Notes under the pieces: generated by a model
The model's database searches: none
Seen by the model: the letters and a program-made list of their open reading frames with translations, nothing else
What the model was told of the DNA's origin: nothing
Shown: piece by piece, positions 1 to 64,000 of the stretch
How positions within the stretch are numbered: the first letter of the stretch is position 1
Layout: each line of letters begins with the position of its first letter
Made by a program: the position numbers and the translations under genes
From: Gammaproteobacteria bacterium
GTDB taxonomy: Bacteria > Pseudomonadota > Gammaproteobacteria > Burkholderiales > Rhodocyclaceae
Assembly: GCA_018824085.1 (NCBI GenBank)
Contig: JAHJHI010000040.1
Span: 1 to 64,000 of the forward strand
Length of the DNA: 64,000 nucleotides
Reading direction: 5' to 3'

Positions 1-332
1 AAGTCGCCGATCGTCTTTGCATAACCCCCGTACACGTCTATCTCGCCCGTCGCGTTCGACAGCGCGAGGTCACTCACGTTGGTGCCCCAGATGCCGATGT
101 ACAGGCCGCTTTCGTGCGCGAGGTCGAAGCCGCCCTGCACCGCCGGCTTTTCCTGCGTGTAGGAGATGCCGCGGAACACGTACTGCGAGAACACGCCCAC
201 GTTGGCGCTGATCGTATACGACGGCTCTGCGGCCATCGCGCCTTCTGCTGCCTGCAGCGACAACGGTGTCGCCAGCAGGCCCAACAATGCTGCACTCAGG
301 GCGCTTCCTTGTAGTGTTTTCTGCACGGTCAT
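1..332 (-). CDS. TorF-family putative porin, N-terminal part (cut by window edge)
   Basis: The reverse strand encodes an exported protein that runs off the left edge of the window, so only about 110 residues are visible. A hydrophobic signal peptide (ALSAALLGLLATPLSLQAAE, about residues 11-30) is followed by the opening of a beta-barrel of the TorF/Gcw_chp conserved porin family: aromatic-rich strands around NVGVFSQYVFRGISYTQ and GLYIGIWGTNVS, ending near the DVYGGYAK strand. The ATG at 332 lies only two bases after an AAGGAG; a GTG two codons downstream is better spaced and may be the true start. The gene follows etfA on the same strand after about 118 bp, so it may be the last gene of the trimethylamine operon, perhaps an outer-membrane entry route. 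The substrate is unknown. Confidence 0.75.
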   Translation of the reverse strand, partial: MTVQKTLQGSALSAALLGLLATPLSLQAAEGAMAAEPSYTISANVGVFSQYVFRGISYTQEKPAVQGGFDLAHESGLYIGIWGTNVSDLALSNATGEIDVYGGYAKTIGD

Positions 333-391
333 CTCTCCTTGAATCCGCGGTTCGGGGGCTTCGGATCAGCGGACGCACTCCCCATGCGACG

Positions 392-441
392 TCCGCCGGT
401 GCCTTTGCACCGCCAGCGCCGGTGCATGAAGCACCGGCGGA
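392..441 (-). other. Overlapping inverted repeats between etfA and the porin gene
   Basis: A perfect 11-bp stem pairs 392-402 with 431-441. Two smaller hairpins can form inside it as alternatives: 397-402 with 407-412, and 418-425 with 431-438. The word GCCGGTGC or its complement occurs several times. No T-run follows on the minus strand, so this is not a classical intrinsic terminator. It may stabilise the etfBA message or reduce read-through into the porin gene. Confidence 0.45.
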
Positions 442-450
442 TGGCGATGC

Positions 451-1413
451 TCAGGCGAAATGTTTTTCCAGCTCGTCGGCGATTTCGAACATGTCGCCGA
501 TCACGCCGTACTTCGCGACGCTGAAGATGGAAGCATTGGGGTCGGTGTTCACGGCGATGATGGTTTCGACGTGCTTCATGCCCGCCAGATGCTGGATCGC
601 ACCCGAAATGCCCATCGCCATGTAGAGCTTGCACTGCGCGGCGGTCTTGCCGGACTGCCCGATCTGGCGCGACTTCGGCAGCCAGCCGCTGTCAGCCACC
701 GGACGCGAGCAGCCGAGCGCGGCGCCCACGGTGTCGGCCAGCTCGCGGAAGCGTTCGATGTTGTCTTCCTCGCCGACGCCACGTCCGACCGACAGGATGA
801 ATTCCTTGGCCGTCATGTCGACGTCGTTGGTGGCCGGCGGCGAAATGAACTCGACGTTCTTCGAGCGCGAAGCCGGCGCGCTGAACGCGAAGTCCCGCGC
901 AGCGGGCGACGCCGCATCGACCGGCGGCTTCCAGGTGCCGCCGCGCAGCGCGAGCAGCACGGTGGAGGCGCCAGGGAACTCCAGCTCGACATTCACCTTC
1001 TGGCCGTAGCCGCCACGCGTGGCCACAACGGCCGCGCCGTCAGCGGCAACGCCGAACACGTCGGTCGCGAAGCCGTAGCCGTTGCGGATGGCCAGCGACG
1101 CGGCGTAGCCCATGCTGTCGACGCTGTGCGGCACGACGACGAGCGACGGCCGGATCTCGGCGGCCAGCGCGGCCAGCGCCGCTTCGGTGACTTCCGGATC
1201 GAACTCGGCGTCGGGCGTGTCGATGAAAACGAGCTCATCGACGCCGGCCATGGACAGCGTCTGCTGATGCGCGCGGGCACCCGCACCGATGACGGCCACC
1301 GTCACCTTGTCGCCCAGCGCGCCGCGCACGTCCTGCACCGCGCTCACCAGTTCGAGGGACACCGGGCGCAGCACGCCCTGGCGATGTTCTGCAACAACGA
1401 GAATTCCGGACAT
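451..1413 (-). CDS. etfA: Electron transfer flavoprotein alpha subunit
   Basis: EtfA forms the FAD-carrying half of the soluble heterodimer that takes electrons from trimethylamine dehydrogenase. The 320-residue length is normal for the family. The N-terminal half is the ETF Rossmann-like domain (opening MSGILVVAEHRQG). The C-terminal FAD-binding domain is clear from about residue 235, with SRPVADSGWLP, RQIGQSGKT and MAMGISGAIQHLAGM, followed by INTDP-like AVNTDPNASIF. The gene starts 3 bp after the etfB stop, so the two are co-translated. Its position behind tmd and the membrane Fe-S gene marks it as the dedicated ETF of this pathway rather than the fatty-acid oxidation ETF, although a shared role cannot be excluded. 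Confidence 0.96.
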   Translation of the reverse strand: MSGILVVAEHRQGVLRPVSLELVSAVQDVRGALGDKVTVAVIGAGARAHQQTLSMAGVDELVFIDTPDAEFDPEVTEAALAALAAEIRPSLVVVPHSVDSMGYAASLAIRNGYGFATDVFGVAADGAAVVATRGGYGQKVNVELEFPGASTVLLALRGGTWKPPVDAASPAARDFAFSAPASRSKNVEFISPPATNDVDMTAKEFILSVGRGVGEEDNIERFRELADTVGAALGCSRPVADSGWLPKSRQIGQSGKTAAQCKLYMAMGISGAIQHLAGMKHVETIIAVNTDPNASIFSVAKYGVIGDMFEIADELEKHFA

Positions 1414-1415
1414 GT

Positions 1416-2192
1416 TCAGGCTCCTGTGGCTTCGCGGATGATTTCGGCGATGCGGGCGGCCTGCTCGGCAGGCGAACCCTCGATCATCTGGGCACGGCTC
1501 TTCTCCGGCACGTACATGCGGCGCACGCGTGACGCGGAGGCGAAGTCGGCGCCGAGGTCGGCGGCGGACAGTTCTTCGATCGGGCGTGCGGCGGCCTGCT
1601 TGATGCCGCGCAGCGAGGCATAGCGCGGCGTGTTGATGCCGAGCTGGATGGTCAGCACGGCAGGCGTCGACACATCGACGGCGTGCAGCATGCCGCCTTC
1701 GAGTTCGCGCTGGACGCGCACCTTGGCGTCACCCGCCGAGTACGTCATCGCCGCCACGACGGCCGCGTGCGGCATGTCGAGCAGCGCCGACAGCGCGATG
1801 CCGGTGCAGCCGTGGCTGTGGTCCGACGACTGCACGCCGGCCAGGATCAGGTCCGGCGCTTCGGTCTTCGCCACGCCTGCGAGCACGCGGGCGATGGCCA
1901 GCTGGTCGGCGCCTTCGAGCGCGTCGTCCCACACGCGGATCGCGCGGTCCGCACCCTTGGCGAGGCACTTGCGCAACACTTCTTCCGCGTCGTCCGGACC
2001 GACCGTCACGACCACGACCTCCGGCTCGCCGCCGGCGGCTTCCTTGATCTGCATCGCGGTTTCGAGCGAGTAGTCGTCCCACTCGTTGAGATCCCAGTTG
2101 ATGAAATCCCCATCAACGTCGCGACCGTCGTCGCGGATCTCGAAATCCTCTTCCAGCGCAGCGATGCGCTTGACCGGCACCAGTATCTTCAT
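1416..2192 (-). CDS. etfB: Electron transfer flavoprotein beta subunit
   Basis: EtfB is the AMP-binding partner of EtfA and contacts the donor dehydrogenase. The 258 residues begin MKILVPVKRIAALEEDFEI, typical of the family, and include VVVVTVGPDDAEEVLRKCLA and the recognition region SDHSHGCTGIALSALLDMPH around residues 123-142. The long acidic insertion near residues 16-40 (DDGRDVDGDFINWDLNEWD) resembles the ETF beta chain that partners TMADH in Methylophilus more than the short fatty-acid type; that comparison is from memory. An AAGGAA ribosome site precedes the ATG. It is the second-last metabolic gene of the leftward operon, 35 bp after the Fe-S protein gene. Confidence 0.96.
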   Translation of the reverse strand: MKILVPVKRIAALEEDFEIRDDGRDVDGDFINWDLNEWDDYSLETAMQIKEAAGGEPEVVVVTVGPDDAEEVLRKCLAKGADRAIRVWDDALEGADQLAIARVLAGVAKTEAPDLILAGVQSSDHSHGCTGIALSALLDMPHAAVVAAMTYSAGDAKVRVQRELEGGMLHAVDVSTPAVLTIQLGINTPRYASLRGIKQAAARPIEELSAADLGADFASASRVRRMYVPEKSRAQMIEGSPAEQAARIAEIIREATGA

Positions 2193-2227
2193 GTCTCAGT
2201 TTCCTTCCTCAGTTCCGGCGTGATCGC

Positions 2228-4396
2228 TCACACCGCTTCGACGGCTTCCTCGGCAATCTGCCGTGGCGCCATGCTTTCCTCGATCAGCTCGATCAGTTCG
2301 CGCACCACGAAACGGCCTTCGTTTCCGGTCGTCTTCAGCGCGTCCTCGAACATCGTCAAATCCTTCGGACAGGCGACGGCGAACACTTCCAGCCCGTCGA
2401 TCTGCGCAGCTTCCTTCATGCGGATCTGCGCCGGCTTGTCCTTGCCCACGGGGTCGGGGATCCAGATGCGGCCGCCACCGGCGCCACAGCAGAAGGAGTT
2501 GTCACGCGAGCGCGCCATGTCGACCAGCTCGCAGCCGACCGCCTCGATCAGCGCGCGCGGCGCGTCGTATTCCTTGTTGAAGCGACCCAGGTGACAAGGG
2601 TCGTGATAGGTGGTGCGATAGCCCAGCTTGCGGTCCGGCGTCAGACGGCCTTCGCGGATCAGCTCCAGCACCATCTGCGTGTAATGCACGATTTCGTACT
2701 TGCCGCCGAAGTCCGGGTATTCGTTCTTGATGGTGTTGAACGAGTGCGGGTCGGTGGTGACGATGCGCTTGAATCCGGCCGACGACAGCGTCGCGATATT
2801 GTTCTCGGCGAGCAGCTCGTACAGCCCTTCCTCGCCGACGCGGCGCACGTCGTTGCCGGCGTTCGACTCGCCTTCGTACAGGATGCCGAAGTTCACGCCG
2901 GCCTGATTGAGCAGCCGGGCGAAGCCCTGCGTCACCTTCTGGTTGCGCGGGTCGAACGAGGCGTAGTCGCCGACGAACCACAGCACGTCCACCGGCTCCT
3001 TGCGGGCATCCTTCACCGGGAAGTCCAGCCCCTTGGTCCAGGCCGCGCGTTTGCGCTTCGATTCGCCGAACGAGTTGCCGGTCTTGTGGATGGTCTGCAG
3101 CGTCTTCTGCAGCAACGGCTCCATCTGCCCTTCCTCGACCAGCTTGCGGCGCATCTGCACGATGATGGGCACGTGCTCGACCGCCACCGGACAGATTTCC
3201 ACGCAGGCCATGCAGGTACGGCAGGACCACAGCGTTTCCATGAACACCTGGCCGACGTCCTTGCCATGAATGTCCAGCTTCGCCTCTTCCGGCAGCGACT
3301 GCTTCTCCAGCGCGTCGTTGGCGAACTCGCGCAGCGACAGGATGACGTCGCGCGGCGACAGCGGCGCACCGGCGGCACGCGCCGGACAGGCTTCGTGGCA
3401 GCGGCCGCACTTGGTGCAGGCGTCCAGGTTGAGCAGATGCTTCCACGTGAGGTCCGTGATCTTCGCGTAGCCCACGCTGGGCGCGTCCGGATCGGTCTTC
3501 GGCAGGCGCTGCGCGGCGAGCGGGTCGCGGAACATCAGCGAGCCGCTGGCGGTGAAGATGTGCTTCACCTTGGTACGCGGAATGAGCGCGATGAACACCA
3601 GCGCGATCGCCCCGTGGAACCACCACAGGCCGCCACGCAGGCTGCCGGCTCCTTCGGCACCGAGCCCGGCTGCGCGCATCCCCTCCGCGAGCAGCGCGCC
3701 GACCGGCGACCACCAGCGCAGCGTCCACACTTCGGGGCGGTCCTGCAGCCATACGAGGCGCGCAGCTTCCAGCACGAAACCGGTGGCGGCGATGATGATG
3801 AGCGCCCACAGGAAGGCCCAGTCCTCGCGACGGTATCCGCTGCGGTCGAAATCGGGGTCCCCCGGCTCGCGGTCGGGCCGCGCGTAATCAAGCTTGGGCG
3901 GCTTGATCCAGCCGCGGCGCGCCATCATGTAGAGCATGCCGGCGATGAGGCCGACGCCGGCCAGATCGAGCACCAGCGAGAACCACAGATAGAAGTCGCC
4001 ATACCAGAACTTGAAGCCGAACAGCCGTGCGGTGATGTCGTATTCGAGCGTGATGGTGGCCGTGCCGATGAACAGCAGCACGAAGCCGAAGAAGATGAGC
4101 CGGTGGGCGTGACCCGCGCCGGTGTCGCGGCGCTTGATCGTGCGGTGGCTGAGCACGGTGCCGACCATCGCGACCAGGCGGTCCTTGATCTGCGCCTGGC
4201 TGGCGGTGTCGCCGGCGCCGCGACGGTACTTGCGCACCTGCACGTAGCAGCCGTGGCAGAAGACCACGATCGCGGCGATGCCGATGATGTAGAAAAGATA
4301 GATGGCCGACGACGCAAAGCCCTCGAACAGCACGCGCGTGATCTGTTCCGGCGCGAAATAGAGAGAGGTCGTGGCAGTGGATGCAGCGTTGTCCAT
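2228..4396 (-). CDS. Membrane-bound HdrD/DgcB-like iron-sulfur protein, probable ETF:quinone oxidoreductase
   Basis: A 722-residue protein in three parts. The first 280 residues hold about six membrane spans resembling the NarI/HdrE cytochrome-type gamma subunit (YLFYIIGIAAIVVFCHGCYV, FFGFVLLFIGTATITLEY, later ALVFIALIP). Next come two 4Fe-4S motifs, CTKCGRCHEACP near residue 325 and CRTCMACVEICP near 390. The C-terminal third is a CCG-type domain, with DPCHLGRF, FCCGAGGG and ACPKDL from about residue 600. The first CCG repeat has lost its cysteines (ILYEGESNAGNDVRR). Relatives such as DgcB accept electrons from demethylating flavoproteins or ETF and pass them to quinone. Sitting between tmd and etfBA, it most likely re-oxidises ETF in place of ETF-QO. 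No signal peptide is seen. Confidence 0.88.
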   Translation of the reverse strand: MDNAASTATTSLYFAPEQITRVLFEGFASSAIYLFYIIGIAAIVVFCHGCYVQVRKYRRGAGDTASQAQIKDRLVAMVGTVLSHRTIKRRDTGAGHAHRLIFFGFVLLFIGTATITLEYDITARLFGFKFWYGDFYLWFSLVLDLAGVGLIAGMLYMMARRGWIKPPKLDYARPDREPGDPDFDRSGYRREDWAFLWALIIIAATGFVLEAARLVWLQDRPEVWTLRWWSPVGALLAEGMRAAGLGAEGAGSLRGGLWWFHGAIALVFIALIPRTKVKHIFTASGSLMFRDPLAAQRLPKTDPDAPSVGYAKITDLTWKHLLNLDACTKCGRCHEACPARAAGAPLSPRDVILSLREFANDALEKQSLPEEAKLDIHGKDVGQVFMETLWSCRTCMACVEICPVAVEHVPIIVQMRRKLVEEGQMEPLLQKTLQTIHKTGNSFGESKRKRAAWTKGLDFPVKDARKEPVDVLWFVGDYASFDPRNQKVTQGFARLLNQAGVNFGILYEGESNAGNDVRRVGEEGLYELLAENNIATLSSAGFKRIVTTDPHSFNTIKNEYPDFGGKYEIVHYTQMVLELIREGRLTPDRKLGYRTTYHDPCHLGRFNKEYDAPRALIEAVGCELVDMARSRDNSFCCGAGGGRIWIPDPVGKDKPAQIRMKEAAQIDGLEVFAVACPKDLTMFEDALKTTGNEGRFVVRELIELIEESMAPRQIAEEAVEAV

Positions 4397-4502
4397 GAGC
4401 GTCCTGACGTGATGCCTGCTGAGGTGCGGCGCCGGTCACCGCAAGGGACGACCGGCGCTCGCGTGACAGCCCGGCCGCTTGCGCGGACCGGGGTCAGTCA
4501 CT

Positions 4503-6704
<2,202 letters not shown>

Positions 6705-6850
6705 CTATGTATTCTGGGTTTTCCCGTGTGCGCAGAAGGGGCCTGCGCCCCGGACCGGGCGGCGCGATGCGCTCCGACCCGATGCCGGCACAGCTCCTGC
6801 CCCGGACACGACTGAACTGGCACTGCGCGGACCGAGCACCAGTGGGGCGG

Positions 6851-6880
6851 ATTATTCGAACAGGAGAAGCGCGCTCACAA
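6851..6880 (-). promoter_or_regulatory. Predicted tmd promoter
   Basis: On the minus strand a -35-like TTGTGA (6880-6875) is followed after 18 bp by AATAAT (6856-6851). This would start transcription near 6844, giving a leader of about 150 nt before tmd. The -35 lies inside the sequence shared with the rightward promoter, exactly 14 bp from the 7-2-7 repeat. It is predicted by eye from consensus only. Confidence 0.5.
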
Positions 6881-6894
6881 TTCTCATGAGGGAG

Positions 6895-6910
6895 TACCCA
6901 CTAAGGGGTA
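6895..6910 (-). promoter_or_regulatory. 7-2-7 inverted repeat, predicted NarL/FixJ-type activator site for tmd
   Basis: TACCCACTAAGGGGTA fits the 7-2-7 geometry of NarL-family (LuxR-type helix-turn-helix) response-regulator sites: TAC at one end, GTA at the other, 16 bp in all. It sits 14 bp upstream of the predicted -35 of tmd, a position suited to activation. The extended arm 6876-6910 is repeated in inverse orientation at 7058-7092, with the first 25 bp identical. The regulator gene is not in this window. Confidence 0.6.
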
Positions 6911-7057
6911 GTGCGGGCCGGACGATCGATGACTTTCGCATATGCAATGCAGCGCACCATCTCCGGATACCGATGCACCGACGTGAAATCGACGCGCCGC
7001 GCCGGCGCGGACGCTGCGCCGCCACACGGCGCCGGCGCGCGCTGCGCGGCCCTGGCC

Positions 7058-7073
7058 TACCCCCTTATGGGTA
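7058..7073 (+). promoter_or_regulatory. 7-2-7 inverted repeat, predicted activator site for the dimethylamine monooxygenase operon
   Basis: TACCCCCTTATGGGTA is the second 16-bp 7-2-7 repeat of the divergent spacer. It is followed by CTCCCTCATGAGAATTGTG, identical to the sequence next to the tmd site read on the other strand. It lies 14 bp upstream of a predicted -35, the same spacing as on the tmd side. One regulator therefore probably drives both operons. Confidence 0.6.
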
Positions 7074-7087
7074 CTCCCTCATGAGAA

Positions 7088-7117
7088 TTGTGGGCAGTCC
7101 GGAGCGCGGCCGAGAAT
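7088..7117 (+). promoter_or_regulatory. Predicted promoter of the dimethylamine monooxygenase operon
   Basis: A -35-like TTGTGG (7088-7093), an 18-bp spacer and GAGAAT (7112-7117) lie just downstream of the 7-2-7 site. The expected start near 7124 leaves a 30-nt leader with an AAGGAG at 7142-7147. Both hexamers are weak, consistent with a promoter that needs an activator. Predicted by eye. Confidence 0.45.
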
Positions 7118-7153
7118 CGTGCCTACGGAAACACCACAGCCAAGGAGAAGGGG

Positions 7154-8272
7154 ATGGAAAGGAATTCGGTTCTGAACGAGCGCCACCGCGCGCTCGGTTC
7201 GAAGCTCGACGGCGACACCTGGAACGGCATGCCGATCCCGTGGAGCTACAACAGCGACCCGCACGACGAAGTCGTGGCCACGCGCACGCGCGCCGGCCTG
7301 TATGACGTGTCCGCGCTGAACATCGTCAACGTGTCGGGCCCCGACGCCGAAGCCGTGCTCGACCGCCTCGTGTCCATCGACATCACGCGCCTGAAGCCGG
7401 GCAGCGCCCGCCTAGGTGGCGAAGTGGATGAAGGCGGCGCGCTGGTCGACGACATCATGATCATCCGCGACGCCGCCGATCGCTTCCGCATCTCGCACGG
7501 CAGCGGCGCCACGCCGAAGACGCTGGCCGCACTGGCCGCCGGCAAGAACGTGACGGTGCAGGCCGACCGTGACATCCACATCCTGTCGCTGCAGGGTCCG
7601 GTGTCGCTCGACGTGCTGGCACCGCACACGCCGGCCGATCTGGCCGCGCTGCCCTACTTCAACCACATGGAAACGACGCTGTTCGGCAAGCCGGTCACGC
7701 TCGGGCGCGGCGGCTATTCCGGCGAGCGCGGCTACGAGGTCTATTGCGCCTCGGCCGACGCCGTGTTCCTGTGGGACAGCATCCTGGAAGCCGGCAAGGC
7801 CCGCGGCGTCATCCCCTGCTCATGGACGGCGCTCGACCTGACCCGCGTCGAAGGCGCGCTGCTGTTCTTCCCGTACGAAATGCCGGAAGGCGACACCACG
7901 CCCTGGGAAGTGAACATGGACTGGGCGGTCGACCTCGACAAGGCCGGTGACTACATCGGCAAGCCCGCCGTGCTGCACCTGAAGGGCCGCGAACGCGTGA
8001 AGCAGGCCGGCATGACGGTGCTGCACCACGAAGCCGTGGAAGCGGGCTCGAAGATCTATGACGGCGAAACGGAAGTCGGCGTCGTGACGTCGGCCTCCTA
8101 CAGCCGCCTGTTGATGCAGTCGCTCGCCATGGTGCACCTCGCACCGGCCAAGGCGTCCATCGGCACGCGCCTGACGATACGCAGCGGCGGCAAGAACCTC
8201 GCCGCGCTTGTCGTGCCGACGCCGTTCTACGATCCGCTGCGCCAACGCACCCACCCTGACAAGAAGCGCTGA
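7154..8272 (+). CDS. GcvT-like aminomethyltransferase family protein of the dimethylamine operon
   Basis: The 372-residue protein is a folate-binding GcvT/T-protein relative. It has the early SYNSDPHDEVVATRTRAGLYDVSAL and a NVSGPDAEAVLDRL segment, then GGYSGERGYEVYC near residues 193-205, and the C-terminal barrel with GVVTSASYS. Proteins of this family bind tetrahydrofolate and move one-carbon units. Next to dimethylamine monooxygenase, it probably captures the formaldehyde or methylene unit released on demethylation; this is inference. It may correspond to the accessory gene reported as needed for growth on methylated amines in other bacteria, but I cannot confirm that. The ATG at 7154 is chosen for its AAGGAG six bases upstream; an earlier in-frame ATG at 7088 lies in the promoter. 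First gene of the rightward operon. Confidence 0.88.
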   Translation: MERNSVLNERHRALGSKLDGDTWNGMPIPWSYNSDPHDEVVATRTRAGLYDVSALNIVNVSGPDAEAVLDRLVSIDITRLKPGSARLGGEVDEGGALVDDIMIIRDAADRFRISHGSGATPKTLAALAAGKNVTVQADRDIHILSLQGPVSLDVLAPHTPADLAALPYFNHMETTLFGKPVTLGRGGYSGERGYEVYCASADAVFLWDSILEAGKARGVIPCSWTALDLTRVEGALLFFPYEMPEGDTTPWEVNMDWAVDLDKAGDYIGKPAVLHLKGRERVKQAGMTVLHHEAVEAGSKIYDGETEVGVVTSASYSRLLMQSLAMVHLAPAKASIGTRLTIRSGGKNLAALVVPTPFYDPLRQRTHPDKKR

Positions 8273-8342
8273 GCTTCAACGCGAACGTGCGCCGGCAAGC
8301 GCCGGCGCACGACATGCCTGCAACAGCCTGTCGAGAATCCGC

Positions 8343-8936
8343 ATGTCTACCCTTGCCGTAAAAAGTCAGCCGGTCTATCAGGAACTCGAGTGGGATCGGT
8401 CCGGCACGCACCACATCCTGTTCGTCGCCGCCGAAGACGCCGCGCTCGCGCATCGCCTGCTGGCGAATCCGCCGCCGGGCAGCATGACGCTGATCCGCCT
8501 GAACGATTCGGCGAACCCGGACAGCGCGTGGGCGAAGCAGCTCGCCGCCAGCGCGCGCTATCTTGAAGCGCACGCCCTTCCCGAAACGCTGGATCTGCTG
8601 CGCGAAGCGCTCTACGCGTCGCGCATGGGCACACGGCTCTACCTGGCCGGTCCGGAAGACGCGATATGGCAGGCCTCGCAACTCGCCGACAGCTTCGGCA
8701 TGACGCGCGACGAAGTGCGCCAGATGCAGCTGGGCACCACGGCCCGCCCGGTGTTCTGCGTGCATTGCCGCACCATCACCCGCGGCGTGCATACCAATAT
8801 CGTTCCATGCAGCGGCTGCGGACGTGCGCTGTTCGTGCGCGACCATTTCTCGCGACGGCTGGGTGCCTACATGGGCTTCCAGATCGACGCCGAATCGCCC
8901 GGCGACATCCCCGCAGCGGAGGTCATCTATCCATGA
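8343..8936 (+). CDS. dmmA: Dimethylamine monooxygenase subunit DmmA-family protein
   Basis: A 197-residue protein with no membrane segment. The N-terminal two thirds are an alpha/beta region of unknown fold (DRSGTHHILFVAAEDAALAH, LIRLNDS). The C-terminus is a zinc-ribbon or rubredoxin-like knuckle: CVHC near residue 139 and CSGCGRALFVRDHFSRR from about 156, ending GAYMGFQID. This matches the family named DmmA in dimethylamine monooxygenase operons. That enzyme cleaves dimethylamine to monomethylamine and formaldehyde using O2 and NAD(P)H. The stop overlaps the start of the reductase gene as ATGA, implying coupled translation and matched amounts of subunit. The individual role of this subunit is unclear to me. 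Confidence 0.85.
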   Translation: MSTLAVKSQPVYQELEWDRSGTHHILFVAAEDAALAHRLLANPPPGSMTLIRLNDSANPDSAWAKQLAASARYLEAHALPETLDLLREALYASRMGTRLYLAGPEDAIWQASQLADSFGMTRDEVRQMQLGTTARPVFCVHCRTITRGVHTNIVPCSGCGRALFVRDHFSRRLGAYMGFQIDAESPGDIPAAEVIYP

Positions 8937-9889
8937 ACGCGTCATTCAACATTGAAATACGCCGCATCCGGGAACTGGCACCGGGCATCCGCGAATTCAG
9001 CCTCGGCCGCAGCGACGGCGAGGATTTTCCGGTCTATTCGGGCGGCAGCCACATCGTGCTGTCGCTGCCGCTGGGCGAGCGCCAGCACCGCAACCCCTAC
9101 TCCCTGCTCGGCGACCCCACGGTGCGCAACACCTGGCGCATCGCGGTGCGCAAGCAGGAACAGTCGCGCGGCGGTTCCGCCTGGCTGCACGAGCAGGCGC
9201 GCGAAGGCATGCGCATCGACATTTCCGCTCCGGTTAACCTGTTCCCGCTGGACCGTCTCGGCCGCCACCACATCCTCGTCGCCGGCGGCATCGGCATCAC
9301 GCCCATCCTGTCGCAGGCGCGCGAGCTGGCCCGTCTGGGCGCCGACTTCGAGGTGCACTACGCCTATCGCGGTCCGGAATACGGCGTGTTCGCCGACGAA
9401 CTGGAGACGCTGGCGCCCGGGCGCATCCATCACTACGTGGCAACGCGGCGCGAACAGATCGAGTTCTCGACGCTGCTGGCGGGTCGCCCGCTCGGCACGC
9501 ACTTCTACATCTGCGGCCCGGCCGGCATGGTGGCCGCCAGCATGAATGCCGGCGCCGCACTGGGCTGGCCGGAAAGCCATCTGCACAGCGAACAGTTCCT
9601 CGCGCCGACCGGCGGCGAGCCGTTCGACGTCGAACTCACGCTCAGCAACAAGCGCTTCACCGTGCCGAGCGACCTGTCGCTGCTCGAAGCGATCGAACAG
9701 CAGGGCGTCGACGCGCCCTACCTGTGCCGCGGCGGCGCCTGTGGCCAGTGCGAAACGGAAGTGATCTCTTGCGACGGGGAACTGCTGCATCACGACCTTT
9801 ACCTGAGCGCCGAAGAACGCGCGTCGGGCAAGAAGATCATGCCCTGCGTGTCGCGCCTGAAGGGCGGCTGCATGACACTGAAACTGTAG
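8933..9889 (+). CDS. PDR/VanB-family oxidoreductase, reductase component of dimethylamine monooxygenase
   Basis: A 318-residue single-chain reductase in the phthalate dioxygenase reductase order: flavin domain (RNPYSLLGDPTVRNTWR, about 61-77), NAD-binding domain (HILVAGGIGITPILSQAREL near 119-138 and FYICGPAGMV), then a C-terminal plant-type ferredoxin domain. The 2Fe-2S ligands are visible in YLCRGGACGQCETE near residue 264 and the last cysteine in MPCVSR near 304. It should pass two NAD(P)H electrons one at a time to the heme oxygenase encoded next door. The gene overlaps dmmA by four bases and is followed by the N-demethylase gene after 55 bp. The dmm letter for this subunit differs between sources, so no symbol is given. 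Confidence 0.92.
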   Translation: MNASFNIEIRRIRELAPGIREFSLGRSDGEDFPVYSGGSHIVLSLPLGERQHRNPYSLLGDPTVRNTWRIAVRKQEQSRGGSAWLHEQAREGMRIDISAPVNLFPLDRLGRHHILVAGGIGITPILSQARELARLGADFEVHYAYRGPEYGVFADELETLAPGRIHHYVATRREQIEFSTLLAGRPLGTHFYICGPAGMVAASMNAGAALGWPESHLHSEQFLAPTGGEPFDVELTLSNKRFTVPSDLSLLEAIEQQGVDAPYLCRGGACGQCETEVISCDGELLHHDLYLSAEERASGKKIMPCVSRLKGGCMTLKL

Positions 9890-9944
9890 GCGCGGACCCG
9901 CGCGCGTCGGCATTCAAACCAACAAGCACACGAGGAGGACCGCC

Positions 9945-10985
9945 ATGTCCATCGCCTTCAAGCAGGAAACCTTCCGCGACGACTACACGTACAGCAATTC
10001 GCCGGAAGCCATACGCCGCTTTCCGTTCCCGTTCCATCAGGACGAGTACATGTACTCGGTCAACATGGAGCCGCATACCCCGGGCGCCGTCGGCTCGGTG
10101 TTCGAACACCCGTTCGACATCGACGAACACTACATCGCCGAATGCCGGGACCGCGCGATCACGCTCGAACGCGACCCCGGCCGCTGCGCGTCGCTGCCGC
10201 ACATGATGGACGCCGAATGGGACACGCTCGAACTGATCATGGAGTCGCTGTCGAACAGCTATCCGGAACTGTTCACGCTGCAGAAGGACGGCACCCGCTG
10301 GACCTGGATCAACCGCCCGCTCGACCTGCGCCAGAGCTTCACCTTCGGTGACGCCGCCACGCTGCCGTGCCCGCCGTTCGAATACATCACGCGCCAGACC
10401 CAGGGTGACTTCGTCATCATGGACCAGCGCGAGAACAACCTGTTCGCCGACGCCGGCATGATCACCGCACAAGCCGACTGGTCGCTCGCCTTCGACATCG
10501 GCATGAGCTTCATGGAATGGCACGGGCCGGTACCGCTGGCGCACGAACTCGGCGTGTTCGAGCGCGCGCTGAAATACCTGCTCATGCTGCAACAAGGCCG
10601 CCCGGTGCGCCGTCTGAACTGGACGATGACCATCAACCCGCGCCTGGACACCGCGCCCGAAACCTATCCCGAATGGGGTCAGGACCGCGCCTGCGTCACG
10701 CCGGAAAACGTCGGCGAGAAGGTGCACCTGCGCGTCGAGCTTCAGACGCTGTTCCGCCTGCCGCGCAGCAACGGCATGCTGTTCTCCATCCGCTGCTATC
10801 TGGCCAGCATGAACGACCTCGCCACCTACCCGCGCTGGCCCGCCCGCCTGCACCGCGTGCTCAAGACACTGCCGAACGAACTGATCGAATACAAGGGCAT
10901 CACGCGCTATCGCGAAACCGTCACCGAATGGCTCGCCCGGCGCGACAACGGCGCCGAACTCGCGCCGGGCACGCAGCCCGAATAA
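9945..10985 (+). CDS. Heme-dependent oxidative N-demethylase (DUF3445), catalytic component of dimethylamine monooxygenase
   Basis: A 346-residue soluble protein of the DUF3445 family, now called heme-dependent oxidative N-demethylase. It opens with FPFPFHQDEYMYSVNMEPH-like sequence (about residues 26-44). The family core follows: LPHMMDAEWDTLELIMESLS, then PTGD-like regions, FVIMDQRENNLFADAGMIT, WSLAFDIGMSFMEWHGPVP near 180-198 and RLNWTMTINPRLDT. Family members bind heme and hydroxylate a methyl group of a secondary amine, which then falls off as formaldehyde. A strong GAGGAGG precedes the ATG. It closes the operon, and a strong terminator begins 25 bp after the stop. The axial heme ligand cannot be named from the sequence alone. 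Confidence 0.9.
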   Translation: MSIAFKQETFRDDYTYSNSPEAIRRFPFPFHQDEYMYSVNMEPHTPGAVGSVFEHPFDIDEHYIAECRDRAITLERDPGRCASLPHMMDAEWDTLELIMESLSNSYPELFTLQKDGTRWTWINRPLDLRQSFTFGDAATLPCPPFEYITRQTQGDFVIMDQRENNLFADAGMITAQADWSLAFDIGMSFMEWHGPVPLAHELGVFERALKYLLMLQQGRPVRRLNWTMTINPRLDTAPETYPEWGQDRACVTPENVGEKVHLRVELQTLFRLPRSNGMLFSIRCYLASMNDLATYPRWPARLHRVLKTLPNELIEYKGITRYRETVTEWLARRDNGAELAPGTQPE

Positions 10986-11009
10986 ACACCGGGCGCCAGA
11001 CCCGGGAAC

Positions 11010-11048
11010 ACGGCGGATGCGAGGGGTGCTCGCATCCGCCGTTTTTTT
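11010..11048 (+). terminator. Intrinsic terminator of the dimethylamine operon
   Basis: A perfect 14-bp stem (11010-11023 with 11029-11042) has a 5-nt loop GGGTG and is followed by a T-run. It begins 25 bp after the N-demethylase stop codon and ends the rightward operon cleanly before the convergent ABM gene. Confidence 0.92.
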
Positions 11049-11071
11049 CGTCCGGGCCTTGCGGCGGCACA

Positions 11072-11410
11072 TCACGCCACGTCGCCGCCCTTGTCAGACC
11101 GCGGCGATCCAAAGCCCTTGCCCGCCACGTGCTCGTAGTGCAGCACGACCGGAAACGGATCGTAGAAGTGGTGCAGCAGTCTGCGCCACTCCTGATATTG
11201 AGCCGACTTTCGAAAACCTGTCTCGTGGTGTTCGACGGATTCCCAGCGAACCAGCAGCATGTAGTGGCCGGTTTGTTCGATGCACTTCTGAAGTTCATGG
11301 CCCAGGTAGCCGGGCATCGAAGAGATGATGGTTTCCGCCGTGCTGAAAGCCGCTTCGAACTCGACGCTCTGTCCCGGTCTGACCTGAAGTTGTGCGATTT
11401 CGAGAATCAC
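11072..11410 (-). CDS. Antibiotic biosynthesis monooxygenase (ABM) domain protein
   Basis: A 112-residue single-domain protein of the ABM ferredoxin-like fold. It starts MILEIAQLQVRPGQSVEFEAA, has the family pattern SMPGYLGHELQKCIE and the core LLVRWESVEHHETGFRKSA, and ends with a charged tail. Members include small monooxygenases, heme-degrading enzymes and quinol monooxygenases, often acting as dimers. Substrate and cofactor cannot be read from the sequence. It converges on the dimethylamine operon and lies downstream of the msrB-msrA group on the same strand, separated by about 138 bp from the small membrane gene, so it may have its own promoter. Confidence 0.8.
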   Translation of the reverse strand: MILEIAQLQVRPGQSVEFEAAFSTAETIISSMPGYLGHELQKCIEQTGHYMLLVRWESVEHHETGFRKSAQYQEWRRLLHHFYDPFPVVLHYEHVAGKGFGSPRSDKGGDVA

Positions 11411-11548
11411 GCGGTTTCCCCTTGTGAGTGCCTGAGACGCAGCGAAACTACGCCATTTCAGGCAGCGGTCGGCGCCTGTCTGCCCGGCCGCGTCCTGCCT
11501 GGCGTGCGGCGCGGGACATCCGGGCGCGCCGGCCCGGCAGGCGCGAAG

Positions 11549-11752
11549 CTATGGCCTGAACAGATACGGCAGCACCGACAGGGCGATGCCGGCGATGACC
11601 AGAAGCGCGATGTCCGGCACGAAGTACGGCACGGCCATGAGCGCCACGCCGCACACCAGCGGCACCGGCGCCCGCTGCTTCCTGCCGTACAGGACGTAGC
11701 CGAAGCCGACCGAGCTGAACACGATTCCGCACATGAGCAGCGCCGCACTCAT
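11549..11752 (-). CDS. Small two-span membrane protein, function unknown
   Basis: A 67-residue protein with two or three hydrophobic segments (ALLMCGIVFSSVGFGYVLYG, then PVPLVCGVALMAVPYFVPDI and a last LLVIAGIALSVLPYL) and a basic loop GRKQRA between the first two. It looks like the small inner-membrane proteins loosely labelled amino-acid transport proteins, but I cannot assign a function. It lies 42 bp after msrA on the same strand and could be the third gene of the msrB-msrA unit. Confidence 0.65.
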   Translation of the reverse strand: MSAALLMCGIVFSSVGFGYVLYGRKQRAPVPLVCGVALMAVPYFVPDIALLVIAGIALSVLPYLFRP

Positions 11753-11794
11753 GCGCGAGCTCCGGGATGCACGCGCACCCCGCCCCTTTCCGGA

Positions 11795-12304
11795 TCAGGC
11801 GTCATCACGCCGCGTCGGCAGCACCCAGCCGGCGCGCGGGAAGTGGCAGGTGTAGCCGTCGGGCAGCCGTTCCAGATAGTCCTGATGTTCGGGTTCGGCT
11901 TGCCAGAATTCGCCCGCCGGCTCCACTTCGGTCACCACCGGGCCGGGCCACAGGCCGGATGCGTTGACGTCGGCGATGGTGCGCAGCGCCTCTTCGCGCT
12001 GCGCCTCGGACACGTAGTAGATGGCCGAGCGATAGGACAGGCCGCGGTCGTTGCCCTGGCGGTTCTTCGTCGTCGGGTCATGAATCTGGAAGAAGAATTC
12101 GAGCAGGCGCCGGTAGCTGGTCAGCGCGGGGTCGAACACGATTTCGATGCCTTCGGCATGCGTGCCGTGGTTGCGGTAGGTGGCATCCGGCACGTCGCCG
12201 CCGGTGTAGCCGACGCGCGACGAAATGACGCCGGGCAGCTTGCGGATCAGGTCCTGCATGCCCCAGAAGCAGCCTCCGGCGAGCACTGCGCGTTCGCTGC
12301 TCAT
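11795..12304 (-). CDS. msrA: Peptide-methionine (S)-S-oxide reductase MsrA
   Basis: A 169-residue cytoplasmic enzyme that reduces the S-epimer of methionine sulfoxide, using thioredoxin. The catalytic cysteine is in [10 protein letters not shown] (residues 10-19). The family signatures [19 protein letters not shown] and [11 protein letters not shown] follow, and [18 protein letters not shown] is intact. There is no signal peptide. The start codon overlaps the msrB stop as ATGA. The pair together repairs both epimers. The C-terminal region lacks an obvious extra resolving cysteine, so recycling may differ from the E. coli enzyme. Confidence 0.96.
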
Positions 12305-12750
12305 CGCGGCGCCTCCACCTGGTCCAGATAGGCGCCGTAACCTTCCGCTTCCATGTCGTCGCGATGGATGAATCGCAGCGACGCCGAGTTGATGCAGTAG
12401 CGCAGGCCGCCGCGGTCCGCCGGGCCGTCCTCGAACACGTGGCCGAGGTGGCTGTCGCCGTGCGCGGAACGCACTTCGGTACGGATCATGCCGAACGTGG
12501 CATCGCGCAGTTCAGCGACGTTGGCCGGCTCGACCGGCTTCGTGAAGCTGGGCCAGCCACAGCCGGACTCGAACTTGTCGGTCGACGCGAACAGCGGCTC
12601 GCCGGACACGATGTCGACGTAAAGGCCGGGTTCGTGGTTGTCCAGGTACTCGCCGGTGCCGGGATGTTCGGTACCGCTTTGCTGGGTGACCCGGTACTGC
12701 TCCGGTGTGAGGCGGGCGATGGCGTCCGCCGACTTGGCATAGTTCTTCAT
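12301..12750 (-). CDS. msrB: Peptide-methionine (R)-S-oxide reductase MsrB
   Basis: A 149-residue MsrB that reduces the R-epimer of methionine sulfoxide. The motifs [26 protein letters not shown] and [12 protein letters not shown] are present; the cysteine in RYCINSASL is catalytic and the one in CGWPSF is the likely resolving cysteine. The two CxxC pairs that bind zinc in many MsrBs are missing (the region reads [18 protein letters not shown]), so this is the zinc-free form. The ATG at 12750 follows a clear GGAGGAAACC. The longer open frame upstream has no ribosome site. The gene overlaps msrA by four bases. Confidence 0.96.
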
Positions 12751-12921
12751 GGTTTCCTCCGCATGATGCAGATCTGAGACGCGAGCATGGCGCCGGGCGT
12801 TCCGTGTTTCAAGCTTTTCCGGGCACCGATGGGCATCGGGCGCGATGTTCCGCAACGGGCGCCGATTTGTCATGATGCCGCTCGCCGCCCCCGGCCTCGC
12901 CATGACACAAGGACAGACCGC

Positions 12922-13332
12922 ATGCACCACCCCCCTGACGGACCCCCGCCCGACGTGCTCGCCGCGCTGCGGGAGGGCAACACCATCGAGGCCATCAGGC
13001 GGCTGCGCAATGCGTCCGGGCTCGGCCTGAAAGAAGCGAAGGACGCGATGGACGCATGGCAGCGCGACGGCGTGGCCGCCTCCGTCAGGCCGGGCACCGT
13101 GCCGGCATCGGTCATGCAGGCAGCGCAGCGGGGCGACCGGATGGCGGCGATCCTGCTGCTGCGCCAGCACGCCGGAATGAGCCTGAAGGAGGCGAAAGCC
13201 GCAGTGGACGCCTTGCCGCGCAGCGGCCCGCCCGCGGTACGCGCCGGCCCGCGCGACCGCAGCCTCTGGTGGCTGCTTGCGATAGCCATTGCCGCATTTG
13301 CCGCCTACCATCTGTCCGGCCCTGCCGCCTGA
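12922..13332 (+). CDS. Membrane-anchored protein with two L7/L12 C-terminal-like repeats
   Basis: A 136-residue protein built from two copies of a short helical unit: [18 protein letters not shown] plus [14 protein letters not shown] (about 12-48), and [18 protein letters not shown] plus [14 protein letters not shown] (about 64-99). Each resembles the LKEAK-VxxxP helix of the ribosomal protein L7/L12 C-terminal domain. A single membrane span follows at the end ([20 protein letters not shown]), so the protein is tail-anchored with the repeats in the cytoplasm. The ATG at 12922 is preferred for the AAGGA upstream; an earlier in-frame ATG exists at 12787. It diverges from msrB and reads toward the OsmC gene. 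Function unknown. Confidence 0.75.
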
Positions 13333-13418
13333 AGCCCTCGCACACCGACCCGCGCCCGCGCGGAACCGGCTGGCGACAGGCCGGGAGGGCCACTTCGTCA
13401 TACTCGGGAAAATGCAAC

Positions 13419-13895
13419 ATGGCTCAGTATTCAGCGGAAGTCCTGTGGCTCCGCGGTGATCAGGATTTTCTCGACAAGCGCTACAGCAGGCGCCATCTCG
13501 TCCGCTTCGACGGCGGTTTCGAAATGCCCGGCTCGTCCTCGCCGCGCGTCGTGCCCGAACCCATGTCCGACGCGTCGGCCGTGGATCCGGAAGAAGCCTT
13601 CGTCAGCGCGCTTTCGACCTGCCACATGCTGTGGTTCCTGGCGATCGCGGCGAAGCGCGGTTTCTGCGTGGACCGCTATTTCGACGCCGCCAGCGGCCTG
13701 CTGGAAACAAATGCCGAGGGCCGGCTGGCGATGTCGGTCGTCACGCTGCGCCCGGACGTGTCGTTTTCCGGCGAACACCTGCCGACGCGCGATCAGGAGG
13801 ACGACATGCATCACGCGGCGCACGACGTGTGCTTCATCGCCAATTCGGTCCGGACGCTGGTTCGCTGGGAGCCGGTCCACGCAGACCGGCCATGA
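13419..13895 (+). CDS. OsmC-family protein
   Basis: A 158-residue OsmC/Ohr-type protein. The characteristic active-site cysteine is in [19 protein letters not shown] (about residues 61-79). The C-terminal part has [14 protein letters not shown] with a second cysteine, the usual pattern of thiol peroxidases against organic hydroperoxides. The opening [21 protein letters not shown] places it in the YhfA/OsmC branch rather than Ohr. Only a weak ribosome site precedes the ATG. Its stop overlaps the start of the frameshifted gene as ATGA. Proximity to msrAB fits oxidative-damage defence, though they are on opposite strands. Confidence 0.9.
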
Positions 13896-14507
13896 CGCCG
13901 GTCGGCCATGGCGCCCTCATCACCTGCGCCGTGCTCGCGGTGATCTGCGCGGTGCTGTGGCAACGCCAGCTGGCGCTGCGGCGCGCAGCCTTCATCCGCC
14001 GTTTCGAACTGCCGAAGGGCTTGTTCGACAGACTGCGCGCATCATCCAGCGCTCACGGAGAAGGACTGCCGGCTGGTTGCGCAGGGCCTGCGGCAGTTCT
14101 TCCTCGCGTACCTGCAGAGCGGCCGGAAGCACGTATCCATGCCATCACGCGTCGCCGATGACCTCTGGCACGAATTCATCCTGTACACGAAGAACTACGA
14201 CGCTTTCTGCCGCCGGGCCTTCGGGCGCTTCCTGCACCACACGCCGGCCGTCGTGCCGGGCGATGCGCGCCGGAGCAACGAAGGCCTCCGGCGCTGCTGG
14301 CGCCATGCCTGCCTTGAGGAGAACATCGATCCGCGCACGCCGGCCCGCCTGCCGCTGCTGTTCGCGCTGGATGGCAAGCTGAACGTTTCCGGCGGCTTCC
14401 GCTACGTGGCCGACTGTTCGTCGCTGCGTCGCGCAGGCGAGAGCGGCAGCGACGCAGACAACGGTGATGGCGGGTGCGGTGGAGCGTGTGGCGGCGGCGG
14501 GGACTGA
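13892..14507 (+). pseudogene. Glycine-rich-domain-like protein, interrupted by a frameshift
   Basis: Two reading frames together make one protein. The first (from ATG 13892) gives a membrane span and AAFIRRFELPKGLFDRLR. After the GCGCGC run at about 14035-14040 the continuing sense lies in another frame: HHPALTEKDCRLVAQGLRQF, then AYLQSGRKHVSMPSRVADDL and WHEFILYTKNYDAFCRRAFG, to a Gly/Cys/Asp-rich tail ending at 14507. Removing one base in the run restores a continuous protein of about 205 residues. It is either a true null mutation or a sequencing or assembly error in a GC repeat. A start at ATG 14139 would give only the C-terminal part. Function unknown. Confidence 0.75.
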
Positions 14508-14543
14508 ACAGGCCCGCACAGTGGCACGGCAAAGCGTCGCGTC

Positions 14544-14756
14544 ATGCTGCAGGCGGGCGAAGCGTCGAAGGTGGCGCCGGTCGACAAGCTGAGCATCGTG
14601 CTGGTCGCGGTGTTCGCCTTCACCTTTCTCGACGAGCGCCCGTCGCTGCGTGAATGGACCGGCATCGCGATGGTGGCCGGCGGCGTGGAGCTGCTTGCGC
14701 TCAGGCGCCAGTCACCGGACGGCGCGGTGCCCGGCGCGGACTTTCCGGCAACGTGA
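14544..14756 (+). pseudogene. C-terminal remnant of an EamA/DMT-family transporter
   Basis: The 70 residues match only the last spans of an EamA transporter: EASKVAPVDKLSIVLVAVFA, then FLDERPSLREWTGIAMVAGG and VELLALRR. A full member has about 280-300 residues and ten spans. The expected earlier spans are absent upstream, where the frame turns to unrelated sequence within 40 bp of the frameshifted gene. This is best read as a deletion relic. It might still be translated from ATG 14544 but could not form a transporter alone. Confidence 0.7.
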
Positions 14757-14844
14757 TCCACCACCCTCTGCCACTGCCGCGGCTGGCCCGTCAGCATCGG
14801 CGGCACCCTGTGGGCCGAGCCGTTGCGAGTGCGAAAACCGGCCT

Positions 14845-15201
14845 TTACCCTTGCGTACAGACTGTCCATGCCGCCCGCCGTACGAGACCCCATGCGGCCG
14901 CGTCGTACGAAGAGCGCGCGTCGTGACACTGCCCGCAGGCGTAACGGCGATACCGCGATTCGCCGGTGTCCGGCACACCCCTGTTCACGCGCGGCGCCGG
15001 GCAGGCGCTCGGCCCGTCACCACCCGGTGGCTGCGCCTGCGCAGCCACCGGCTGCCCCGCGCGCTGCCGGGCCGCCATTTCCACGCGCTGCTGGTGGTAC
15101 TTCTGCAGCGCTTCAGCCGTGTTGTCCGCCAGACAGGGCTGTACGGCGATGAATGCGACGAGCGGGAAAAGGAAGGCAAGGCTGCGGCGCGGTGATTTCA
15201 C
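14845..15201 (-). CDS. Hypothetical secreted protein with a CxxCH motif
   Basis: An N-terminal signal peptide (SLAFLFPLVAFIAVQPCLAD) precedes a helical, glutamine-rich segment (TAEALQKYHQQRVEMAARQR) and a C-terminal CGQCHDA motif, which would bind covalent heme c if matured in the periplasm. The suggested GTG start at 15201 places the signal peptide at the N-terminus; an in-frame ATG at 15243 would add 14 polar residues. No axial methionine is evident and the protein is only 118 residues long, so the motif may be chance. It lies alone between the transporter relic and the divergent ABC exporter gene. Confidence 0.45.
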   Translation of the reverse strand: MKSPRRSLAFLFPLVAFIAVQPCLADNTAEALQKYHQQRVEMAARQRAGQPVAAQAQPPGGDGPSACPAPRVNRGVPDTGESRYRRYACGQCHDARSSYDAAAWGLVRRAAWTVCTQG

Positions 15202-15383
15202 GTTCGGACGTCCGTCTGATGCTTCGCATGCCGGCGCCGCCATTGCGGGCGCCGGGACTGCCGAAAGCGTAGCAAAGGGGCTGTCGCCTCCTGCGTGAAG
15301 TCTTGCGGAGCCGTGCGGTTTCTGCGGTCGGCCCGCGCGCGCGATAATGGGCGACCGCCACCCTGCACACGCACCACCTTCCC

Positions 15384-17072
15384 ATGCGCCACGACGAGCG
15401 CTTCCGCCTGACCGACGTGCCGCGCACGATCGCGTTCTTCACCGACACCGACCGCCGCCGCTACCTGTTCTTCGTGTGCGTGCTGGGCGTCGTGCAGTTC
15501 TACCCGATGCTGCCGCCCTACCTCATCGGGCGGGTCGCCGACTTCCTGATTTCGTGGCAGCCGGGCGCCGACCTCACGCCGATGTACACGCTGATCGCCA
15601 CGCTGGGCATCGCACACGCGTCGGTCGCGCTGGTGCGCCTCTCCACCAAGCGGGTCATCGGGCGCATGGCGATCGATGCGCGCCTGCGCGCCAAGGTGTG
15701 GGGCTTCGAACGCCTGCTCGGTTTCTCGCTCGGCTGGCACCAGAAGGAGAGCACCGGCAACAAGGCGCAGCGCGTGATCACCGGCGCCGACGCGGTGCGC
15801 GACTGGACCAGCGATCTGGTGAACGCGCTGCTGACCGCGGCCGGCGCCTTCTTCGGCGCGCTCATCGCCTGCATGCTGCTGCATCCGGCCACGGTGCTGT
15901 TCTTCCTCTACTACTGCGGCGTGCTCGGTTTCATCGAGTGGTTCTTCTACCGGCGCATCGCGCGCCTGTCCGACCAGATCAACGCGTCGATGGAAAACGC
16001 CAGCGGCAGCTTCGTGGAAAGCGCCGCCAACATCCTGTCGGTGAAGGCGATGAACGCCGGCGCCGGCATGACGGCACGCGTGGCCGAGCGCGAACAGGCG
16101 GCGCGCGACTTCGCCTACCGCCGCCTGCGCCTGACCAATACGAAGTGGATGCTGTTCCAGCTGCACACCGCGCTTGCCTGGTCGATCTACATCGCCGGCG
16201 TGGCCTGGGGCGTGATGGAAGGCGGCCTGTCGGTCGGGCTGGTGCTCACCTACAGCGCCTACTTCAACACGCTGCGCGAAGCGTCGATGGACATGACTGA
16301 CCGGGTGCAGACGATGATCGAACGCACCTCCAACCTCGGACGCATGATGCCGCTGTTCGCGCCGCCGACGGCACAGGAAGGCAGCGCCGACTGGCCGGCC
16401 GACTGGCAGGCGCTGCACGCCGACGCGCTCACCTTCTCGCACGGCGGGCGCCGCGTGCTCGGGCCGCTCGACTTCCGCATCGAGCGCGGCGAACACGTCG
16501 GCGTCGCCGGGCGCTCCGGTTCCGGCAAGAGCACGCTGGTCAAGCTGCTGCTCGCGCTGTATCCGCCGGAATCCGGCGTGCTCGCGATCGACGGCGTCGC
16601 ACTGGCCGACATCCGGCACGAGGTGCTGTTGCACCACATCGCCGTGGTACCTCAGGAAACCGAACTGTTCAGCCTGTCGCTGCGCGAGAACCTCACGCTG
16701 GGCCGCGAGGTGAGCGCGGTCGACATCCTGCGCGCCTGCCGCATCGCGCAGCTCGACGACGTGATCGCGCAGTTGCCGGACGGCCTGGAGAGCGCGGTCG
16801 GCGAGAAGGGGCACAGCCTGTCCGGCGGACAGCGCCAGCGCGTGGGCATCGCGCGCGCGGTGCTGCGCGACGCGCCGGTACTGCTGCTGGACGAAGCCAC
16901 GTCGGCGCTCGACGCCGACACCGAGGCGCGCGTCATCGACGCGCTGATGGACGAGCATGCGCCGGGGCGCACCGTCATCCTGATCGCCCACCGGCCACGC
17001 GCTTTCGAGCGCATGCAGCGCGTGCTGACGATGGATGGCGGGCGCTTCGTGTCAGCCGGCGCGACCGCCTGA
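15384..17072 (+). CDS. ABC transporter, fused permease and ATP-binding protein
   Basis: A 562-residue half-transporter of the exporter type. The first 320 residues carry six predicted spans (YLFFVCVLGVVQFYPMLPPY, ALLTAAGAFFGALIACMLLH, LHTALAWSIYIAGVAWGVME). The nucleotide-binding domain from about 350 has Walker A GRSGSGKST, a Q-loop at VVPQETEL, signature LSGGQRQRVG, Walker B VLLLDEATSALD and the switch histidine in IAHRP. All catalytic residues look intact. The substrate is unknown. It is monocistronic, and its last 21 bp overlap the convergent cation transporter gene. Confidence 0.9.
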   Translation: MRHDERFRLTDVPRTIAFFTDTDRRRYLFFVCVLGVVQFYPMLPPYLIGRVADFLISWQPGADLTPMYTLIATLGIAHASVALVRLSTKRVIGRMAIDARLRAKVWGFERLLGFSLGWHQKESTGNKAQRVITGADAVRDWTSDLVNALLTAAGAFFGALIACMLLHPATVLFFLYYCGVLGFIEWFFYRRIARLSDQINASMENASGSFVESAANILSVKAMNAGAGMTARVAEREQAARDFAYRRLRLTNTKWMLFQLHTALAWSIYIAGVAWGVMEGGLSVGLVLTYSAYFNTLREASMDMTDRVQTMIERTSNLGRMMPLFAPPTAQEGSADWPADWQALHADALTFSHGGRRVLGPLDFRIERGEHVGVAGRSGSGKSTLVKLLLALYPPESGVLAIDGVALADIRHEVLLHHIAVVPQETELFSLSLRENLTLGREVSAVDILRACRIAQLDDVIAQLPDGLESAVGEKGHSLSGGQRQRVGIARAVLRDAPVLLLDEATSALDADTEARVIDALMDEHAPGRTVILIAHRPRAFERMQRVLTMDGGRFVSAGATA

Positions 17073-17690
17073 AGCGATGGCGCGCATTTCGGCGCGCGAC
17101 TGGCGCAGCACGCTCAGCGCCGACGACAGCGCGAGCATGGCCATCGCGGCCGCGACCGCCAGATCGGGCCAGGCTTGTCCGGTGCGCGCCACGAGCAGCG
17201 CGGCCAGCATGACCGCCGCGTTGCCGATGGCGTCGTTGCGGCTGCACAGCCAGACCGAACGCATGTTGGCGTCCCCTTCCCGGTAGGCGTAGAGCAGCAC
17301 GGCAACACCGACGTTGGCGCACAGCGCAAGCAGCGCCACGGCACCCATCGTGAACGGCTCGGGCGAGGCGCCGGCCGCCGCCAGCCAGGCAGTGCGGCCC
17401 AGCACGGCCACGCCGAAAAGCCCCATCGACAGTCCCTTCACGAACGCCGCTCGCGCGCGCCACAGCGCCCCCATGGCCAGCACGACCAGAGAGATGCCGT
17501 AGTTCGCCGTGTCGCCCGCGAAATCGATGGCATCCGCCAGCAGCGACATCGAACCGGCATGCAGGCCGGCCGCCATCTCGACGATGAACATCGCCAGATT
17601 CACCCAAAGCGCGATCCACAGCGCGCGCCGGAAACGCGGCCCCACGCGGGCCCCGTCCGCCGCGCACGAACCGGAACAACAATCCGCCAT
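17052..17690 (-). CDS. Cation diffusion facilitator-like transporter with a cysteine-rich N-terminus
   Basis: A 212-residue membrane protein related to the CDF/cation-efflux family. Span I-II includes LWVNLAMFIVEMAAGLHAGS followed by MSLLADAIDFAGDTANYGIS, the D-x-x-x-D metal site region. A later span has SVWLCSRNDAIGNAAVMLAA, the second metal site in variant form. The C-terminal cytoplasmic domain of typical CDFs is missing. The N-terminus is MADCCSGSCAADG, three cysteines likely to bind a soft or thiophilic metal. The ATG at 17690 has AGGAG at good spacing; a longer frame reaches 17738. It is transcribed toward, and overlaps, the ABC exporter gene. Confidence 0.82.
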   Translation of the reverse strand: MADCCSGSCAADGARVGPRFRRALWIALWVNLAMFIVEMAAGLHAGSMSLLADAIDFAGDTANYGISLVVLAMGALWRARAAFVKGLSMGLFGVAVLGRTAWLAAAGASPEPFTMGAVALLALCANVGVAVLLYAYREGDANMRSVWLCSRNDAIGNAAVMLAALLVARTGQAWPDLAVAAAMAMLALSSALSVLRQSRAEMRAIASGGRAG

Positions 17691-18095
17691 CCGCTCCTCC
17701 CGTGCCCCGGGGACAGACACCCCGGCTTGAACAGTCATGACTGGCGCCGCCGGCGGAAGGTTCTCGCGACTTCCCGGCCACGCCCCACATGCCGAATCCG
17801 TTTATTCGGCGATGTTACAATTGCACGATTGACGGCGCCGTCGCATGATGGATGCCACTTCCATACAGGGCTCGCGGAATTTTTCCGCTGTCATGCGCCC
17901 TGCTCCGGCATGCACTGCCGTCCAGCCAGCACCCGCCGGCCACCGCGATCGACCGGCCGCACATCGCCGCGCGTTCCATCCCGACCCACCCGGACCAACA
18001 CGGGCGAGCACAGGCAGCCCCCCGCACGCGGGAGCGCATCTGCCCATGCACTGACCATCCGTTCATCGTCCGGTACCCGCGCCAAGGAGACCCGC
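17691..18095. other. Intergenic spacer with a 7-bp inverted repeat
   Basis: This 405-bp spacer separates the divergent cation transporter and porin genes and must hold both promoters. An inverted repeat pairs GCCGAAT (17791-17797) with ATTCGGC (17804-17810) across a 6-bp loop, followed by an AT-rich ATGTTACAATTG. I see no strong consensus promoter. A good AAGGAG (18083-18089) serves the porin start. No convincing small gene was found. Confidence 0.5.
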
Positions 18096-19292
18096 ATGCA
18101 CCGCCACCCCTCTCCCTTTCACCGGCCCGGATCATGTCCGGCCCCGCGCCGCCTTGCCCGCGCACTGCTTCCCTGCGCCGTCGCGATGTTCACGCCGGTG
18201 ACCGTCGCGGCACCGGATGCCGGCCTCACGGTGGGCGGCGCAATCCGCTTCAATTATGCGTACAAGGACTGGGACCCCGCCTACCGCAGCGGCGGGCTGA
18301 TCGACTTCGACACCGCCCGCATCGACGTGAATTACGACCGTGACGCCTGGCTGGGGTCCTTCCAGTACCGCTACTACCGCTACCGCGGCGGCGCCGACAC
18401 CCATTTCCTGCATCACGCCTGGATCGGCTACCGCTTCGACGACAGCACCCAGGTGCACGCCGGCGTGAACCCGATCCCGTTCGGCATCCTGCCGTTCGCG
18501 TCGCACAACTTCTACTTCTCGCTGCCCTATTACGTCGGTCTCGAAGACAGCTACAACCTCGGCGTGAAACTGATCCACCGCGCCGGGCCACTGGACCTGC
18601 AGGCCGGCTTCTACCCGAGCGACGGCGGCAACTGGCGCGGCGACAGCGACGACAGCGCACGCTATACCTACAACATCGTCGAAGAAGGCGCCGTGCGCAA
18701 CAGCGAACGCAACACCTTCGTCGCGCGCGCCGCCTGGACGGTGGAACACGCGCCTTCGATGAAATCGGAGTTCGGGCTGTCGGCGCTGCACGGCAGCATC
18801 CCGAACGCGGACACCGGCCGCAAGGGCCACCGCGAAGCCTGGGCGCTGCACCTGAAGGGCGACTACGGCCCGTGGGGGGTCATGCTGCAGACCGGCCGCT
18901 ACGACAACAGCCTGCGCAACCCGGCAGGCCAGGACGATCGCATCGTCGTCATGGGCGCCTACGACTTCCCGTACGAAGTCGCCGCGCGTGCCCGCATGCA
19001 CATTGCGAACCTGAGCTATCGCGTGCAGCAGGACGCGGGGCTGCTCAAGTCCGTCACGCTGTACGCGAACTACAGCGTCATCGACAAGCTCGACGCAGGC
19101 TTCCGGAACACGCACCAGCAGGTGTACGGATTTTCGTTCGCCCCGGTGGACGGGGTATTCGTCTACGTTGACTACCTGCTCGGCAAACAGAACCCGTATG
19201 TCGGGCCGAACTTCGGCAACGGTCTGGCCGGCGGCGGCGCGGACGACAGCTGGCACGAACGCTTCAACATCAATGTCGGCTACTACTTCTGA
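18096..19292 (+). CDS. Outer-membrane porin next to a BCCT transporter
   Basis: A 398-residue exported protein. A long N-terminal signal (LARALLPCAVAMFTPVTVAA, about 19-38) leads into alternating beta strands rich in aromatic residues, such as GSFQYRYYRYRGG, FHHAWIGYRF-like sequence and FGILPFASHNFYFSLPYYVG. The last strand ends in phenylalanine (FNINVGYYF), the classic outer-membrane insertion signal. It resembles the OprO/OprP-like or short-chain porin group, but the substrate is not readable. The BCCT transporter gene begins 18 bp downstream, so the two probably form an operon moving the same compound, likely a quaternary or zwitterionic solute, across both membranes. Confidence 0.85.
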   Translation: MHRHPSPFHRPGSCPAPRRLARALLPCAVAMFTPVTVAAPDAGLTVGGAIRFNYAYKDWDPAYRSGGLIDFDTARIDVNYDRDAWLGSFQYRYYRYRGGADTHFLHHAWIGYRFDDSTQVHAGVNPIPFGILPFASHNFYFSLPYYVGLEDSYNLGVKLIHRAGPLDLQAGFYPSDGGNWRGDSDDSARYTYNIVEEGAVRNSERNTFVARAAWTVEHAPSMKSEFGLSALHGSIPNADTGRKGHREAWALHLKGDYGPWGVMLQTGRYDNSLRNPAGQDDRIVVMGAYDFPYEVAARARMHIANLSYRVQQDAGLLKSVTLYANYSVIDKLDAGFRNTHQQVYGFSFAPVDGVFVYVDYLLGKQNPYVGPNFGNGLAGGGADDSWHERFNINVGYYF

Positions 19293-19309
19293 CCCGGGGA
19301 CCATTCATC

Positions 19310-20827
19310 ATGCAACTGATTCTTTCCGCGGGCGTCATTGCCATCGTCGTGCTGTGGGGCGTGCTGGCACCGGCGTCGCTGGGCGCAACCTTCGACGTCG
19401 CGCTGGCCGTGATCACGAAGAACTTCGGCTGGTTCTACCTGTGGGTGGTGCTGGCGCTCGTCGTGCTCGCACTGCTGCTGGCGATCAGCCGCTACGGTGA
19501 CCTGAAGCTGGGCGGCGAGGACGACAAACCCGAGTTTTCGCTCGGTGCCTGGTTCGCCATGCTGTTCGCGGCCGGCATGGGGATCGGCCTCGTGTTCTGG
19601 GGCGTGGCCGAGCCGATCTCTCACTTCGGCGCGCCACCGCCGGGCATCACGCCCGGCACGCCCGAGGCGGCCAACACCGCCATGCGCTACGCCTTCTTCC
19701 ACTGGGGGCTTCACCCGTGGGCGGTCTATAGCGTGGTGGCACTGGCGATCGCCTTCTTCCAGTTCCGCCGCAACGGCGCGGCGCTCGTCAGCGTCGCCAC
19801 CGAGGCGCTGCCCTGGCGACCGGTGCAGCGCATGTCGACGCTGTTCAACGTGCTGGCGATCATCGCGACCGCCTTCGGTGTCGCCGCCTCGCTCGGCATC
19901 GGCGCGCTGCAGATCAACAGCGGCCTGAACGCGGTATTCGGCCTGCCGGTCAGCACCGCGTCGCAACTGGGCATCATCGCGGTCACCACGACACTGTTCC
20001 TGACGTCGGCGCTGACCGGCGTCGAGCGCGGCATCAAGTGGCTGTCGTCGATCAACATGATCGTGGCGATATGCCTGGCACTTGCCGTGTTCATCCTCGG
20101 CCCGACGGTGGCCATCGTGGACACCTTCACCAACACGCTGGGCAGCTATCTCAGTGAATTCGTGCGCATGAGCCTGCGCATGACGCCATTCCGCGACAGT
20201 TCGTGGGTCAGCGGATGGACGGTGTTCTACTGGGCGTGGTGGGTGTCCTGGTCGCCCTTCGTCGGCCTGTTCATCGCCCGCGTGTCGCGCGGGCGCACAA
20301 TCCGGGAATTCGTCATCGGCACCATGCTGGCACCGACGCTTGCCACCTTCGTCTGGTTTTCGGTGTTCGGCGGCACCGCGCTGCACATGGAAATCTGGGA
20401 CAAGGTGCCGATCGCCGAAGCGGTGAAGGCGGACGTGGCGACCGCCATGTTCGCGATGTTCGACGTGATGCCTTTCGGCTCCGTGATGTCGGTCGTCGCC
20501 ACGCTGCTGGTGCTGGTGTTCTTCGTCACATCGGGCGACTCGGCCACGCTGGTGCTCGGCATGATGAGTTCCGGCGGCAACCCGAATCCGTCGTCGCGCA
20601 TCAAGCTGCTGTGGGGCCTTCTGGTGGCGGGCATCGCGGCAAGCCTGCTGCTTGCCGGCGGCATCAAGGCGGTGCAGACGGCGACCATCGTGTTCGCGCT
20701 GCCCTTCACCATCGTCATCCTGCTGATGGCCATCTCGCTGTTCCGCGCGGTGCGCGCGGACTGGCGCACCGAGCAGGAAAACGAACGGCAGTTGCGCAAG
20801 CAGATGCGTGCGCTGATTTCCAAGTAA
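19310..20827 (+). CDS. BCCT-family (betaine/choline/carnitine) transporter
   Basis: A 505-residue, twelve-span secondary transporter. Family hallmarks are FAAGMGIGLVFWGVAEPISH near residues 86-105 and the tryptophan-rich substrate box WTVFYWAWWVSWSPFVGLFI near 303-322, followed by RVSRGRTIREFV. The glycine stretch reads GMGIG, as in sodium-coupled members. The substrate is likely a quaternary ammonium compound such as glycine betaine, choline or carnitine, possibly as osmoprotectant or as a source of methylated amines for the pathway in the first 11 kb; the latter is inference. The short C-terminal tail lacks the long osmosensing extension of BetP. It is co-oriented with, and 18 bp after, the porin gene. 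Confidence 0.93.
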   Translation: MQLILSAGVIAIVVLWGVLAPASLGATFDVALAVITKNFGWFYLWVVLALVVLALLLAISRYGDLKLGGEDDKPEFSLGAWFAMLFAAGMGIGLVFWGVAEPISHFGAPPPGITPGTPEAANTAMRYAFFHWGLHPWAVYSVVALAIAFFQFRRNGAALVSVATEALPWRPVQRMSTLFNVLAIIATAFGVAASLGIGALQINSGLNAVFGLPVSTASQLGIIAVTTTLFLTSALTGVERGIKWLSSINMIVAICLALAVFILGPTVAIVDTFTNTLGSYLSEFVRMSLRMTPFRDSSWVSGWTVFYWAWWVSWSPFVGLFIARVSRGRTIREFVIGTMLAPTLATFVWFSVFGGTALHMEIWDKVPIAEAVKADVATAMFAMFDVMPFGSVMSVVATLLVLVFFVTSGDSATLVLGMMSSGGNPNPSSRIKLLWGLLVAGIAASLLLAGGIKAVQTATIVFALPFTIVILLMAISLFRAVRADWRTEQENERQLRKQMRALISK

Positions 20828-20850
20828 CGCCGCGGAGCGCCGAACGCAAG

Positions 20851-21534
20851 ATGCCCATCGACGATCTGGCCGTGGCTTTCGGCAAGAGCTTCCTGTTTGC
20901 CTTCGCGGCCGTGTTGCCCATCATCAACCCGGCCGCGACGGCGCCCATCTTCCTCAGCCTCACCGGCAGCGCGTCGGAGACGACGCGTACGCTGCTGGCC
21001 GGGCGCATCGCGCGCAACATGTTCGCGCTGATGGTCGGCGCGATGCTGGTCGGCTCCTTCGTGCTCGACTTCTTCGGCATTTCGTTGCCCATCGTGCGGG
21101 TCGGCGGCGGCCTCATCGTGGCCGCCCACGCCTGGCGCCTGCTCAACACCAGCCACGTCGCGAGCGACAGCCGCACGGAACTGGCGGAGTCCTTCACGCC
21201 CGAAGCCGCGATCCGCCAGGCCTTCTATCCGCTGACCTTTCCGCTCAGTTGCGGCCCCGGCTCGATCGCCGTGGCGATCACCGTGGGCGTCAGCGTGCAT
21301 GACCCGCTGCTGCGGGTCACCATGGCGCGCCTCGGCGGCGGCGTGCTCGCCATCGCGCTGATCGGCGTGCTGATGTACATCACGTTCCGCTACGCGCGCC
21401 AGTTGCTGAAGCCGCTCGGCGAAGCCGGCATGGTCGTGTTCCTGCGGCTGTCCGCCTTCATCCTGCTGTGCCTGGGCGTGCAGATCGTCTGGGACGGCGT
21501 CAGCGAGTTGCTGCGCGGCGTACTGCAGGCCTGA
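20851..21534 (+). CDS. MarC-family (NAAT) membrane protein
   Basis: A 227-residue, six-span membrane protein of the MarC family. It shows FLFAFAAVLPIINPAATAPI near residues 13-32, the RIARNMFALMVGAMLVGSFV span, and the conserved FYPLTFPLSCGPGSIAVAIT near 128-147. The role of MarC proteins is not settled; the early link to antibiotic resistance was withdrawn, and amino-acid or metabolite export is suggested. It starts 23 bp after the BCCT gene and may be read through from it, but a functional tie is not implied. Confidence 0.88.
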   Translation: MPIDDLAVAFGKSFLFAFAAVLPIINPAATAPIFLSLTGSASETTRTLLAGRIARNMFALMVGAMLVGSFVLDFFGISLPIVRVGGGLIVAAHAWRLLNTSHVASDSRTELAESFTPEAAIRQAFYPLTFPLSCGPGSIAVAITVGVSVHDPLLRVTMARLGGGVLAIALIGVLMYITFRYARQLLKPLGEAGMVVFLRLSAFILLCLGVQIVWDGVSELLRGVLQA

Positions 21535-21627
21535 CGCAGCGAAGCCGACTACCTCCAAAGCGGTATTGCGCACCATGCCGGTGCGCGCGATGCTTGCACC
21601 GTCGCCACGCATGGATGAGGTGTACCG

Positions 21628-22032
21628 ATGAACAGCGCTGCCACCCGGCCGGCCAGCATGTTCCAGCAGATCGGCGGGGAAGAACCGCTGCGCAAGCTGG
21701 TCAACACGTTCTACGACATCGTCGAGACCGACCCCGACGGGGCCCCGGTGCACCGCCTGCACCTGCTCGGCTTCGGCATCAGCCACCTGCGCCAGGCGCA
21801 GTTCGAATTCCTGTGCGGGTTCTTCGGCGGCCCGCAGTATTACGTCGAGCGCATGGGTCACTCGAACCTGCGGCGCATGCACGAGCACGTCGCCATCGGC
21901 AGCGTGGAAGTGAAATCCTGGCTCACCTGCATGGAACGTGCGATCGACGCCACGGCGCTCGACCCGGTGCTGAAGCCGCGCCTGATGCACTTCTTCACCC
22001 GCGCCGCCGAAGCCCTGCGCAACCGGGACTGA
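21628..22032 (+). CDS. Group II truncated hemoglobin
   Basis: A 134-residue globin of the truncated type (YjbI/trHbO-like). It opens with MFQQIGGEEPLRKLVNTFYD, contains the E-helix region GFGISHLRQAQFEFLCGFFG with aromatic residues near the distal site, and has GPQYYVERMGHSNLRRMHEH, where HSNLRRMHEH carries the proximal histidine. Such globins bind O2 or NO and may protect respiration. It has its own short leader and a GC-rich palindrome plus T-run after the stop. In an aerobic amine oxidiser, NO or O2 handling is plausible, but nothing ties it to a specific pathway here. Confidence 0.92.
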   Translation: MNSAATRPASMFQQIGGEEPLRKLVNTFYDIVETDPDGAPVHRLHLLGFGISHLRQAQFEFLCGFFGGPQYYVERMGHSNLRRMHEHVAIGSVEVKSWLTCMERAIDATALDPVLKPRLMHFFTRAAEALRNRD

Positions 22033-22033
22033 G

Positions 22034-22068
22034 CGCCCGGCGCCGGGCGGCGCCGCGACACGTTTTTT
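22034..22068 (+). terminator. Possible terminator after the globin gene
   Basis: A GC-rich palindrome (22034-22049) with almost no loop is followed 13 bp later by a run of seven T (22063-22069). The distance between stem and T-run is larger than usual, so termination efficiency is doubtful. Confidence 0.35.
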
Positions 22069-22173
22069 TGATCGGGCCGGCACGGGAAACCTCCCCGGCG
22101 TCCCGGCGCGCCCATTACACTTGCCGGTCGGGCGTCAACGTCGTCGCCCGGACCTCATGCGCCCGACTGCCCG

Positions 22174-23178
22174 ATGACCCCGAACACATCCGTATCCGCC
22201 AGCCGCGACGCCGCCGTGGCGCGGCGGAATTCGCCCGCCTGCGTCAGCGTCGTGGTGCCCGCCTACAACGAGGCTGGCGCACTGCGCGACACGCTGGACA
22301 TGATCGCCGGTCACCTCACGGCGCTGGTCCCGCGCTACGAGCTGGTCGTCGTCGATGACGGCAGCCGGGACGACACGGCGGCGATCGCGCGCGGATGCGG
22401 CCACCGGCTGCCGGTCACGCTGATCCGCCTGTCCCGGAATTTCGGCAAGGAAGCGGCCATTTCCGCGGGCCTGCAGCACGCGCGCGGCGACGTCGTCGTG
22501 TGCATGGATGCCGACGGCCAGCACTCGGCGGATCTGCTCGGCCGCATGCTCGAACACTGGCGCGAAGGCTATGACATGGTTTATGCGGTGCGCGCCGATC
22601 GTGGCGAACAGGGCCTGTTCAACCGCCTCGGCTCGCGCCTGTTCTACCGGCTGATGAATGCCGGCGGACGCATCGACATCCCGCCCAACGCCGGCGACTT
22701 CCGCCTGATGGACCGCTGCGTGGTCGATGCGCTGCTGGCGCTGCCGGAACGCCAGCGCTTCATGAAGGGCATGTACGCCTGGGTCGGTTTCCGCTCCATC
22801 GGCCTGCCCTTCGTGCCGCTGCCGCGCGCCGCCGGCATCACCACTTTCAACCGGCTCAACCTGATGCGCCTCGCGTGGACCGGGCTCACGAGCTTCTCCG
22901 TACTGCCGCTGCGCATGGCCAGCCTGACCGGGGGCACGCTCGCGCTGCTCGCCTTCATCTACGCGATCACCATCGTCGTCGAAAAGCTCATCTTCGGCGT
23001 GCAGGTACCCGGCTGGCCGACCGTGGTCGTGAGCATCATGTTCTTCTCCGGCGTGCAACTGCTGTTCATCGGCATACTCGGCGAGTACCTGGCGCGCGTC
23101 TACGAGGAGGTGAAGGGCCGACCGCCCTATCTGGTGGCCGAAGTGTTCCGCGACGACACCGTGCACGGTGGCGAATGA
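22174..23178 (+). CDS. Polyprenyl-phosphate glycosyltransferase (GT2), LgmA/ArnC/GtrB-like
   Basis: A 334-residue GT2 enzyme. The nucleotide-sugar domain opens with VSVVVPAYNEAGALRDTL near residues 25-42, then VVVDDGSRDDTA, and the metal-binding MDADGQH near 111. The acceptor region includes RNFGKEAAISAGLQHARGD. Two C-terminal spans (SLTGGTLALLAFIYAITIVV and VVVSIMFFSGVQLLFIGILG) anchor it to the inner membrane. Such enzymes load a sugar onto undecaprenyl phosphate. The gene overlaps the GtrA-like gene as ATGA and leads a cluster with a deacetylase and an ArnT-like transferase, which points to an N-acetylhexosamine donor for lipid A or another envelope glycan. Confidence 0.92.
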   Translation: MTPNTSVSASRDAAVARRNSPACVSVVVPAYNEAGALRDTLDMIAGHLTALVPRYELVVVDDGSRDDTAAIARGCGHRLPVTLIRLSRNFGKEAAISAGLQHARGDVVVCMDADGQHSADLLGRMLEHWREGYDMVYAVRADRGEQGLFNRLGSRLFYRLMNAGGRIDIPPNAGDFRLMDRCVVDALLALPERQRFMKGMYAWVGFRSIGLPFVPLPRAAGITTFNRLNLMRLAWTGLTSFSVLPLRMASLTGGTLALLAFIYAITIVVEKLIFGVQVPGWPTVVVSIMFFSGVQLLFIGILGEYLARVYEEVKGRPPYLVAEVFRDDTVHGGE

Positions 23179-23579
23179 CGATGCGCGCATCGGTTCCGCA
23201 TTTCCTGATGGTCGGCGCCTGCGCCGCCGCGACCCACTATCTGGTGACGCTGGGCGTGGATTTCACGACCTCGCTCACGCCGGCGTGGTCCAACCTGATC
23301 GGCTTCCTGTGCGCGTTTCCGGTGAGCTACGCCGGCCACCGCCGCTGGTCGTTCGCCGGCACCCGCGCGCGTCACCGCCAGGCGCTGCCGCGCTTTTTCA
23401 CCGTCGCGGCATGCACCTTCGCCGGCAACCAGCTCATGCTGGCCACGCTGCTGCGCTACACGCCGCTGCCGCTGTGGCTGGCGCTGGGCATCGTGCTGGT
23501 GTTCGTCGCGCTCAGTTCCTTCCTGCTCGGCCGCTACTGGGCTTTCGCGCACCGGCCGGCGGCAACGCCCGCCAAGTGA
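23175..23579 (+). CDS. GtrA-family flippase-like protein
   Basis: A 134-residue, four-span membrane protein with the GtrA signature: LMVGACAAATHYLVTLGVDF, NLIGFLCAFPVSYAGHRRWS-like sequence, and FTVAACTFAGNQLMLATLLR. GtrA proteins are thought to flip undecaprenyl-phosphate-linked sugars to the periplasm. The coupling by overlap to the GT2 gene upstream and to the deacetylase gene 28 bp downstream supports that role here. In Bordetella an analogous small protein is part of the glucosamine modification set. Confidence 0.9.
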   Translation: MTMRASVPHFLMVGACAAATHYLVTLGVDFTTSLTPAWSNLIGFLCAFPVSYAGHRRWSFAGTRARHRQALPRFFTVAACTFAGNQLMLATLLRYTPLPLWLALGIVLVFVALSSFLLGRYWAFAHRPAATPAK

Positions 23580-23607
23580 CCCGCGCACCGGCGCGCCGCC
23601 CCCCAAC

Positions 23608-24387
23608 GTGAAGACGCTGCAGCTGACCGCCGATGACTTCGGCTACAACCCGGCCGTCGACGACGCCGTGCTCGCACTGATCGACGCCCGCCGGCTGTCC
23701 GGCACGGCCTGCATGACGCGCGCGCCGGGCTGGCGCGACGCCGCCGCCCGCATCGGCGCACGCGCGGCGCACGCCGGCTTCGGCCTGCATCTCGACCTCA
23801 CCGAATTCGCGCCGCACCGCCGCGCACTGTGGCCGCTCATCGGCGCAGCCCTTGCCCGCCGCCTGGACCCGGCGGCACTGCGCGACGAAATCACCGCGCA
23901 GTGCGTGCTGTTCGAAGACGCCACGGGACGCGCGCCGGACTATGTCGACGGCCATCAGCACGTGCATCAGCTGCCGCAGATCCGCGACGCGCTGGTCGAC
24001 GTGCTCGCCGCGCGCTATGCCGACCGCCTGCCCCGGCTGCGCGTCAGCGGCGCCCGGGCAGGCGATGGCCTGAAGCCGCGCTTCATCGCCGCTCTCGGCG
24101 CGGCGGCGCTGCTGCGCCGGGCGCGCGCCGCCGGCTTTCAATGCACGCCGCGGCTGCTCGGCGCCTACGACTTCGGCGGCGACGCGACGAACTACCGGCG
24201 CCGGCTTGACGGCTGGCTCGACGCGGCTGACGACGGCGACGCCATCATGTGCCACCCGGCCACGCACGCGCTGCCCGGCGACCCGATCGGCGACGCGCGC
24301 ACGCGCGAATACGCGGTGCTCGGCGCACCACGGTTCGAACAGACGCTCGCGGCGCACGGCGTGCGCCTCGGCGCGATGCGGCCGTGA
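23608..24387 (+). CDS. ChbG/HpnK/NaxD-family (YdjC) carbohydrate deacetylase
   Basis: A 259-residue YdjC-fold hydrolase. The metal ligands and catalytic residues are visible in LTADDFGYN (residues 6-14), GFGLHLDLTEFAP near 58-70 and YVDGHQHVHQLP near 112-123. A further HPATHAL lies near 214. The family removes N-acetyl groups from sugars. Francisella NaxD and its Bordetella counterpart de-acetylate undecaprenyl-phosphate N-acetylhexosamine so the free amine can be put on lipid A. The gene starts at GTG 23608 and is surrounded by exactly the genes such a pathway needs, so this is the favoured role over hopanoid (HpnK) or chitooligosaccharide (ChbG) substrates. Confidence 0.9.
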   Translation: MKTLQLTADDFGYNPAVDDAVLALIDARRLSGTACMTRAPGWRDAAARIGARAAHAGFGLHLDLTEFAPHRRALWPLIGAALARRLDPAALRDEITAQCVLFEDATGRAPDYVDGHQHVHQLPQIRDALVDVLAARYADRLPRLRVSGARAGDGLKPRFIAALGAAALLRRARAAGFQCTPRLLGAYDFGGDATNYRRRLDGWLDAADDGDAIMCHPATHALPGDPIGDARTREYAVLGAPRFEQTLAAHGVRLGAMRP

Positions 24388-24506
24388 ACAGTGCCCTTTC
24401 GCCGACATTTCCACCGACATCCGGCGCGTCAGCGACGCACGCAGTGTCGTGTCAGCCTTTGACGCGGCACCGCGTTACAGCGCTGCCCACCTGACCCGTA
24501 CCCATC

Positions 24507-26126
24507 GTGACGCCCGACCCGCAGCCCAGCCCCGTTTCCGTCCACGCCATTGCCGCCCGCGTCTTTCCAGCCCGCGCCCTCACCATTGCGCTGTTCGCGC
24601 TCATCGCGCTGTACATCGCGCTCTCGTTCAACCAGCACGGCATCAGCAACGACGAGGAGGTGCAGCACGTCTACGGCCGGCTGCTGCTGGCCTACTACGG
24701 CTCCGGGCTGACCGACCTGTCAGCCTTCGGGTACAAGAACCTGTACCTGTACGGCGGCCTGTTCGACCTCATCGCCGCCGGCGTCGAACGGCTGGTGCCG
24801 ATGAATGTGTGGGACATGCGCCACCTGCTGTCGGCGCTGTTCGGCCTGGCCGGCATGGTGGCGGTCCATCGGCTTGCGCGCGAGCGCCTGGGCGAAGCAG
24901 GCGGCGTGACGGCCGTGCTGCTGCTCATGCTGACCGGCGCCTGGAGCGGCGCGCTGTTCACCCACACCAAGGACATTCCGTTCGCCGCCTGCATGGCCTG
25001 GGTCACCTGGTACGTCACGCAGCTCGTCCCGCGCCTGCCCGGACCGCCGGTGGGCCTCGTGCTGAAGCTGGGCGTCGCCATCGGCTGCGCGTTCGGGCTG
25101 CGGGTGGGCGCGGTGTTCGCCGTGGCGGTGCTCGGCCTGACGGTGCTGGCCGTGAGTGCGGCATCCGGCGGCAACTGGCGTGACCGCGCCGCGCACCTGC
25201 TGCACTCGGTGCGCGCGCTGCTGCCGGCGGTGCCGGTCGCCATCGCGCTGATGGCGCTGTTCTGGCCCTGGTCGGTTCAGGCGCCCGGCAACCTGTTCAA
25301 GGCGCTCACGACGTTCTCGCACTTCACCTTCGAGCTGTACACGGTGTTCGACGGCGAGGTGATGAAGATCGGCGACGTGCCGCGCGGCTACCTGCCGGTC
25401 TACCTCGCGGCGCGCCTGCCGGAACTGGCGCTGGCCGGATTGCTGCTGGCGCTGCCGGCGGGGCTGCTGGCGTTGCGCCGCGACCCGCGCGCCTGGCGGC
25501 CGTGGCTGCCGGTCGTGCTGGCGGCGGCGCTGCCGCTGGCGCTCGATCTGGCGACGCGCCCGACGCTGTACAACGGCATCCGTCACTTCACCTTCCTGTT
25601 GCCGCCGCTGGCGGTCATCGCGGCCGGCGGCCTGCACGCCGCCTGGCGCGCCGTACGGCCCCGCCGCGCGCTCGCGGCGGGTTTCGCGGCGCTGTGCCTG
25701 CTCGGCTGCGCCGACCCGCTGTACGCGCTGGCGCGCCTGCATCCCTACGGCTACGTGAACTACAACCACCTCGGCGGCGGCTTCCGCCACGCGTCCGGGC
25801 GCTGGGAAACGGATTACTGGTCGGACGGCATCCGCGAGGCGGCCGGGCTGCTGACGCGCCATGTGCGCAACGAACCCCATCCGGCCGGGCCGTGGAAGGT
25901 CGCCGTATGCGCCGAATCCATCCAGGCGCAGGCCTGGCTCGGCCCGCAGTTCGTCGTCACGCGCGACTGGGGCAGCGCCGACTTCTACCTCTCCACGACC
26001 GACATGGACTGCGACAACGTGATGCGCGGCCGCGTGGTCGCGCAGGTCGTGCGCGAAGGTGTCGCGCTGACGGTGGTGAAAGACCTGCGCCACCTGCCGC
26101 CGGAGCATCGCCGGCCACTGCGCTAG
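24507..26126 (+). CDS. ArnT/PMT-like glycosyltransferase (GT39), probable lipid A aminosugar transferase
   Basis: A 539-residue membrane protein with about ten to twelve spans, beginning ALTIALFALIALYIALSFNQ. The acidic first periplasmic loop ISNDEEVQHVYGR (residues 44-56) is the catalytic D/E motif of the GT-C fold. Further spans include ALLPAVPVAIALMALFWPWS. A C-terminal soluble part (about 440-539) is periplasmic. GT39 enzymes such as ArnT and Bordetella LgmB move a sugar from undecaprenyl phosphate to lipid A phosphate. It starts at GTG 24507. It closes the four-gene cluster after the deacetylase. Confidence 0.85.
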   Translation: MTPDPQPSPVSVHAIAARVFPARALTIALFALIALYIALSFNQHGISNDEEVQHVYGRLLLAYYGSGLTDLSAFGYKNLYLYGGLFDLIAAGVERLVPMNVWDMRHLLSALFGLAGMVAVHRLARERLGEAGGVTAVLLLMLTGAWSGALFTHTKDIPFAACMAWVTWYVTQLVPRLPGPPVGLVLKLGVAIGCAFGLRVGAVFAVAVLGLTVLAVSAASGGNWRDRAAHLLHSVRALLPAVPVAIALMALFWPWSVQAPGNLFKALTTFSHFTFELYTVFDGEVMKIGDVPRGYLPVYLAARLPELALAGLLLALPAGLLALRRDPRAWRPWLPVVLAAALPLALDLATRPTLYNGIRHFTFLLPPLAVIAAGGLHAAWRAVRPRRALAAGFAALCLLGCADPLYALARLHPYGYVNYNHLGGGFRHASGRWETDYWSDGIREAAGLLTRHVRNEPHPAGPWKVAVCAESIQAQAWLGPQFVVTRDWGSADFYLSTTDMDCDNVMRGRVVAQVVREGVALTVVKDLRHLPPEHRRPLR

Positions 26127-26156
26127 ACTTCAGCTCCGCGCCCAGCCCTGAAAGAC

Positions 26157-27854
26157 ATGAGCTCCTCCGAACCGCTCGTCGCCCGTCATTTCCGCCAGAT
26201 CCTGATGTGGCCGCTGCGCCTGATGCCGCTGCGCAACGGCGACCAGGTGCAGCACCACTCGGAGGCGCTCGCGCGCATCACCGAAAACAATCCCTGGCGC
26301 GAACAGCGCGACGAATTCACCGGCTCGCCGGCCGATTTCCACGAACGCCACTACCGCGAGTTCGTCACCTTCCTGCCGCACGTGCAGCGCTTCCTTTACG
26401 GCCAGGGACGCTCCAGCTCATCGCAGCGCGGCTACGGCGAATCGCCTATCCGGGTGTTCCGCCGCCATGACATCCGCAAGGTCCGCCTTGGTTGCGAGGA
26501 CGGCAGCACGCAGGATCTCGCGGTACAGCACCTCGACCTGTACTTCTTCTATGACGTGGACGTCGTCATCATGGCGATGGAGCTGCACGCCGACGACCTG
26601 CCGCTCGCACGCGTGCAGGAGTTGCTGTTCCGCTTCGGGCGCGCCTTTCCGGCGAAGTGGGACGAGGACGGCCGGGCCGGTCAGTGCATCCGCAGCCTGC
26701 AGTGGATAGGCAGCGAAGGCGAAGTACTGGCCGAATCGGACTACGGCGACCGCGACCGCTACCTGCGTCACGCGTGGGAGCACCGCACGTCCGCCATCGG
26801 CCGCCACTGGGAATATCTGCTGCACCCCATGGTGCAGCACCACTCCGAAGCCACCGGCAACATCCGCTACCGCCAGCTGGAGTATCACCGGCTGCCGAAG
26901 ATGACCTTCCTGTCCTTCGACGACCCGTTCGCGCTGAGCCGCGAGGACTTCGTGCGGCTCGGTCAGGCGACGACACCGGACGAAGGACGGCCGCTGCCCT
27001 ACTGCGAGGAGGTCATGTGCGAATTCGAGCGCACGGCCTGCTACGACCGCTTCTGGGTGCCGTCGCGGCGCACCGACAACGCGAGCACGCGCGTCATCTG
27101 CACCGGGCCGTCGATGGTCATGGTGGGCAAGCACGGGCTGGCCGGCTACTCCGATCCGCAGCACGGCCTGCTCGCGGAATTCCGCCACCAGTACTTCCTG
27201 ATCGGGCTGATCGCGCATTTCCATCGCGCATCGCTGCTGATGATGATGGACCGTCTCGTGGTGTCGGTCAGCCTGCTCGACGCCGACGAAGCCGAATCGC
27301 GCCGCCGCTTCAAGCGCGGCATCCGCCAGACGATGGAAATCTTCCTGCGCTTCACGCACCGCTACTGGTTCAGCGAGGTGTCGAAGCAGTCGATGGCGAA
27401 GGACCTGTTCGACATGTGGACGCGCAACCTCGGCAACGAGGCGCTGTACAACGAGCTGCGCGCAGAAATACTGGACATGGACAACTACCTCGAAGCGGAT
27501 GACAGCCGGCGCCAGAACGAAACGCTGCTGCGCCTGACGGTGGTGACCATCTTCGGCCTCACCGGCACCATCGTCACCGGCTTCCTCGGCATGAACATCT
27601 TCGACGGCCCGCCGGCCACGTTCGCCGGCAAGGTGGGCGCGGTGCTCGCCGTGACGGTGCCGACCGTGCTGCTCACCTTCTACACGCTGAAGAAATCGAG
27701 CGCGCTGTCGGAGTTCATGGACGCCGTCTCCGACGACACGCTGACCCGCAAGCAGAAAATGAAAACCTTCCTGCGCATCTGGAAGCGGCGCCCGCACAAG
27801 TCGCGCCGGCGCGACGACCAGCCGCCGCGCAACCTACCACCAACGCGGTATTGA
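26157..27854 (+). CDS. CorA-like membrane protein with a long N-terminal domain
   Basis: A 565-residue protein. The C-terminus is CorA-like: a helical stalk (DMDNYLEADDSRRQNETLLR near 441-460), a span ending in the family motif GFLGMNIFD near 474-482, a second span (VGAVLAVTVPTVLLTFYTL) and a basic tail. The GMN selectivity motif is intact. The N-terminal 430 residues are much longer than in CorA and carry charged and aromatic segments such as QHLDLYFFYDVDVVIMAMEL, without a fold I can name. It may be a divalent-cation channel with an extra sensor domain. It follows the lipid A cluster by 30 bp and could share its transcript, which would fit Mg2+ and envelope charge control; that is inference. 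Confidence 0.75.
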   Translation: MSSSEPLVARHFRQILMWPLRLMPLRNGDQVQHHSEALARITENNPWREQRDEFTGSPADFHERHYREFVTFLPHVQRFLYGQGRSSSSQRGYGESPIRVFRRHDIRKVRLGCEDGSTQDLAVQHLDLYFFYDVDVVIMAMELHADDLPLARVQELLFRFGRAFPAKWDEDGRAGQCIRSLQWIGSEGEVLAESDYGDRDRYLRHAWEHRTSAIGRHWEYLLHPMVQHHSEATGNIRYRQLEYHRLPKMTFLSFDDPFALSREDFVRLGQATTPDEGRPLPYCEEVMCEFERTACYDRFWVPSRRTDNASTRVICTGPSMVMVGKHGLAGYSDPQHGLLAEFRHQYFLIGLIAHFHRASLLMMMDRLVVSVSLLDADEAESRRRFKRGIRQTMEIFLRFTHRYWFSEVSKQSMAKDLFDMWTRNLGNEALYNELRAEILDMDNYLEADDSRRQNETLLRLTVVTIFGLTGTIVTGFLGMNIFDGPPATFAGKVGAVLAVTVPTVLLTFYTLKKSSALSEFMDAVSDDTLTRKQKMKTFLRIWKRRPHKSRRRDDQPPRNLPPTRY

Positions 27855-27906
27855 TCGCGCGGCCGTGCCCGTGTCACCGTGACGCACCCATCACGGAGAC
27901 CGCGCA

Positions 27907-28983
27907 GTGACCACCCCGAACAGCAGCGCACTGGCGCAGGCACGCCACCGGCACTTTGCGGGCAAGCAGCGCTGGGGCTTCGTGTGGGCGCTATGGCTCG
28001 CACTGCTGTGGGGCGCCTGGTATGTGCCCGGCACCGCGCTGTGGTTTGAACCGCCCTATGCCGGCATTCCGCCGGAAGCCGTGTTCGGCCGCCTGAGTGC
28101 AACCGCGGTGATGACGTGGATACACGCCGTCGCGGTATTCGCCTTCCTGCTGCTGTGGAACGCGCTGCTCGGCAAGGTGGGCGACTACGGGCGCACGATG
28201 GTGCGCTTTCGCCGCATCTCGAAGTGGTATGCGCTGGCGTCGCTGTGCGGCGGGCCGATGGCCATCTTCGGTTCCTATATCGCGATGGTGTATGCCGGCC
28301 CGGTGTTCGCGGCCATCAGCTCGCTGCTGTTCCCGGTCGTCGGCGCGGTGATCGCGGCGCTCTGGTACAAGGAGCGCATCACGCGCCGCGCCGCGCTCGG
28401 CATGGCCATCATCATCCTCGGCGGCATGTCGATCTACGGCCCCGGCCTGTTCGGCGAAATGAACGTCGACCAGCCCTACGCCTGGCTCGGTTATGCCGGC
28501 GGCGTCATGTCGGCGCTGGGCTGGGGCGCCGAAGGCGCCGTGGCGGCGCGCGCGATGGACGTGAGTGATCCGGACGTCGGCATCCAGTGCCGCTTCTCGT
28601 TCGAGGTCATGTTCTGGGGCCTGCTGATCCTGCCTCTGCTGGCGCTGTTTACCGATGCGCCGGTCGGGCAGTTGCTGTTCGACACGCTGACCCATCCGCC
28701 GGCGCTGCTGTGGATCGCGCTGGCCGCCACGACGCACGCCTACTGCTACACCAGCTGGTACAAGGCCACGTCGCTGATCGGCGTCAGCCGCACCGGCGGC
28801 ATCGGCAACCTGTACGCCGTCTTCGCACTGCTTTTCATCGCCGCCTTCACGCTGCAGCTTCCGGCCTGGTATTTCCTCATCGGCCTGGCGCTTTGCGTGG
28901 GCGGCAGTTTTGTCATGTTCAGCGAATCTGCGGAGAGCGTCGCCACGCTGCGCGACGTCGCCGTGCCGGGAGGGAGCGCATGA
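27907..28983 (+). CDS. EamA/DMT-family transporter
   Basis: A 358-residue, ten-span transporter with two EamA halves. It starts at GTG 27907. The first half has GFVWALWLALLWGAWYVPG and the end-of-half sequence ALGMAIIILGGMSIYGPGLF; the second half has YAGGVMSALGWGAEGAVAAR and GGIGNLYAVFALLFIAAFTL. The long loop GTALWFEPPYAGIPPEAVFG after span one is unusual for the family. The substrate is unknown. The stop overlaps the next gene as ATGA, and a third tiny membrane gene follows, so three products are probably made together. Confidence 0.82.
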   Translation: MTTPNSSALAQARHRHFAGKQRWGFVWALWLALLWGAWYVPGTALWFEPPYAGIPPEAVFGRLSATAVMTWIHAVAVFAFLLLWNALLGKVGDYGRTMVRFRRISKWYALASLCGGPMAIFGSYIAMVYAGPVFAAISSLLFPVVGAVIAALWYKERITRRAALGMAIIILGGMSIYGPGLFGEMNVDQPYAWLGYAGGVMSALGWGAEGAVAARAMDVSDPDVGIQCRFSFEVMFWGLLILPLLALFTDAPVGQLLFDTLTHPPALLWIALAATTHAYCYTSWYKATSLIGVSRTGGIGNLYAVFALLFIAAFTLQLPAWYFLIGLALCVGGSFVMFSESAESVATLRDVAVPGGSA

Positions 28984-29258
28984 AGTTGCATCAGAAGGGA
29001 TTCCTGCTGCGCGAGCTCGCGCGCCTGGGCAAGGCCTGGGACGACGAGCTGCTGCGCAATGCCTGCGACGAATACGGCCGCACCAGCCGCATGCATGCCG
29101 CCAGCGTGCGCATCGCGCTGGACGAACTGGCCGCCGGCGGCCTGATCTGCGCCGTCGATGAAGTGCTGGACGACGCGCCGGGACGCACCGGGCGCCTGCG
29201 CTTCAACTACCGGCTGACCGACTTCGGCCGCCAGCGCATGCTGGATACCGGACTTTGA
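28980..29258 (+). CDS. Small winged-helix-like protein coupled to the EamA transporter
   Basis: A 92-residue soluble protein. The pattern LLRELARLGKAWDDELLRNA, SVRIALDELAAGGLICAVDE and the ending FNYRLTDFGRQRML resembles a winged-helix domain: recognition helix, then wing and a YxLTxxG turn as in PadR- and MarR-type regulators. It could be a DNA-binding regulator or a cytoplasmic partner of the transporter. It overlaps the transporter stop by four bases and is followed 13 bp later by a 36-residue membrane protein gene. No family name is assigned. Confidence 0.6.
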   Translation: MKLHQKGFLLRELARLGKAWDDELLRNACDEYGRTSRMHAASVRIALDELAAGGLICAVDEVLDDAPGRTGRLRFNYRLTDFGRQRMLDTGL

Positions 29259-29271
29259 GAGGCGCGACGCC

Positions 29272-29382
29272 ATGACCGGTTTCTGGGGCTACGAATCGGC
29301 CGCGCTGCTGGCCATCATCGTCATTTCGACGCTCAGCGCGCTGTGCCTCTACTGCGCCTGGCGCTTCACTGCCGACTACTGA
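29272..29382 (+). CDS. Single-span 36-residue membrane protein
   Basis: A very small frame from ATG 29272, with a GAGAGGCG stretch upstream as possible ribosome site. It encodes MTGFWGYESAALLAIIVIST followed by LSALCLYCAWRFTADY: one membrane span with a short aromatic N-terminus. Its position as third gene behind an EamA transporter and a small winged-helix-like gene, 13 bp after the latter, supports it as real. It may stabilise the transporter. Its last seven bases overlap the 3' end of the convergent ribonuclease gene. Confidence 0.6.
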   Translation: MTGFWGYESAALLAIIVISTLSALCLYCAWRFTADY

Positions 29383-31403
29383 GCCGGGTTCCCTTCACCG
29401 GCCACTGTCGCAGCGTCGTCCGCCACCGGCTCCGTCGCCTGCGGATCGGCCGGGTCACCGTCGGCTTCGGCGATCAGCCCGGCCGTTTCGGTGTCATCGA
29501 GTTCGTCGGCCACGACGGCTCCGGACAACGGCGCCAGATCGGCCACCCAGTGCGCGCGGGCTTCGTTTTCGAGCAGATTGATGCTGTCGATCTCCATTTC
29601 GACGCGCGAACGCGGGTCGTGCGGCGGCATGCCCGGACAGCGCAGCACCAGCGGAATCTCTTCCAGACGCAGCAGCGACTCGCGCAGCACCGTGGCCGCC
29701 ATCGGCTTCGCCAGCCCCTGCGCCGCCTGCTGGCGCAACCAGCGCAGGCACCAGTAGCGCTCCATGGCGCGCTGGAATTCGGCATAGGCCGCATAGGCCA
29801 GTTCGAAATCGCGCAAGGCCATGTGCAGCGCCTCGGACTTCGGCGCGAACACCGGCGGCTCGCCACGCAGCAGCGCAATCATCTGCCACTGGTTCACCAG
29901 GTCGACGTAGCGGCGCAGCGGTGACGTGGACCACGCGTAGCAGTCGACGCCCAGGCCTTCATGCGGCGCGGCGACGGTCGTCATGCGCACCTTGCCGCCG
30001 CCCTGCGCCCGGTACAGCGCCGGAATGCCGGCGTCGCGCAGTTGCGCGCCCCAAGTGTTGTTGGCGACGATCATCAGTTCGGCCACGAGCTTGTCCAGCG
30101 GACTGCCGCGCGCCCGACGCTGGATGTCGACCCGGCCTTCGCCGTCCTCGGTCGTCTGTTCCCAATCAACGTAGAAATTGAAGTCCATCTGGCCGGCGCT
30201 CGCCGACGGTTTGCCACGCCCGGCTTCCAGCACCTCGGCCAGACGCCACAGCAGCATCAGCTCGTCACGCCATTCGAATTCCGCCAGCGTTTCGTCGGCG
30301 ATCGTCTGTTCGTTGAACAGCGGTTCGATCTCGTGGTGCCGCAGGTTGGCGACGACGTTCACGCGTTCGATGCGCGTCTCCTTCGCGGTCACGCGCAGGT
30401 CGGTCTCGACGTCCAGGTAGAGCGACAGCGCCGGACTGTCACGACCGGCGAGCAGCGTGTAGGCGGCGACCGCCTCGTCCGGCAGCATGGTGATCTTGCG
30501 GCCGGGGAAATAGACGGTGGACAGCCGGTTGCGGGCGATCTCGCCGAGCGCGGTGTCCGGCTTGATGCCCAGCGACGGCGCCGCGATGTGGATGCCGATC
30601 CGCCAGCCGCCCCCCTCCTTCGGCTGCACCGAGAACGCGTCGTCGATTTCCGTCGTCGTCGCGTCGTCGATCGAGAATGCGCGCACGCCGGCCAGCGGCA
30701 GATCACCCGCCGGCGGCACTTCGTGCGTCGGAAAGTCGGTGCCGCGCGGGAAGTACTCGAACAGGAAACGGCCGAGGTGATAGTCGTGGCTGGACGCAAA
30801 GGCGCCTGCCTGCGCCATCAGCGCCACGACGGACAGCCCGGAGGCGGCCGCGGCGGCTTCCACCGCCTTCGTTTCCAGCCGGTTGCGGTCCGGCTTGTAC
30901 AGGATCTGCGCACTGCAGGCCGCAATTTCCGGCGGCGTGCGACCGGCCTGCAGTTCGGCCGCCCAGCCGTCGACCTGCGCCTGCTGCAGGCGCTTCTTTT
31001 CAAGTCCGGCCAGCGCGGCGCGCAGGATGTCGGGCGGCGCCTTTCGGAAGCGGCCGCGCCCCTTTCGATGGAAGTACACAGGCGCCGCGTGCAGGCACAG
31101 CAGGATGGCGGTCGCCTGCAGCGCGTTGGCGGGCGCGCCGTGATATTCGGCGGCCAGCGCCTCGAAGGGGAATTCGTCGTCGCCGCACACTTCCCACAGG
31201 AAGGCCACGTCAAGATCGGCCGCCAGCGTCTCGGCCTCGCCGATCAGCGCCGAGGCGTCCGGACTGGTGAAGCGCAGCAGCACGTTCGCGGCCTTGACCT
31301 TCGAGCGTTTGCCGCTGGGCAGTTCGACCTGCAGCGACGCGACGTTGTCGGTAAGCACGGAGCCGGCGCGGAAGTGGCCGTCCTCCTCGAAAAGAACATT
31401 CAT
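29376..31403 (-). CDS. RNase II/RNB-family exoribonuclease
   Basis: A 675-residue 3'-5' exoribonuclease of the RNB family. The catalytic aspartates are in FSIDDATTTEIDDAFSV near residues 240-256, preceded by an N-terminal S1-like or CSD-like region and a helical part. The RNB core continues with IGIHIAAPSLGIKPDTALGE, VYFPGRKITMLPDEAV and the end-of-domain TSPLRRYVDLVNQ near 495. The C-terminal S1 domain is weakly recognisable and a long acidic tail (EADGDPADPQATEPVADDAA) closes the protein. The ATG at 31403 is used; an in-frame TTG ten codons earlier is possible. It is convergent with the small membrane gene and overlaps it by seven bases. Confidence 0.9.
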   Translation of the reverse strand: MNVLFEEDGHFRAGSVLTDNVASLQVELPSGKRSKVKAANVLLRFTSPDASALIGEAETLAADLDVAFLWEVCGDDEFPFEALAAEYHGAPANALQATAILLCLHAAPVYFHRKGRGRFRKAPPDILRAALAGLEKKRLQQAQVDGWAAELQAGRTPPEIAACSAQILYKPDRNRLETKAVEAAAAASGLSVVALMAQAGAFASSHDYHLGRFLFEYFPRGTDFPTHEVPPAGDLPLAGVRAFSIDDATTTEIDDAFSVQPKEGGGWRIGIHIAAPSLGIKPDTALGEIARNRLSTVYFPGRKITMLPDEAVAAYTLLAGRDSPALSLYLDVETDLRVTAKETRIERVNVVANLRHHEIEPLFNEQTIADETLAEFEWRDELMLLWRLAEVLEAGRGKPSASAGQMDFNFYVDWEQTTEDGEGRVDIQRRARGSPLDKLVAELMIVANNTWGAQLRDAGIPALYRAQGGGKVRMTTVAAPHEGLGVDCYAWSTSPLRRYVDLVNQWQMIALLRGEPPVFAPKSEALHMALRDFELAYAAYAEFQRAMERYWCLRWLRQQAAQGLAKPMAATVLRESLLRLEEIPLVLRCPGMPPHDPRSRVEMEIDSINLLENEARAHWVADLAPLSGAVVADELDDTETAGLIAEADGDPADPQATEPVADDAATVAGEGNPAQ

Positions 31404-31597
31404 GAAGCGGGTACAGGGGGACTCGGCCTGCAATTATCGCGGAAAGCGCCGACGCGCGCTGTCGCTCGGCGCGCCAGCCGGCACGAACGGGCAAAAAAGC
31501 CACGCCCGTGCGACGCACGGGGCACGTGATTTCACGTCCGGCGGCTACAATCGGATGCCAGCCCGCCGCCCGGCAGGCATCTTCCGGAATTGAGCTT

Positions 31598-33040
31598 TTG
31601 GCCGACAGCGAAGAAGTGCTCCACCACGACGCGATGCAACGCCGCCTGCAGGAGGTGAGGGCGCTGCTCGACCGTCAGAAGCGGGTAGAGAGCCTTCTGC
31701 ACCGGCAGGAAATGCCGCGTCACGCGCTGGTCGAGACGCTGGTCACGAAGCAGCATCACAACGAGCTGACGAAGCGGCTCGACACGATGCACCCGGCCGA
31801 CGTCGCCTATCTGCTCGAAGCCCTGCCGCTGAACGACCGCCTGCTCGTGTGGGATCTCGTGCGCGCGGAGCGCGACGGGGAAATCCTGCTCGAAGTGTCG
31901 GACGCGGTGCGCGAGTCGCTGATCGACGCGATGGAACCGAACGAACTGGTGGCCGCGGCCGAACAGCTCGACGCCGACGAGCTGGCCGACCTCGCGCCCG
32001 ACCTGCCGAGCGAAGTGCTGCAGAACGTGTTCAGTTCGCTCGACGTGGAGGAGCGCGAGCAGCTGCGTGCCGCGATGTCCTACGCCGAGGATTCGGTCGG
32101 CGCGCTGATGGACTTCGACATGGTGACGGTGCGCGAGGACGTGACGCTCGAAGTCGTGCTGCGCTACCTGCGCCGTTTCGACGAACTGCCCGATCACACG
32201 GACCAGATTTTCGTCGTTGACCGCAATGACAAGCTGCGCGGCGTGCTGTCGCTGAACACGCTGCTGATCAACGACGTCGACGCCGAGGTGTCCAGCGTCA
32301 TGCGGGAACACCCTCTGGTGCTGCACATGTCGGACAGCGCGGAATCCGCGTCGCAGGCATTCGAGCGCTACGACCTCGTATCGACGCCGGTGCTCGACCA
32401 GGAAGAGCGGCTTATCGGCCGGCTGACGGTGAATGCGGTGATGGACTTCATCCTCGAACAGTCGGAAGAGGAACAGCTCGCGCAGGCCGGCCTGCGCGAG
32501 GAAGAGGACATCTTCGCGCCGATCATCGACTCGGTGAAGAACCGCTGGGCCTGGCTGGCGATCAACCTCGGCACGGCCTTCTTCGCGTCGCGCGTCATCG
32601 GCGCCTTTGAGGGCTCGATCGAGAAACTCGTCGCACTGGCGGCATTGATGCCCATCGTCGCGGGCATCGGCGGCAATTCAGGCAACCAGACCATCACGAT
32701 GATCGTGCGCGCGATCGCGCTCGGCCAGATTCAGCCGGAGGCCGCACGACGCCTCTACCGGAAGGAACTGGGTGTTTCGCTGATCAACGGCGTGGTGTGG
32801 GGCGGCCTGCTCGGCCTGCTGGCCTGGGGGCTCTACGGATCATGGGGCCTCGGTCTCGTCATGACGGCCGCCATGACGCTCAACCTGTTGCTGGCGGCCT
32901 TCGTCGGCGTGTCGGTACCCATGGTGATGGCACGCTTCGGCCGCGATCCGGCGCTCGGCGGTTCGGTCCTCATCACCGCCGTCACCGACTCGGGCGGCTT
33001 CTTCATCTTCCTCGGGCTCGCCACCCTGTTCCTGGTCTGA
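31598..33040 (+). CDS. mgtE: Magnesium transporter MgtE
   Basis: MgtE is a homodimeric Mg2+ channel of the inner membrane gated by its cytoplasmic domain. The 480 residues show the N domain (MHPADVAYLLEALPLNDRLL), a pair of CBS domains (from about 150 to 270, including SVMREHPLVLHMSDSAESAS), the plug helix and five spans. The pore motif is in LMPIVAGIGGNSGNQTITMI near 350-369. The start is uncertain. TTG 31598 is chosen because it gives ADSEEVLHHDAMQRR, the N-terminus I expect in betaproteobacterial homologues; ATG 31634 is the alternative. It diverges from the ribonuclease gene. Confidence 0.93.
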   Translation: MADSEEVLHHDAMQRRLQEVRALLDRQKRVESLLHRQEMPRHALVETLVTKQHHNELTKRLDTMHPADVAYLLEALPLNDRLLVWDLVRAERDGEILLEVSDAVRESLIDAMEPNELVAAAEQLDADELADLAPDLPSEVLQNVFSSLDVEEREQLRAAMSYAEDSVGALMDFDMVTVREDVTLEVVLRYLRRFDELPDHTDQIFVVDRNDKLRGVLSLNTLLINDVDAEVSSVMREHPLVLHMSDSAESASQAFERYDLVSTPVLDQEERLIGRLTVNAVMDFILEQSEEEQLAQAGLREEEDIFAPIIDSVKNRWAWLAINLGTAFFASRVIGAFEGSIEKLVALAALMPIVAGIGGNSGNQTITMIVRAIALGQIQPEAARRLYRKELGVSLINGVVWGGLLGLLAWGLYGSWGLGLVMTAAMTLNLLLAAFVGVSVPMVMARFGRDPALGGSVLITAVTDSGGFFIFLGLATLFLV

Positions 33041-33051
33041 GAGGTCCGCCC

Positions 33052-33579
33052 GTGCGCCTGTCCCTGTCCGCCTGCGCCGTCGCACTGATCCTGGCCTGCG
33101 GCACCGCGCAGGCGCAGGACAGAACGCTTACCGTCACCTGCGCCGAAGCCGGTGCGCTGTCGGTATCGGTGCCCGCCGACTGGACCGTCGAGGAGAGCCG
33201 GCACGATGTGCGCATGCCGCCGACCGTCACGATGACGGCGCCGGATGGCCAGGTACAGTGGGTGGTGACGGCACTGTGGAAGGCCGCCGACCGCAAACCG
33301 CCGGAAACGCTGGCCGAGATCCGCGCACGCGTCGAGCGGACCGCTGAAACCGTGGGCGCGGCCGGCGCCGCGCTGCGCGAACTGCCGGCCGGACAGCCCG
33401 CAGGCTACTACTTCGACATCGGCTCCGACATCACGCCGGCGCCGTTCACCCGCCTGCGCCAGGGCATGCTCAGGATCGGTGCGCTGACGGTCAGTTTCAC
33501 GGCGATGAGCGCGCCCGGGCACGACGCCGATCTCGATGCCGCCGTCACGCGACTGGGCAGCGCCAGGCACCTGCCCTGA
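33052..33579 (+). CDS. Hypothetical exported protein downstream of mgtE
   Basis: A 175-residue protein with a signal peptide (LSLSACAVALILACGTAQAQ) and cleavage after AQA. The mature part is beta-rich with one early cysteine (TCAEAGALSVSVPADW) and sequence such as QVQWVVTALWKAADRKPPET. It resembles uncharacterised periplasmic proteins that carry a PsbP- or DUF1795-like fold, but I cannot name a family with confidence. It starts at GTG 33052, 11 bp after the mgtE stop, with GAGGT just upstream, so it is probably translated from the mgtE message. Confidence 0.65.
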   Translation: MRLSLSACAVALILACGTAQAQDRTLTVTCAEAGALSVSVPADWTVEESRHDVRMPPTVTMTAPDGQVQWVVTALWKAADRKPPETLAEIRARVERTAETVGAAGAALRELPAGQPAGYYFDIGSDITPAPFTRLRQGMLRIGALTVSFTAMSAPGHDADLDAAVTRLGSARHLP

Positions 33580-33745
33580 GGCCCGTCGGGCGCCGCCCCC
33601 GCGCACCCGACCGGTACCTGCCTGCCGCGGCGACAGCCGCCCGCGGCCGTCATATCAAAACACCCGCACGCGTGCTACGCTCATTTTGCATACCCCCGTG
33701 TCCTGCGGCGCCCGGCCGCTCCGGCTTCCTCCGAGGAAAGATGAC

Positions 33746-34405
33746 ATGAAGACACTGCCCGCTGCGTGGCTTTTCACCGGACTGATCTGCGCCTCGCCCG
33801 CATGGGCCGGCAGCGGCGACATCGCCGGCTTCGTGGCAAGCGCCACGACGGTGCGACAGGGCGACACGGTCGACTTCTTCGCAGCCTTCAGCGTCGCGAC
33901 TTCCGGCTGGTCATACGGCGGAAGTGACCCGGTCGAACCCGCGCCGGACGACGGCTACCAGACCTGGCACATCAACTGGTATGCGTACGAGAACGAAACG
34001 CTGAGCGGCGTCTGGCTGGACGCCGCCGGACAGACCTTCGCCGACAGCCCGGTCACGGCACCGGGCGGCGTACACAACGGAAGCTGGAGTTTTTCCGTAC
34101 TGTTTCCGTCCGCCGGCACGTTCGACATCGTGCTCCACGGCGGATGGACGGCACTGACCGAAAGCTATTCCAGCAACGAGAGCGCGTCGCGCGACTGCAC
34201 GCGTGACGATGGCGGCGAACTGTACTGTTCAGGCTGGACGTATGACTACGCCGACTTCTCGGACAACTATGTATCCGACGGCACGTTCACGGACCGGACG
34301 CTGACCATCACCGTGCTCGCGGTGCCGGAACCGCTCACGCTGTCGCTATGGCTCGCCGGCATCGGCGTGCTGGCGGCGGTCCACGGCCATCGCCGGCCGG
34401 CATAG
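33746..34405 (+). CDS. PEP-CTERM sorting-domain protein
   Basis: A 219-residue secreted protein. A signal peptide (TLPAAWLFTGLICASPAWAG) is followed by a beta-sandwich-like region rich in Trp, Tyr and Ser, with a Cys pair (SRDCTRDDGGELYCSGW near 154-170). The end is a PEP-CTERM tail: VPEPLTLSLWLAGIGVLAAV plus HGHRRPA, recognised and cleaved by exosortase (EpsH) before surface display or release. The ATG at 33746 has GAGGAAAG upstream. Function is unknown; such proteins often take part in exopolysaccharide matrix or floc formation. The exosortase gene is not in this window. Confidence 0.88.
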   Translation: MKTLPAAWLFTGLICASPAWAGSGDIAGFVASATTVRQGDTVDFFAAFSVATSGWSYGGSDPVEPAPDDGYQTWHINWYAYENETLSGVWLDAAGQTFADSPVTAPGGVHNGSWSFSVLFPSAGTFDIVLHGGWTALTESYSSNESASRDCTRDDGGELYCSGWTYDYADFSDNYVSDGTFTDRTLTITVLAVPEPLTLSLWLAGIGVLAAVHGHRRPA

Positions 34406-34424
34406 CCACCGGCCGCACCCGCGC

Positions 34425-35243
34425 TCAGGGATTCCACAGCTTCCACAGCATGCGGGCGCACAGCACGATGAGCAGAATCGAAAAGATGCGCTTGAGCCAG
34501 TGCACCGGCCAGCGGTGTGCGGCGCGCGCGCCCATCGGCGTCGTGAACAGGCTGGCCGACACGATCGCCAGCAGCGCCGGCAAATAGACATAACCGACCG
34601 AATGCGGCGGCAGGCCCGCAACATGCCAGCCATTGAAGATGTAGCCCGCCGTGCCGCCGAGAGCGATCGGCAGCCCGAGTGCCGCCGCCGTGCCGATGGC
34701 GCCGCGCATGTCGCGATTGCACCAGGTCAGGAAGGGCACCGTCATCGCACCGCCACCGACCGCCACCAGCGCCGACACCATGCCGATGCCGCCGCCGGCG
34801 GCCATCAGCCCCGGCGCGCCGGGCAGCTGGCGCGACGGTTTGGTCTTGCCGCCGAACAGCATGTTCAGCGCGACGTAGCCGATGAAGACGGAGAAGAAGA
34901 TGGACAGCTCGCGGGTCGATACCAGCCGCGCGACATAAGTGCCGATGGCCGTGCCGGCCAGTACGCCGACCGTCATGATGCGCACAATGCGCCAGTCGAC
35001 CGCGCCATGGCGGTGATGCGTGCGCAGGCTGATCGCCGCCGACATCACGATGGCGGCCATCGAGGTGCCCAGCGCGAGGTGCAGGATGTTCTCCGGCGCG
35101 ACCTGCTGGCGCTCGAACAGCATCACCAGCATCGGTACCAGCAGCGTACCGCCGCCAATGCCCAGCATGCCGGCAAAGAAACCGGCGACGGTGCCCAGCG
35201 CGATGCAGGCGATGACGAAATCGAGATCGGGAAAGAACATCAT
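34425..35243 (-). CDS. TauE/SafE-family sulfite exporter-like permease
   Basis: A 272-residue, eight-span permease. Typical repeats are ALGTVAGFFAGMLGIGGGTL near 17-36 and GGGIGMVSALVAVGGGAMTV near 152-171, the mirrored halves of the TauE/SafE fold. The family exports sulfite, sulfoacetate and other organic anions, or in some cases imports. The start is either of two adjacent methionines (35243 or 35240). It is monocistronic, convergent with the PEP-CTERM gene, and separated from the oxalate-type operon by a strong hairpin. Confidence 0.88.
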   Translation of the reverse strand: MMFFPDLDFVIACIALGTVAGFFAGMLGIGGGTLLVPMLVMLFERQQVAPENILHLALGTSMAAIVMSAAISLRTHHRHGAVDWRIVRIMTVGVLAGTAIGTYVARLVSTRELSIFFSVFIGYVALNMLFGGKTKPSRQLPGAPGLMAAGGGIGMVSALVAVGGGAMTVPFLTWCNRDMRGAIGTAAALGLPIALGGTAGYIFNGWHVAGLPPHSVGYVYLPALLAIVSASLFTTPMGARAAHRWPVHWLKRIFSILLIVLCARMLWKLWNP

Positions 35244-35311
35244 GGTGCAGCGCAAAAGCACTATCTGAACACAGCCAGCGGGCCGCCGGCAAAGACGGGC
35301 GTTGCACAGAT

Positions 35312-35343
35312 GCAAACGGGGCGCCCGAAGGCGCCCCGTTTGC
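35312..35343 (-). terminator. Strong hairpin after the PanE-family gene
   Basis: A perfect 14-bp stem (35312-35325 with 35330-35343) closes a 4-nt loop (TTCG on the minus strand). It begins about 19 bp after the stop of the PanE-family gene and probably ends the leftward operon. The stem is flanked by AAA and TTT but has no long T-run. Confidence 0.7.
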
Positions 35344-35361
35344 GCCCGGAGTGCGCCGCGT

Positions 35362-36366
35362 TCAGCTGGCGATGGACAGCTTTCCGCGCTGTGCCGACAG
35401 CGAACGCGCAAGCAAGGACACCAGCGCATATACGGCGTCGATGTTCGGCGTCGCGATGCCCGTGATGCGGCCGAGTTCGCGCACCGATCCCACCAGCGCT
35501 TCGAACTCGAGCGGACGGCCCGATTCGACGTCCTGCAGCATCGACGTCTTGTGCGCGCCGACCGCTTCGGCTCCGGCGATGCGCTTGTCGAGTGCGATCT
35601 TGAACTCGACGCCGAGCTTCTCGCCGACCGCCTGCGCCTCGCGCATCATGTTGGCGGCCAGCTCGCGCGTCAGCGGGAAGCGGCAGATGTCTTCCAGCGT
35701 GGCATGCGTCAGCGCCGAGATCGGATTGAAGCTGAGGTTGCCCCACAGCTTCACCCACATTTCGGAACGGATGTCCTTGGACACCGGCGACTTGAAGCCT
35801 GCCGCGATCATCGCCTGCGACAGCGCCTCGATGCGCGGCGACCGCGAGCCGTCCAGCTCGCCGAGCGTGAAGCGGTTGCCTTCGATCAGCCTGACGACGC
35901 CCGGCTCTACCAGTTCGGACGCCGGGTAGACAACGCTGCCGATCACCCGCTCGACCTCGATGTTCGCCGCGACGATGCCGTCCGGATCGACCGACGTGAC
36001 CGGCTGGCCTTCGTAGTCACCGGCGAGCTTGTGGAAGTACCACCAGGGGATGCCGTTCTGCATCGTAACCACCATGGTGTCCGGTCCGAACAGCGCGCGC
36101 ATGTCGGCCGCCACATCCTTCACCTGGTGCGCCTTCAGCGTCAGCAGCACGACGTCCTGCACGCCGGCATCGCTCATCTTCTGCACACCGCGGATCGCCG
36201 GCGCCTCTTCCACCGTCCCGTCGTCCAGCAGCAGCTTCATGCCACCGGCCTGGATCGCCGCGAGATTCGGACCCCGTGCGATGCACGTCACTTCATTGCC
36301 GGCACGGGACAGCTTCACCGCAAGGTAGCCGCCGATCGCGCCAGCTCCGACCACTGCAATCTTCAT
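35362..36366 (-). CDS. PanE-family 2-dehydropantoate reductase, possible oxalyl-CoA reductase
   Basis: A 334-residue NADP-dependent reductase. The Rossmann motif is MKIAVVGAGAIGGYLAVKLS. The catalytic lysine region reads IRSEMWVKLWGNLSFNPISA near 202-221, and the C-terminal domain has EAVGAHKTSMLQDVESGRPL near 282-301. It is longer than biosynthetic PanE of E. coli (about 303). It is the last gene of an operon with an oxalyl-CoA-synthetase-like ligase and a TctABC uptake system. A paralogue called PanE2 was reported to reduce oxalyl-CoA to glyoxylate in Methylorubrum extorquens; the context suggests the same here. Ordinary ketopantoate reduction for pantothenate synthesis remains possible, since no other panE is visible. 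Confidence 0.85.
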   Translation of the reverse strand: MKIAVVGAGAIGGYLAVKLSRAGNEVTCIARGPNLAAIQAGGMKLLLDDGTVEEAPAIRGVQKMSDAGVQDVVLLTLKAHQVKDVAADMRALFGPDTMVVTMQNGIPWWYFHKLAGDYEGQPVTSVDPDGIVAANIEVERVIGSVVYPASELVEPGVVRLIEGNRFTLGELDGSRSPRIEALSQAMIAAGFKSPVSKDIRSEMWVKLWGNLSFNPISALTHATLEDICRFPLTRELAANMMREAQAVGEKLGVEFKIALDKRIAGAEAVGAHKTSMLQDVESGRPLEFEALVGSVRELGRITGIATPNIDAVYALVSLLARSLSAQRGKLSIAS

Positions 36367-36391
36367 CGTTACGTCCTCCCGCGCACCGCGA

Positions 36392-37885
36392 TCAGCGGCT
36401 GCGCAAATAGTGTTTCAACGCCGGGATCACCGGCCACAGCAGCATCAGGAACGACAGGCTCATGAGGCCGGCAACCAGCGGATTCGCCCAGAAGATGTCC
36501 AGACTGCCCTGCGACAGCAGCATCGACTGCCGGAAACTCGATTCGGCCATGTCACCCAGCACCAGCGCCAGCACCAGCGGCGCGAGCGGATAGCGCAGCT
36601 TCTTGAACAGGTAACCGAACACGCCGAACACCAGCATCATCACCACGTCGAACAGCGAGTTGTGCACCGTGTAGGCACCGATGGCGCAGATGACGATGAT
36701 GACCGGGCCGATGACCGAGAACGGGATGCGCAGGATGGCCGCCCACCAGGGCACCGTGGTCAGCACGACGATGAGGCCGACGATGTTGCCGAGATACATC
36801 GAGGCGATCAGGCCCCAGACGAAGTCGGGCTTCTCGGCAAACAGCAACGGACCGGGCTGCAGACCCCAGATCAGCAGGCCGCCCAGCAGCACCGCGGCGG
36901 TCGGCGAGCCGGGAATGCCCAGCGTGAGCATGGGCAGCAGCGCCGACGTACCGGCGGCGTGTGCCGCAGTTTCCGGTGCAACCACGCCTTCGATATTGCC
37001 CTTGCCGAAGGAGTCCTTGTCCTTCGCGCCACGACGCGCCAGGCCGTAGGCCATGAAGGAGGCGGGCGTGGCGCCACCGGGCGTGACACCCATCCAGCAA
37101 CCGACCAGCACCGAGCGCAGCGACGTTCTCCAGTAGCGCAGCAGTTCCTTCCAGGTCTGGAGCACGACATTGAACTGGATCTTCGCGCTCTTGCCCTTGA
37201 AGGCCAGTCCTTCTTCCATCGTCAGCAGGATTTCGCCGATGCCGAACAGGCCGATCACCGCGATCAGGAAGTCGAAGCCCTTGAGCAGTTCCGTGTAGCC
37301 GAAGGTCATGCGCAGCGTGCCGGTCACCGTGTCCATGCCGACCGCGGCCAGCGCGAAACCGAGCGTCATGACGGCAAGCGTCTTGGCCGGCGGCTCCTTG
37401 CTCATGCCGACAAAGGAGCAGAAGGTGAGCATCTGCACCGCGAACATTTCGGCCGCACCGAACCTCAGCGCAAAGCGCGCAACCAGCGGCGCGAGGAAGG
37501 TGATCAGCAGGACGGCAAAGAAGGCGCCGACGAAGGATGACGTGAAGGCGGCCGTCAATGCGGCCCCCGCGCGCCCTTGCTGCGCCATCGGATAGCCGTC
37601 GAAGGTCGTCGCCACCGACCACGGTTCGCCCGGAATGTTGAACAGGATGGACGTGATCGCCCCGCCGAACAGGGCGCCCCAGTAGATGCAGGACAGCATG
37701 ATGATGGCGGACGTCTGGTCCATCGAAAACGTGAGCGGCAGCAGGATGGCGATGCCGTTGGCACCGCCCAGTCCCGGCAGCACGCCGATCAGGATGCCCA
37801 GCGTGATGCCGAGAACCATGAAACCCAGGTTGTGCAGGGTCAGCGCGACGCTGAACCCGTGCATGAGATTATTGAATTCTTCCAT
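36392..37885 (-). CDS. tctA: Tripartite tricarboxylate transporter, large permease TctA
   Basis: A 497-residue, about twelve-span permease of the TctA family. Hallmarks are LGILIGVLPGLGGANGIAIL near 28-47 with the conserved LPGxGG, and LGIPGSPTAAVLLGGLLIWG near 325-344. It works with TctB and a periplasmic receptor (TctC) to import carboxylates using an ion gradient. The gene follows tctB by 31 bp on the same strand. The other operon genes suggest a small dicarboxylate, possibly oxalate, as substrate. Confidence 0.95.
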   Translation of the reverse strand: MEEFNNLMHGFSVALTLHNLGFMVLGITLGILIGVLPGLGGANGIAILLPLTFSMDQTSAIIMLSCIYWGALFGGAITSILFNIPGEPWSVATTFDGYPMAQQGRAGAALTAAFTSSFVGAFFAVLLITFLAPLVARFALRFGAAEMFAVQMLTFCSFVGMSKEPPAKTLAVMTLGFALAAVGMDTVTGTLRMTFGYTELLKGFDFLIAVIGLFGIGEILLTMEEGLAFKGKSAKIQFNVVLQTWKELLRYWRTSLRSVLVGCWMGVTPGGATPASFMAYGLARRGAKDKDSFGKGNIEGVVAPETAAHAAGTSALLPMLTLGIPGSPTAAVLLGGLLIWGLQPGPLLFAEKPDFVWGLIASMYLGNIVGLIVVLTTVPWWAAILRIPFSVIGPVIIVICAIGAYTVHNSLFDVVMMLVFGVFGYLFKKLRYPLAPLVLALVLGDMAESSFRQSMLLSQGSLDIFWANPLVAGLMSLSFLMLLWPVIPALKHYLRSR

Positions 37886-37916
37886 CGCGGCCTCGGATGA
37901 AGTTTTTTATGTTGTG

Positions 37917-38426
37917 TCAGAAACCGAGCATGAGCTCGATCGGACCCTTGGGAAGCGGCACGAGGAACCAGCGCTCGAACAGCATGAAGGAGGCCAGCGG
38001 CACTGCAATGGCGGTGATCGCGGTTGCCAGCCAGCTGAACTTGCCGTGCACCTTCATGAAGAAGCCGATCAGCAGCAGCGACGACACGTAGATGCCCAGA
38101 TAGATGACGGCCGCCACATAGAAAATCAGCGGAACCAGCATCTGCATCACGAGTTTCAGTTCACCCCACGTGGCGAATTGCGGCTGCGCGCGGCGGAATT
38201 TCATCAGGGCGCCGACCAGTATCCAGCCACTGGACAACATCAGGATGCAGCCGATGTAGAACGGAAAGTAGCCGGCGAGCGGGCCTTCGCCCTCTTCCCA
38301 GCCAATGCCGACCCGAATGCTGTCGATCACCACGATGATGCTCGCGGCCAGCAGAAACAATGCCACCAGAATTTCGGGCCAGCGGTTGGTGAGGCCGGCT
38401 TCAGCGGCTTCCTCGGATCGCTCCAT
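37917..38426 (-). CDS. tctB: Tripartite tricarboxylate transporter, small permease TctB
   Basis: A 169-residue, four-span TctB subunit. Spans are EILVALFLLAASIIVVIDSI, YFPFYIGCILMLSSGWILVG, VPLIFYVAAVIYLGIYVSSL and LATAITAIAVPLASFMLFER. The family hallmark GPLAGYFPFYIG is present. The ATG at 38426 has GGAG six bases upstream; a TTG six codons earlier is less likely. A 13-bp hairpin separates it from tctC and may keep receptor levels above permease levels. Confidence 0.93.
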   Translation of the reverse strand: MERSEEAAEAGLTNRWPEILVALFLLAASIIVVIDSIRVGIGWEEGEGPLAGYFPFYIGCILMLSSGWILVGALMKFRRAQPQFATWGELKLVMQMLVPLIFYVAAVIYLGIYVSSLLLIGFFMKVHGKFSWLATAITAIAVPLASFMLFERWFLVPLPKGPIELMLGF

Positions 38427-38486
38427 CAAAATCTCCAGAATCAACGAAAACAGGAAGTGAACTTCTTTGCGGCAGGACGACTAAAC

Positions 38487-38516
38487 GAATACGGGCGGGA
38501 TAACCCGCCCGTATTC
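38487..38516 (-). other. Perfect hairpin between tctC and tctB
   Basis: A 13-bp perfect stem (38487-38499 with 38504-38516) has a 4-nt loop. It lies 18 bp after the tctC stop. There is no T-run, so it more likely protects the 3' end of tctC message or causes partial termination, as often seen after genes for solute-binding receptors. Confidence 0.7.
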
Positions 38517-38533
38517 AAGTCACATCAGGCTGA

Positions 38534-39538
38534 TTACTTGGCCAGGAAACCGGCTTCCTTCATCAGGCCGTAGTGCATGGATTCGGTCTTGCTGACCCAG
38601 TCAGCGAATTCCTTGCCACTCATGAAGGTCTGCTTGAACGCACCCTTCTTCATGAAATCCGCCCATTCCGGCGTCTCACGAACTTTCTTGAACAGATCGA
38701 CGTAGAAATCGACCTGGTCCTGCGTGACGCCCGGCGCCAGGAAGATGCCGCGCAGCATCAGGTATTCGATCGGCACGCCGGCACTCTGGCAGGTCGGAAT
38801 ATCGGCCCAGGACTGCGTCGCGGTGACCTTCTCCGTATAGCTCAGGCGCTCGTTGTCCATGATGCACAGCGGGCGCAGCTTGCCGCCGCGCCAGTGCGCT
38901 TCGGCTTCGATCGGGTTGTTCACCGTCGAATTCACGTGGCCGCCCACCAGTTGCACGGCAACGTCGCCACCGCCCTTGAACGGCACGTAGATCATCTTCT
39001 TGCCGGTCGCCTTGTCGATCATCGCGGTGATGATCTGGTCTTCCTGCTTCGAGCCCGTTCCGGCCATCTTGAACGTGCTTGCCGGCTTGGCCTTGATGTC
39101 GTCGATGTACTCCTTGGCCGTCATGTAGGGCGAATCGGCGTTCACCCACAGCACGAACTGGTCGAGCGCCAGCATCGCGCCCGGCGTCAGGTCGCGCCAG
39201 TTGAACGGAACGCCGGTCGCCAGCGGCGTGGTGAACAGGTTCGACAGCGTGATGATGATCTTGTGCGGGTCGCCCTTCGCGCCCTTCACTTCCAGGAAAC
39301 CTTCCGCGCCAGCACCGCCGGACTTGTTCACGACAACCAGCGGCTGCGCCATCAGCTTGTTCTTGGCAACGATGCCCTGGATGAAACGCGCCATCTGGTC
39401 AGCACCGCCACCCGTTCCGGCCGGTACGACGAATTCGACCGGCTTGGTCGGTTCCCAGGCCTGCGCAATGCCGGCCAGACCGAAGGTTGCAGCGGCGGTA
39501 ACGATGGCTCGCCCGGCCCATTTGCCGAATTTATTCAT
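38534..39538 (-). CDS. tctC: TctC/Bug-family periplasmic solute receptor
   Basis: A 334-residue exported receptor. The signal peptide (GRAIVTAAATFGLAGIAQAW) precedes the Bug family opening EPTKPVEFVVPAGTGGGADQ near 29-48 with the conserved G-GGGxD. Later motifs include MAGTGSKQEDQIITAMIDKA and YVPFKGGGDVAVQLVGGHVN near 181-200. Bug receptors bind carboxylates by a pair of bridging waters and feed TctAB or two-component sensors. It is second in the operon after the ligase gene, 50 bp apart. Substrate specificity cannot be read directly. Confidence 0.94.
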   Translation of the reverse strand: MNKFGKWAGRAIVTAAATFGLAGIAQAWEPTKPVEFVVPAGTGGGADQMARFIQGIVAKNKLMAQPLVVVNKSGGAGAEGFLEVKGAKGDPHKIIITLSNLFTTPLATGVPFNWRDLTPGAMLALDQFVLWVNADSPYMTAKEYIDDIKAKPASTFKMAGTGSKQEDQIITAMIDKATGKKMIYVPFKGGGDVAVQLVGGHVNSTVNNPIEAEAHWRGGKLRPLCIMDNERLSYTEKVTATQSWADIPTCQSAGVPIEYLMLRGIFLAPGVTQDQVDFYVDLFKKVRETPEWADFMKKGAFKQTFMSGKEFADWVSKTESMHYGLMKEAGFLAK

Positions 39539-39588
39539 GTGCTGTCTCCTTTATTGTGAAAGACGTTACTGCGCGGAACGGTGCAGGC

Positions 39589-41115
39589 TCAGGCACCCAG
39601 CCCCAGCTTCTGGGCCAGACCGATGCGCTGGAGCTTGCCGGTCGCGCCCTTGGGGATTTCATCCATGAAAATGATCTTGCGCGGGACCTTGAAGTCGGCC
39701 AGACGCGTCGCGGCGAAAGCCTGGATCTCCTTGTCGGTGGCCTGCTGGCCTTCCCGCAGGACGACGACCGCCGCCACTTCCTCGCCAAGCTTCGGATGCG
39801 GCATCGCGAACGTGACGACCTGCGACACGGCCGGATGATCCATCAGCACTTCATCCACCTCGCGCGGGGAAATCTTCTCGCCACCGCGGTTGATGATTTC
39901 CTTCAGGCGTCCGGTCAGCGACAGATAGCCCTCGGCATCCTTGCTGCCCTGGTCGCCGGTACGGAACCAGCCGTTCGTGAATGCTTCGCCATTGGCCTTT
40001 TCGTTGTTCTCGTAACCCGGCGTCACGTTGCTGCCGCGGATGACGATTTCGCCGATCTCGCCGGCCGGCAGGATGGTGCCGTCGTCCGACATGATTTCGA
40101 CTTCCGGCCCGGCCGCCAGACCGACCGCGCCCGGCTTGCGCGCACGCGGCGGCAGCGGGTTGCTGGCCATCTGGTGCGACGCTTCCGTCATGCCGTAGGC
40201 CTCGATCAGCGGTGCGCCGAACGTCTCTTCCAGCTCGCGGATGACCTGCGGCGGAATGGACGACGACGACGAACGCATGAAGCGCAGCGGATTGCGCGCG
40301 ATGATCTCCTTGTTGCGCGAAGCGCGCGACAGGATGGCCTGGTGCATGGTCGGCACCGCCGTGTACCAGGTCGGGTGCGCTTCATCCATCAGCGAGAAGA
40401 ATTTCAGCGCGTCGAAACCCGGCGTGCAGAACACCGAGGCACCGGCGGACAGCGGCGCCATGATGCCGGCGATCAGGCCGTGGATATGGAACAGCGGCAT
40501 GATGTTCAGGCCGCGGTCGGCACTGGTGAAGGCCAGCGTGTTGCGGATGTTCGTCGCCGACGCGGACACGTTGCGCTGGGTCAGCGGCACGATCTTCGGC
40601 CGCGACGTGGTGCCGGACGTATGCAGCACGAGCGCGATGTCATCGGGCTGGGCGTTGCCTGCATTCGCGGGCGCCGAAGCGACACCGGCTTCGCGCGGCT
40701 CGAGCGTGAAATCGCCGGCGGCGTCAAGCGGCAGCAAATCGATCACGCGCACACCCAGCTTCTTCGCGACCTCGATGGCCGGCGAGGTGCTCGTGCGCTC
40801 GACCACGAGTGCCTTGGCATTCAGGTCGGACAGGTAGAACTCGAATTCTTCGGCCCGATAGCCCGGATTCAGCGGCGCGGCGGTTGCGCCGGTAGCGATG
40901 CTGATGAAGGAACTCGCCATGTCGGGACCGTTCGCCAGCACGATGGCCACGCGATCATTGCGGCCGATGCCGAGTTCGTTGAGGCGGGCGACGGTGCGCG
41001 CCATCAGCGCACGAAGATCGCCAAAGCTCAGATCGCTGCGACCCGGCGCGGAAAGCGCTACAGCCGCATCGGCACCGGTTGAAAAAAGTTCTGCCAGCGT
41101 GGAAATACCGGACAT
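39589..41115 (-). CDS. Acyl-CoA synthetase resembling oxalate-CoA ligase
   Basis: A 508-residue ANL-family adenylating enzyme. The AMP motif is LVLHTSGTTSRPKIVPLT near 165-182. Further core motifs are FHIHGLIAGIMAPL, WYTAVPTMHQAIL, EAYGMTEASHQMASNPLP near 301-318, and GRLKEIINRGGEKISPREVD near 396-415, with the catalytic lysine in KGATGKLQRIG. These blocks, especially the SNPLP and WYTAVPT stretches, are those of the plant AAE3/yeast Pcs60 oxalyl-CoA synthetases. It should form oxalyl-CoA from oxalate, ATP and CoA. The ATG at 41115 has GGAG six bases upstream. First gene of the leftward operon with tctCBA and a PanE-family gene. Confidence 0.85.
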   Translation of the reverse strand: MSGISTLAELFSTGADAAVALSAPGRSDLSFGDLRALMARTVARLNELGIGRNDRVAIVLANGPDMASSFISIATGATAAPLNPGYRAEEFEFYLSDLNAKALVVERTSTSPAIEVAKKLGVRVIDLLPLDAAGDFTLEPREAGVASAPANAGNAQPDDIALVLHTSGTTSRPKIVPLTQRNVSASATNIRNTLAFTSADRGLNIMPLFHIHGLIAGIMAPLSAGASVFCTPGFDALKFFSLMDEAHPTWYTAVPTMHQAILSRASRNKEIIARNPLRFMRSSSSSIPPQVIRELEETFGAPLIEAYGMTEASHQMASNPLPPRARKPGAVGLAAGPEVEIMSDDGTILPAGEIGEIVIRGSNVTPGYENNEKANGEAFTNGWFRTGDQGSKDAEGYLSLTGRLKEIINRGGEKISPREVDEVLMDHPAVSQVVTFAMPHPKLGEEVAAVVVLREGQQATDKEIQAFAATRLADFKVPRKIIFMDEIPKGATGKLQRIGLAQKLGLGA

Positions 41116-41413
41116 ACGGACTCCGAAAGACTTTGTTACAGGGAAAGGAGGGTGTGCTCCCGCTCCAGCGGAATATCCATCGGTCCCGGATAGGGGCCCC
41201 GGACAAGCGAAGCTGAACGAGTGTTCACCAGAACGGCCATCCATTCAAGCCGCACCGCGGCAAAAGCGCCGACGATGGCGCACGCACGGCGGCGAATCAC
41301 AGGCACGGAGCAAACTGTAACGGATGCGTTACAGGAATTTGATCAGGAAGGCTGAAAACAACAGGAGGCGTGAGGCAGTGGCGCCGGAACCGGCAGACCA
41401 CAAGGGGAGGGGA
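41116..41413. other. Intergenic spacer between ligase gene and 6S RNA
   Basis: About 300 bp with no convincing gene. It must contain the promoter of the leftward ligase-tctCBA-panE operon and the 3' flank of 6S RNA. The sequence TGTAACGGATGCGTTACAGG (41316-41335) contains the palindrome TGTAACGGATGCGTTACA, a TGTAAC-N6-GTTACA inverted repeat and a possible operator. I see no strong -35/-10 pair. Confidence 0.5.
41316..41333. promoter_or_regulatory. TGTAAC-N6-GTTACA inverted repeat upstream of the ligase operon
   Basis: A perfect 6+6 bp inverted repeat with a 6-bp centre, TGTAACGGATGCGTTACA, lies about 200 bp upstream of the ligase start. Its size and symmetry suit a GntR/FadR- or TetR-type dimeric repressor. 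Which gene it controls, the ligase operon or something acting on 6S RNA, is unclear. Confidence 0.45.
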
Positions 41414-41590
41414 CCCCCGCGTATGTCGCTAGGCCGGCATCCTGAACCGTGGGTTCAGAGCGGCTGCGTTCCGGCCGCATCAGGCACACCCGCGAGGGGT
41501 ACGCACAACAGCAGCTTCATGGTTCGCAACCTCATGCCAATGAGACATTGGTTCAAGGAATCTATGACCTTGGCAAACACCGCAGGGGAT
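41414..41590 (-). ncRNA. ssrS: 6S RNA
   Basis: A 6S RNA candidate of about 177 nt lies directly downstream of zapA on the same strand, its usual place in proteobacteria. The ends pair: CCCCTGCG-GTGT at the 5' end (41588 leftward) with ACATACGCGGGGG at the 3' end (to 41414), a closing stem with one bulge. Internal halves show the expected CCTTGAACCAATG on the 5' side and CTGAACCCACGGTTCAGG on the 3' side, resembling the 3' hairpin region of E. coli 6S. It binds the housekeeping RNA polymerase holoenzyme and damps transcription in stationary phase. Exact ends are estimates. Confidence 0.82.
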
Positions 41591-41626
41591 TGATGCACAA
41601 GGCTTTCGCCTTGCAACAGACGGCAG

Positions 41627-41935
41627 CTAGAAGAGCTTTTCCTGGCTGGAGAGCGCTTCGTCGATGCGCGACTGCATGGCATTGATTCTACGCCGCAGGG
41701 GGACCAAATCAACACCGCCCGTCGCCTGCACCTGAAAAATTTCGTGAGCAAGATTCAGCGCGCACATGACGGCAAGGCGCTCACCCGATGCGCGCGTCGA
41801 TTCAGCAAGATCCCGCATGCGGCGCTCGACCAGCTCGACCGACGCATTGAGCGCGTCACGCTCGCCTTCGCGGCACTGCACCCGGTATTCACGGCCAAGC
41901 AGGGTGATTTCGGTGAACTCGGATTCGCGCGTCAT
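41627..41935 (-). CDS. zapA: Cell division protein ZapA
   Basis: A 102-residue FtsZ-ring stabiliser. The N-terminal globular part (EFTEITLLGREYRVQCREGE) matches ZapA, followed by RRMRDLAESTRASGERLAVM and a C-terminal coiled coil (DLVPLRRRINAMQSRIDEAL). It promotes bundling of FtsZ filaments at midcell. It overlaps the zapB-like gene upstream by four bases and is followed by the 6S RNA, the standard order in this group. Confidence 0.94.
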   Translation of the reverse strand: MTRESEFTEITLLGREYRVQCREGERDALNASVELVERRMRDLAESTRASGERLAVMCALNLAHEIFQVQATGGVDLVPLRRRINAMQSRIDEALSSQEKLF

Positions 41936-42126
41936 TCCTGGGGCAACCTTTCGAGCAGACCACGCACCTTTTCGCGGGCAGCGACCACCTTGTCGCCCAG
42001 CACCTTGTTCTCGCCCTCGAGCGCCGCAACGCGATTCCTGAGCACGATGTTCTCGTCGTGCAGCGCGCGGAAGCGAACCAGCAGGATATCCAGCCGTTCG
42101 TCCAGTTGATTGATGTCATGGTCCAT
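41932..42126 (-). CDS. ZapB-like coiled-coil protein (TIGR02449 type)
   Basis: A 64-residue, almost wholly coiled-coil protein: INQLDERLDILLVRFRALHD, ENIVLRNRVAALEGENKVLG and DKVVAAREKVRGLLERLP. It belongs to the short family found before zapA in beta- and gammaproteobacteria and is thought to act with ZapA at the division site. The ATG at 42126 gives MDHDINQ; the upstream extension to 42165 lacks a ribosome site. Stop and zapA start overlap as ATGA. Confidence 0.85.
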   Translation of the reverse strand: MDHDINQLDERLDILLVRFRALHDENIVLRNRVAALEGENKVLGDKVVAAREKVRGLLERLPQE

Positions 42127-42224
42127 CGCGGCACTATAGGTGGGCGCCCGGCGCGTGGTCAACACGATACGGTGGCGCCAGCGCCTTACAATTTGCGACC
42201 CCTCACAGCCAGCGGATCACATCC

Positions 42225-42758
42225 ATGCGCGAACTCATTACCGGCGGCGCACGCAGCGGCAAGAGCGCACACGCGGAGGCGCGCGCGGCGGACAGCGGCC
42301 TGGAGGTCGTCATGGTCGTGACCGCGCACGCGGGGGATGCGGAGATGGCCGATCGCATCGCGCGTCACCGTGCTGCGCGGCCAGCGCACTGGCAGATCAT
42401 CGAAGCGCCGGTCGGGCTGGCGGACGCGCTGCTCGAACACGCCGCCGAAGGCCGCTTCATCGTCGTCGACTGCCTCACGCTGTGGCTGTCCAATCTTTTG
42501 ATGGCCCTGGACGAGGCACCCGGCACGGACCTGCCTGCCACGTTCGTGCGCGAGCGCGCCGCCCTGCTCGACGCGCTGCCCCGCCTGCCGGGACGGATCG
42601 CGCTGGTGTCGAACGAAGTCGGATGGGGCATCGTACCCATGGGCCGATTGTCGCGCGTGTTCGTCGATGAAGCCGGCCGGCTGAACCAGGCCGTTGCCCG
42701 CGCCTGCCAACGCGTGACGCTGGTTGCCGCCGGACTGCCGCTGACGCTCAAACCGTGA
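42225..42758 (+). CDS. cobU: Adenosylcobinamide kinase / adenosylcobinamide-phosphate guanylyltransferase
   Basis: A 177-residue CobU/CobP enzyme that phosphorylates adenosylcobinamide and transfers GMP to it in assembly of the cobalamin nucleotide loop. The P-loop is TGGARSGKSAHAE near residues 6-18. RIARHRAARPAHWQIIEAP contains the catalytic histidine region, and VVDCLTLWLSNLL and VSNEVGWGIVPMGRLSRVF are typical of the family. It diverges from the zapB-like gene, and its last codon overlaps the next gene as GTGA. I see no cobalamin riboswitch in the short upstream spacer. Confidence 0.95.
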   Translation: MRELITGGARSGKSAHAEARAADSGLEVVMVVTAHAGDAEMADRIARHRAARPAHWQIIEAPVGLADALLEHAAEGRFIVVDCLTLWLSNLLMALDEAPGTDLPATFVRERAALLDALPRLPGRIALVSNEVGWGIVPMGRLSRVFVDEAGRLNQAVARACQRVTLVAAGLPLTLKP

Positions 42759-43321
42759 CGCAACGCCAACTGTTCCTGATCCGGCATCCGCCTGTCGCCG
42801 TAGCGGCCGGCGTCTGCTACGGCGCGAGCGACGTCGCGCTGTCGGTCGATGTGCGGCAAGTCGCCGGGGTTCTTCGCTCGCAGTTGCCGGAAAGCTTCCG
42901 GCTCGTGAGCAGTCCATCCATGCGCTGCCTGCAACTCGCCCACGCACTGCACGCCGCACCGGACTCCGACCCGCGACTGCGCGAAATGAGCTTCGGCTCG
43001 TGGGAAATGCAGCGTTTCGACGATCTGCCGCGCGCGGATATCGACCGATGGGCCGCGGACATGTGGGGCTTTTGCCCGCCGGACGGAGAATCCGCACACG
43101 ACATGGCTCAACGGTCATGGGACGCGTGGCTGGATATCGCGACACACGACGGACACCTCGTCATCGTGTCGCACGGCGGCCCGTTGCGGGTGATCGCAGG
43201 CCGGCTGACCGGCCTGGCGCGCGACGCATGGCTGGACCGGCCCTGTCCTCAGGGCGAGGCAACGCACTTCGCACTCGCCACGGACGGCATGTCCGCGCGC
43301 GAGGTCCGCGTGCAGACGTGA
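42755..43321 (+). CDS. cobC: Histidine phosphatase, probable alpha-ribazole phosphatase
   Basis: A 188-residue histidine phosphatase-fold enzyme starting at GTG 42755, translationally coupled to cobU. The active-site block is LFLIRHPPVAVAAGVCYGAS near 6-25, with RHP in place of the usual RHG. A second catalytic patch is MSFGSWEMQRFDDLP near 78-92, and the late histidine is in LVIVSHGGPLRVIAG near 138-152. In the cobalamin pathway CobC removes phosphate from alpha-ribazole-5'-phosphate or adenosylcobalamin-5'-phosphate. The coupling to cobU supports that role. Confidence 0.88.
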   Translation: MTQRQLFLIRHPPVAVAAGVCYGASDVALSVDVRQVAGVLRSQLPESFRLVSSPSMRCLQLAHALHAAPDSDPRLREMSFGSWEMQRFDDLPRADIDRWAADMWGFCPPDGESAHDMAQRSWDAWLDIATHDGHLVIVSHGGPLRVIAGRLTGLARDAWLDRPCPQGEATHFALATDGMSAREVRVQT

Positions 43322-43326
43322 AAAAG

Positions 43327-43350
43327 CCACCCTCGCGGGTGGCCTTTTCA
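43327..43350 (+). terminator. Intrinsic terminator after cobC
   Basis: A 7-bp GC stem (43327-43333 with 43338-43344) and TCGC loop are flanked by a five-A run before and CTTTTC after. It begins 5 bp after the cobC stop. The A/T flanks let it work in both directions, ending the convergent small secreted protein gene as well. Confidence 0.88.
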
Positions 43351-43384
43351 GGTTGAAGCGGCGAGACTGCGCCGCAGCGTCCGT

Positions 43385-43630
43385 TCAGCGGGACGCATCT
43401 GCCTTTTCAACGCGCGCCGCAGCCGACGTTTCGGCGATGCGGGTTGCGTCGATCTTGCGGACGAAGACCCAGCGAGCCGGCGTCTTCACGAATGCGTAGC
43501 CAGTCGGCGCGTCGATGAACACCTTGTAATCTGCGGGTTGCGCAGTCGAAGGAGCCGGTGCGGCCGATGCGCCCAACGCGGCGAGCGAAAGGCCTGTGGC
43601 AAGCAAGATCTTGAGTGCGGTGGATTTCAT
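43385..43630 (-). CDS. Small secreted protein, function unknown
   Basis: An 81-residue protein with a clear signal peptide (TALKILLATGLSLAALGASA) and a short mature domain containing YKVFIDAPTGYAFVKTPARW and VFVRKIDATRIAET, with no cysteine. It resembles small periplasmic proteins of betaproteobacteria that have no assigned function. The start at ATG 43630 has AGGAGC upstream. It is monocistronic and shares the bidirectional terminator with cobC. Confidence 0.7.
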   Translation of the reverse strand: MKSTALKILLATGLSLAALGASAAPAPSTAQPADYKVFIDAPTGYAFVKTPARWVFVRKIDATRIAETSAAARVEKADASR

Positions 43631-43821
43631 GGTGATGCTCCTGACAAGTTGAAAAAGCTGTTGTTGAGTTGAATGTAGTGCACCGCAGCAAATCTTTCAA
43701 CCCCGCACCAGTCCTTGATTGCCATTAATTTCACGAAGGGATTTTGCGGCGCAGCAACGTGAATCACTTGTTCAACACACTGCCCCGTCAACGCAACGCC
43801 GGCCCCTTTCCCGGAAAACCG

Positions 43822-44427
43822 ATGTCATTGCATATACGCAACAAGATGAACGAATTGTTCCGTCTGAGTGATCCGCTCGACCTCTATCTCGTGCGCCATC
43901 CGCGCCCCGACGTCGACCCCGCGCTTTGTTACGGCGTCACCGATCTGCCGGTTGCCGAGGACATCGCGGCCTGCGCCGCCCGCCTGCGCACCGTGCTGCC
44001 GTCCGGCGCGGCCGTGGTGTGCAGCCCGCTGGCACGCGCCCGGCTCCTCGCCGAGGCGCTGTCGGAGGGCGCGCAGCTGGACGAGAGGCTGCGCGAACTC
44101 GATTTCGGCGAATGGGAACTGAAGCCGTTTGCCGACATCCCGGCCGGTGGTTTCGACGTGTGGGGCAGTTCCCTGATCGATTTCCGCGCGCCGGGCGGCG
44201 AGCCGTACGCAGACATGGCCCGGCGCGTCTGGGACGCGTTCGACGCGCACCGCCGTGGCCGCAGCACGCTAGTGCTGGTCGGTCACAACGGGCCGATGCG
44301 CGCACTCACCGGCACGCTGCTGGGCCTGCCGGCCGACCGCTGGCTGAATCTGGAGTTCGACTTCGGCCGCGTGACGCATCTCGCCATAGGGCCGCTCGGC
44401 CCGAAGCTGCGCGCCTTCAATCGATGA
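43822..44427 (+). CDS. Second histidine phosphatase, CobC-like
   Basis: A 201-residue histidine phosphatase with the same layout as the cobC product upstream: LYLVRHPRPDVDPALCYGVT near 17-36, ELDFGEWELKPFADIP near 88-103 and TLVLVGHNGPMRALTGTLLG near 145-164. The active site again reads RHP. The two proteins are clearly related, but not recent duplicates. The start is uncertain: ATG 43822 has GGAAA upstream, while ATG 43846 and a further upstream frame are alternatives. It may serve another cobalamin step or be a general phosphatase. Confidence 0.8.
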   Translation: MSLHIRNKMNELFRLSDPLDLYLVRHPRPDVDPALCYGVTDLPVAEDIAACAARLRTVLPSGAAVVCSPLARARLLAEALSEGAQLDERLRELDFGEWELKPFADIPAGGFDVWGSSLIDFRAPGGEPYADMARRVWDAFDAHRRGRSTLVLVGHNGPMRALTGTLLGLPADRWLNLEFDFGRVTHLAIGPLGPKLRAFNR

Positions 44428-44510
44428 CACGCCGCGGTGCGCTTGCGGGCCGACCGAACGCGCAACCATCCGAGCCTCTATAATCCGCGCTTCGCCGCCG
44501 TCCGCCCCTC

Positions 44511-46259
44511 ATGACTCCATCCCAGGTTTCCAGCCGCGCCCTCTACCTGCGCCTGCTCGGCTATGTGCGCCCGTACTGGATTGCGTTCGCCGTTTCCATC
44601 GTCTGCATGGCGCTCACGGCGGCCGCGGAACCGATGTTCCCCGCCATCATGAAAGAACTGCTTGACGGCGGGTTCGGCGGTCAGGAAGCACGCGCGATGT
44701 GGCTCTATCCGACGCTCATCGTCCTGCTGTTCGCCGTGCGCGGCATCTTCGGTTTCATCGCGGACTATGCCTTCGCGTGGGCCGCGAACAATGTCGTGCT
44801 CGACCTGCGCCGCGCCATGTTCGGCCGGCTGCTGGCGCTGCCGACGACGTTCTTCGACAGCCACAGTTCCGGCGCGCTCATTTCGAAGGTGGCCTACGAC
44901 GTGCAGGGCGTGACGCAGGCGGCGACCAACGTCATCACCGTGTTCGTGCGCGACACGCTGACCGTGGCCGGCCTGCTCGGCTGGCTGCTGTGGCTGAACT
45001 GGACGCTCACGCTCATCGTCATCGGCATGCTGCCCCTGATCGCGCTGGTGGTGCGCCTGTGTTCGCGCCGCATCCGCGAGTCGGCGCGCGGCGCGCAGTC
45101 CGCGATGGGCAGCATCGCCCACACGCTGGAAGAGACCATCGAGGCGCACAAGGTGGTGAAGATATTCGGCGGCCAGGACTACGAAATGAGCCGCTTCGAC
45201 GAAGCCTGCCGCAAGCAGCGCCGGCAGAACATGCGCAACATCGTCGCCGCGTCGCTGGTGTCTCCGATGGTGCAGATACTGACCGCCATCGCGCTGGGCA
45301 TCGTCATCGCCGTCGCGCTGCACGAATCGGCCAGCAACCGGGCCACGGTCGGCAGCTTCGTATCCTTCGTCACCGCCATGCTGATGCTGCTCGCACCGCT
45401 CAAGCGCATCACCGACGTCAACGCGCCATTGCAGCGCGGCCTGGCCGCGGCGGAGAGCGTGTTCCAGCTGATCGACCAGCAGACCGAACGCGACGACGGC
45501 ACGGTCACGCTCGATCGCGCGCGCGGGCGCATCGACTTCGACCGGCTCGTGTTCGGCTACCCGGAACGCGACGCCCGCGTGCTGCAGCACATCGACCTGT
45601 CGATCTCGCCGGGCGAGACGGTGGCGCTGGTCGGCGCATCCGGCTCCGGCAAGACCACGCTTGCCCATCTGCTTGCGCGTTTCTACACGCCGAGCAGCGG
45701 CCGCATCCTGCTCGACGGCCATGACATCCAGACCATAGGCCTGGCCAGCCTGCGCGCCAACATGGCGCTGGTGAGCCAGGACGTCGTGCTGTTCAACGAC
45801 ACGGTTGCGGCGAACATCGCGTACGGCGCGCTGCGCAGCACCGACCGCAAGGATATCGAGGCGGCCGCGCGCGCCGCGCACGCGCTCGACTTCATCGAGG
45901 CGATGCCGGAAGGCTTCGACACGATGATCGGCGAAAACGGCGTCAAGCTGTCCGGCGGCCAGCGTCAGCGCCTGGCGATCGCACGCGCGCTGCTCAAGGA
46001 TGCGCCGGTGCTGATACTGGACGAGGCGACGTCGGCGCTCGATACCGAATCCGAACGTCAGGTACAGGCGGCGCTGGAGGTGCTGATGAAGAACCGCACG
46101 ACGCTTGTCATCGCGCACCGGCTGTCGACGATCGAACGCGCGGACCGCATCGTCGTCATGGATCGCGGACGCATCGCGGAAATCGGGCGCCACGCCGAGC
46201 TGCTCGCCGCCGGCGGCATGTACGCCAACCTCTACAACTCGCAACTGGGCAGCGAATAG
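44511..46259 (+). CDS. msbA: Lipid A export ATP-binding/permease protein MsbA
   Basis: A 582-residue homodimeric ABC exporter that flips lipid A-core across the inner membrane. Six spans lie in the first 310 residues (IAFAVSIVCMALTAAAEPMF, LIVLLFAVRGIFGFIADYAF, LTLIVIGMLPLIALVVRLCS). The nucleotide-binding domain has Walker A GASGSGKTT near 375-383, signature LSGGQRQRLA, Walker B VLILDEATSALD and IAHRLSTIE. Length and sequence match MsbA well. It is transcribed alone; 27 bp after the stop comes the end of the convergent AttH-like gene. Confidence 0.92.
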   Translation: MTPSQVSSRALYLRLLGYVRPYWIAFAVSIVCMALTAAAEPMFPAIMKELLDGGFGGQEARAMWLYPTLIVLLFAVRGIFGFIADYAFAWAANNVVLDLRRAMFGRLLALPTTFFDSHSSGALISKVAYDVQGVTQAATNVITVFVRDTLTVAGLLGWLLWLNWTLTLIVIGMLPLIALVVRLCSRRIRESARGAQSAMGSIAHTLEETIEAHKVVKIFGGQDYEMSRFDEACRKQRRQNMRNIVAASLVSPMVQILTAIALGIVIAVALHESASNRATVGSFVSFVTAMLMLLAPLKRITDVNAPLQRGLAAAESVFQLIDQQTERDDGTVTLDRARGRIDFDRLVFGYPERDARVLQHIDLSISPGETVALVGASGSGKTTLAHLLARFYTPSSGRILLDGHDIQTIGLASLRANMALVSQDVVLFNDTVAANIAYGALRSTDRKDIEAAARAAHALDFIEAMPEGFDTMIGENGVKLSGGQRQRLAIARALLKDAPVLILDEATSALDTESERQVQAALEVLMKNRTTLVIAHRLSTIERADRIVVMDRGRIAEIGRHAELLAAGGMYANLYNSQLGSE

Positions 46260-46286
46260 CCCGCACCGCGCGACCGATCCGGCGCG

Positions 46287-47366
46287 TCAGAGTTTCAGTG
46301 GCGCGACGTAGCCGGTCAGTTCGAGATAGCCGCGCCCGGCGCGCCGGCCGTGTTCGAACGCAGTCACCGCGCCTTCCCAGTAGATCGCCCCGGTGCTGGC
46401 GCGACTGTCGAGCTCCTGGTCGTCCATCAGCGGGCGTATCGACAGCACGCGCACGCCGACGCGGATATCCAGCTCGACCGGATAGCGCCCGCCGGTGCGC
46501 GGGCTGCGCCAGGTCCGCGACACCGTGAACGCGATGTCCGCCGCGTCGATGGCCCGCCTGCCCGCCGCGTCGCGCACGGTCGCTGCCGCCCACAGGTCGC
46601 CACCGCTCACCGCGCGCATGCGGAACACCATGAGCGCGCCGCCATCATCCAGATTGAGCCCCAGCCAGTCCCAGCCGGCGGCGTCCGCCGGCATCAGCGC
46701 GCTGGACCACTCGTGATCCAGCCATGCCCGGCCGCGCACCGGAGCCGTCGCCCCGGCCAGCGTCAACGAGCCGGACACCGACAGCTGCGGCCAGCTCAGG
46801 TAGTGGCTTGCGTGCACCGGATCCGCCGACTTCCGGCTGAAGCCCTCTTCTCCCTGACGCAACACCGGCTGCGCCGGCGTGAAATCGAGTGCATAGGCGA
46901 AGTCTTCGCCATCGACGCGGGCGAACAAACGCTCGGGCTTCGCCTGGCGCACCAGATGCCAGCCATCGATGCGCACGTCGAGGTCATTGGCGGCCGCCGA
47001 CGCGAGGCCGAACCCCGCGCGCGACACCTTCTGCGCGTGGCGCAGCCGGCCGTGCGATGCGTCCGACACCGCGGCGTGGGCCAGCAGGATCTGTGACGGC
47101 GCGAAGCGGCTCGGATTCGCGTCGTGCGCCGGTTGCCGCACACGGAAGAAGGTGAGCTGAAAGCCGGTGTCGGCCGCGCCCTGGCGCTCCAGCCAGCCGG
47201 TGACGTACCACCACTCGATGCGGAACCCGGGATGCGCGCCGTGATCGCGCGGCAGCGTCAGCACGACGCCCGGCCGCACCGCGTCAAAGGCGTCCGCCGC
47301 CGCACCGGCCCTGACCGGCAGCAGCGAAAGCAACGGCAGCTTGAGCAGAAGGCGCCGGCAGGTCAT
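46287..47366 (-). CDS. AttH/CrtC-like lipocalin-fold protein
   Basis: A 359-residue exported protein with a signal peptide (RLLLKLPLLSLLPVRAGAAA). The two-lobed lipocalin-like family is marked by FRIEWWYVTGWLE near 48-60, GFQLTFFRVRQPAHDAN, AWLDHEWSSALMPADAAGWD near 209-228 and WLGLNLDDGGALMVFRMR. It is related to carotenoid 1,2-hydratase (CrtC) and to AttH, the partner of AttEFGH exporters. No carotenoid genes are nearby, so a lipid- or small-molecule-binding role is more likely. The ATG at 47366 is chosen for GGAG eight bases upstream. It is on the same strand as the glycosyltransferase gene 40 bp ahead of it, so both may be co-transcribed. Confidence 0.85.
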   Translation of the reverse strand: MTCRRLLLKLPLLSLLPVRAGAAADAFDAVRPGVVLTLPRDHGAHPGFRIEWWYVTGWLERQGAADTGFQLTFFRVRQPAHDANPSRFAPSQILLAHAAVSDASHGRLRHAQKVSRAGFGLASAAANDLDVRIDGWHLVRQAKPERLFARVDGEDFAYALDFTPAQPVLRQGEEGFSRKSADPVHASHYLSWPQLSVSGSLTLAGATAPVRGRAWLDHEWSSALMPADAAGWDWLGLNLDDGGALMVFRMRAVSGGDLWAAATVRDAAGRRAIDAADIAFTVSRTWRSPRTGGRYPVELDIRVGVRVLSIRPLMDDQELDSRASTGAIYWEGAVTAFEHGRRAGRGYLELTGYVAPLKL

Positions 47367-47406
47367 GTCCATGCTCCGTGGAGGCACGCGCACGACGAAG
47401 GTTCCG

Positions 47407-48603
47407 TCAGGCCAGCAGCGGTTCGAGTTCGCGCGCGATGCGCTCGCCGGTGGCCGCCGGCGTCACGCCCGCATGGCGCTGCGCCAGCGCAGCCGCAGCG
47501 GTGCGAAAGGCGGGTTCCTCCAGCAGGGCGCGCAGCAGCTTCGGATAGTCGGCCCCCTTCGTGCCCGGCGCCACCGCCAGTCCGATACCGCTTTCAGTGA
47601 CGCGCCTCGCCACCATGTATTGCTCCATGTGGTTGGGCAGCACGAGCTGAGCGCAACCGGCGAGCGCAGCGGCCGTCACGGTGCCAAGGCTGGCGTGCGA
47701 CACGACGACGTCGGCGTCGCGCACGGCACCGTCCATCTGCACCGGCTGCGACTCGAAACGCAGGGACGGGCCAGCCAGCCGGCGCGCCGCGTCCGGTGCC
47801 AGACCCTTGGCATGCACGATGGCGCGGACGCCCGCGTTGCGCAACGCCGCCATGAGCGGCTCGAAATCCGAGTGTCCGGGCGACAGATAGGCAAACACGC
47901 GCCGCCCGTCGCCGGATGGCCAGGCGGGCGCAACGCCGGTATCACCGACATAGCTCGGCCCCACCAGCGACAGGCCGCGGCCACCGTGATCGGGATAATG
48001 GGCCAGCTCGGGCAGGCTGGCCGCGAGGCAGCGCACTCCGTCGAACAGTGCGGTCAGCCTCGGCAGCGCGGGCGCGCCTGTCAGTGCGAGCGCGTGATTG
48101 GCCGGCGCCCGCACGCGTTCATCGCTGCGCATGCATTCGGCCGGATCGATTCGGTCCCAGTAGTTCATTGGCGGAAATGCCTGCAGCGGCGGCGGCAGTT
48201 CGAAGCTGTTGCCTATCGCCGCCAGCGGCACGCCGAGCCCCCTCATTGCCAGCATGGCTGTCGGCGCGTGATCGCAGACCAGCAGATCGGGGCGTGTCAG
48301 ATCGAACAGCCCGCGCCAGGCCGACAGGAGACCGGCGAGTCCCGCCGCATCCAGCCAGCCGGCCGCCGCAAGGACGGCCGAGAAATTGACGAGTTGCGGC
48401 GGATTGACCATGCGCGGCAACCACAGCGGTGACTGCAGAACCGTAAAGCCGTCGCTGACGACGCGCCCGTGCGCGCGGGCGAGATCCTTCAACGCGAACG
48501 TGACCTCGTGCCCGCGCGCGCGCAAGGCGCGCGCCGTGATCAGCATGCGGTCGATGTGGCCCATGTTGGCGCCGAGCTCCCAGGCCAGCAGCACGCGGCT
48601 CAT
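47407..48603 (-). CDS. Glycosyltransferase related to the UGT/MGT family (GT1)
   Basis: A 398-residue GT-B glycosyltransferase. The start MSRVLLAWELGANMGHIDRM matches the N-terminal acceptor domain of UGT-like enzymes (ELGxGxGHxxRL pattern). The C-terminal donor domain contains VVSHASLGTVTAAALAGCAQ near 310-329 and LVLPNHMEQYMVARRVTESG near 330-349, in which the usual HGG is replaced by SHASLG. Donor and acceptor are unknown. It is likely read with the AttH-like gene in the leftward direction and diverges from the PEP-CTERM gene. Confidence 0.85.
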   Translation of the reverse strand: MSRVLLAWELGANMGHIDRMLITARALRARGHEVTFALKDLARAHGRVVSDGFTVLQSPLWLPRMVNPPQLVNFSAVLAAAGWLDAAGLAGLLSAWRGLFDLTRPDLLVCDHAPTAMLAMRGLGVPLAAIGNSFELPPPLQAFPPMNYWDRIDPAECMRSDERVRAPANHALALTGAPALPRLTALFDGVRCLAASLPELAHYPDHGGRGLSLVGPSYVGDTGVAPAWPSGDGRRVFAYLSPGHSDFEPLMAALRNAGVRAIVHAKGLAPDAARRLAGPSLRFESQPVQMDGAVRDADVVVSHASLGTVTAAALAGCAQLVLPNHMEQYMVARRVTESGIGLAVAPGTKGADYPKLLRALLEEPAFRTAAAALAQRHAGVTPAATGERIARELEPLLA

Positions 48604-48751
48604 ACCTCCGGTTCCTGTCGAATGTTTTTACAATTTTCATTCATCTCGACATACCCGTTTCCGTAATCGATTGATTGTTTTTGACTTTCCGTTTCCGGCA
48701 CGTTTCTTGAGTACAACCACCACTGTTGTCAAATCGTACAGGATGCTCACC

Positions 48752-49699
48752 ATGAACCTTCACGCACGCCCCTCCCTCATCGCGCTGTCGCTGCTCGCGT
48801 GGCTGGGCTATGTACCGGCCGCGTCGGCCCTGCCTGTTCTGGATGCGGCGACCTTTGCAAGCGCCGACGGGTCGGTCGGGACGCCGGTCAACTCCGCGTC
48901 GCCGACCTATGTGAATAGCAGCTCCGGCGCCTCGTCCGGTGTCAGCTACGCGTCGGGCTATGCATTTTCGGCCGCCACCGGCGCCTACGCCGTCGCCAGC
49001 AACGCATCGGGCCTGAACAGCGAAGGCGCCGCGTTCGCCAGCCTGCTGAACACGATCACCAACACGTCCAGCGTCGCGCAGAGCTATACGCTCACGTTCA
49101 AGATCTACGGCGGCTCCCTGAGCGCCGCATCGTATGCCGCGCTGGACCCGGACGAATACCTGAAAGCCGATTACCTCGCGACCATCAAGGTCGGCAACGA
49201 TCTGGCGTGGTTCTCGTCGATGAGCATCGAAAACAACGGCGGCGTCATCACGAGCACCAAGCAGGGCACCGACCTGAATGCCGCCGACGACGGCGACGAC
49301 GGCGTCTACAGCTGGAACAACCTCTACGTGACACTGGATCTCGGCGTGCTCAATCCCGGCAGCTCGCTCGACGTCGTGGCGGAACTGTCCGACCGCGCGC
49401 TGAGCAATCTGGGCGTGTATTCCTACGATTGCGGTGGCGGCTATGAAGGTTACGGTGACGGCTACGGCAGCTATGGCGGCGGAACGTGTACCGAGAGCAA
49501 GGGACAGGCCGCTGCGTTCTATGGCGACCCGTCGGTTTTCGCCGGCGTTCCGATAGAGATCGAAGCGACACCCGCCGGCGCCGATCCCAACGGCCTGCTC
49601 GTCAGCGCGCGCAGCGTGCCCGAACCGGGCAGCCTGGCACTGGTCGCGCTGGCGGCCGGAGCAGCCGGACTCGCGCGCCGGCGCCGAAAGCCGGACTGA
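48752..49699 (+). CDS. PEP-CTERM sorting-domain protein with a Cys-bounded Gly/Tyr loop
   Basis: A 315-residue secreted protein. The signal peptide ends near LGYVPAASALPVL. A Ser/Ala/Asn-rich beta region follows, for example YVNSSSGASSGVSYASGYAF. Near residues 227-250 a compact stretch runs CGGGYEGYGDGYGSYGGG followed by TC, with a cysteine at each end. The tail is VPEPGSLALVALAAGAAGLA plus RRRRKPD, an exosortase sorting signal. The ATG at 48752 has AGGA upstream; ATG 48743 is an alternative. Function is unknown; it is probably a matrix or surface protein. Confidence 0.88.
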   Translation: MNLHARPSLIALSLLAWLGYVPAASALPVLDAATFASADGSVGTPVNSASPTYVNSSSGASSGVSYASGYAFSAATGAYAVASNASGLNSEGAAFASLLNTITNTSSVAQSYTLTFKIYGGSLSAASYAALDPDEYLKADYLATIKVGNDLAWFSSMSIENNGGVITSTKQGTDLNAADDGDDGVYSWNNLYVTLDLGVLNPGSSLDVVAELSDRALSNLGVYSYDCGGGYEGYGDGYGSYGGGTCTESKGQAAAFYGDPSVFAGVPIEIEATPAGADPNGLLVSARSVPEPGSLALVALAAGAAGLARRRRKPD

Positions 49700-49700
49700 C

Positions 49701-49732
49701 AAAAAAAGGGCACCTCACGGTGCCCTTTTTTT
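49701..49732 (+). terminator. Bidirectional terminator
   Basis: A 7-bp GC stem (49708-49714 with 49719-49725) has a TCAC loop, seven A before it and seven T after it. It ends the rightward PEP-CTERM gene (stop 2 bp upstream) and the leftward ferredoxin reductase gene. Confidence 0.93.
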
Positions 49733-49743
49733 GGCTTCGCCGT

Positions 49744-50520
49744 TCAGCGTTCGACGAAGGCCCGCTCGATCACGTAGTCACCCGGCTCGCCCACGCCAGG
49801 CGACACCACGAAGCCACGTTCGTCGAGCAGATTCGCGGTGTCCTTGTTCATGCTCGGGCTGCCGCAGATCATCGCGCGGTCGGTTTCCGGATTCAGCGGC
49901 GGCAGGCCGAGATCGTCCGTCATTTTGTTGCTGATGATGAGGTCGGTCAGGCGCCCCTGGTTGCGATAGGGCTCGCGCGTGACACTCGGGTAGTACAGCA
50001 GCTGCTCGCGCACCATGTCGCCGAGGAACTCGTCGTTGCACAGTTCGTCCTCGATGTAGTCCTGATACGCCAGTTCGTTGACGTTGCGCACGCCGTGGAA
50101 CAGCACGACCTTCTCGAAGCGTTCGTACACCTCGGGGTCGCGGATCAGGCTCAGGAACGGCGCCAGGCCCGTGCCGGTGCCGAACAGGTAGAGATGGCGG
50201 CCGGGCTTCAGGTCATCAAGCACCAGCGTGCCGGTCGGCTTGCGCCCGACCAGAATTTCGTCGCCCTCCTTCAGATGCTGCAGGCGCGACGTCAGCGGAC
50301 CGTCCTGGACCTTGATGCTGAAGAACTCGAGATGCTCCTCGTAGTTCGCGCTGGCGATGCTGTAGGCGCGCAACAGCGGCTTGCCTTCCGTTTCCAGACC
50401 AATCATGACGAAGTGGCCGTTGCGAAAGCGCAGGCCGGGGTCCCGCGTGGTCTTGAAGCTGAACAGCGTGTCATTCCAGTGATGCACGCTCAGGACTTTC
50501 TCGGGTGCGACGGTTGCCAT
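49744..50520 (-). CDS. fpr: Ferredoxin-NADP reductase
   Basis: A 258-residue FAD enzyme of the bacterial FPR type. The FAD motif is RAYSIASANYEEHLEFF near 51-67, the NADP domain opens with LYLFGTGTGLAPFLSLIRD near 108-126, and AMICGSPSMNKDTANLL is near 218-234. The C-terminus YVIERAFVER is characteristic of subclass I bacterial FPRs. It exchanges electrons between NADPH and ferredoxin or flavodoxin. The ATG at 50520 has GGAA upstream; the extension to 50595 lacks a ribosome site. An ATAAC-N5-GTTAT palindrome lies about 85 bp upstream. Confidence 0.94.
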   Translation of the reverse strand: MATVAPEKVLSVHHWNDTLFSFKTTRDPGLRFRNGHFVMIGLETEGKPLLRAYSIASANYEEHLEFFSIKVQDGPLTSRLQHLKEGDEILVGRKPTGTLVLDDLKPGRHLYLFGTGTGLAPFLSLIRDPEVYERFEKVVLFHGVRNVNELAYQDYIEDELCNDEFLGDMVREQLLYYPSVTREPYRNQGRLTDLIISNKMTDDLGLPPLNPETDRAMICGSPSMNKDTANLLDERGFVVSPGVGEPGDYVIERAFVER

Positions 50521-50602
50521 GATTTTTCCGGTCCGAATGTCGATGGCTACTTTATAGCGCCAACGCCGACCATAACTCAACCACCTCCATATCAATGAAT
50601 CG

Positions 50603-50617
50603 ATAACTATTGGTTAT
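50603..50617 (-). promoter_or_regulatory. ATAAC-N5-GTTAT palindrome upstream of fpr
   Basis: ATAACTATTGGTTAT is a perfect inverted repeat of 5+5 bp around a 5-bp centre, within the only AT-rich patch of the fpr/KefF spacer. Its T-N11-A-like symmetry fits a LysR-type regulator, and fpr genes in pseudomonads are known to be controlled by such regulators. It could serve the fpr promoter, or the divergent kefF gene. Confidence 0.5.
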
Positions 50618-50732
50618 ACATTATGCGGTCCGGAGCTAGCCCGGCGCACAGCGCCGCGACGCCCGCGTCATCGCGGTCACATGGACACGGTAAAACAGGC
50701 ATATTCGCCGGACCGCCTCTTCACTCCGCACC

Positions 50733-51341
50733 ATGCAGAAGCCCGACATCCTGATTCTCGCCGCCCACCCCGACTTTCACCTGTCCCGCGTGAACCGCGC
50801 GCTGATGGAGGCGGCTGCCACACTGCCCCACGTCCGGGTGCATGACCTTTACGCACGCTACCCCGACTACCTGATCGACGTGCCGACCGAACAGCGGCTC
50901 GCTGCGGCGTGCGATCTCGTCGTATGGCTGCATCCGATGCACTGGTACGGCATGCCGCCGCTGATGAAGCTGTGGCTGGACGAGGTGCTCACGCGCGACT
51001 GGGCGTACGGCCGCACGGGACGCCAGCTCGAAGGCAAGGATGTCTGGCTCGTCACCTCGACCGGCGGCACCGATGCCGCCTACACGCCGCACGGCTACAA
51101 CCGGCACACGTTCGACGCCTTCCTGCCGCCCTACCGGCAGACCGCCGCGCTGTGCGGCATGCGCTTCCTGCCGCCGCTGGTGCTGCATGGCGCCCACCGG
51201 GCCGACGACGCGGCGATCCACGGCCACGTCGCGCACTGGGTCGATCGTCTCGAGCACTACCCCGACTGGCCTGAACTCGCCGGCCTCGCCGAATGCCCGG
51301 AGTGCACCGTGCCGCCGGACGACCGCCCGGCGGAGGTCTGA
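50733..51341 (+). CDS. KefF/KefG-like flavodoxin-fold NAD(P)H oxidoreductase
   Basis: A 202-residue quinone-reductase-like flavoprotein of the KefF/G type. The FMN-binding start is ILILAAHPDFHLSRVNRALM near 6-25, then VHDLYARYPDYLIDV and WLHPMHWYGMPPLMKLWLDE near 65-84. The glycine block WLVTSTGGTDAAYTPHG is near 105-121. KefF-type proteins bind the KefC/KefB K+ efflux system and are needed for its full activity. The next gene, 2 bp downstream, encodes that efflux protein, which fixes the role. Confidence 0.92.
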   Translation: MQKPDILILAAHPDFHLSRVNRALMEAAATLPHVRVHDLYARYPDYLIDVPTEQRLAAACDLVVWLHPMHWYGMPPLMKLWLDEVLTRDWAYGRTGRQLEGKDVWLVTSTGGTDAAYTPHGYNRHTFDAFLPPYRQTAALCGMRFLPPLVLHGAHRADDAAIHGHVAHWVDRLEHYPDWPELAGLAECPECTVPPDDRPAEV

Positions 51342-51343
51342 GC

Positions 51344-53173
51344 ATGGAACAGAGTCACTGGCTCAACGCCACGCTCGTCTATCTGTGCGCCGCCATCATC
51401 GCCGTCCCGCTCGCGAAGAAGTTCGGCCTCGGCTCCATCATCGGCTACCTCGCCGCCGGCATCGCGATCGGCCCGTTCGGACTGGGTCTGGTGAAGGACG
51501 CCGCATCCATCCTGCACATCGCGGAATTCGGCGTCGTGCTCATGCTGTTCCTGATCGGGCTGGAGCTGGAGCCCGCGCGCCTGTGGGCGATGCGCCGCCC
51601 CATCTTCGGCTGGGGCAGCGCCCAGCTGGCCGGCTGTGCCTGCGCACTGGGCGGCCTCGCGCTGGCACTCGGCGTGCCGACGTCAATGGCCGTCGTCGGC
51701 GGACTCGGACTGGCGCTGTCATCCACGGCCGTCGCGCTGCAGGTGATGCATGAACGCCACATGCTGCCGACCGCAGGCGGCCAGGCCGGCTTCGCCATCC
51801 TGCTGTTCCAGGACGTCGCCGCCATTCCCATCCTGGCGCTCATCCCGCTGCTCGGCGTGCACGCCCAGGCCACCGGAAGTCCGTGGCACGAGGCGCTGAA
51901 GGCGGTCGCCGTGATCGCCGGCATCGTCATCGTCGGTCGCCTCGCGCTGCGCCACGCGCTGCGCTGGGTGGCGAAGAGCCGCTCGACGGAGATATTCACC
52001 GCCGCCTCGCTGGCGCTGGTCGTCGGCATCGCCAGCCTGATGCAGGCGGCCGGCCTGTCCATGGCGCTGGGCGCCTTCCTCGCCGGCGTGCTGCTTGCGC
52101 AAAGCGAGTACAAGCGCGAACTGGAAACGGACATAGAGCCGTTCAAGGGCCTGCTGCTCGGGCTGTTCTTCATGGCGGTCGGCATGTCGATGGACTTTCA
52201 GGTGCTGCTGGCGCACTGGCCGACGGTGCTCGGCCTGCTGGCGAGCTTCCTGCTCCTCAAGGCGCTGGTGCTGTCGCTGCTGGTGCGTGCGGTCGGCGTC
52301 CCCGCGGCCGAGCGCCCGGTCGTCGTGCTGCTGCTCGCGCAGGGCGGTGAATTCGCCTTCGTCGTGTTCCAGCAGGCGCAGGCGGTGCGGATCATGTCGG
52401 CCGACCAGACCTCGCTGCTGGTCGGCACCGTCGCCCTGTCCATGCTGGTGACGCCGCTGCTGCTGGTCGCGATCGACCGCTGGCTGCGCCCGCGCGCGGG
52501 TGATGCCGCCTCCGGCACGCCGCCCGCGCTGTCCGAACCGCAGCATGCGCCGGTCATCATTGCCGGTTTCGGCCGCTACGGTCAGGCCATCGGCCGGCTG
52601 CTCTACGCCAGCGGCGTGCTGCCCACGGTGCTTGAGCACGACGCGGAACAGATCGAACTGCTGCGCAAATTCGGTTTCCGCGTGCATTACGGCGACGCCA
52701 CGCGGCTGGACCTGCTGCGTCTGGCCGGTGCCGAATCCGCCCGGGTGCTGGTGGTGGCCATCGACGACGTCGACCAGAGCCTGAAGCTGGTCGACGTCGC
52801 ACGCGCCCACTTTCCGGGCGTCACCATCGTCGCGCGCGCCCGCAACGTCCGGCACTACTACGCGCTGCGTGACCGCGGTGTCACGCTCATAGAGCGCGAA
52901 ACGCTGGATTCCGCGCTGATGAGCGGGCGCAGCGTGCTGGAGCTGATGGGCTGGCGTCCGCACCACGCCCGCACGCTGGCCGCCCGCTTCCGGCTGCATT
53001 CGATCCGGCAGCTGGAACACGCCTGGCCCCATCACAAGGACGAGAAGGTTCTGGTGTCGATCGCGAAGCAGGGACGCCAGCAGCTCGAAGAGCTGTTCGC
53101 GCAGGAGCGCGAGGAAGTGAAGCGGCGTACCGGCGCCGAGCGCGGCAAATGGGGCGACCCCGACGCCGGCTGA
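51344..53173 (+). CDS. kefB: Glutathione-regulated potassium/proton antiporter KefB/KefC
   Basis: A 609-residue CPA2 antiporter. Twelve spans in the first 390 residues include LGSIIGYLAAGIAIGPFGLG, GVVLMLFLIGLELEP (near 67-81), LALSSTAVALQVMHERHML and FAILLFQDVAAIPILALIPL. The cytoplasmic KTN/RCK domain begins VIIAGFGRYGQAIGRLLYAS near 404-423, with VHYGDATRLDLLRLAGAESA near 446. Such systems release K+ and take up protons to acidify the cell against electrophiles, gated by glutathione adducts. For a formaldehyde-producing methylotroph that protection is pertinent. It is translationally coupled to the KefF-like gene. Confidence 0.9.
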   Translation: MEQSHWLNATLVYLCAAIIAVPLAKKFGLGSIIGYLAAGIAIGPFGLGLVKDAASILHIAEFGVVLMLFLIGLELEPARLWAMRRPIFGWGSAQLAGCACALGGLALALGVPTSMAVVGGLGLALSSTAVALQVMHERHMLPTAGGQAGFAILLFQDVAAIPILALIPLLGVHAQATGSPWHEALKAVAVIAGIVIVGRLALRHALRWVAKSRSTEIFTAASLALVVGIASLMQAAGLSMALGAFLAGVLLAQSEYKRELETDIEPFKGLLLGLFFMAVGMSMDFQVLLAHWPTVLGLLASFLLLKALVLSLLVRAVGVPAAERPVVVLLLAQGGEFAFVVFQQAQAVRIMSADQTSLLVGTVALSMLVTPLLLVAIDRWLRPRAGDAASGTPPALSEPQHAPVIIAGFGRYGQAIGRLLYASGVLPTVLEHDAEQIELLRKFGFRVHYGDATRLDLLRLAGAESARVLVVAIDDVDQSLKLVDVARAHFPGVTIVARARNVRHYYALRDRGVTLIERETLDSALMSGRSVLELMGWRPHHARTLAARFRLHSIRQLEHAWPHHKDEKVLVSIAKQGRQQLEELFAQEREEVKRRTGAERGKWGDPDAG

Positions 53174-53185
53174 CGGAACGCTCCG

Positions 53186-54277
53186 TCAGGCCTGCGCGGC
53201 CACGCCGCTGCGCAACCAGTCGATCAGCGCGCCGAAACAGGCGTGTTCCGACAGGTTCTCCAGGGCCCAGGCGCGCGCCCGGGCGCCGATCCGCGCGCGC
53301 AGCGCCTCATCGTCGAGCAGCCGCAGACAGGCATCGGCGAACGCCGGGCCGTCATCGGCCAGCAGCAGCGCGTCGCCGGCCAGCGCTGCCAGCCCGCGCG
53401 CGCCCTCGCCCGTCGTCACGACCGGCAGGCCGGCCGCCATGGCCTCCACCGTCTTGATCTTCAGGCCCGAGCCCCAGCGCACCGGATTGATCGCCACGTC
53501 CATGCCCTGCCACAGCGCTCCGAGGTCCGGCACGAAGCCGCGCACGCGTATCCCCGCCGGCGCCGGCTTCGGCAGCAGCGCCGCGATGTGGCCCGCGACG
53601 TCAAGTTCGACCCGGTGCGGCGCGAGCGCCGGCCACACGTCCTCCATGAACCAGCGGAAACCGTGCCGGTTGGCGATCCACTGGCTCGCCGCGTAGCCGA
53701 TCACGCGCGAGCCGGAACGCACCGGCTGCGCGGCCAGCATGACCGGATGCGGCACGCACAGCGCGCGCTCGCCGAGCACGGCCGCCACGCGTCGATGGTC
53801 GTCGGGCTGGATCAGCAGCACGCGATCGTAGTGGCGCAGATAACCCAGTTCGCGCTCGAAATCGAGCACTTCCTGGACCGCCACGCCTTCACGCTGGCGC
53901 GACGCCGCGTTGTCGCTGACCAGATCGTGCGTATCCATGACCAGCCGCGTGCCGGCCGGCACCGCCAGACGCAGGAAATCGAGCTGCAGGCGGGACAGCA
54001 GCACGACATCGGGGGCGACCTGCCGGCACAGCTGCTTCATCGCGACGATGATGCCGGGCGCCTCGGCTTGCGCGGTATTGCCGGTGACGAACCGGTAGCG
54101 GTGATGGCTCGCCGCCACCGCTGCACGCGCGCCGGCATCTGCCTGGTCGGGGAAGAACACGGTGAGGTTGCAGGCGGCGGCGAGCGCCTCCAGCAGCGTG
54201 CGTGTACGGCTTGCTTCGCCATTGCCGGCCTGCCAGTAGCGGCTGCGCGTGACGAACAGCATTTTCGGTCTGTGCAT
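53186..54277 (-). CDS. Glycosyltransferase family 4 protein
   Basis: A 363-residue GT-B enzyme. The N-terminal domain starts [20 protein letters not shown], and [20 protein letters not shown] near 94-113 leads to [15 protein letters not shown]. The donor domain has [20 protein letters not shown] near 192-211 and [20 protein letters not shown] near 270-289, the E-x7-E region of retaining family-4 enzymes. Sugar and acceptor are unknown. It converges on kefB, and 13 bp separate their ends. It diverges from ilvD. Confidence 0.9.
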
Positions 54278-54345
54278 CGAAGGAACGGGGCAAACGGTCG
54301 AGGGCGGATAGAATCCTGCTTTTACCTGAATTCGCAGGAGCCGCC

Positions 54346-56199
54346 ATGCCCGCCTACCGTTCCCGAACCTCCACCCACGGCCGCAACATGGCCGGCGCCC
54401 GCGCTCTGTGGCGCGCCACCGGCATGAAGGACGGCGACTTCGGCAAACCCATCATCGCCATCGCCAACAGTTTCACGCAGTTCGTGCCCGGCCACGTCCA
54501 TCTGAAGGACCTGGGCCAGATGGTCGCGCGCGAAATCGAGAAGGCCGGCGGCGTGGCGAAGGAATTCAACACCATCGCCGTCGACGACGGCATCGCGATG
54601 GGACACGGCGGCATGCTGTATTCGCTGCCGTCGCGCGACCTCATCGCCGACAGCGTGGAATACATGGTCAACGCGCACTGCGCGGACGCGCTGATCTGCA
54701 TCTCGAACTGCGACAAGATCACCCCGGGCATGCTGATGGCTGCGCTGCGCCTGAACGTGCCGACGGTGTTCGTGTCGGGTGGCCCGATGGAGGCCGGCAA
54801 GGTGAACTGGGGCCAGAAGATCATCGCCGTCGATCTGGTCGACGCCATGGTCAAGGGTGCCGACTCGAACTGCTCCGACGAGGAATCCGACGCCTACGAA
54901 CGTTCGGCCTGCCCGACCTGCGGCTCGTGTTCCGGCATGTTCACGGCCAACTCGATGAACTGCCTGACCGAAGCGCTCGGCCTGTCGTTGCCCGGCAACG
55001 GTTCCACGCTGGCCACGCACGCCGACCGGCGCGCGCTGTTCCTGCGCGCCGGCCAGCTGGCGGTCGAACTGTGCCGCAAGTACTACGAGAACGACGACGA
55101 CTCGGTGCTGCCGCGCTCCATCGCCAGCTTCAAGGCGTTCGAGAACGCGATGACGCTGGACGTGTCGATGGGCGGCTCGACCAATACCGTGCTGCACCTG
55201 CTGGCCGCCGCGCGCGAAGCCGGCGTCAACTTCACGATGGCGGACATCGACCGCATCTCGCGCGGCGTGCCCTGTCTGTCTAAGGTGGCGCCGGCCAAGT
55301 CGGACGTCCACATGGAAGACGTGCACCGCGCGGGCGGCATCATGGCCATCCTCGGGGAGCTGGATCGCGCCGGCCTGCTGCATCGCGACCTGCCGACGGT
55401 GCACAGCGCCACGCTCGGCGAAGCGCTCGACAAGTACGACATCATGCGCACGGAAGACGAGGCCGTGCGTACCTTCTACCGTGCGGCACCGGGCGGCATC
55501 CCGACCCAGACCGCGTTCTCGCAGGAGCGCCGCTATCCGGAACTCGACGTCGACCGCGAGAACGGCGTCATCCGCGACAAGGCGCACGCCTTCAGCCAGG
55601 ACGGCGGCCTCGCCGTGCTGTACGGCAACGTCGCCGAACGCGGCTGCATCGTGAAGACGGCGGGCGTCGACGACTCCATCCTGAAGTTCTCCGGCACGGC
55701 GCGCGTCTATGAAAGCCAGGACGACGCGGTGGCCGGCATCCTCGGCGACGAAGTGAAGCCGGGCGAAGTCGTGGTCATCCGCTACGAAGGACCGAAGGGC
55801 GGGCCGGGCATGCAGGAAATGCTCTACCCGACGACCTATCTGAAGTCCAAGGGGCTGGGCAAGGCGTGCGCGCTGCTGACCGACGGCCGCTTCTCGGGCG
55901 GCACGTCGGGCCTGTCGATCGGGCACGCATCGCCGGAAGCGGCGCAGGGTGGCCTGATCGCGCTGGTCAAGGACGGCGACGTGATCGAGATCGACATCCC
56001 GAACCGCACCATCCACCTCGTCATCGACGACGCCGAACTGGCGCACCGCCGTGCCGCGGAAGAAGCGCGCGGCGCCGACGCATGGACGCCGAGGCAGCGT
56101 GACCGTGTCGTGTCGCAGGCGCTGCAGGCCTACGCATTGATGACGACGAGCGCCGACACCGGTGCGGTGCGCGACCTGACGCAGCTGCGCAAGTCCTGA
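54346..56199 (+). CDS. ilvD: Dihydroxy-acid dehydratase
   Basis: A 617-residue Fe-S enzyme for the third step of isoleucine and valine synthesis, dehydrating 2,3-dihydroxy acids to 2-oxo acids. Cluster ligands lie in [20 protein letters not shown] near 122 and in [20 protein letters not shown] near 188-207. The C-terminal signature is [20 protein letters not shown] near 514-533. Length and sequence match the E. coli enzyme well. A good GGAG precedes the ATG. The stop overlaps the start of the EamA gene. Confidence 0.97.
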
Positions 56200-57050
56200 T
56201 GCCGGCGGGCGTCTCCAGGGGCAAGGTCGCGTCGTTTACTGCGCTTGCCATGGTGGCGTTCGCCGCAAATTCTGTACTGAACCGGCTCGCGCTGGCCGAG
56301 ACGGCCATCGACGCGGCGAGTTTCACGCTGATCCGTATCGCCGCCGGAGCGCTCGTGCTGTGGGCGCTGGTACGCGCGCGACGCGGTGAGCGGCTCGGCG
56401 GCGACTGGCCGGGCGCCGCCGCGCTGTTCGTCTATGCCGCGGCGTTTTCCTGTGCCTATCGCGAACTGGCCGCAGGAACCGGTGCGCTCCTGCTGTTCGG
56501 CACGGTGCAACTCACGATGATCGCGGTCGGCCTGTTTCGCGGCGAGCGCCTGCGCGCCCTTCAGGCACTGGGGCTGGCGATCGCGCTGGTCGGTCTGGGC
56601 GTGCTGCTCTCGCCCGGCGTGAGTGCGCCGCCACCGGGTGCAGCCATGCTGATGGTGCTGGCCGGCATGTCGTGGGGCGTCTACTCGCTTCGTGGCCGCT
56701 ACGCACGCGGCACGCCACTCGCCTCCACGGCCGGCAACTTCCTGCGCGCGGTGCCGCTGGCCGTGGCCTTGGCCATCGCGGGCGCATCCCACGCCCGCAT
56801 CGACGTGACGGGTGCGCTGTACGCCGTGCTGTCAGGCGCCATCGCCTCCGGCCTCGGCTATGCCGTCTGGTACAGCGCATTGCGCGGCCTGACGGCGACG
56901 ACGGCCGCCAGCGTGCAGCTCAGCGTGCCGGTCATCGCCGCGCTGGGCGGGGCCGCCCTGCTGCCTGAACCGTTGAGCCTGCGCCTGGCGCTCGCGTCCG
57001 CCGCGACGCTGGGCGGCATCGCACTCGTGGTCACCGCGCGCCGGCGCTGA
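56199..57050 (+). CDS. EamA/DMT-family transporter
   Basis: A 283-residue, ten-span transporter made of two EamA repeats. It starts at 56199, sharing one base with the ilvD stop. The first repeat has LAMVAFAANSVLNRLALAET and AAAFSCAYRELAAGTGALLL; the second has MLMVLAGMSWGVYSLRGRYA and GYAVWYSALRGLTATTAASV near 222-241, the typical carboxyl-half motif. The substrate is unknown, but coupling to ilvD makes export of a branched-chain amino acid or its precursor an option. Confidence 0.88.
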   Translation: MPAGVSRGKVASFTALAMVAFAANSVLNRLALAETAIDAASFTLIRIAAGALVLWALVRARRGERLGGDWPGAAALFVYAAAFSCAYRELAAGTGALLLFGTVQLTMIAVGLFRGERLRALQALGLAIALVGLGVLLSPGVSAPPPGAAMLMVLAGMSWGVYSLRGRYARGTPLASTAGNFLRAVPLAVALAIAGASHARIDVTGALYAVLSGAIASGLGYAVWYSALRGLTATTAASVQLSVPVIAALGGAALLPEPLSLRLALASAATLGGIALVVTARRR

Positions 57051-57053
57051 GCA

Positions 57054-58304
57054 TCAGCCTTGCCGGGCCGGCCCCTCGCCGGATGACCGGCGGGCAACCG
57101 CCGCCACACGGGCGGCGCTGACCTCGCGTGCAATCGCCGGACCATCCACCCGCCCCTTTTCGGCCAGACCGCGCGCAATGGCACCGGCATCCACGCCGCG
57201 CACGGCGACCGCGGCCGCGCGCACGATGTCCGCCTGCGCATAGCCTGACGCGTCAAAACCCGGCCGGCTGCGATGGTCGGCTTCACAGGCGAGCAGGATG
57301 TCCTCCAGGCGCGCCGGCTTGCGCATGACGTCGATGCGCTCCAGCAGCCGCACCATGGTGTCCGGGCGCAGTTCGCCCGCGCGATGAATGTTGGTGTGTT
57401 CCTGCGCAACCAGCCGGCCGATGTCGGCGCACTCCACCGGCACCCGCAACCGCTCTGACACGGCGACGGCAAGCTTTGCGCCGCGTTGCTCGTGCCCGAT
57501 GTGGCGCGGCCACTCCTCGCGCGGCGTCGAGCCCTTGCCCAGATCGTGCACCAGCAGCGCATAGCGCGCGGCAAGCGTCGCGCCGTGCCCGGCAGCCCAG
57601 TCGAGGCACTGCAGCAGGTGCAGGCCGGTGTCGATCTCCGGGTGGTACTTAGCCGGCTGCGGCACGCCGAACAGCGCATCGACTTCCGGCAGCACGACGG
57701 CCAGCGCGCCGCAGTCGCGCAGCACCGCGATCATGCGTGACGGGCGGCCCGCCATGAGGCCGCGCGACAGCTCCTGCCAGACGCGTTCGGCGACCAGTGC
57801 GTCCGCCTCGCCGTCGCGCACCATCGCGCGCATCAGGTCAAGCGTTTCCGGCGCGACGGCAAACGCCGGAAAGCGCGCGGCAAACCGTGCCAGCCGCAGG
57901 ATGCGCACCGGGTCTTCGGCAAACGCCGGACTGACGTGGCGCAGCACGCGCGCCTCGATGTCGGCGCAGCCACCGCACGGGTCGATGAGCCGGCCGTCAT
58001 CGGCGCGCGCAATGGCGTTGATCGTCAGGTCGCGCCGCTGCAGGTCCTGTTCGAGCGTCACGTGCGCGTCGGCATGGAACACGAAGCCGCGATAGCCGGG
58101 CGCCGTCTTGCGCTCGGTGCGCGCCAGCGCGTACTCCTCGTGCGTATCGGGATGCAGGAACACCGGGAAGTCACGCCCGACCGGCGTGTAGCCCGCGGCG
58201 AGCATGTCCTCGGGCGACGCGCCGACGACCACCCAGTCGCGGTCACCGGCGGTGACGCCCATCAGTTCGTCGCGCACCGAACCGCCGACGCGATAGATCT
58301 GCAT
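57054..58304 (-). CDS. cca: Multifunctional CCA tRNA nucleotidyltransferase
   Basis: A 416-residue enzyme that adds and repairs the CCA end of tRNA. The class II nucleotidyltransferase head is [20 protein letters not shown] (residues 4-23), with the catalytic aspartates in GDRDWVVVG and the NTP-binding [23 protein letters not shown] marks the neck domain. The C-terminal half carries an HD phosphohydrolase motif (LVHDLGKG, about residues 246-253), the multifunctional type seen in gamma- and betaproteobacteria. It is convergent with the EamA gene and co-directional with the NDUFA9-like gene, which ends 3 bp before its start. Confidence 0.96.
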
Positions 58305-58307
58305 GCG

Positions 58308-59264
58308 CTAGCGGTGCGCCTTCGAGCGCATGCGTGCGAAGCGGTCGGTCGGCGTGAAATCGACGAGGCATTCCGCGATTTCGTTGTCGAGCACCGCTGC
58401 GCTGAAGCCGAACGGCAGCGTGCAGCCCGCCGGGCACAGGCTGTCCACCCGCATCGACAGCAGGTTGTCGCGCGACATCAGCGTCGGGCCGGGCGCGAAT
58501 TCGAGCGCCAGCGCCTGCAGTGTCGCGAGCGGCCCCGGCAGGCCGATCACCGGCCGCTCGCGGCCGATGGTGCGGCCTGTCATGCGCACCAGCTCACGCA
58601 TCGAATACACCTTGGGCCCGCACAGCGGATACACCTGTCCGATCACTTCGTCGGCGCCCAGCGCGTGCACGATGCAGCGCGCCACGTCGCGCACATGCAC
58701 CGGCTGATAGCGCGTGTCGGCGCCGGCCAGCGGCATCACCGGAAACACGCCGAGCAGCCGCGCAAACAGGCGCAGGAAGCACTCGCCGTCGCCATAGACG
58801 AGGGACGGCCGGAAGATCGTGCTTGCGACGCCGCTGTCACCCAGCGCCACCTCACCGGCGGCCTTGGATCGCAGATAGCCGGACGGCGCGTCGGCGCCTG
58901 CTCCGAGCGCGCTGACGTGGATGATCCGCTCGACACCGGCCGCGCGGGCAGCGGTCCCGAGTGCGCGCGGCAGCGCCACGTGGGCGCGATCGAAATCGGC
59001 ACCCCAGGGTTCGCCGGAACGCGAGTGCAGGATGCCGACGAAATTGATGACGGCGTCGGCGCCGTGCATCAGGCGCGCGAGTTCGGCCGGATCATGCACG
59101 TCGGCTTCGACGACATCGACCGTCGGCAGCAGGATGAGGTGCTTCGCACGGTCGCGCCGGCGCGTCGGCACGACGACGCGCACGTTGCGCGCCGCCAGCA
59201 ACCGGGCCACGTGGCTGCCGATGAAACCGGCGCCACCGATCAACAGGACTGTAGAGGGAAACAT
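58308..59264 (-). CDS. NAD(P)-binding protein of the NDUFA9/atypical SDR family
   Basis: A 318-residue atypical short-chain dehydrogenase. The nucleotide motif is VLLIGGAGFIGSHVARLLAA near 6-25, followed by VVVPTRRRDRAKHLI and VINFVGILHSRSGE. The relatives are bacterial homologues of complex I subunit NDUFA9 and ubiquinone-linked or sugar-modifying reductases; the Tyr/Lys catalytic pair reads YLRSKAAGE near 132-140. The exact reaction is unknown. Start at ATG 59264 (MFPST). It is probably co-transcribed with cca, 3 bp downstream. Confidence 0.88.
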   Translation of the reverse strand: MFPSTVLLIGGAGFIGSHVARLLAARNVRVVVPTRRRDRAKHLILLPTVDVVEADVHDPAELARLMHGADAVINFVGILHSRSGEPWGADFDRAHVALPRALGTAARAAGVERIIHVSALGAGADAPSGYLRSKAAGEVALGDSGVASTIFRPSLVYGDGECFLRLFARLLGVFPVMPLAGADTRYQPVHVRDVARCIVHALGADEVIGQVYPLCGPKVYSMRELVRMTGRTIGRERPVIGLPGPLATLQALALEFAPGPTLMSRDNLLSMRVDSLCPAGCTLPFGFSAAVLDNEIAECLVDFTPTDRFARMRSKAHR

Positions 59265-59375
59265 CGGGCTCACTCTCGACATGGGGGCGGCGCTCATGCT
59301 ACCAGCGACCTCCCGTGCCCATGCATGACAACGGTCAATCGATGCGCGGATTCCGGGCCGTCGCCGGCCGCAGCC

Positions 59376-61325
59376 TCAGACCGGATCGTCGGGCTGCGCG
59401 CCGGGCCCCGGCTGTATCGTGCCCAGACGCCGCTTCAGCCCCGGCTCGCGGGTGCCGAACACCAGCCCGTACATCACCGCGTTCGCCATTACCTTCTTCA
59501 CGTAGTCGCGCGTTTCATCGAACGGAATCGTTTCCGCATAGACGGCGCCTTCGAGCGACTGTGCGGCACGCCAGCGCTTGGCGCGTCCCGGGCCCGCGTT
59601 GTAGCCGGCGCTGGCCAGCACCGGATGGTCGTCGAGGCTGTCCAGCACCAGCCGCATATAGCTGGTGCCCAGCAGCAGATTGGTGTCGGTGTCGGCGATC
59701 TGCGAATTCCTGTAGTCACGCAGGCCGATCTTCTTCGCCACCCAGCGCGCGGTGGCCGGCATCACCTGCATCAGGCCCTGCGCGCCGGCGGACGAACGGG
59801 CGCGCATGATGAAGCGGCTTTCCTGCCTCATCAGGCCGTACACCCACGCCAGATCGAGCGCGCTTGCCTGCACGTACGGCTCGATCTGTTCACGCATCGG
59901 CGCGAGATAGCGCAGCGCGTAATCGTGCTCGCGGCGGGTTCGGTCGGCGGTGTTGATGGCGCGGTCCCACAGCGAGTGGTTCAGCGCGACGTGGGCGGCA
60001 GCGAGCAGCGTGCGGTCATCGACGTCGCGGATCGCCCAGTTCCATTCGCGCACGGCTTCGGTACGCAGATCGAGTTCGAACAGCTTGAGCGCACGCGCGA
60101 TGGACGGCGTGGCTTCGGCGCGCCGCAGTTCATCCGGCGTCGGTGCCGCAGCCTGCGGCGGCAGATGATGCGCCTGACCGAGTTCCTCGCTCGCCAGCAG
60201 ACCGTAGAAGGTCGGCTCGTCCGCGATCATGCGATACAGCGCATTCGCCTGATCGACGTGGCCGGTCGAGCTGCGTGCCCGGCCGCCCCAATAGACCCAC
60301 TCCTGCTTCGCCGCCAGTTCTTCCGGCATGCGTTCGACGATGTCGCGCAGCACACGCCACTTGCCGGCGCGCAGCGCGGCGCGGGCACACCACGCAAGCG
60401 CATCCTCGCCACGCAGCGCGTCGTCCGCCGAGCGGCACCACTGCACGGCGCGCGGGTCGTGCTGCATCGCGCCGCGCCAGCCAATCTGCGCAAAGGCGTA
60501 GCCGCGTTCGGCGGCACTGAACCGGGCCGCGATCACTTCGAGCGCACGCTCGGCATCACGCGCGTCCGAGCGCGCCAGCCGCGCGATCGCCATCAGCGCA
60601 AGCTCACGGCCGCGCCGGGTGATCGAGAAGTTCGCCGGCTGGCGGTCCAGCCAGCGTGCCGGATTGGCAGCGATGCTGTCGAGTGCGCTGCCCGGCGGCT
60701 GCGCGGACGCCGGCAGCAGCGCGAGCACGCTGCGCGCGCCACCCGGGCGGCGGGCTTCCATCTGGGTGCGCGCGCGCACCCAGACATCGTCTTCGCTCAG
60801 CCGGCCTGCGCCGACCAGCGCGGAAAAAACCGGATCGCACGCGTCCGGCGGATTGTCGAGCGTGTCCCACAGCAGTTTCGCCTCGTCCAGCGCCACGGCA
60901 TCGGCAACTGCGAGCCGGGCGCGCAGCGCATGGCAGCGCAAATCGGCGTCGGGCGTCGGAGAGCTTTGCGGCAGGCGCGGGAATTCCTGACGATAGGCAT
61001 CCCACTGTTCGTTCTTCGCGAGCAGGCGCAGCCAGTCGGCGCGCAGGCGCTGGCCGAGCACAGTGTCCGCATGGCGTTCGAGGAAGATCTCGACACTGTC
61101 CGCAGACGCCGTATCGAGATCCATGCGCAGGCGGTAGTAGTCGATGTACGGCGCCAGCACATGGGTCTGCAGGCCGGCCGCATTGCGCTCGAAGGCTTGC
61201 CGGTTGCCGGCGGCAAACGCGTCGCGCGCTGCCAGGAAGGATTCGTCACTACCGGCCAGGGCGGCGCCGGAGAAGATCAGGCATGCGCTGATTGCGAAAG
61301 CACTGAGGCGGAATGGCATGGGCAT
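59376..61325 (-). CDS. slt: Soluble lytic murein transglycosylase
   Basis: A 649-residue periplasmic transglycosylase. Signal peptide FAISACLIFSGAALAGSDES is followed by a long alpha-helical superhelix (residues 30-480) of the Slt70 U-domain kind and a C-terminal SLT domain. The catalytic glutamate is in YGLMRQESRFIMRARSSAGA near 494-513; GAQGLMQVMPATARWVAKKI and ASAGYNAGPGRAKRW complete the lysozyme-like fold. It cleaves peptidoglycan forming 1,6-anhydromuramic ends. The ATG at 61325 is favoured (MPMPFRL), with 61319 as alternative. It diverges from the folate cyclo-ligase gene with only 44 bp between starts. Confidence 0.93.
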   Translation of the reverse strand: MPMPFRLSAFAISACLIFSGAALAGSDESFLAARDAFAAGNRQAFERNAAGLQTHVLAPYIDYYRLRMDLDTASADSVEIFLERHADTVLGQRLRADWLRLLAKNEQWDAYRQEFPRLPQSSPTPDADLRCHALRARLAVADAVALDEAKLLWDTLDNPPDACDPVFSALVGAGRLSEDDVWVRARTQMEARRPGGARSVLALLPASAQPPGSALDSIAANPARWLDRQPANFSITRRGRELALMAIARLARSDARDAERALEVIAARFSAAERGYAFAQIGWRGAMQHDPRAVQWCRSADDALRGEDALAWCARAALRAGKWRVLRDIVERMPEELAAKQEWVYWGGRARSSTGHVDQANALYRMIADEPTFYGLLASEELGQAHHLPPQAAAPTPDELRRAEATPSIARALKLFELDLRTEAVREWNWAIRDVDDRTLLAAAHVALNHSLWDRAINTADRTRREHDYALRYLAPMREQIEPYVQASALDLAWVYGLMRQESRFIMRARSSAGAQGLMQVMPATARWVAKKIGLRDYRNSQIADTDTNLLLGTSYMRLVLDSLDDHPVLASAGYNAGPGRAKRWRAAQSLEGAVYAETIPFDETRDYVKKVMANAVMYGLVFGTREPGLKRRLGTIQPGPGAQPDDPV

Positions 61326-61369
61326 CTGATATCTTTTTTGCACGTTGAAACCAATGATACCGGCTACCC

Positions 61370-61972
61370 ATGAATGTTCCCGATGATCGTGCGCGCCGCC
61401 GCGCACTTCGACAGACCCTGATACAACGGCGCGAAACGATGGGCGCCGCCACGCTGGCGCCGCTGTATGGCGCCATCTCCGGCGGGCTTGAAGCGCTGCT
61501 GGCGCAGCTTGCGCCGCGCTCGCTGGGCTTCACCTGGCCATTCCGCGGCGAATTCGATGCCTTGCCGCTGGTGCGCGACTGGCTCGCGCAGGACGCCGCT
61601 CGATGGGCGGCGCTGCCGGTCGTCGGCGCAAAGGGCGAACCGATGAGCTTCCGGCGCTGGACGCCCGCCTGCGACATGGACAGCGATCGCTACGGCATCC
61701 CCTTCCCGGCCAGCGGCGATGCGGTCGTGCCGGACCTGCTGCTGATTCCGTGCAACGGTTTCGATGGCCGCGGCTTCCGTCTCGGCTACGGCGCGGGGCA
61801 CTACGACCGCACGCTCGCGGTGCTGGCACCGACGCCGCGCACCATAGGCATCGCGCTGGAAGACGGCCGGCTGGATGACCTCCAACCCCGGCCGCACGAC
61901 ATTCCGATGGACTGGATCGTGACCGAAGCGGGCGTATCGGGTCCGTTCGGCGGATGCGCGGCATCGGGTTGA
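61370..61972 (+). CDS. 5-formyltetrahydrofolate cyclo-ligase
   Basis: A 200-residue enzyme that converts 5-formyl-THF to 5,10-methenyl-THF with ATP. It has an N-terminal basic part (RARRRALRQTLIQRRETMGA), PFRGEFDALPLV near 65-76, and the family signature GFDGRGFRLGYGAGHYDRTL near 131-150, the glycine-rich ATP and Mg2+ site. It recycles a stalled folate, which is relevant to a cell that sends formaldehyde-level carbon through folate. In many proteobacteria it sits beside zapA and 6S RNA; here it is 20 kb away. Confidence 0.94.
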   Translation: MNVPDDRARRRALRQTLIQRRETMGAATLAPLYGAISGGLEALLAQLAPRSLGFTWPFRGEFDALPLVRDWLAQDAARWAALPVVGAKGEPMSFRRWTPACDMDSDRYGIPFPASGDAVVPDLLLIPCNGFDGRGFRLGYGAGHYDRTLAVLAPTPRTIGIALEDGRLDDLQPRPHDIPMDWIVTEAGVSGPFGGCAASG

Positions 61973-62095
61973 TGTCGCGGCGGCCGGGATTGCCGACTAC
62001 GATGAAGGAGTCGTACCCGAATCGTGTGTCCGGTCAGCGCGTCCCGGACCTGACCGCTCCGGCCCCGATATGGCTGATGCTCCGAGGAGAACGGC

Positions 62096-62605
62096 ATGAA
62101 GCGTATCTATTTTCTGGTACCTGACATCGACGTCGCCCGCACCATCGTCAATGAGGCGCTGCTCGCCCGCATCGAGGAGCGCCGCATCCACATCCTCGCC
62201 CGGCGCGGCACCCCGCTCGAAGACCTGCCCGAAGCGTCGGCGCTGCAGAAGTCGGATTTCGCGCCGGCCATCCAGCGCGGTCTGGCCATGGGTGGCGGCG
62301 TCGGCATCCTGGCCGGACTGGTCGGCCTCGCGCTGTCGCCGGGCGCGGTCGTGATCGCCGGCGGCATCATTCTGGCAGCCGGTCTCGGCGGCGCGGGCGC
62401 CGGAGCGTGGATCGGCGGCATGGTCGGCCTGAGCGCCGGCAACTCCCATCTGAAGGCCTTTGAAGACGCCATCGAACGCGGCGAACTGCTGATCATGCTC
62501 GACGTCCCGCGCACGCGGGTCGACGAGATCACCGAACGGGTGAAACTGCACCATCCGCTGGCGCAGCCGCGGGGTGCCGACCCCGACATCCCGGTCTTTC
62601 CCTGA
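62096..62605 (+). CDS. DUF1269-like membrane protein
   Basis: A 169-residue protein. A ferredoxin-like N-terminus (MKRIYFLVPDIDVARTIVNE, EERRIHILARRGTPLEDLPE) precedes two glycine-rich membrane spans (GGGVGILAGLVGLALSPGAV and GGIILAAGLGGAGAGAWIGG), and a C-terminal soluble part contains ERGELLIMLDVPRTRVDEIT. This is the DUF1269/membrane-adaptor layout; the function is unknown. A GGAG ribosome site precedes the ATG. It is a single gene with a bidirectional terminator after it. Confidence 0.85.
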   Translation: MKRIYFLVPDIDVARTIVNEALLARIEERRIHILARRGTPLEDLPEASALQKSDFAPAIQRGLAMGGGVGILAGLVGLALSPGAVVIAGGIILAAGLGGAGAGAWIGGMVGLSAGNSHLKAFEDAIERGELLIMLDVPRTRVDEITERVKLHHPLAQPRGADPDIPVFP

Positions 62606-62661
62606 GCACGTCCACCACAGCGTCCGGACAGGGAATCCGGACGACAACGGTCGGGACGGGC

Positions 62662-62697
62662 AAAAAAATGGCCGGGCCATCATGGCCCGGCCATTTT
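62662..62697 (+). terminator. Bidirectional terminator
   Basis: A 12-bp stem (62667-62678 with 62684-62695) with loop ATCAT is preceded by seven A and followed by TTTT. It separates the convergent DUF1269-like and SRPBCC genes and likely serves both. Confidence 0.9.
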
Positions 62698-62716
62698 CAT
62701 CGGACATGGATTCAGC

Positions 62717-63232
62717 TCACTTTTCCATGATCGCCTTGAGGTTTTCCAGCCCGCTCTTGTAGACGCCGGTGATGGCGCTCAGCGCGGCTTCGTCGTCCTC
62801 GCCGGCCGGGGGATCGTTGTTCATGTACTTGCGGTAGAAGGCGCCACGCCATTCAACGACAGTGGTGCCGTTCTCGCCCGCCTTCACGGCAAACTTCGAG
62901 CTGTAGTTGGACACCGGCAGCGCGCCGCCATCCTGCGCGCGGTACGAGAACTTCATGCCCGCGTCGTCCATGCTCTCGAGCTTCTCGACCACTTCGCCAC
63001 CGCCCTTGATCTTCAGCGTACGGACCGAACCGACCTTGCTGCCGTCCGTGGCGGTGCTGCTCTCGACGGCCGGATGCCAGCTCTGCAGCTGGGTGAAGTC
63101 ACGCACCTTGGCCCATACGGCTGCCGGAGCGGCCTTGATGGTGATCGTCTCCTGAGCCTTCTGGCGCGTGGGGCCATGGGCAAACGCAAGCGATGCGGCA
63201 AGCATCATGATCAACGCTGAAACTGAGCGCAT
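62717..63232 (-). CDS. Exported SRPBCC-family protein
   Basis: A 171-residue protein with a short signal peptide (VSALIMMLAASLAFAHG) and a START/Bet v 1-like SRPBCC domain: KAQETITIKAAPAAVWAKVR near 24-43, FTQLQSWHPAVESSTATDG and VRTLKIKGGGEVVEKLESMD. The cavity fold binds hydrophobic or small ligands. A GAGGAGAG site precedes the ATG. It lies 69 bp downstream of a beta-propeller gene on the same strand. Similar pairs occur near PQQ-dependent alcohol dehydrogenase loci in methylotrophs; that link is recalled, not shown here. Confidence 0.86.
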   Translation of the reverse strand: MRSVSALIMMLAASLAFAHGPTRQKAQETITIKAAPAAVWAKVRDFTQLQSWHPAVESSTATDGSKVGSVRTLKIKGGGEVVEKLESMDDAGMKFSYRAQDGGALPVSNYSSKFAVKAGENGTTVVEWRGAFYRKYMNNDPPAGEDDEAALSAITGVYKSGLENLKAIMEK

Positions 63233-63301
63233 GTTCTCTCCTCGGTTGGCAAATCGTGTGTTGAAAAAGTCTGCGACGATAACGGCAAAGTGCCGCCGGG
63301 A

Positions 63302-64000
63302 TCAATGCGCAGCGGACTGCTGGAGGAACTGGCCGAAGCCCCGCGGATTGCTCCCGAGGTCGACGCTGCCCTGCGGCTGCCCGGTTGCGGCATCGAACAC
63401 GCCAAGCTGATCGTCCATCCAGCTGACCACCAGCAGACGGTTGCCGGCTACGGCAACGCCTTCCGGATAAACGACCGAAGGCCAGGTCGCGATGACCCGA
63501 CGTGCCGCGGTGTCGATGACCGACACGCTGTCGTCCTGCTGGTTGGTGACGTAGGCACGCGCGCCATCGCCCGAAAACGCGATGCCGTACGGCGCCTTGC
63601 CGACCGGCAGCGTGGCGACGCAGCGCGCCTGCCCGACGTCGATGACCGACACGTCATTGCTATAGACATTGAGCGCCCAGAGCGTGCGGCCGTCCGCCGA
63701 CAGGCCGAGCGCAAAGGGGTGTTCGCCGACGGCGATGGTCGCCGTCTGCAGCCGCCGCTCGATGTCGAGCACGCCGACCGCGTTGTCGTCGCGGTTCGCG
63801 ACATAGACGGTACGGTTGTCGGGCGCGGCCACCAGCCCGGCTGGCGCCTGGCCGACCTCGATCTCGCCGAGCAGCGCGCTGCTCGCCGTGTCGAACACCA
63901 GCACGCGATGCAGGAACCAGTCGGCCACCAGCACGCGGCGCCCGTCCGGCGTGACGGTGATGCCGACCGGGCTGCGTCCGGCGGCCATCTCGCCGCTGAC
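63302..64000 (-). CDS. YVTN-type beta-propeller protein, C-terminal part (cut by window edge)
   Basis: At least 232 residues of a repeat protein continuing beyond 64000. The repeats each contain variants of VYVANRDDNAVGVLDIE, ALNVYSNDVSVIDVGQ and AYVTNQQDDSVSVIDTA, the YVTN/YncE pattern of seven-bladed propellers. The visible part has about five blades. Such proteins are usually periplasmic; the signal peptide would be outside the window. It is probably co-transcribed with the SRPBCC gene downstream. Function is unknown. Confidence 0.88.
   Translation of the reverse strand, partial: VSGEMAAGRSPVGITVTPDGRRVLVADWFLHRVLVFDTASSALLGEIEVGQAPAGLVAAPDNRTVYVANRDDNAVGVLDIERRLQTATIAVGEHPFALGLSADGRTLWALNVYSNDVSVIDVGQARCVATLPVGKAPYGIAFSGDGARAYVTNQQDDSVSVIDTAARRVIATWPSVVYPEGVAVAGNRLLVVSWMDDQLGVFDAATGQPQGSVDLGSNPRGFGQFLQQSAAH

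Follow-up and report, generated by a model that had tools for sequence, protein, structure and literature searches.

A putative oxalate uptake and assimilation operon with a TctCBA transporter in a relative of Methyloversatilis

A CoA ligase, a tripartite tricarboxylate transporter and a PanE-type reductase are encoded side by side in the window (the whole 64,000-nucleotide stretch of DNA that was analysed), which raises the question of what acid such a gene set takes up and where its carbon goes. A first-pass annotation had read the locus as a leftward operon that imports oxalate, activates it to oxalyl-CoA and reduces it to glyoxylate for the serine cycle. The comparisons below support this reading at the level of sequence, and import, CoA activation and reduction of oxalate to glyoxylate is quite likely the function of the operon. 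The window belongs to a genome of 4.28 Mb (56 contigs; listed completeness 100%) that was nearest to Methyloversatilis.

Gene layout and signals of the operon

The five genes ligase, TctC, TctB, TctA and PanE were confirmed in place on the minus strand, running from 41115 to 35362 as first annotated. Each had an ATG start, a stop codon and a ribosome-binding-like stretch ahead of the start, and the intergenic gaps were 25-107 bases. The features of the locus were as follows:

39589-41115, minus strand: predicted oxalyl-CoA synthetase (AAE3/Pcs60-like ANL ligase), 508 aa, first gene
38534-39538, minus strand: TctC periplasmic solute-binding protein, 334 aa; PF03401, 96 bits against a cut-off of 27
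38487-38516, minus strand: perfect 13-bp inverted repeat with a 4-base loop, directly 3' of tctC
37917-38426, minus strand: TctB small membrane subunit, 169 aa; PF07331, 64.6 against 29.1 bits (scanned from 38444)
36392-37885, minus strand: TctA large membrane subunit, 497 aa; PF01970, 504 against 28.9 bits
35362-36366, minus strand: long PanE-type reductase, proposed oxalyl-CoA reductase, 334 aa; NF005089, 461 against 223 bits
35312-35343, minus strand: GC-rich 14-bp hairpin 3' of panE, judged by the folding energy of the surrounding 91 bases

All three transporter subunits scored above their Pfam cut-offs, and a longer reading of TctB from a TTG at 38444 was possible. The Pfam domains of the enzymes were AMP-binding in the ligase (244 against 29.9 bits) and ApbA and ApbA_C in PanE (92 against 22.2 and 103 against 22.7 bits, respectively).

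The inverted repeat after tctC may act as an attenuator between this gene and tctBA or may stabilise the mRNA there; part of it was flagged as terminator-like, in a scan whose match count was not above that of shuffles. The hairpin after panE is the probable transcript end. The 91 bases around it (35285-35375) had a minimum free energy of -53 kcal/mol with a z of -4.63, and 0 of 200 shuffles were as stable; the terminator scan, which requires a T run, did not list it. A TauE/SafE gene at 34425-35243 was set aside as an operon member or anion exporter, since this strong hairpin lies between it and panE and the gene is probably outside the operon. Its relatives in the genus were just 54-60% identical, and one of them sits 6.7 kb from PanE (L008). 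Upstream of the operon are a 6S RNA gene (41410-41591; Rfam, 47.4 against 46.4 bits) and a gene that we take to resemble zapA. The promoter scan of the locus gave nothing above shuffles.

The ligase and the PanE-type reductase

Compared with solved structures, the ligase had four oxalate-CoA ligases as its top matches (5ie0, 6qjz, 8aff and 8atd), which bears out the AAE3/Pcs60 type assigned to it at first. The scores were 447 bits for Arabidopsis AAE3, 436 bits for the Lathyrus enzyme, and 377 and 273 bits for the third and fourth, which we take to be yeast Pcs60. The next solved match was FadD13 (3r44) with 221 bits, about half the top score. The ligase thus belongs to the same family as the AAE3/Pcs60 enzymes of plants and yeast, and 230 of 483 aligned residues (47.6%) were identical to AtAAE3. 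Residues S284 and H314 aligned with AtAAE3 Ser289 and His319, which are presumably important substrate contacts, and a His at the 319 position was also present in yeast Pcs60 and absent from FadD13. Moreover, the stretch MTEASHQMASNPLPP was closely common to the solved oxalate-CoA ligases and not to FadD13. No other solved ANL family is as near to the ligase as the proven oxalate-CoA ligases are. The best NCBIfam match, "FadD7 family fatty acid-CoA ligase" (418 bits, below the cut-off of 650), was rejected because the solved oxalate ligases far outscored the solved fatty-acid ligase FadD13.

An ortholog of the ligase (88-100% identity, own genome counted) was found in 12 of the 13 genus genomes compared, G312 being the one without it. 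A second AAE3-like ligase, 52-54% identical, was present in 7 of the 13 Methyloversatilis genomes and in some of them adjoins an Oxc-like enzyme scoring below the cut-off. It was not counted among the oxalate genes because its neighbours resemble a large biosynthetic cluster (our reading of the open reading frames of L166 and L168-L170).

The PanE of the operon had 61-64% identity to the long PanE encoded in Methylorubrum and Methylobacterium loci, most of which also carry OxlT. The identity was 64% to the enzymes of Methylorubrum thiocyanatum and M. populi, sister species of M. extorquens AM1 that were compared in place of the assayed AM1 PanE2. Each of these two genomes has one further ApbA_C gene, that of M. 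thiocyanatum (L061) being 312 aa long. The genome of the window likewise has a second PanE-family gene, on contig C31 (316 aa, 28.6% identical to the operon PanE); the case that the operon holds the only panE, which the first-pass annotation had named as one that would speak against its reading, is thus excluded. The operon PanE carries the motif NGIPWWYF; neither the second PanE of its genome (316 aa) nor the 312-aa Methylorubrum PanE has residues in the aligned PWWYF columns. The long-form WW was also found in L160, the second PanE of the genome of L048. The M. extorquens PanE2 has been assayed as an oxalyl-CoA/glyoxylate enzyme, according to excerpts of two papers (PMC8411744, PMC9485241); the latter describes the reaction between glyoxylate and oxalyl-CoA as reversible, with an assay using NADP and starting from glyoxylate. 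By its sequence, the operon PanE belongs to the group of this assayed enzyme, in agreement with the oxalyl-CoA reductase role first proposed.

Genomic neighbourhood of the reductase and the transporter

Genome contigs were scanned with PanE, and the best 80 of 394 relatives were kept as loci. Neighbours were called by chosen tblastn identity thresholds in flanks of at most 10 kb, and curated models were applied to examples. The nearest relatives were eight Methyloversatilis loci (91-95% identity), and the five-gene set was intact in all eight (L002-L008 and L020). Given this and the ligase ortholog in nearly every genus genome, the gene set is not a chance arrangement. Among the best 80 of 394 relatives, the ligase was near PanE in 70 loci; eight of the ten loci lacking it had no more than 3.5 kb of sequence on one side, and the other two (L066 and L057) had room for a ligase in their flanks, where none was found. 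In the same 80 loci, Tct was found in 34, OxlT in 22, both in none and neither in 24. The naive chance of zero overlap between the two transporters was 3e-7, which is no true probability because the loci are related and not independent. The OxlT calls were confirmed in all four examples, L036, L059, L061 and L048 (TIGR04259, 622-656 against 335 bits); the same four exceeded the cut-off of an L-lactate transporter model as well, but scored lower there (340-349 against 320). Oxc was near PanE in 2 of the 80 loci (L027 and L030) and Frc in 3 (the same two and L081).

The gene order varied between these loci. The order ligase-TctCBA-PanE was found in 13 of the best 80, TctCBA-FAH-PanE-ligase in 8 and ligase-PanE-TctCBA-Oxc in 2, and Tct was reversed in 2; therefore the set was kept together while its order was shuffled. 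The order OxlT-FAH-PanE-ligase was found in 21 loci, mostly of Methylobacterium and Methylorubrum. It matches TctCBA-FAH-PanE-ligase, so Tct occupies the place of OxlT, and a Pfam scan of the operon genes found no OxlT among them.

TctC was used as a second starting point in order to avoid circularity. It is the sole PF03401 match in its genome at E 0.001. When 300 genomes drawn from the order were searched with it, 63, among them its own genome, had a match with an E value no higher than 1e-60, and the flanks of 63 TctC places (own excluded) were mapped for oxalate genes by tblastn. Of these loci, 52 had at least 60% identity and 11 were below 60%. As many as 44 of the 52 close relatives adjoin oxalate genes. 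Frc was beside TctC in 35 of the 52 (79-100% identity to the queries), and Oxc was also present in 29 of those (75-87%); the ligase and/or PanE was beside TctC in 9 of the 52, none of which had Frc or Oxc. Both Frc and Oxc were confirmed by curated models on example loci. In the remaining 8, mapping showed no oxalate neighbour; 6 lay on cut contigs, and L100 and L130 had full flanks. In addition, TctC was identical in L122/L033, L123/L032 and L153/L009, apparently records that occur in both collections, and the PanE and TctC counts overlap by these three.

The 11 loci below 60% identity served as a control, the gene neighbourhood being different beyond the limit of the clade. No mapped oxalate neighbour was found beside any of them, and a BhcA-related aminotransferase was beside 8 of the 11 (two examples scored 461 and 436 bits, below the cut-off of 650). 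Two of the low-identity loci stand apart: the TctC tree places L143 with the oxalate clade, and L152 is a 37% match with no mapped neighbour. In one of the 63 loci, L138, Tct, Oxc and Frc occur together with an OxlT-like gene (41%), so the exchange of Tct and OxlT is not absolute.

A quick TctC tree was built from 90 rows after the short rows L150, L151 and L019 were dropped. The window TctC fell in a group of 27 rows (support 98), every one of them linked to PanE/ligase. Outside the aminotransferase group, a set of 81 rows comprised 39 PanE/ligase, 33 Oxc/Frc and 9 unlabelled rows, L027 and L030 being labelled PanE/ligase though Oxc is also present. The PanE/ligase label needs 4 changes on the tree compared with a shuffled mean of 29.5. 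A repeated change of partner of the TctC clade is suggested and put no more strongly, because strongly supported branches force just 1 label change. Position Q165 was conserved in the oxalate-linked set and was R in 8 of 8 aminotransferase-linked rows. Residues conserved in the oxalate-linked set suggest mutants to make and prove nothing on the ligand; the nearest solved receptors were distant (108 bits).

TctCBA is a strong candidate for the oxalate importer that the first annotation assumed, because it would fill the OxlT slot and its close relatives adjoin oxalate genes. Beyond this operon, it seems probable that the TctCBA clade forms a second oxalate uptake system, widespread in bacteria, which replaces OxlT and works with either Oxc/Frc decarboxylation or ligase and PanE reduction, and that the Methyloversatilis version supplies the serine cycle by a solely assimilatory route without Oxc. 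The most useful new point is that, across the order, transporters of this TctCBA clade are accompanied by oxalate genes; with Frc/Oxc as neighbours in 35 of the 52 loci sampled from the order, the clade could give a marker for oxalate uptake. Known ligands of tripartite tricarboxylate transporters include citrate, amino acids, terephthalate and adipate. No clear prior description of TctCBA as an oxalate importer was found in the open-licence literature among the matches listed: oxalate is merely named as a possible ligand of Cupriavidus metallidurans Bug proteins in an excerpt of PMC2864759, and in the part of PMC2448597 that was retrieved the family name appears in the reference list.

Proposed route, alternatives and known systems

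In the proposed route, TctC would bind oxalate in the periplasm and TctAB would carry it in. The ligase would then convert oxalate, ATP and CoA to oxalyl-CoA, which the PanE-type enzyme would reduce with NADPH to glyoxylate, releasing CoA. Glyoxylate may enter the serine cycle by way of a serine-glyoxylate-aminotransferase-like enzyme. A gene of that kind lies in the C10 cluster (580 bits, below the cut-off of 650 of the BhcA model). Four genes of the cluster scored above cut-offs: malate-CoA ligase beta (741 against 604), the ligase alpha subunit (435 against 336 with a succinate-CoA model), FchA (322 against 275) and serine hydroxymethyltransferase (670 against 335). A hydroxyacid dehydrogenase (356 against 448), a PEP carboxylase (755 against 815) and a CitE-like lyase (183 against 443) were below theirs. 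We read this cluster as serine-cycle-like, which fits the outlet first suggested, and the host is a probable methanol-eating bacterium.

The first-pass annotation had noted no oxalyl-CoA decarboxylase (Oxc) at the locus, and no match reached the cut-off in the whole genome (best 202.8 against 739.4 bits) or in any of the 13 genus genomes. The best matches in the genome for Frc (158.7 against 504.2) and glyoxylate carboligase, gcl (318.6 against 711.2), were also below cut-off. Since neither Oxc nor Frc reaches its cut-off, oxalate would yield no formate-derived reducing power, and growth on oxalate alone is doubtful and less likely than co-use. ATP and NADPH are spent in making glyoxylate from oxalate, and the route has no arm for decarboxylation. 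Oxalate thus probably serves as a co-substrate and not as the sole energy source, providing extra carbon that tops up glyoxylate during growth on an energy source such as methanol. We infer this role, as well as the substrate of each protein and the direction of the route.

Among the alternatives, the one given most weight, though still rather unlikely, is that the ligase and reductase act on oxalate while the acid taken up by TctCBA is a different small carboxylate (glyoxylate, glycolate, tartronate or malonate) that enters the same pool. The aminotransferase beside 8 of 11 distant TctC genes is of the glyoxylate type, so transport of C2 acids in general may be a property of the wider family, and Tct substrates are unreadable from sequence. 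However, Frc and Oxc are oxalate-specific enzymes, Frc stands beside 35 of the 52 close TctC relatives (29 with Oxc), and Tct takes the place of OxlT in PanE-ligase clusters. It is very unlikely that the whole operon handles a different acid, its enzymes having drifted from the oxalate families. ANL ligases do switch substrate easily and this one is just 47.6% identical to AtAAE3, but in the best 80 of 394 PanE relatives a similar ligase (63-73%) and PanE (61-67% identical) occur with OxlT in 22 loci, and the pair occurs with Oxc and Frc in 2.

We give equally little credence to a reductase running backward, from glyoxylate to oxalyl-CoA, in an operon for glyoxylate overflow or oxalate making. 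The reversible M. extorquens enzyme was measured from glyoxylate (excerpt of PMC9485241), and C. necator ApbA2 has been proposed to act that way on glycolate (excerpt of PMC7486775); against this, an ATP-spending oxalate ligase and an importer share the operon, and no Oxc or Frc over cut-off is present in the genome to consume oxalyl-CoA. The least probable reading, which we consider hardly credible, is that PanE is the ketopantoate reductase of pantothenate synthesis with unrelated neighbours. It agrees with the NCBIfam name of the protein, 2-dehydropantoate 2-reductase (ketopantoate reductase), but the genome has the second, 316-aa PanE, and the ligase lies near PanE relatives in 70 of the best 80 of 394 loci.

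Oxalate assimilation by the operon would resemble that of M. extorquens AM1, itself a serine-cycle host, and Frc is also present in M. extorquens. The same ligase adjoins PanE in AM1-related species, as in the operon. In AM1, PanE2 carries out the oxalyl-CoA/glyoxylate step (Schneider 2012, as reported in excerpts of citing papers). The carrier of M. extorquens is an oxalate/formate antiporter (excerpt of PMC13344952), whereas that of the operon would be TctCBA; M. extorquens also has Oxc (excerpt of PMC8411744), unlike the window genome, in which neither Oxc nor Frc exceeds its cut-off. A PanE-type enzyme in oxalate use is likewise known from C. necator, where ApbA2 is encoded near frc-oxc. 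According to an excerpt of that study, deletion of apbA2 slows growth on oxalate and deletion of frc-oxc abolishes it, which its authors ascribed to the supply of reducing power (PMC7486775). The present genome differs in having no frc or oxc over cut-off and a ligase inside the operon.

No description of this gene set was found in the open-licence literature among the matches listed, in line with the first-pass annotation; the operon is a new natural combination of known enzyme steps with a new candidate importer. In the plant AAE3 route, as far as the retrieved text describes it, oxalyl-CoA is next decarboxylated, whereas the next step of the operon would be reduction. The same two steps in the same order were engineered in yeast with FAT2 (yeast oxalyl-CoA synthetase) and panE2, yielding glyoxylate (excerpt of PMC12686821). 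In that man-made path oxalate is formed from oxaloacetate and no importer is required, whereas the operon is natural, and its ligase-reductase pair would be the natural version of the path built by hand.

Genes beside PanE and a second ligase

Among the best 80 of 394 PanE relatives, 45 loci had a fumarylacetoacetate-hydrolase-family gene close by, which stood immediately ahead of PanE in 42 and 3' of it on the opposite strand in three. Two examples were as follows:

L061 (Methylorubrum thiocyanatum), 9103-9882, family gene near PanE
L044 (another PanE locus), 9198-10004, family gene near PanE

No gene of this family was found within the window operon. A homologue in the window's own genome (contig C18, 52% identity) had one in-frame stop inside the match.

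Furthermore, another AAE3-like ligase (52-54%) was present in 7 of the 13 Methyloversatilis genomes, including loci L166-L170 (genomes G311, G309, G312, G317, and G306). It apparently sits inside a large biosynthetic cluster, and in some genomes of the genus it was adjoined by an Oxc-like ThDP enzyme.

Neighbours of Frc and TctCBA

At three loci (L091, L097, and L098), a different ThDP enzyme occupied the position of Oxc, next to Frc and Tct, which possibly indicates another fate for oxalyl- or formyl-CoA. Most of the Frc-Tct loci (31 of 35) carried a methionyl-tRNA-formyltransferase-like gene close to Frc, and this gene might take part in formyl-group handling. The examples scored below the model cut-offs:

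L091, 2252-3946, ThDP enzyme; top model acetolactate synthase, 518 vs. cut-off 587; 2-hydroxyacyl-CoA lyase model, 378 vs. 600
L109, 15865-16797, methionyl-tRNA-formyltransferase-like gene; 144 vs. 201.5 bits

For the more distant TctCBA group, a BhcA-like (glyoxylate-type) aminotransferase adjoined the system in 8 of the 11 loci (L108, L116-L120, L148, and L149), and the group is a candidate carrier of glyoxylate or a related acid.

Composition and upstream region of the operon

The G+C content was 0.62 at 36001-40000, lower than the 0.67 of the window, with the minimum of this dip in tctB (0.60) and tctC (0.61). Upstream of the operon were two neighbouring genes:

41410-41591, 6S RNA gene; score 47.4, barely over the gathering score of 46.4
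41627-41935, gene resembling zapA in sequence
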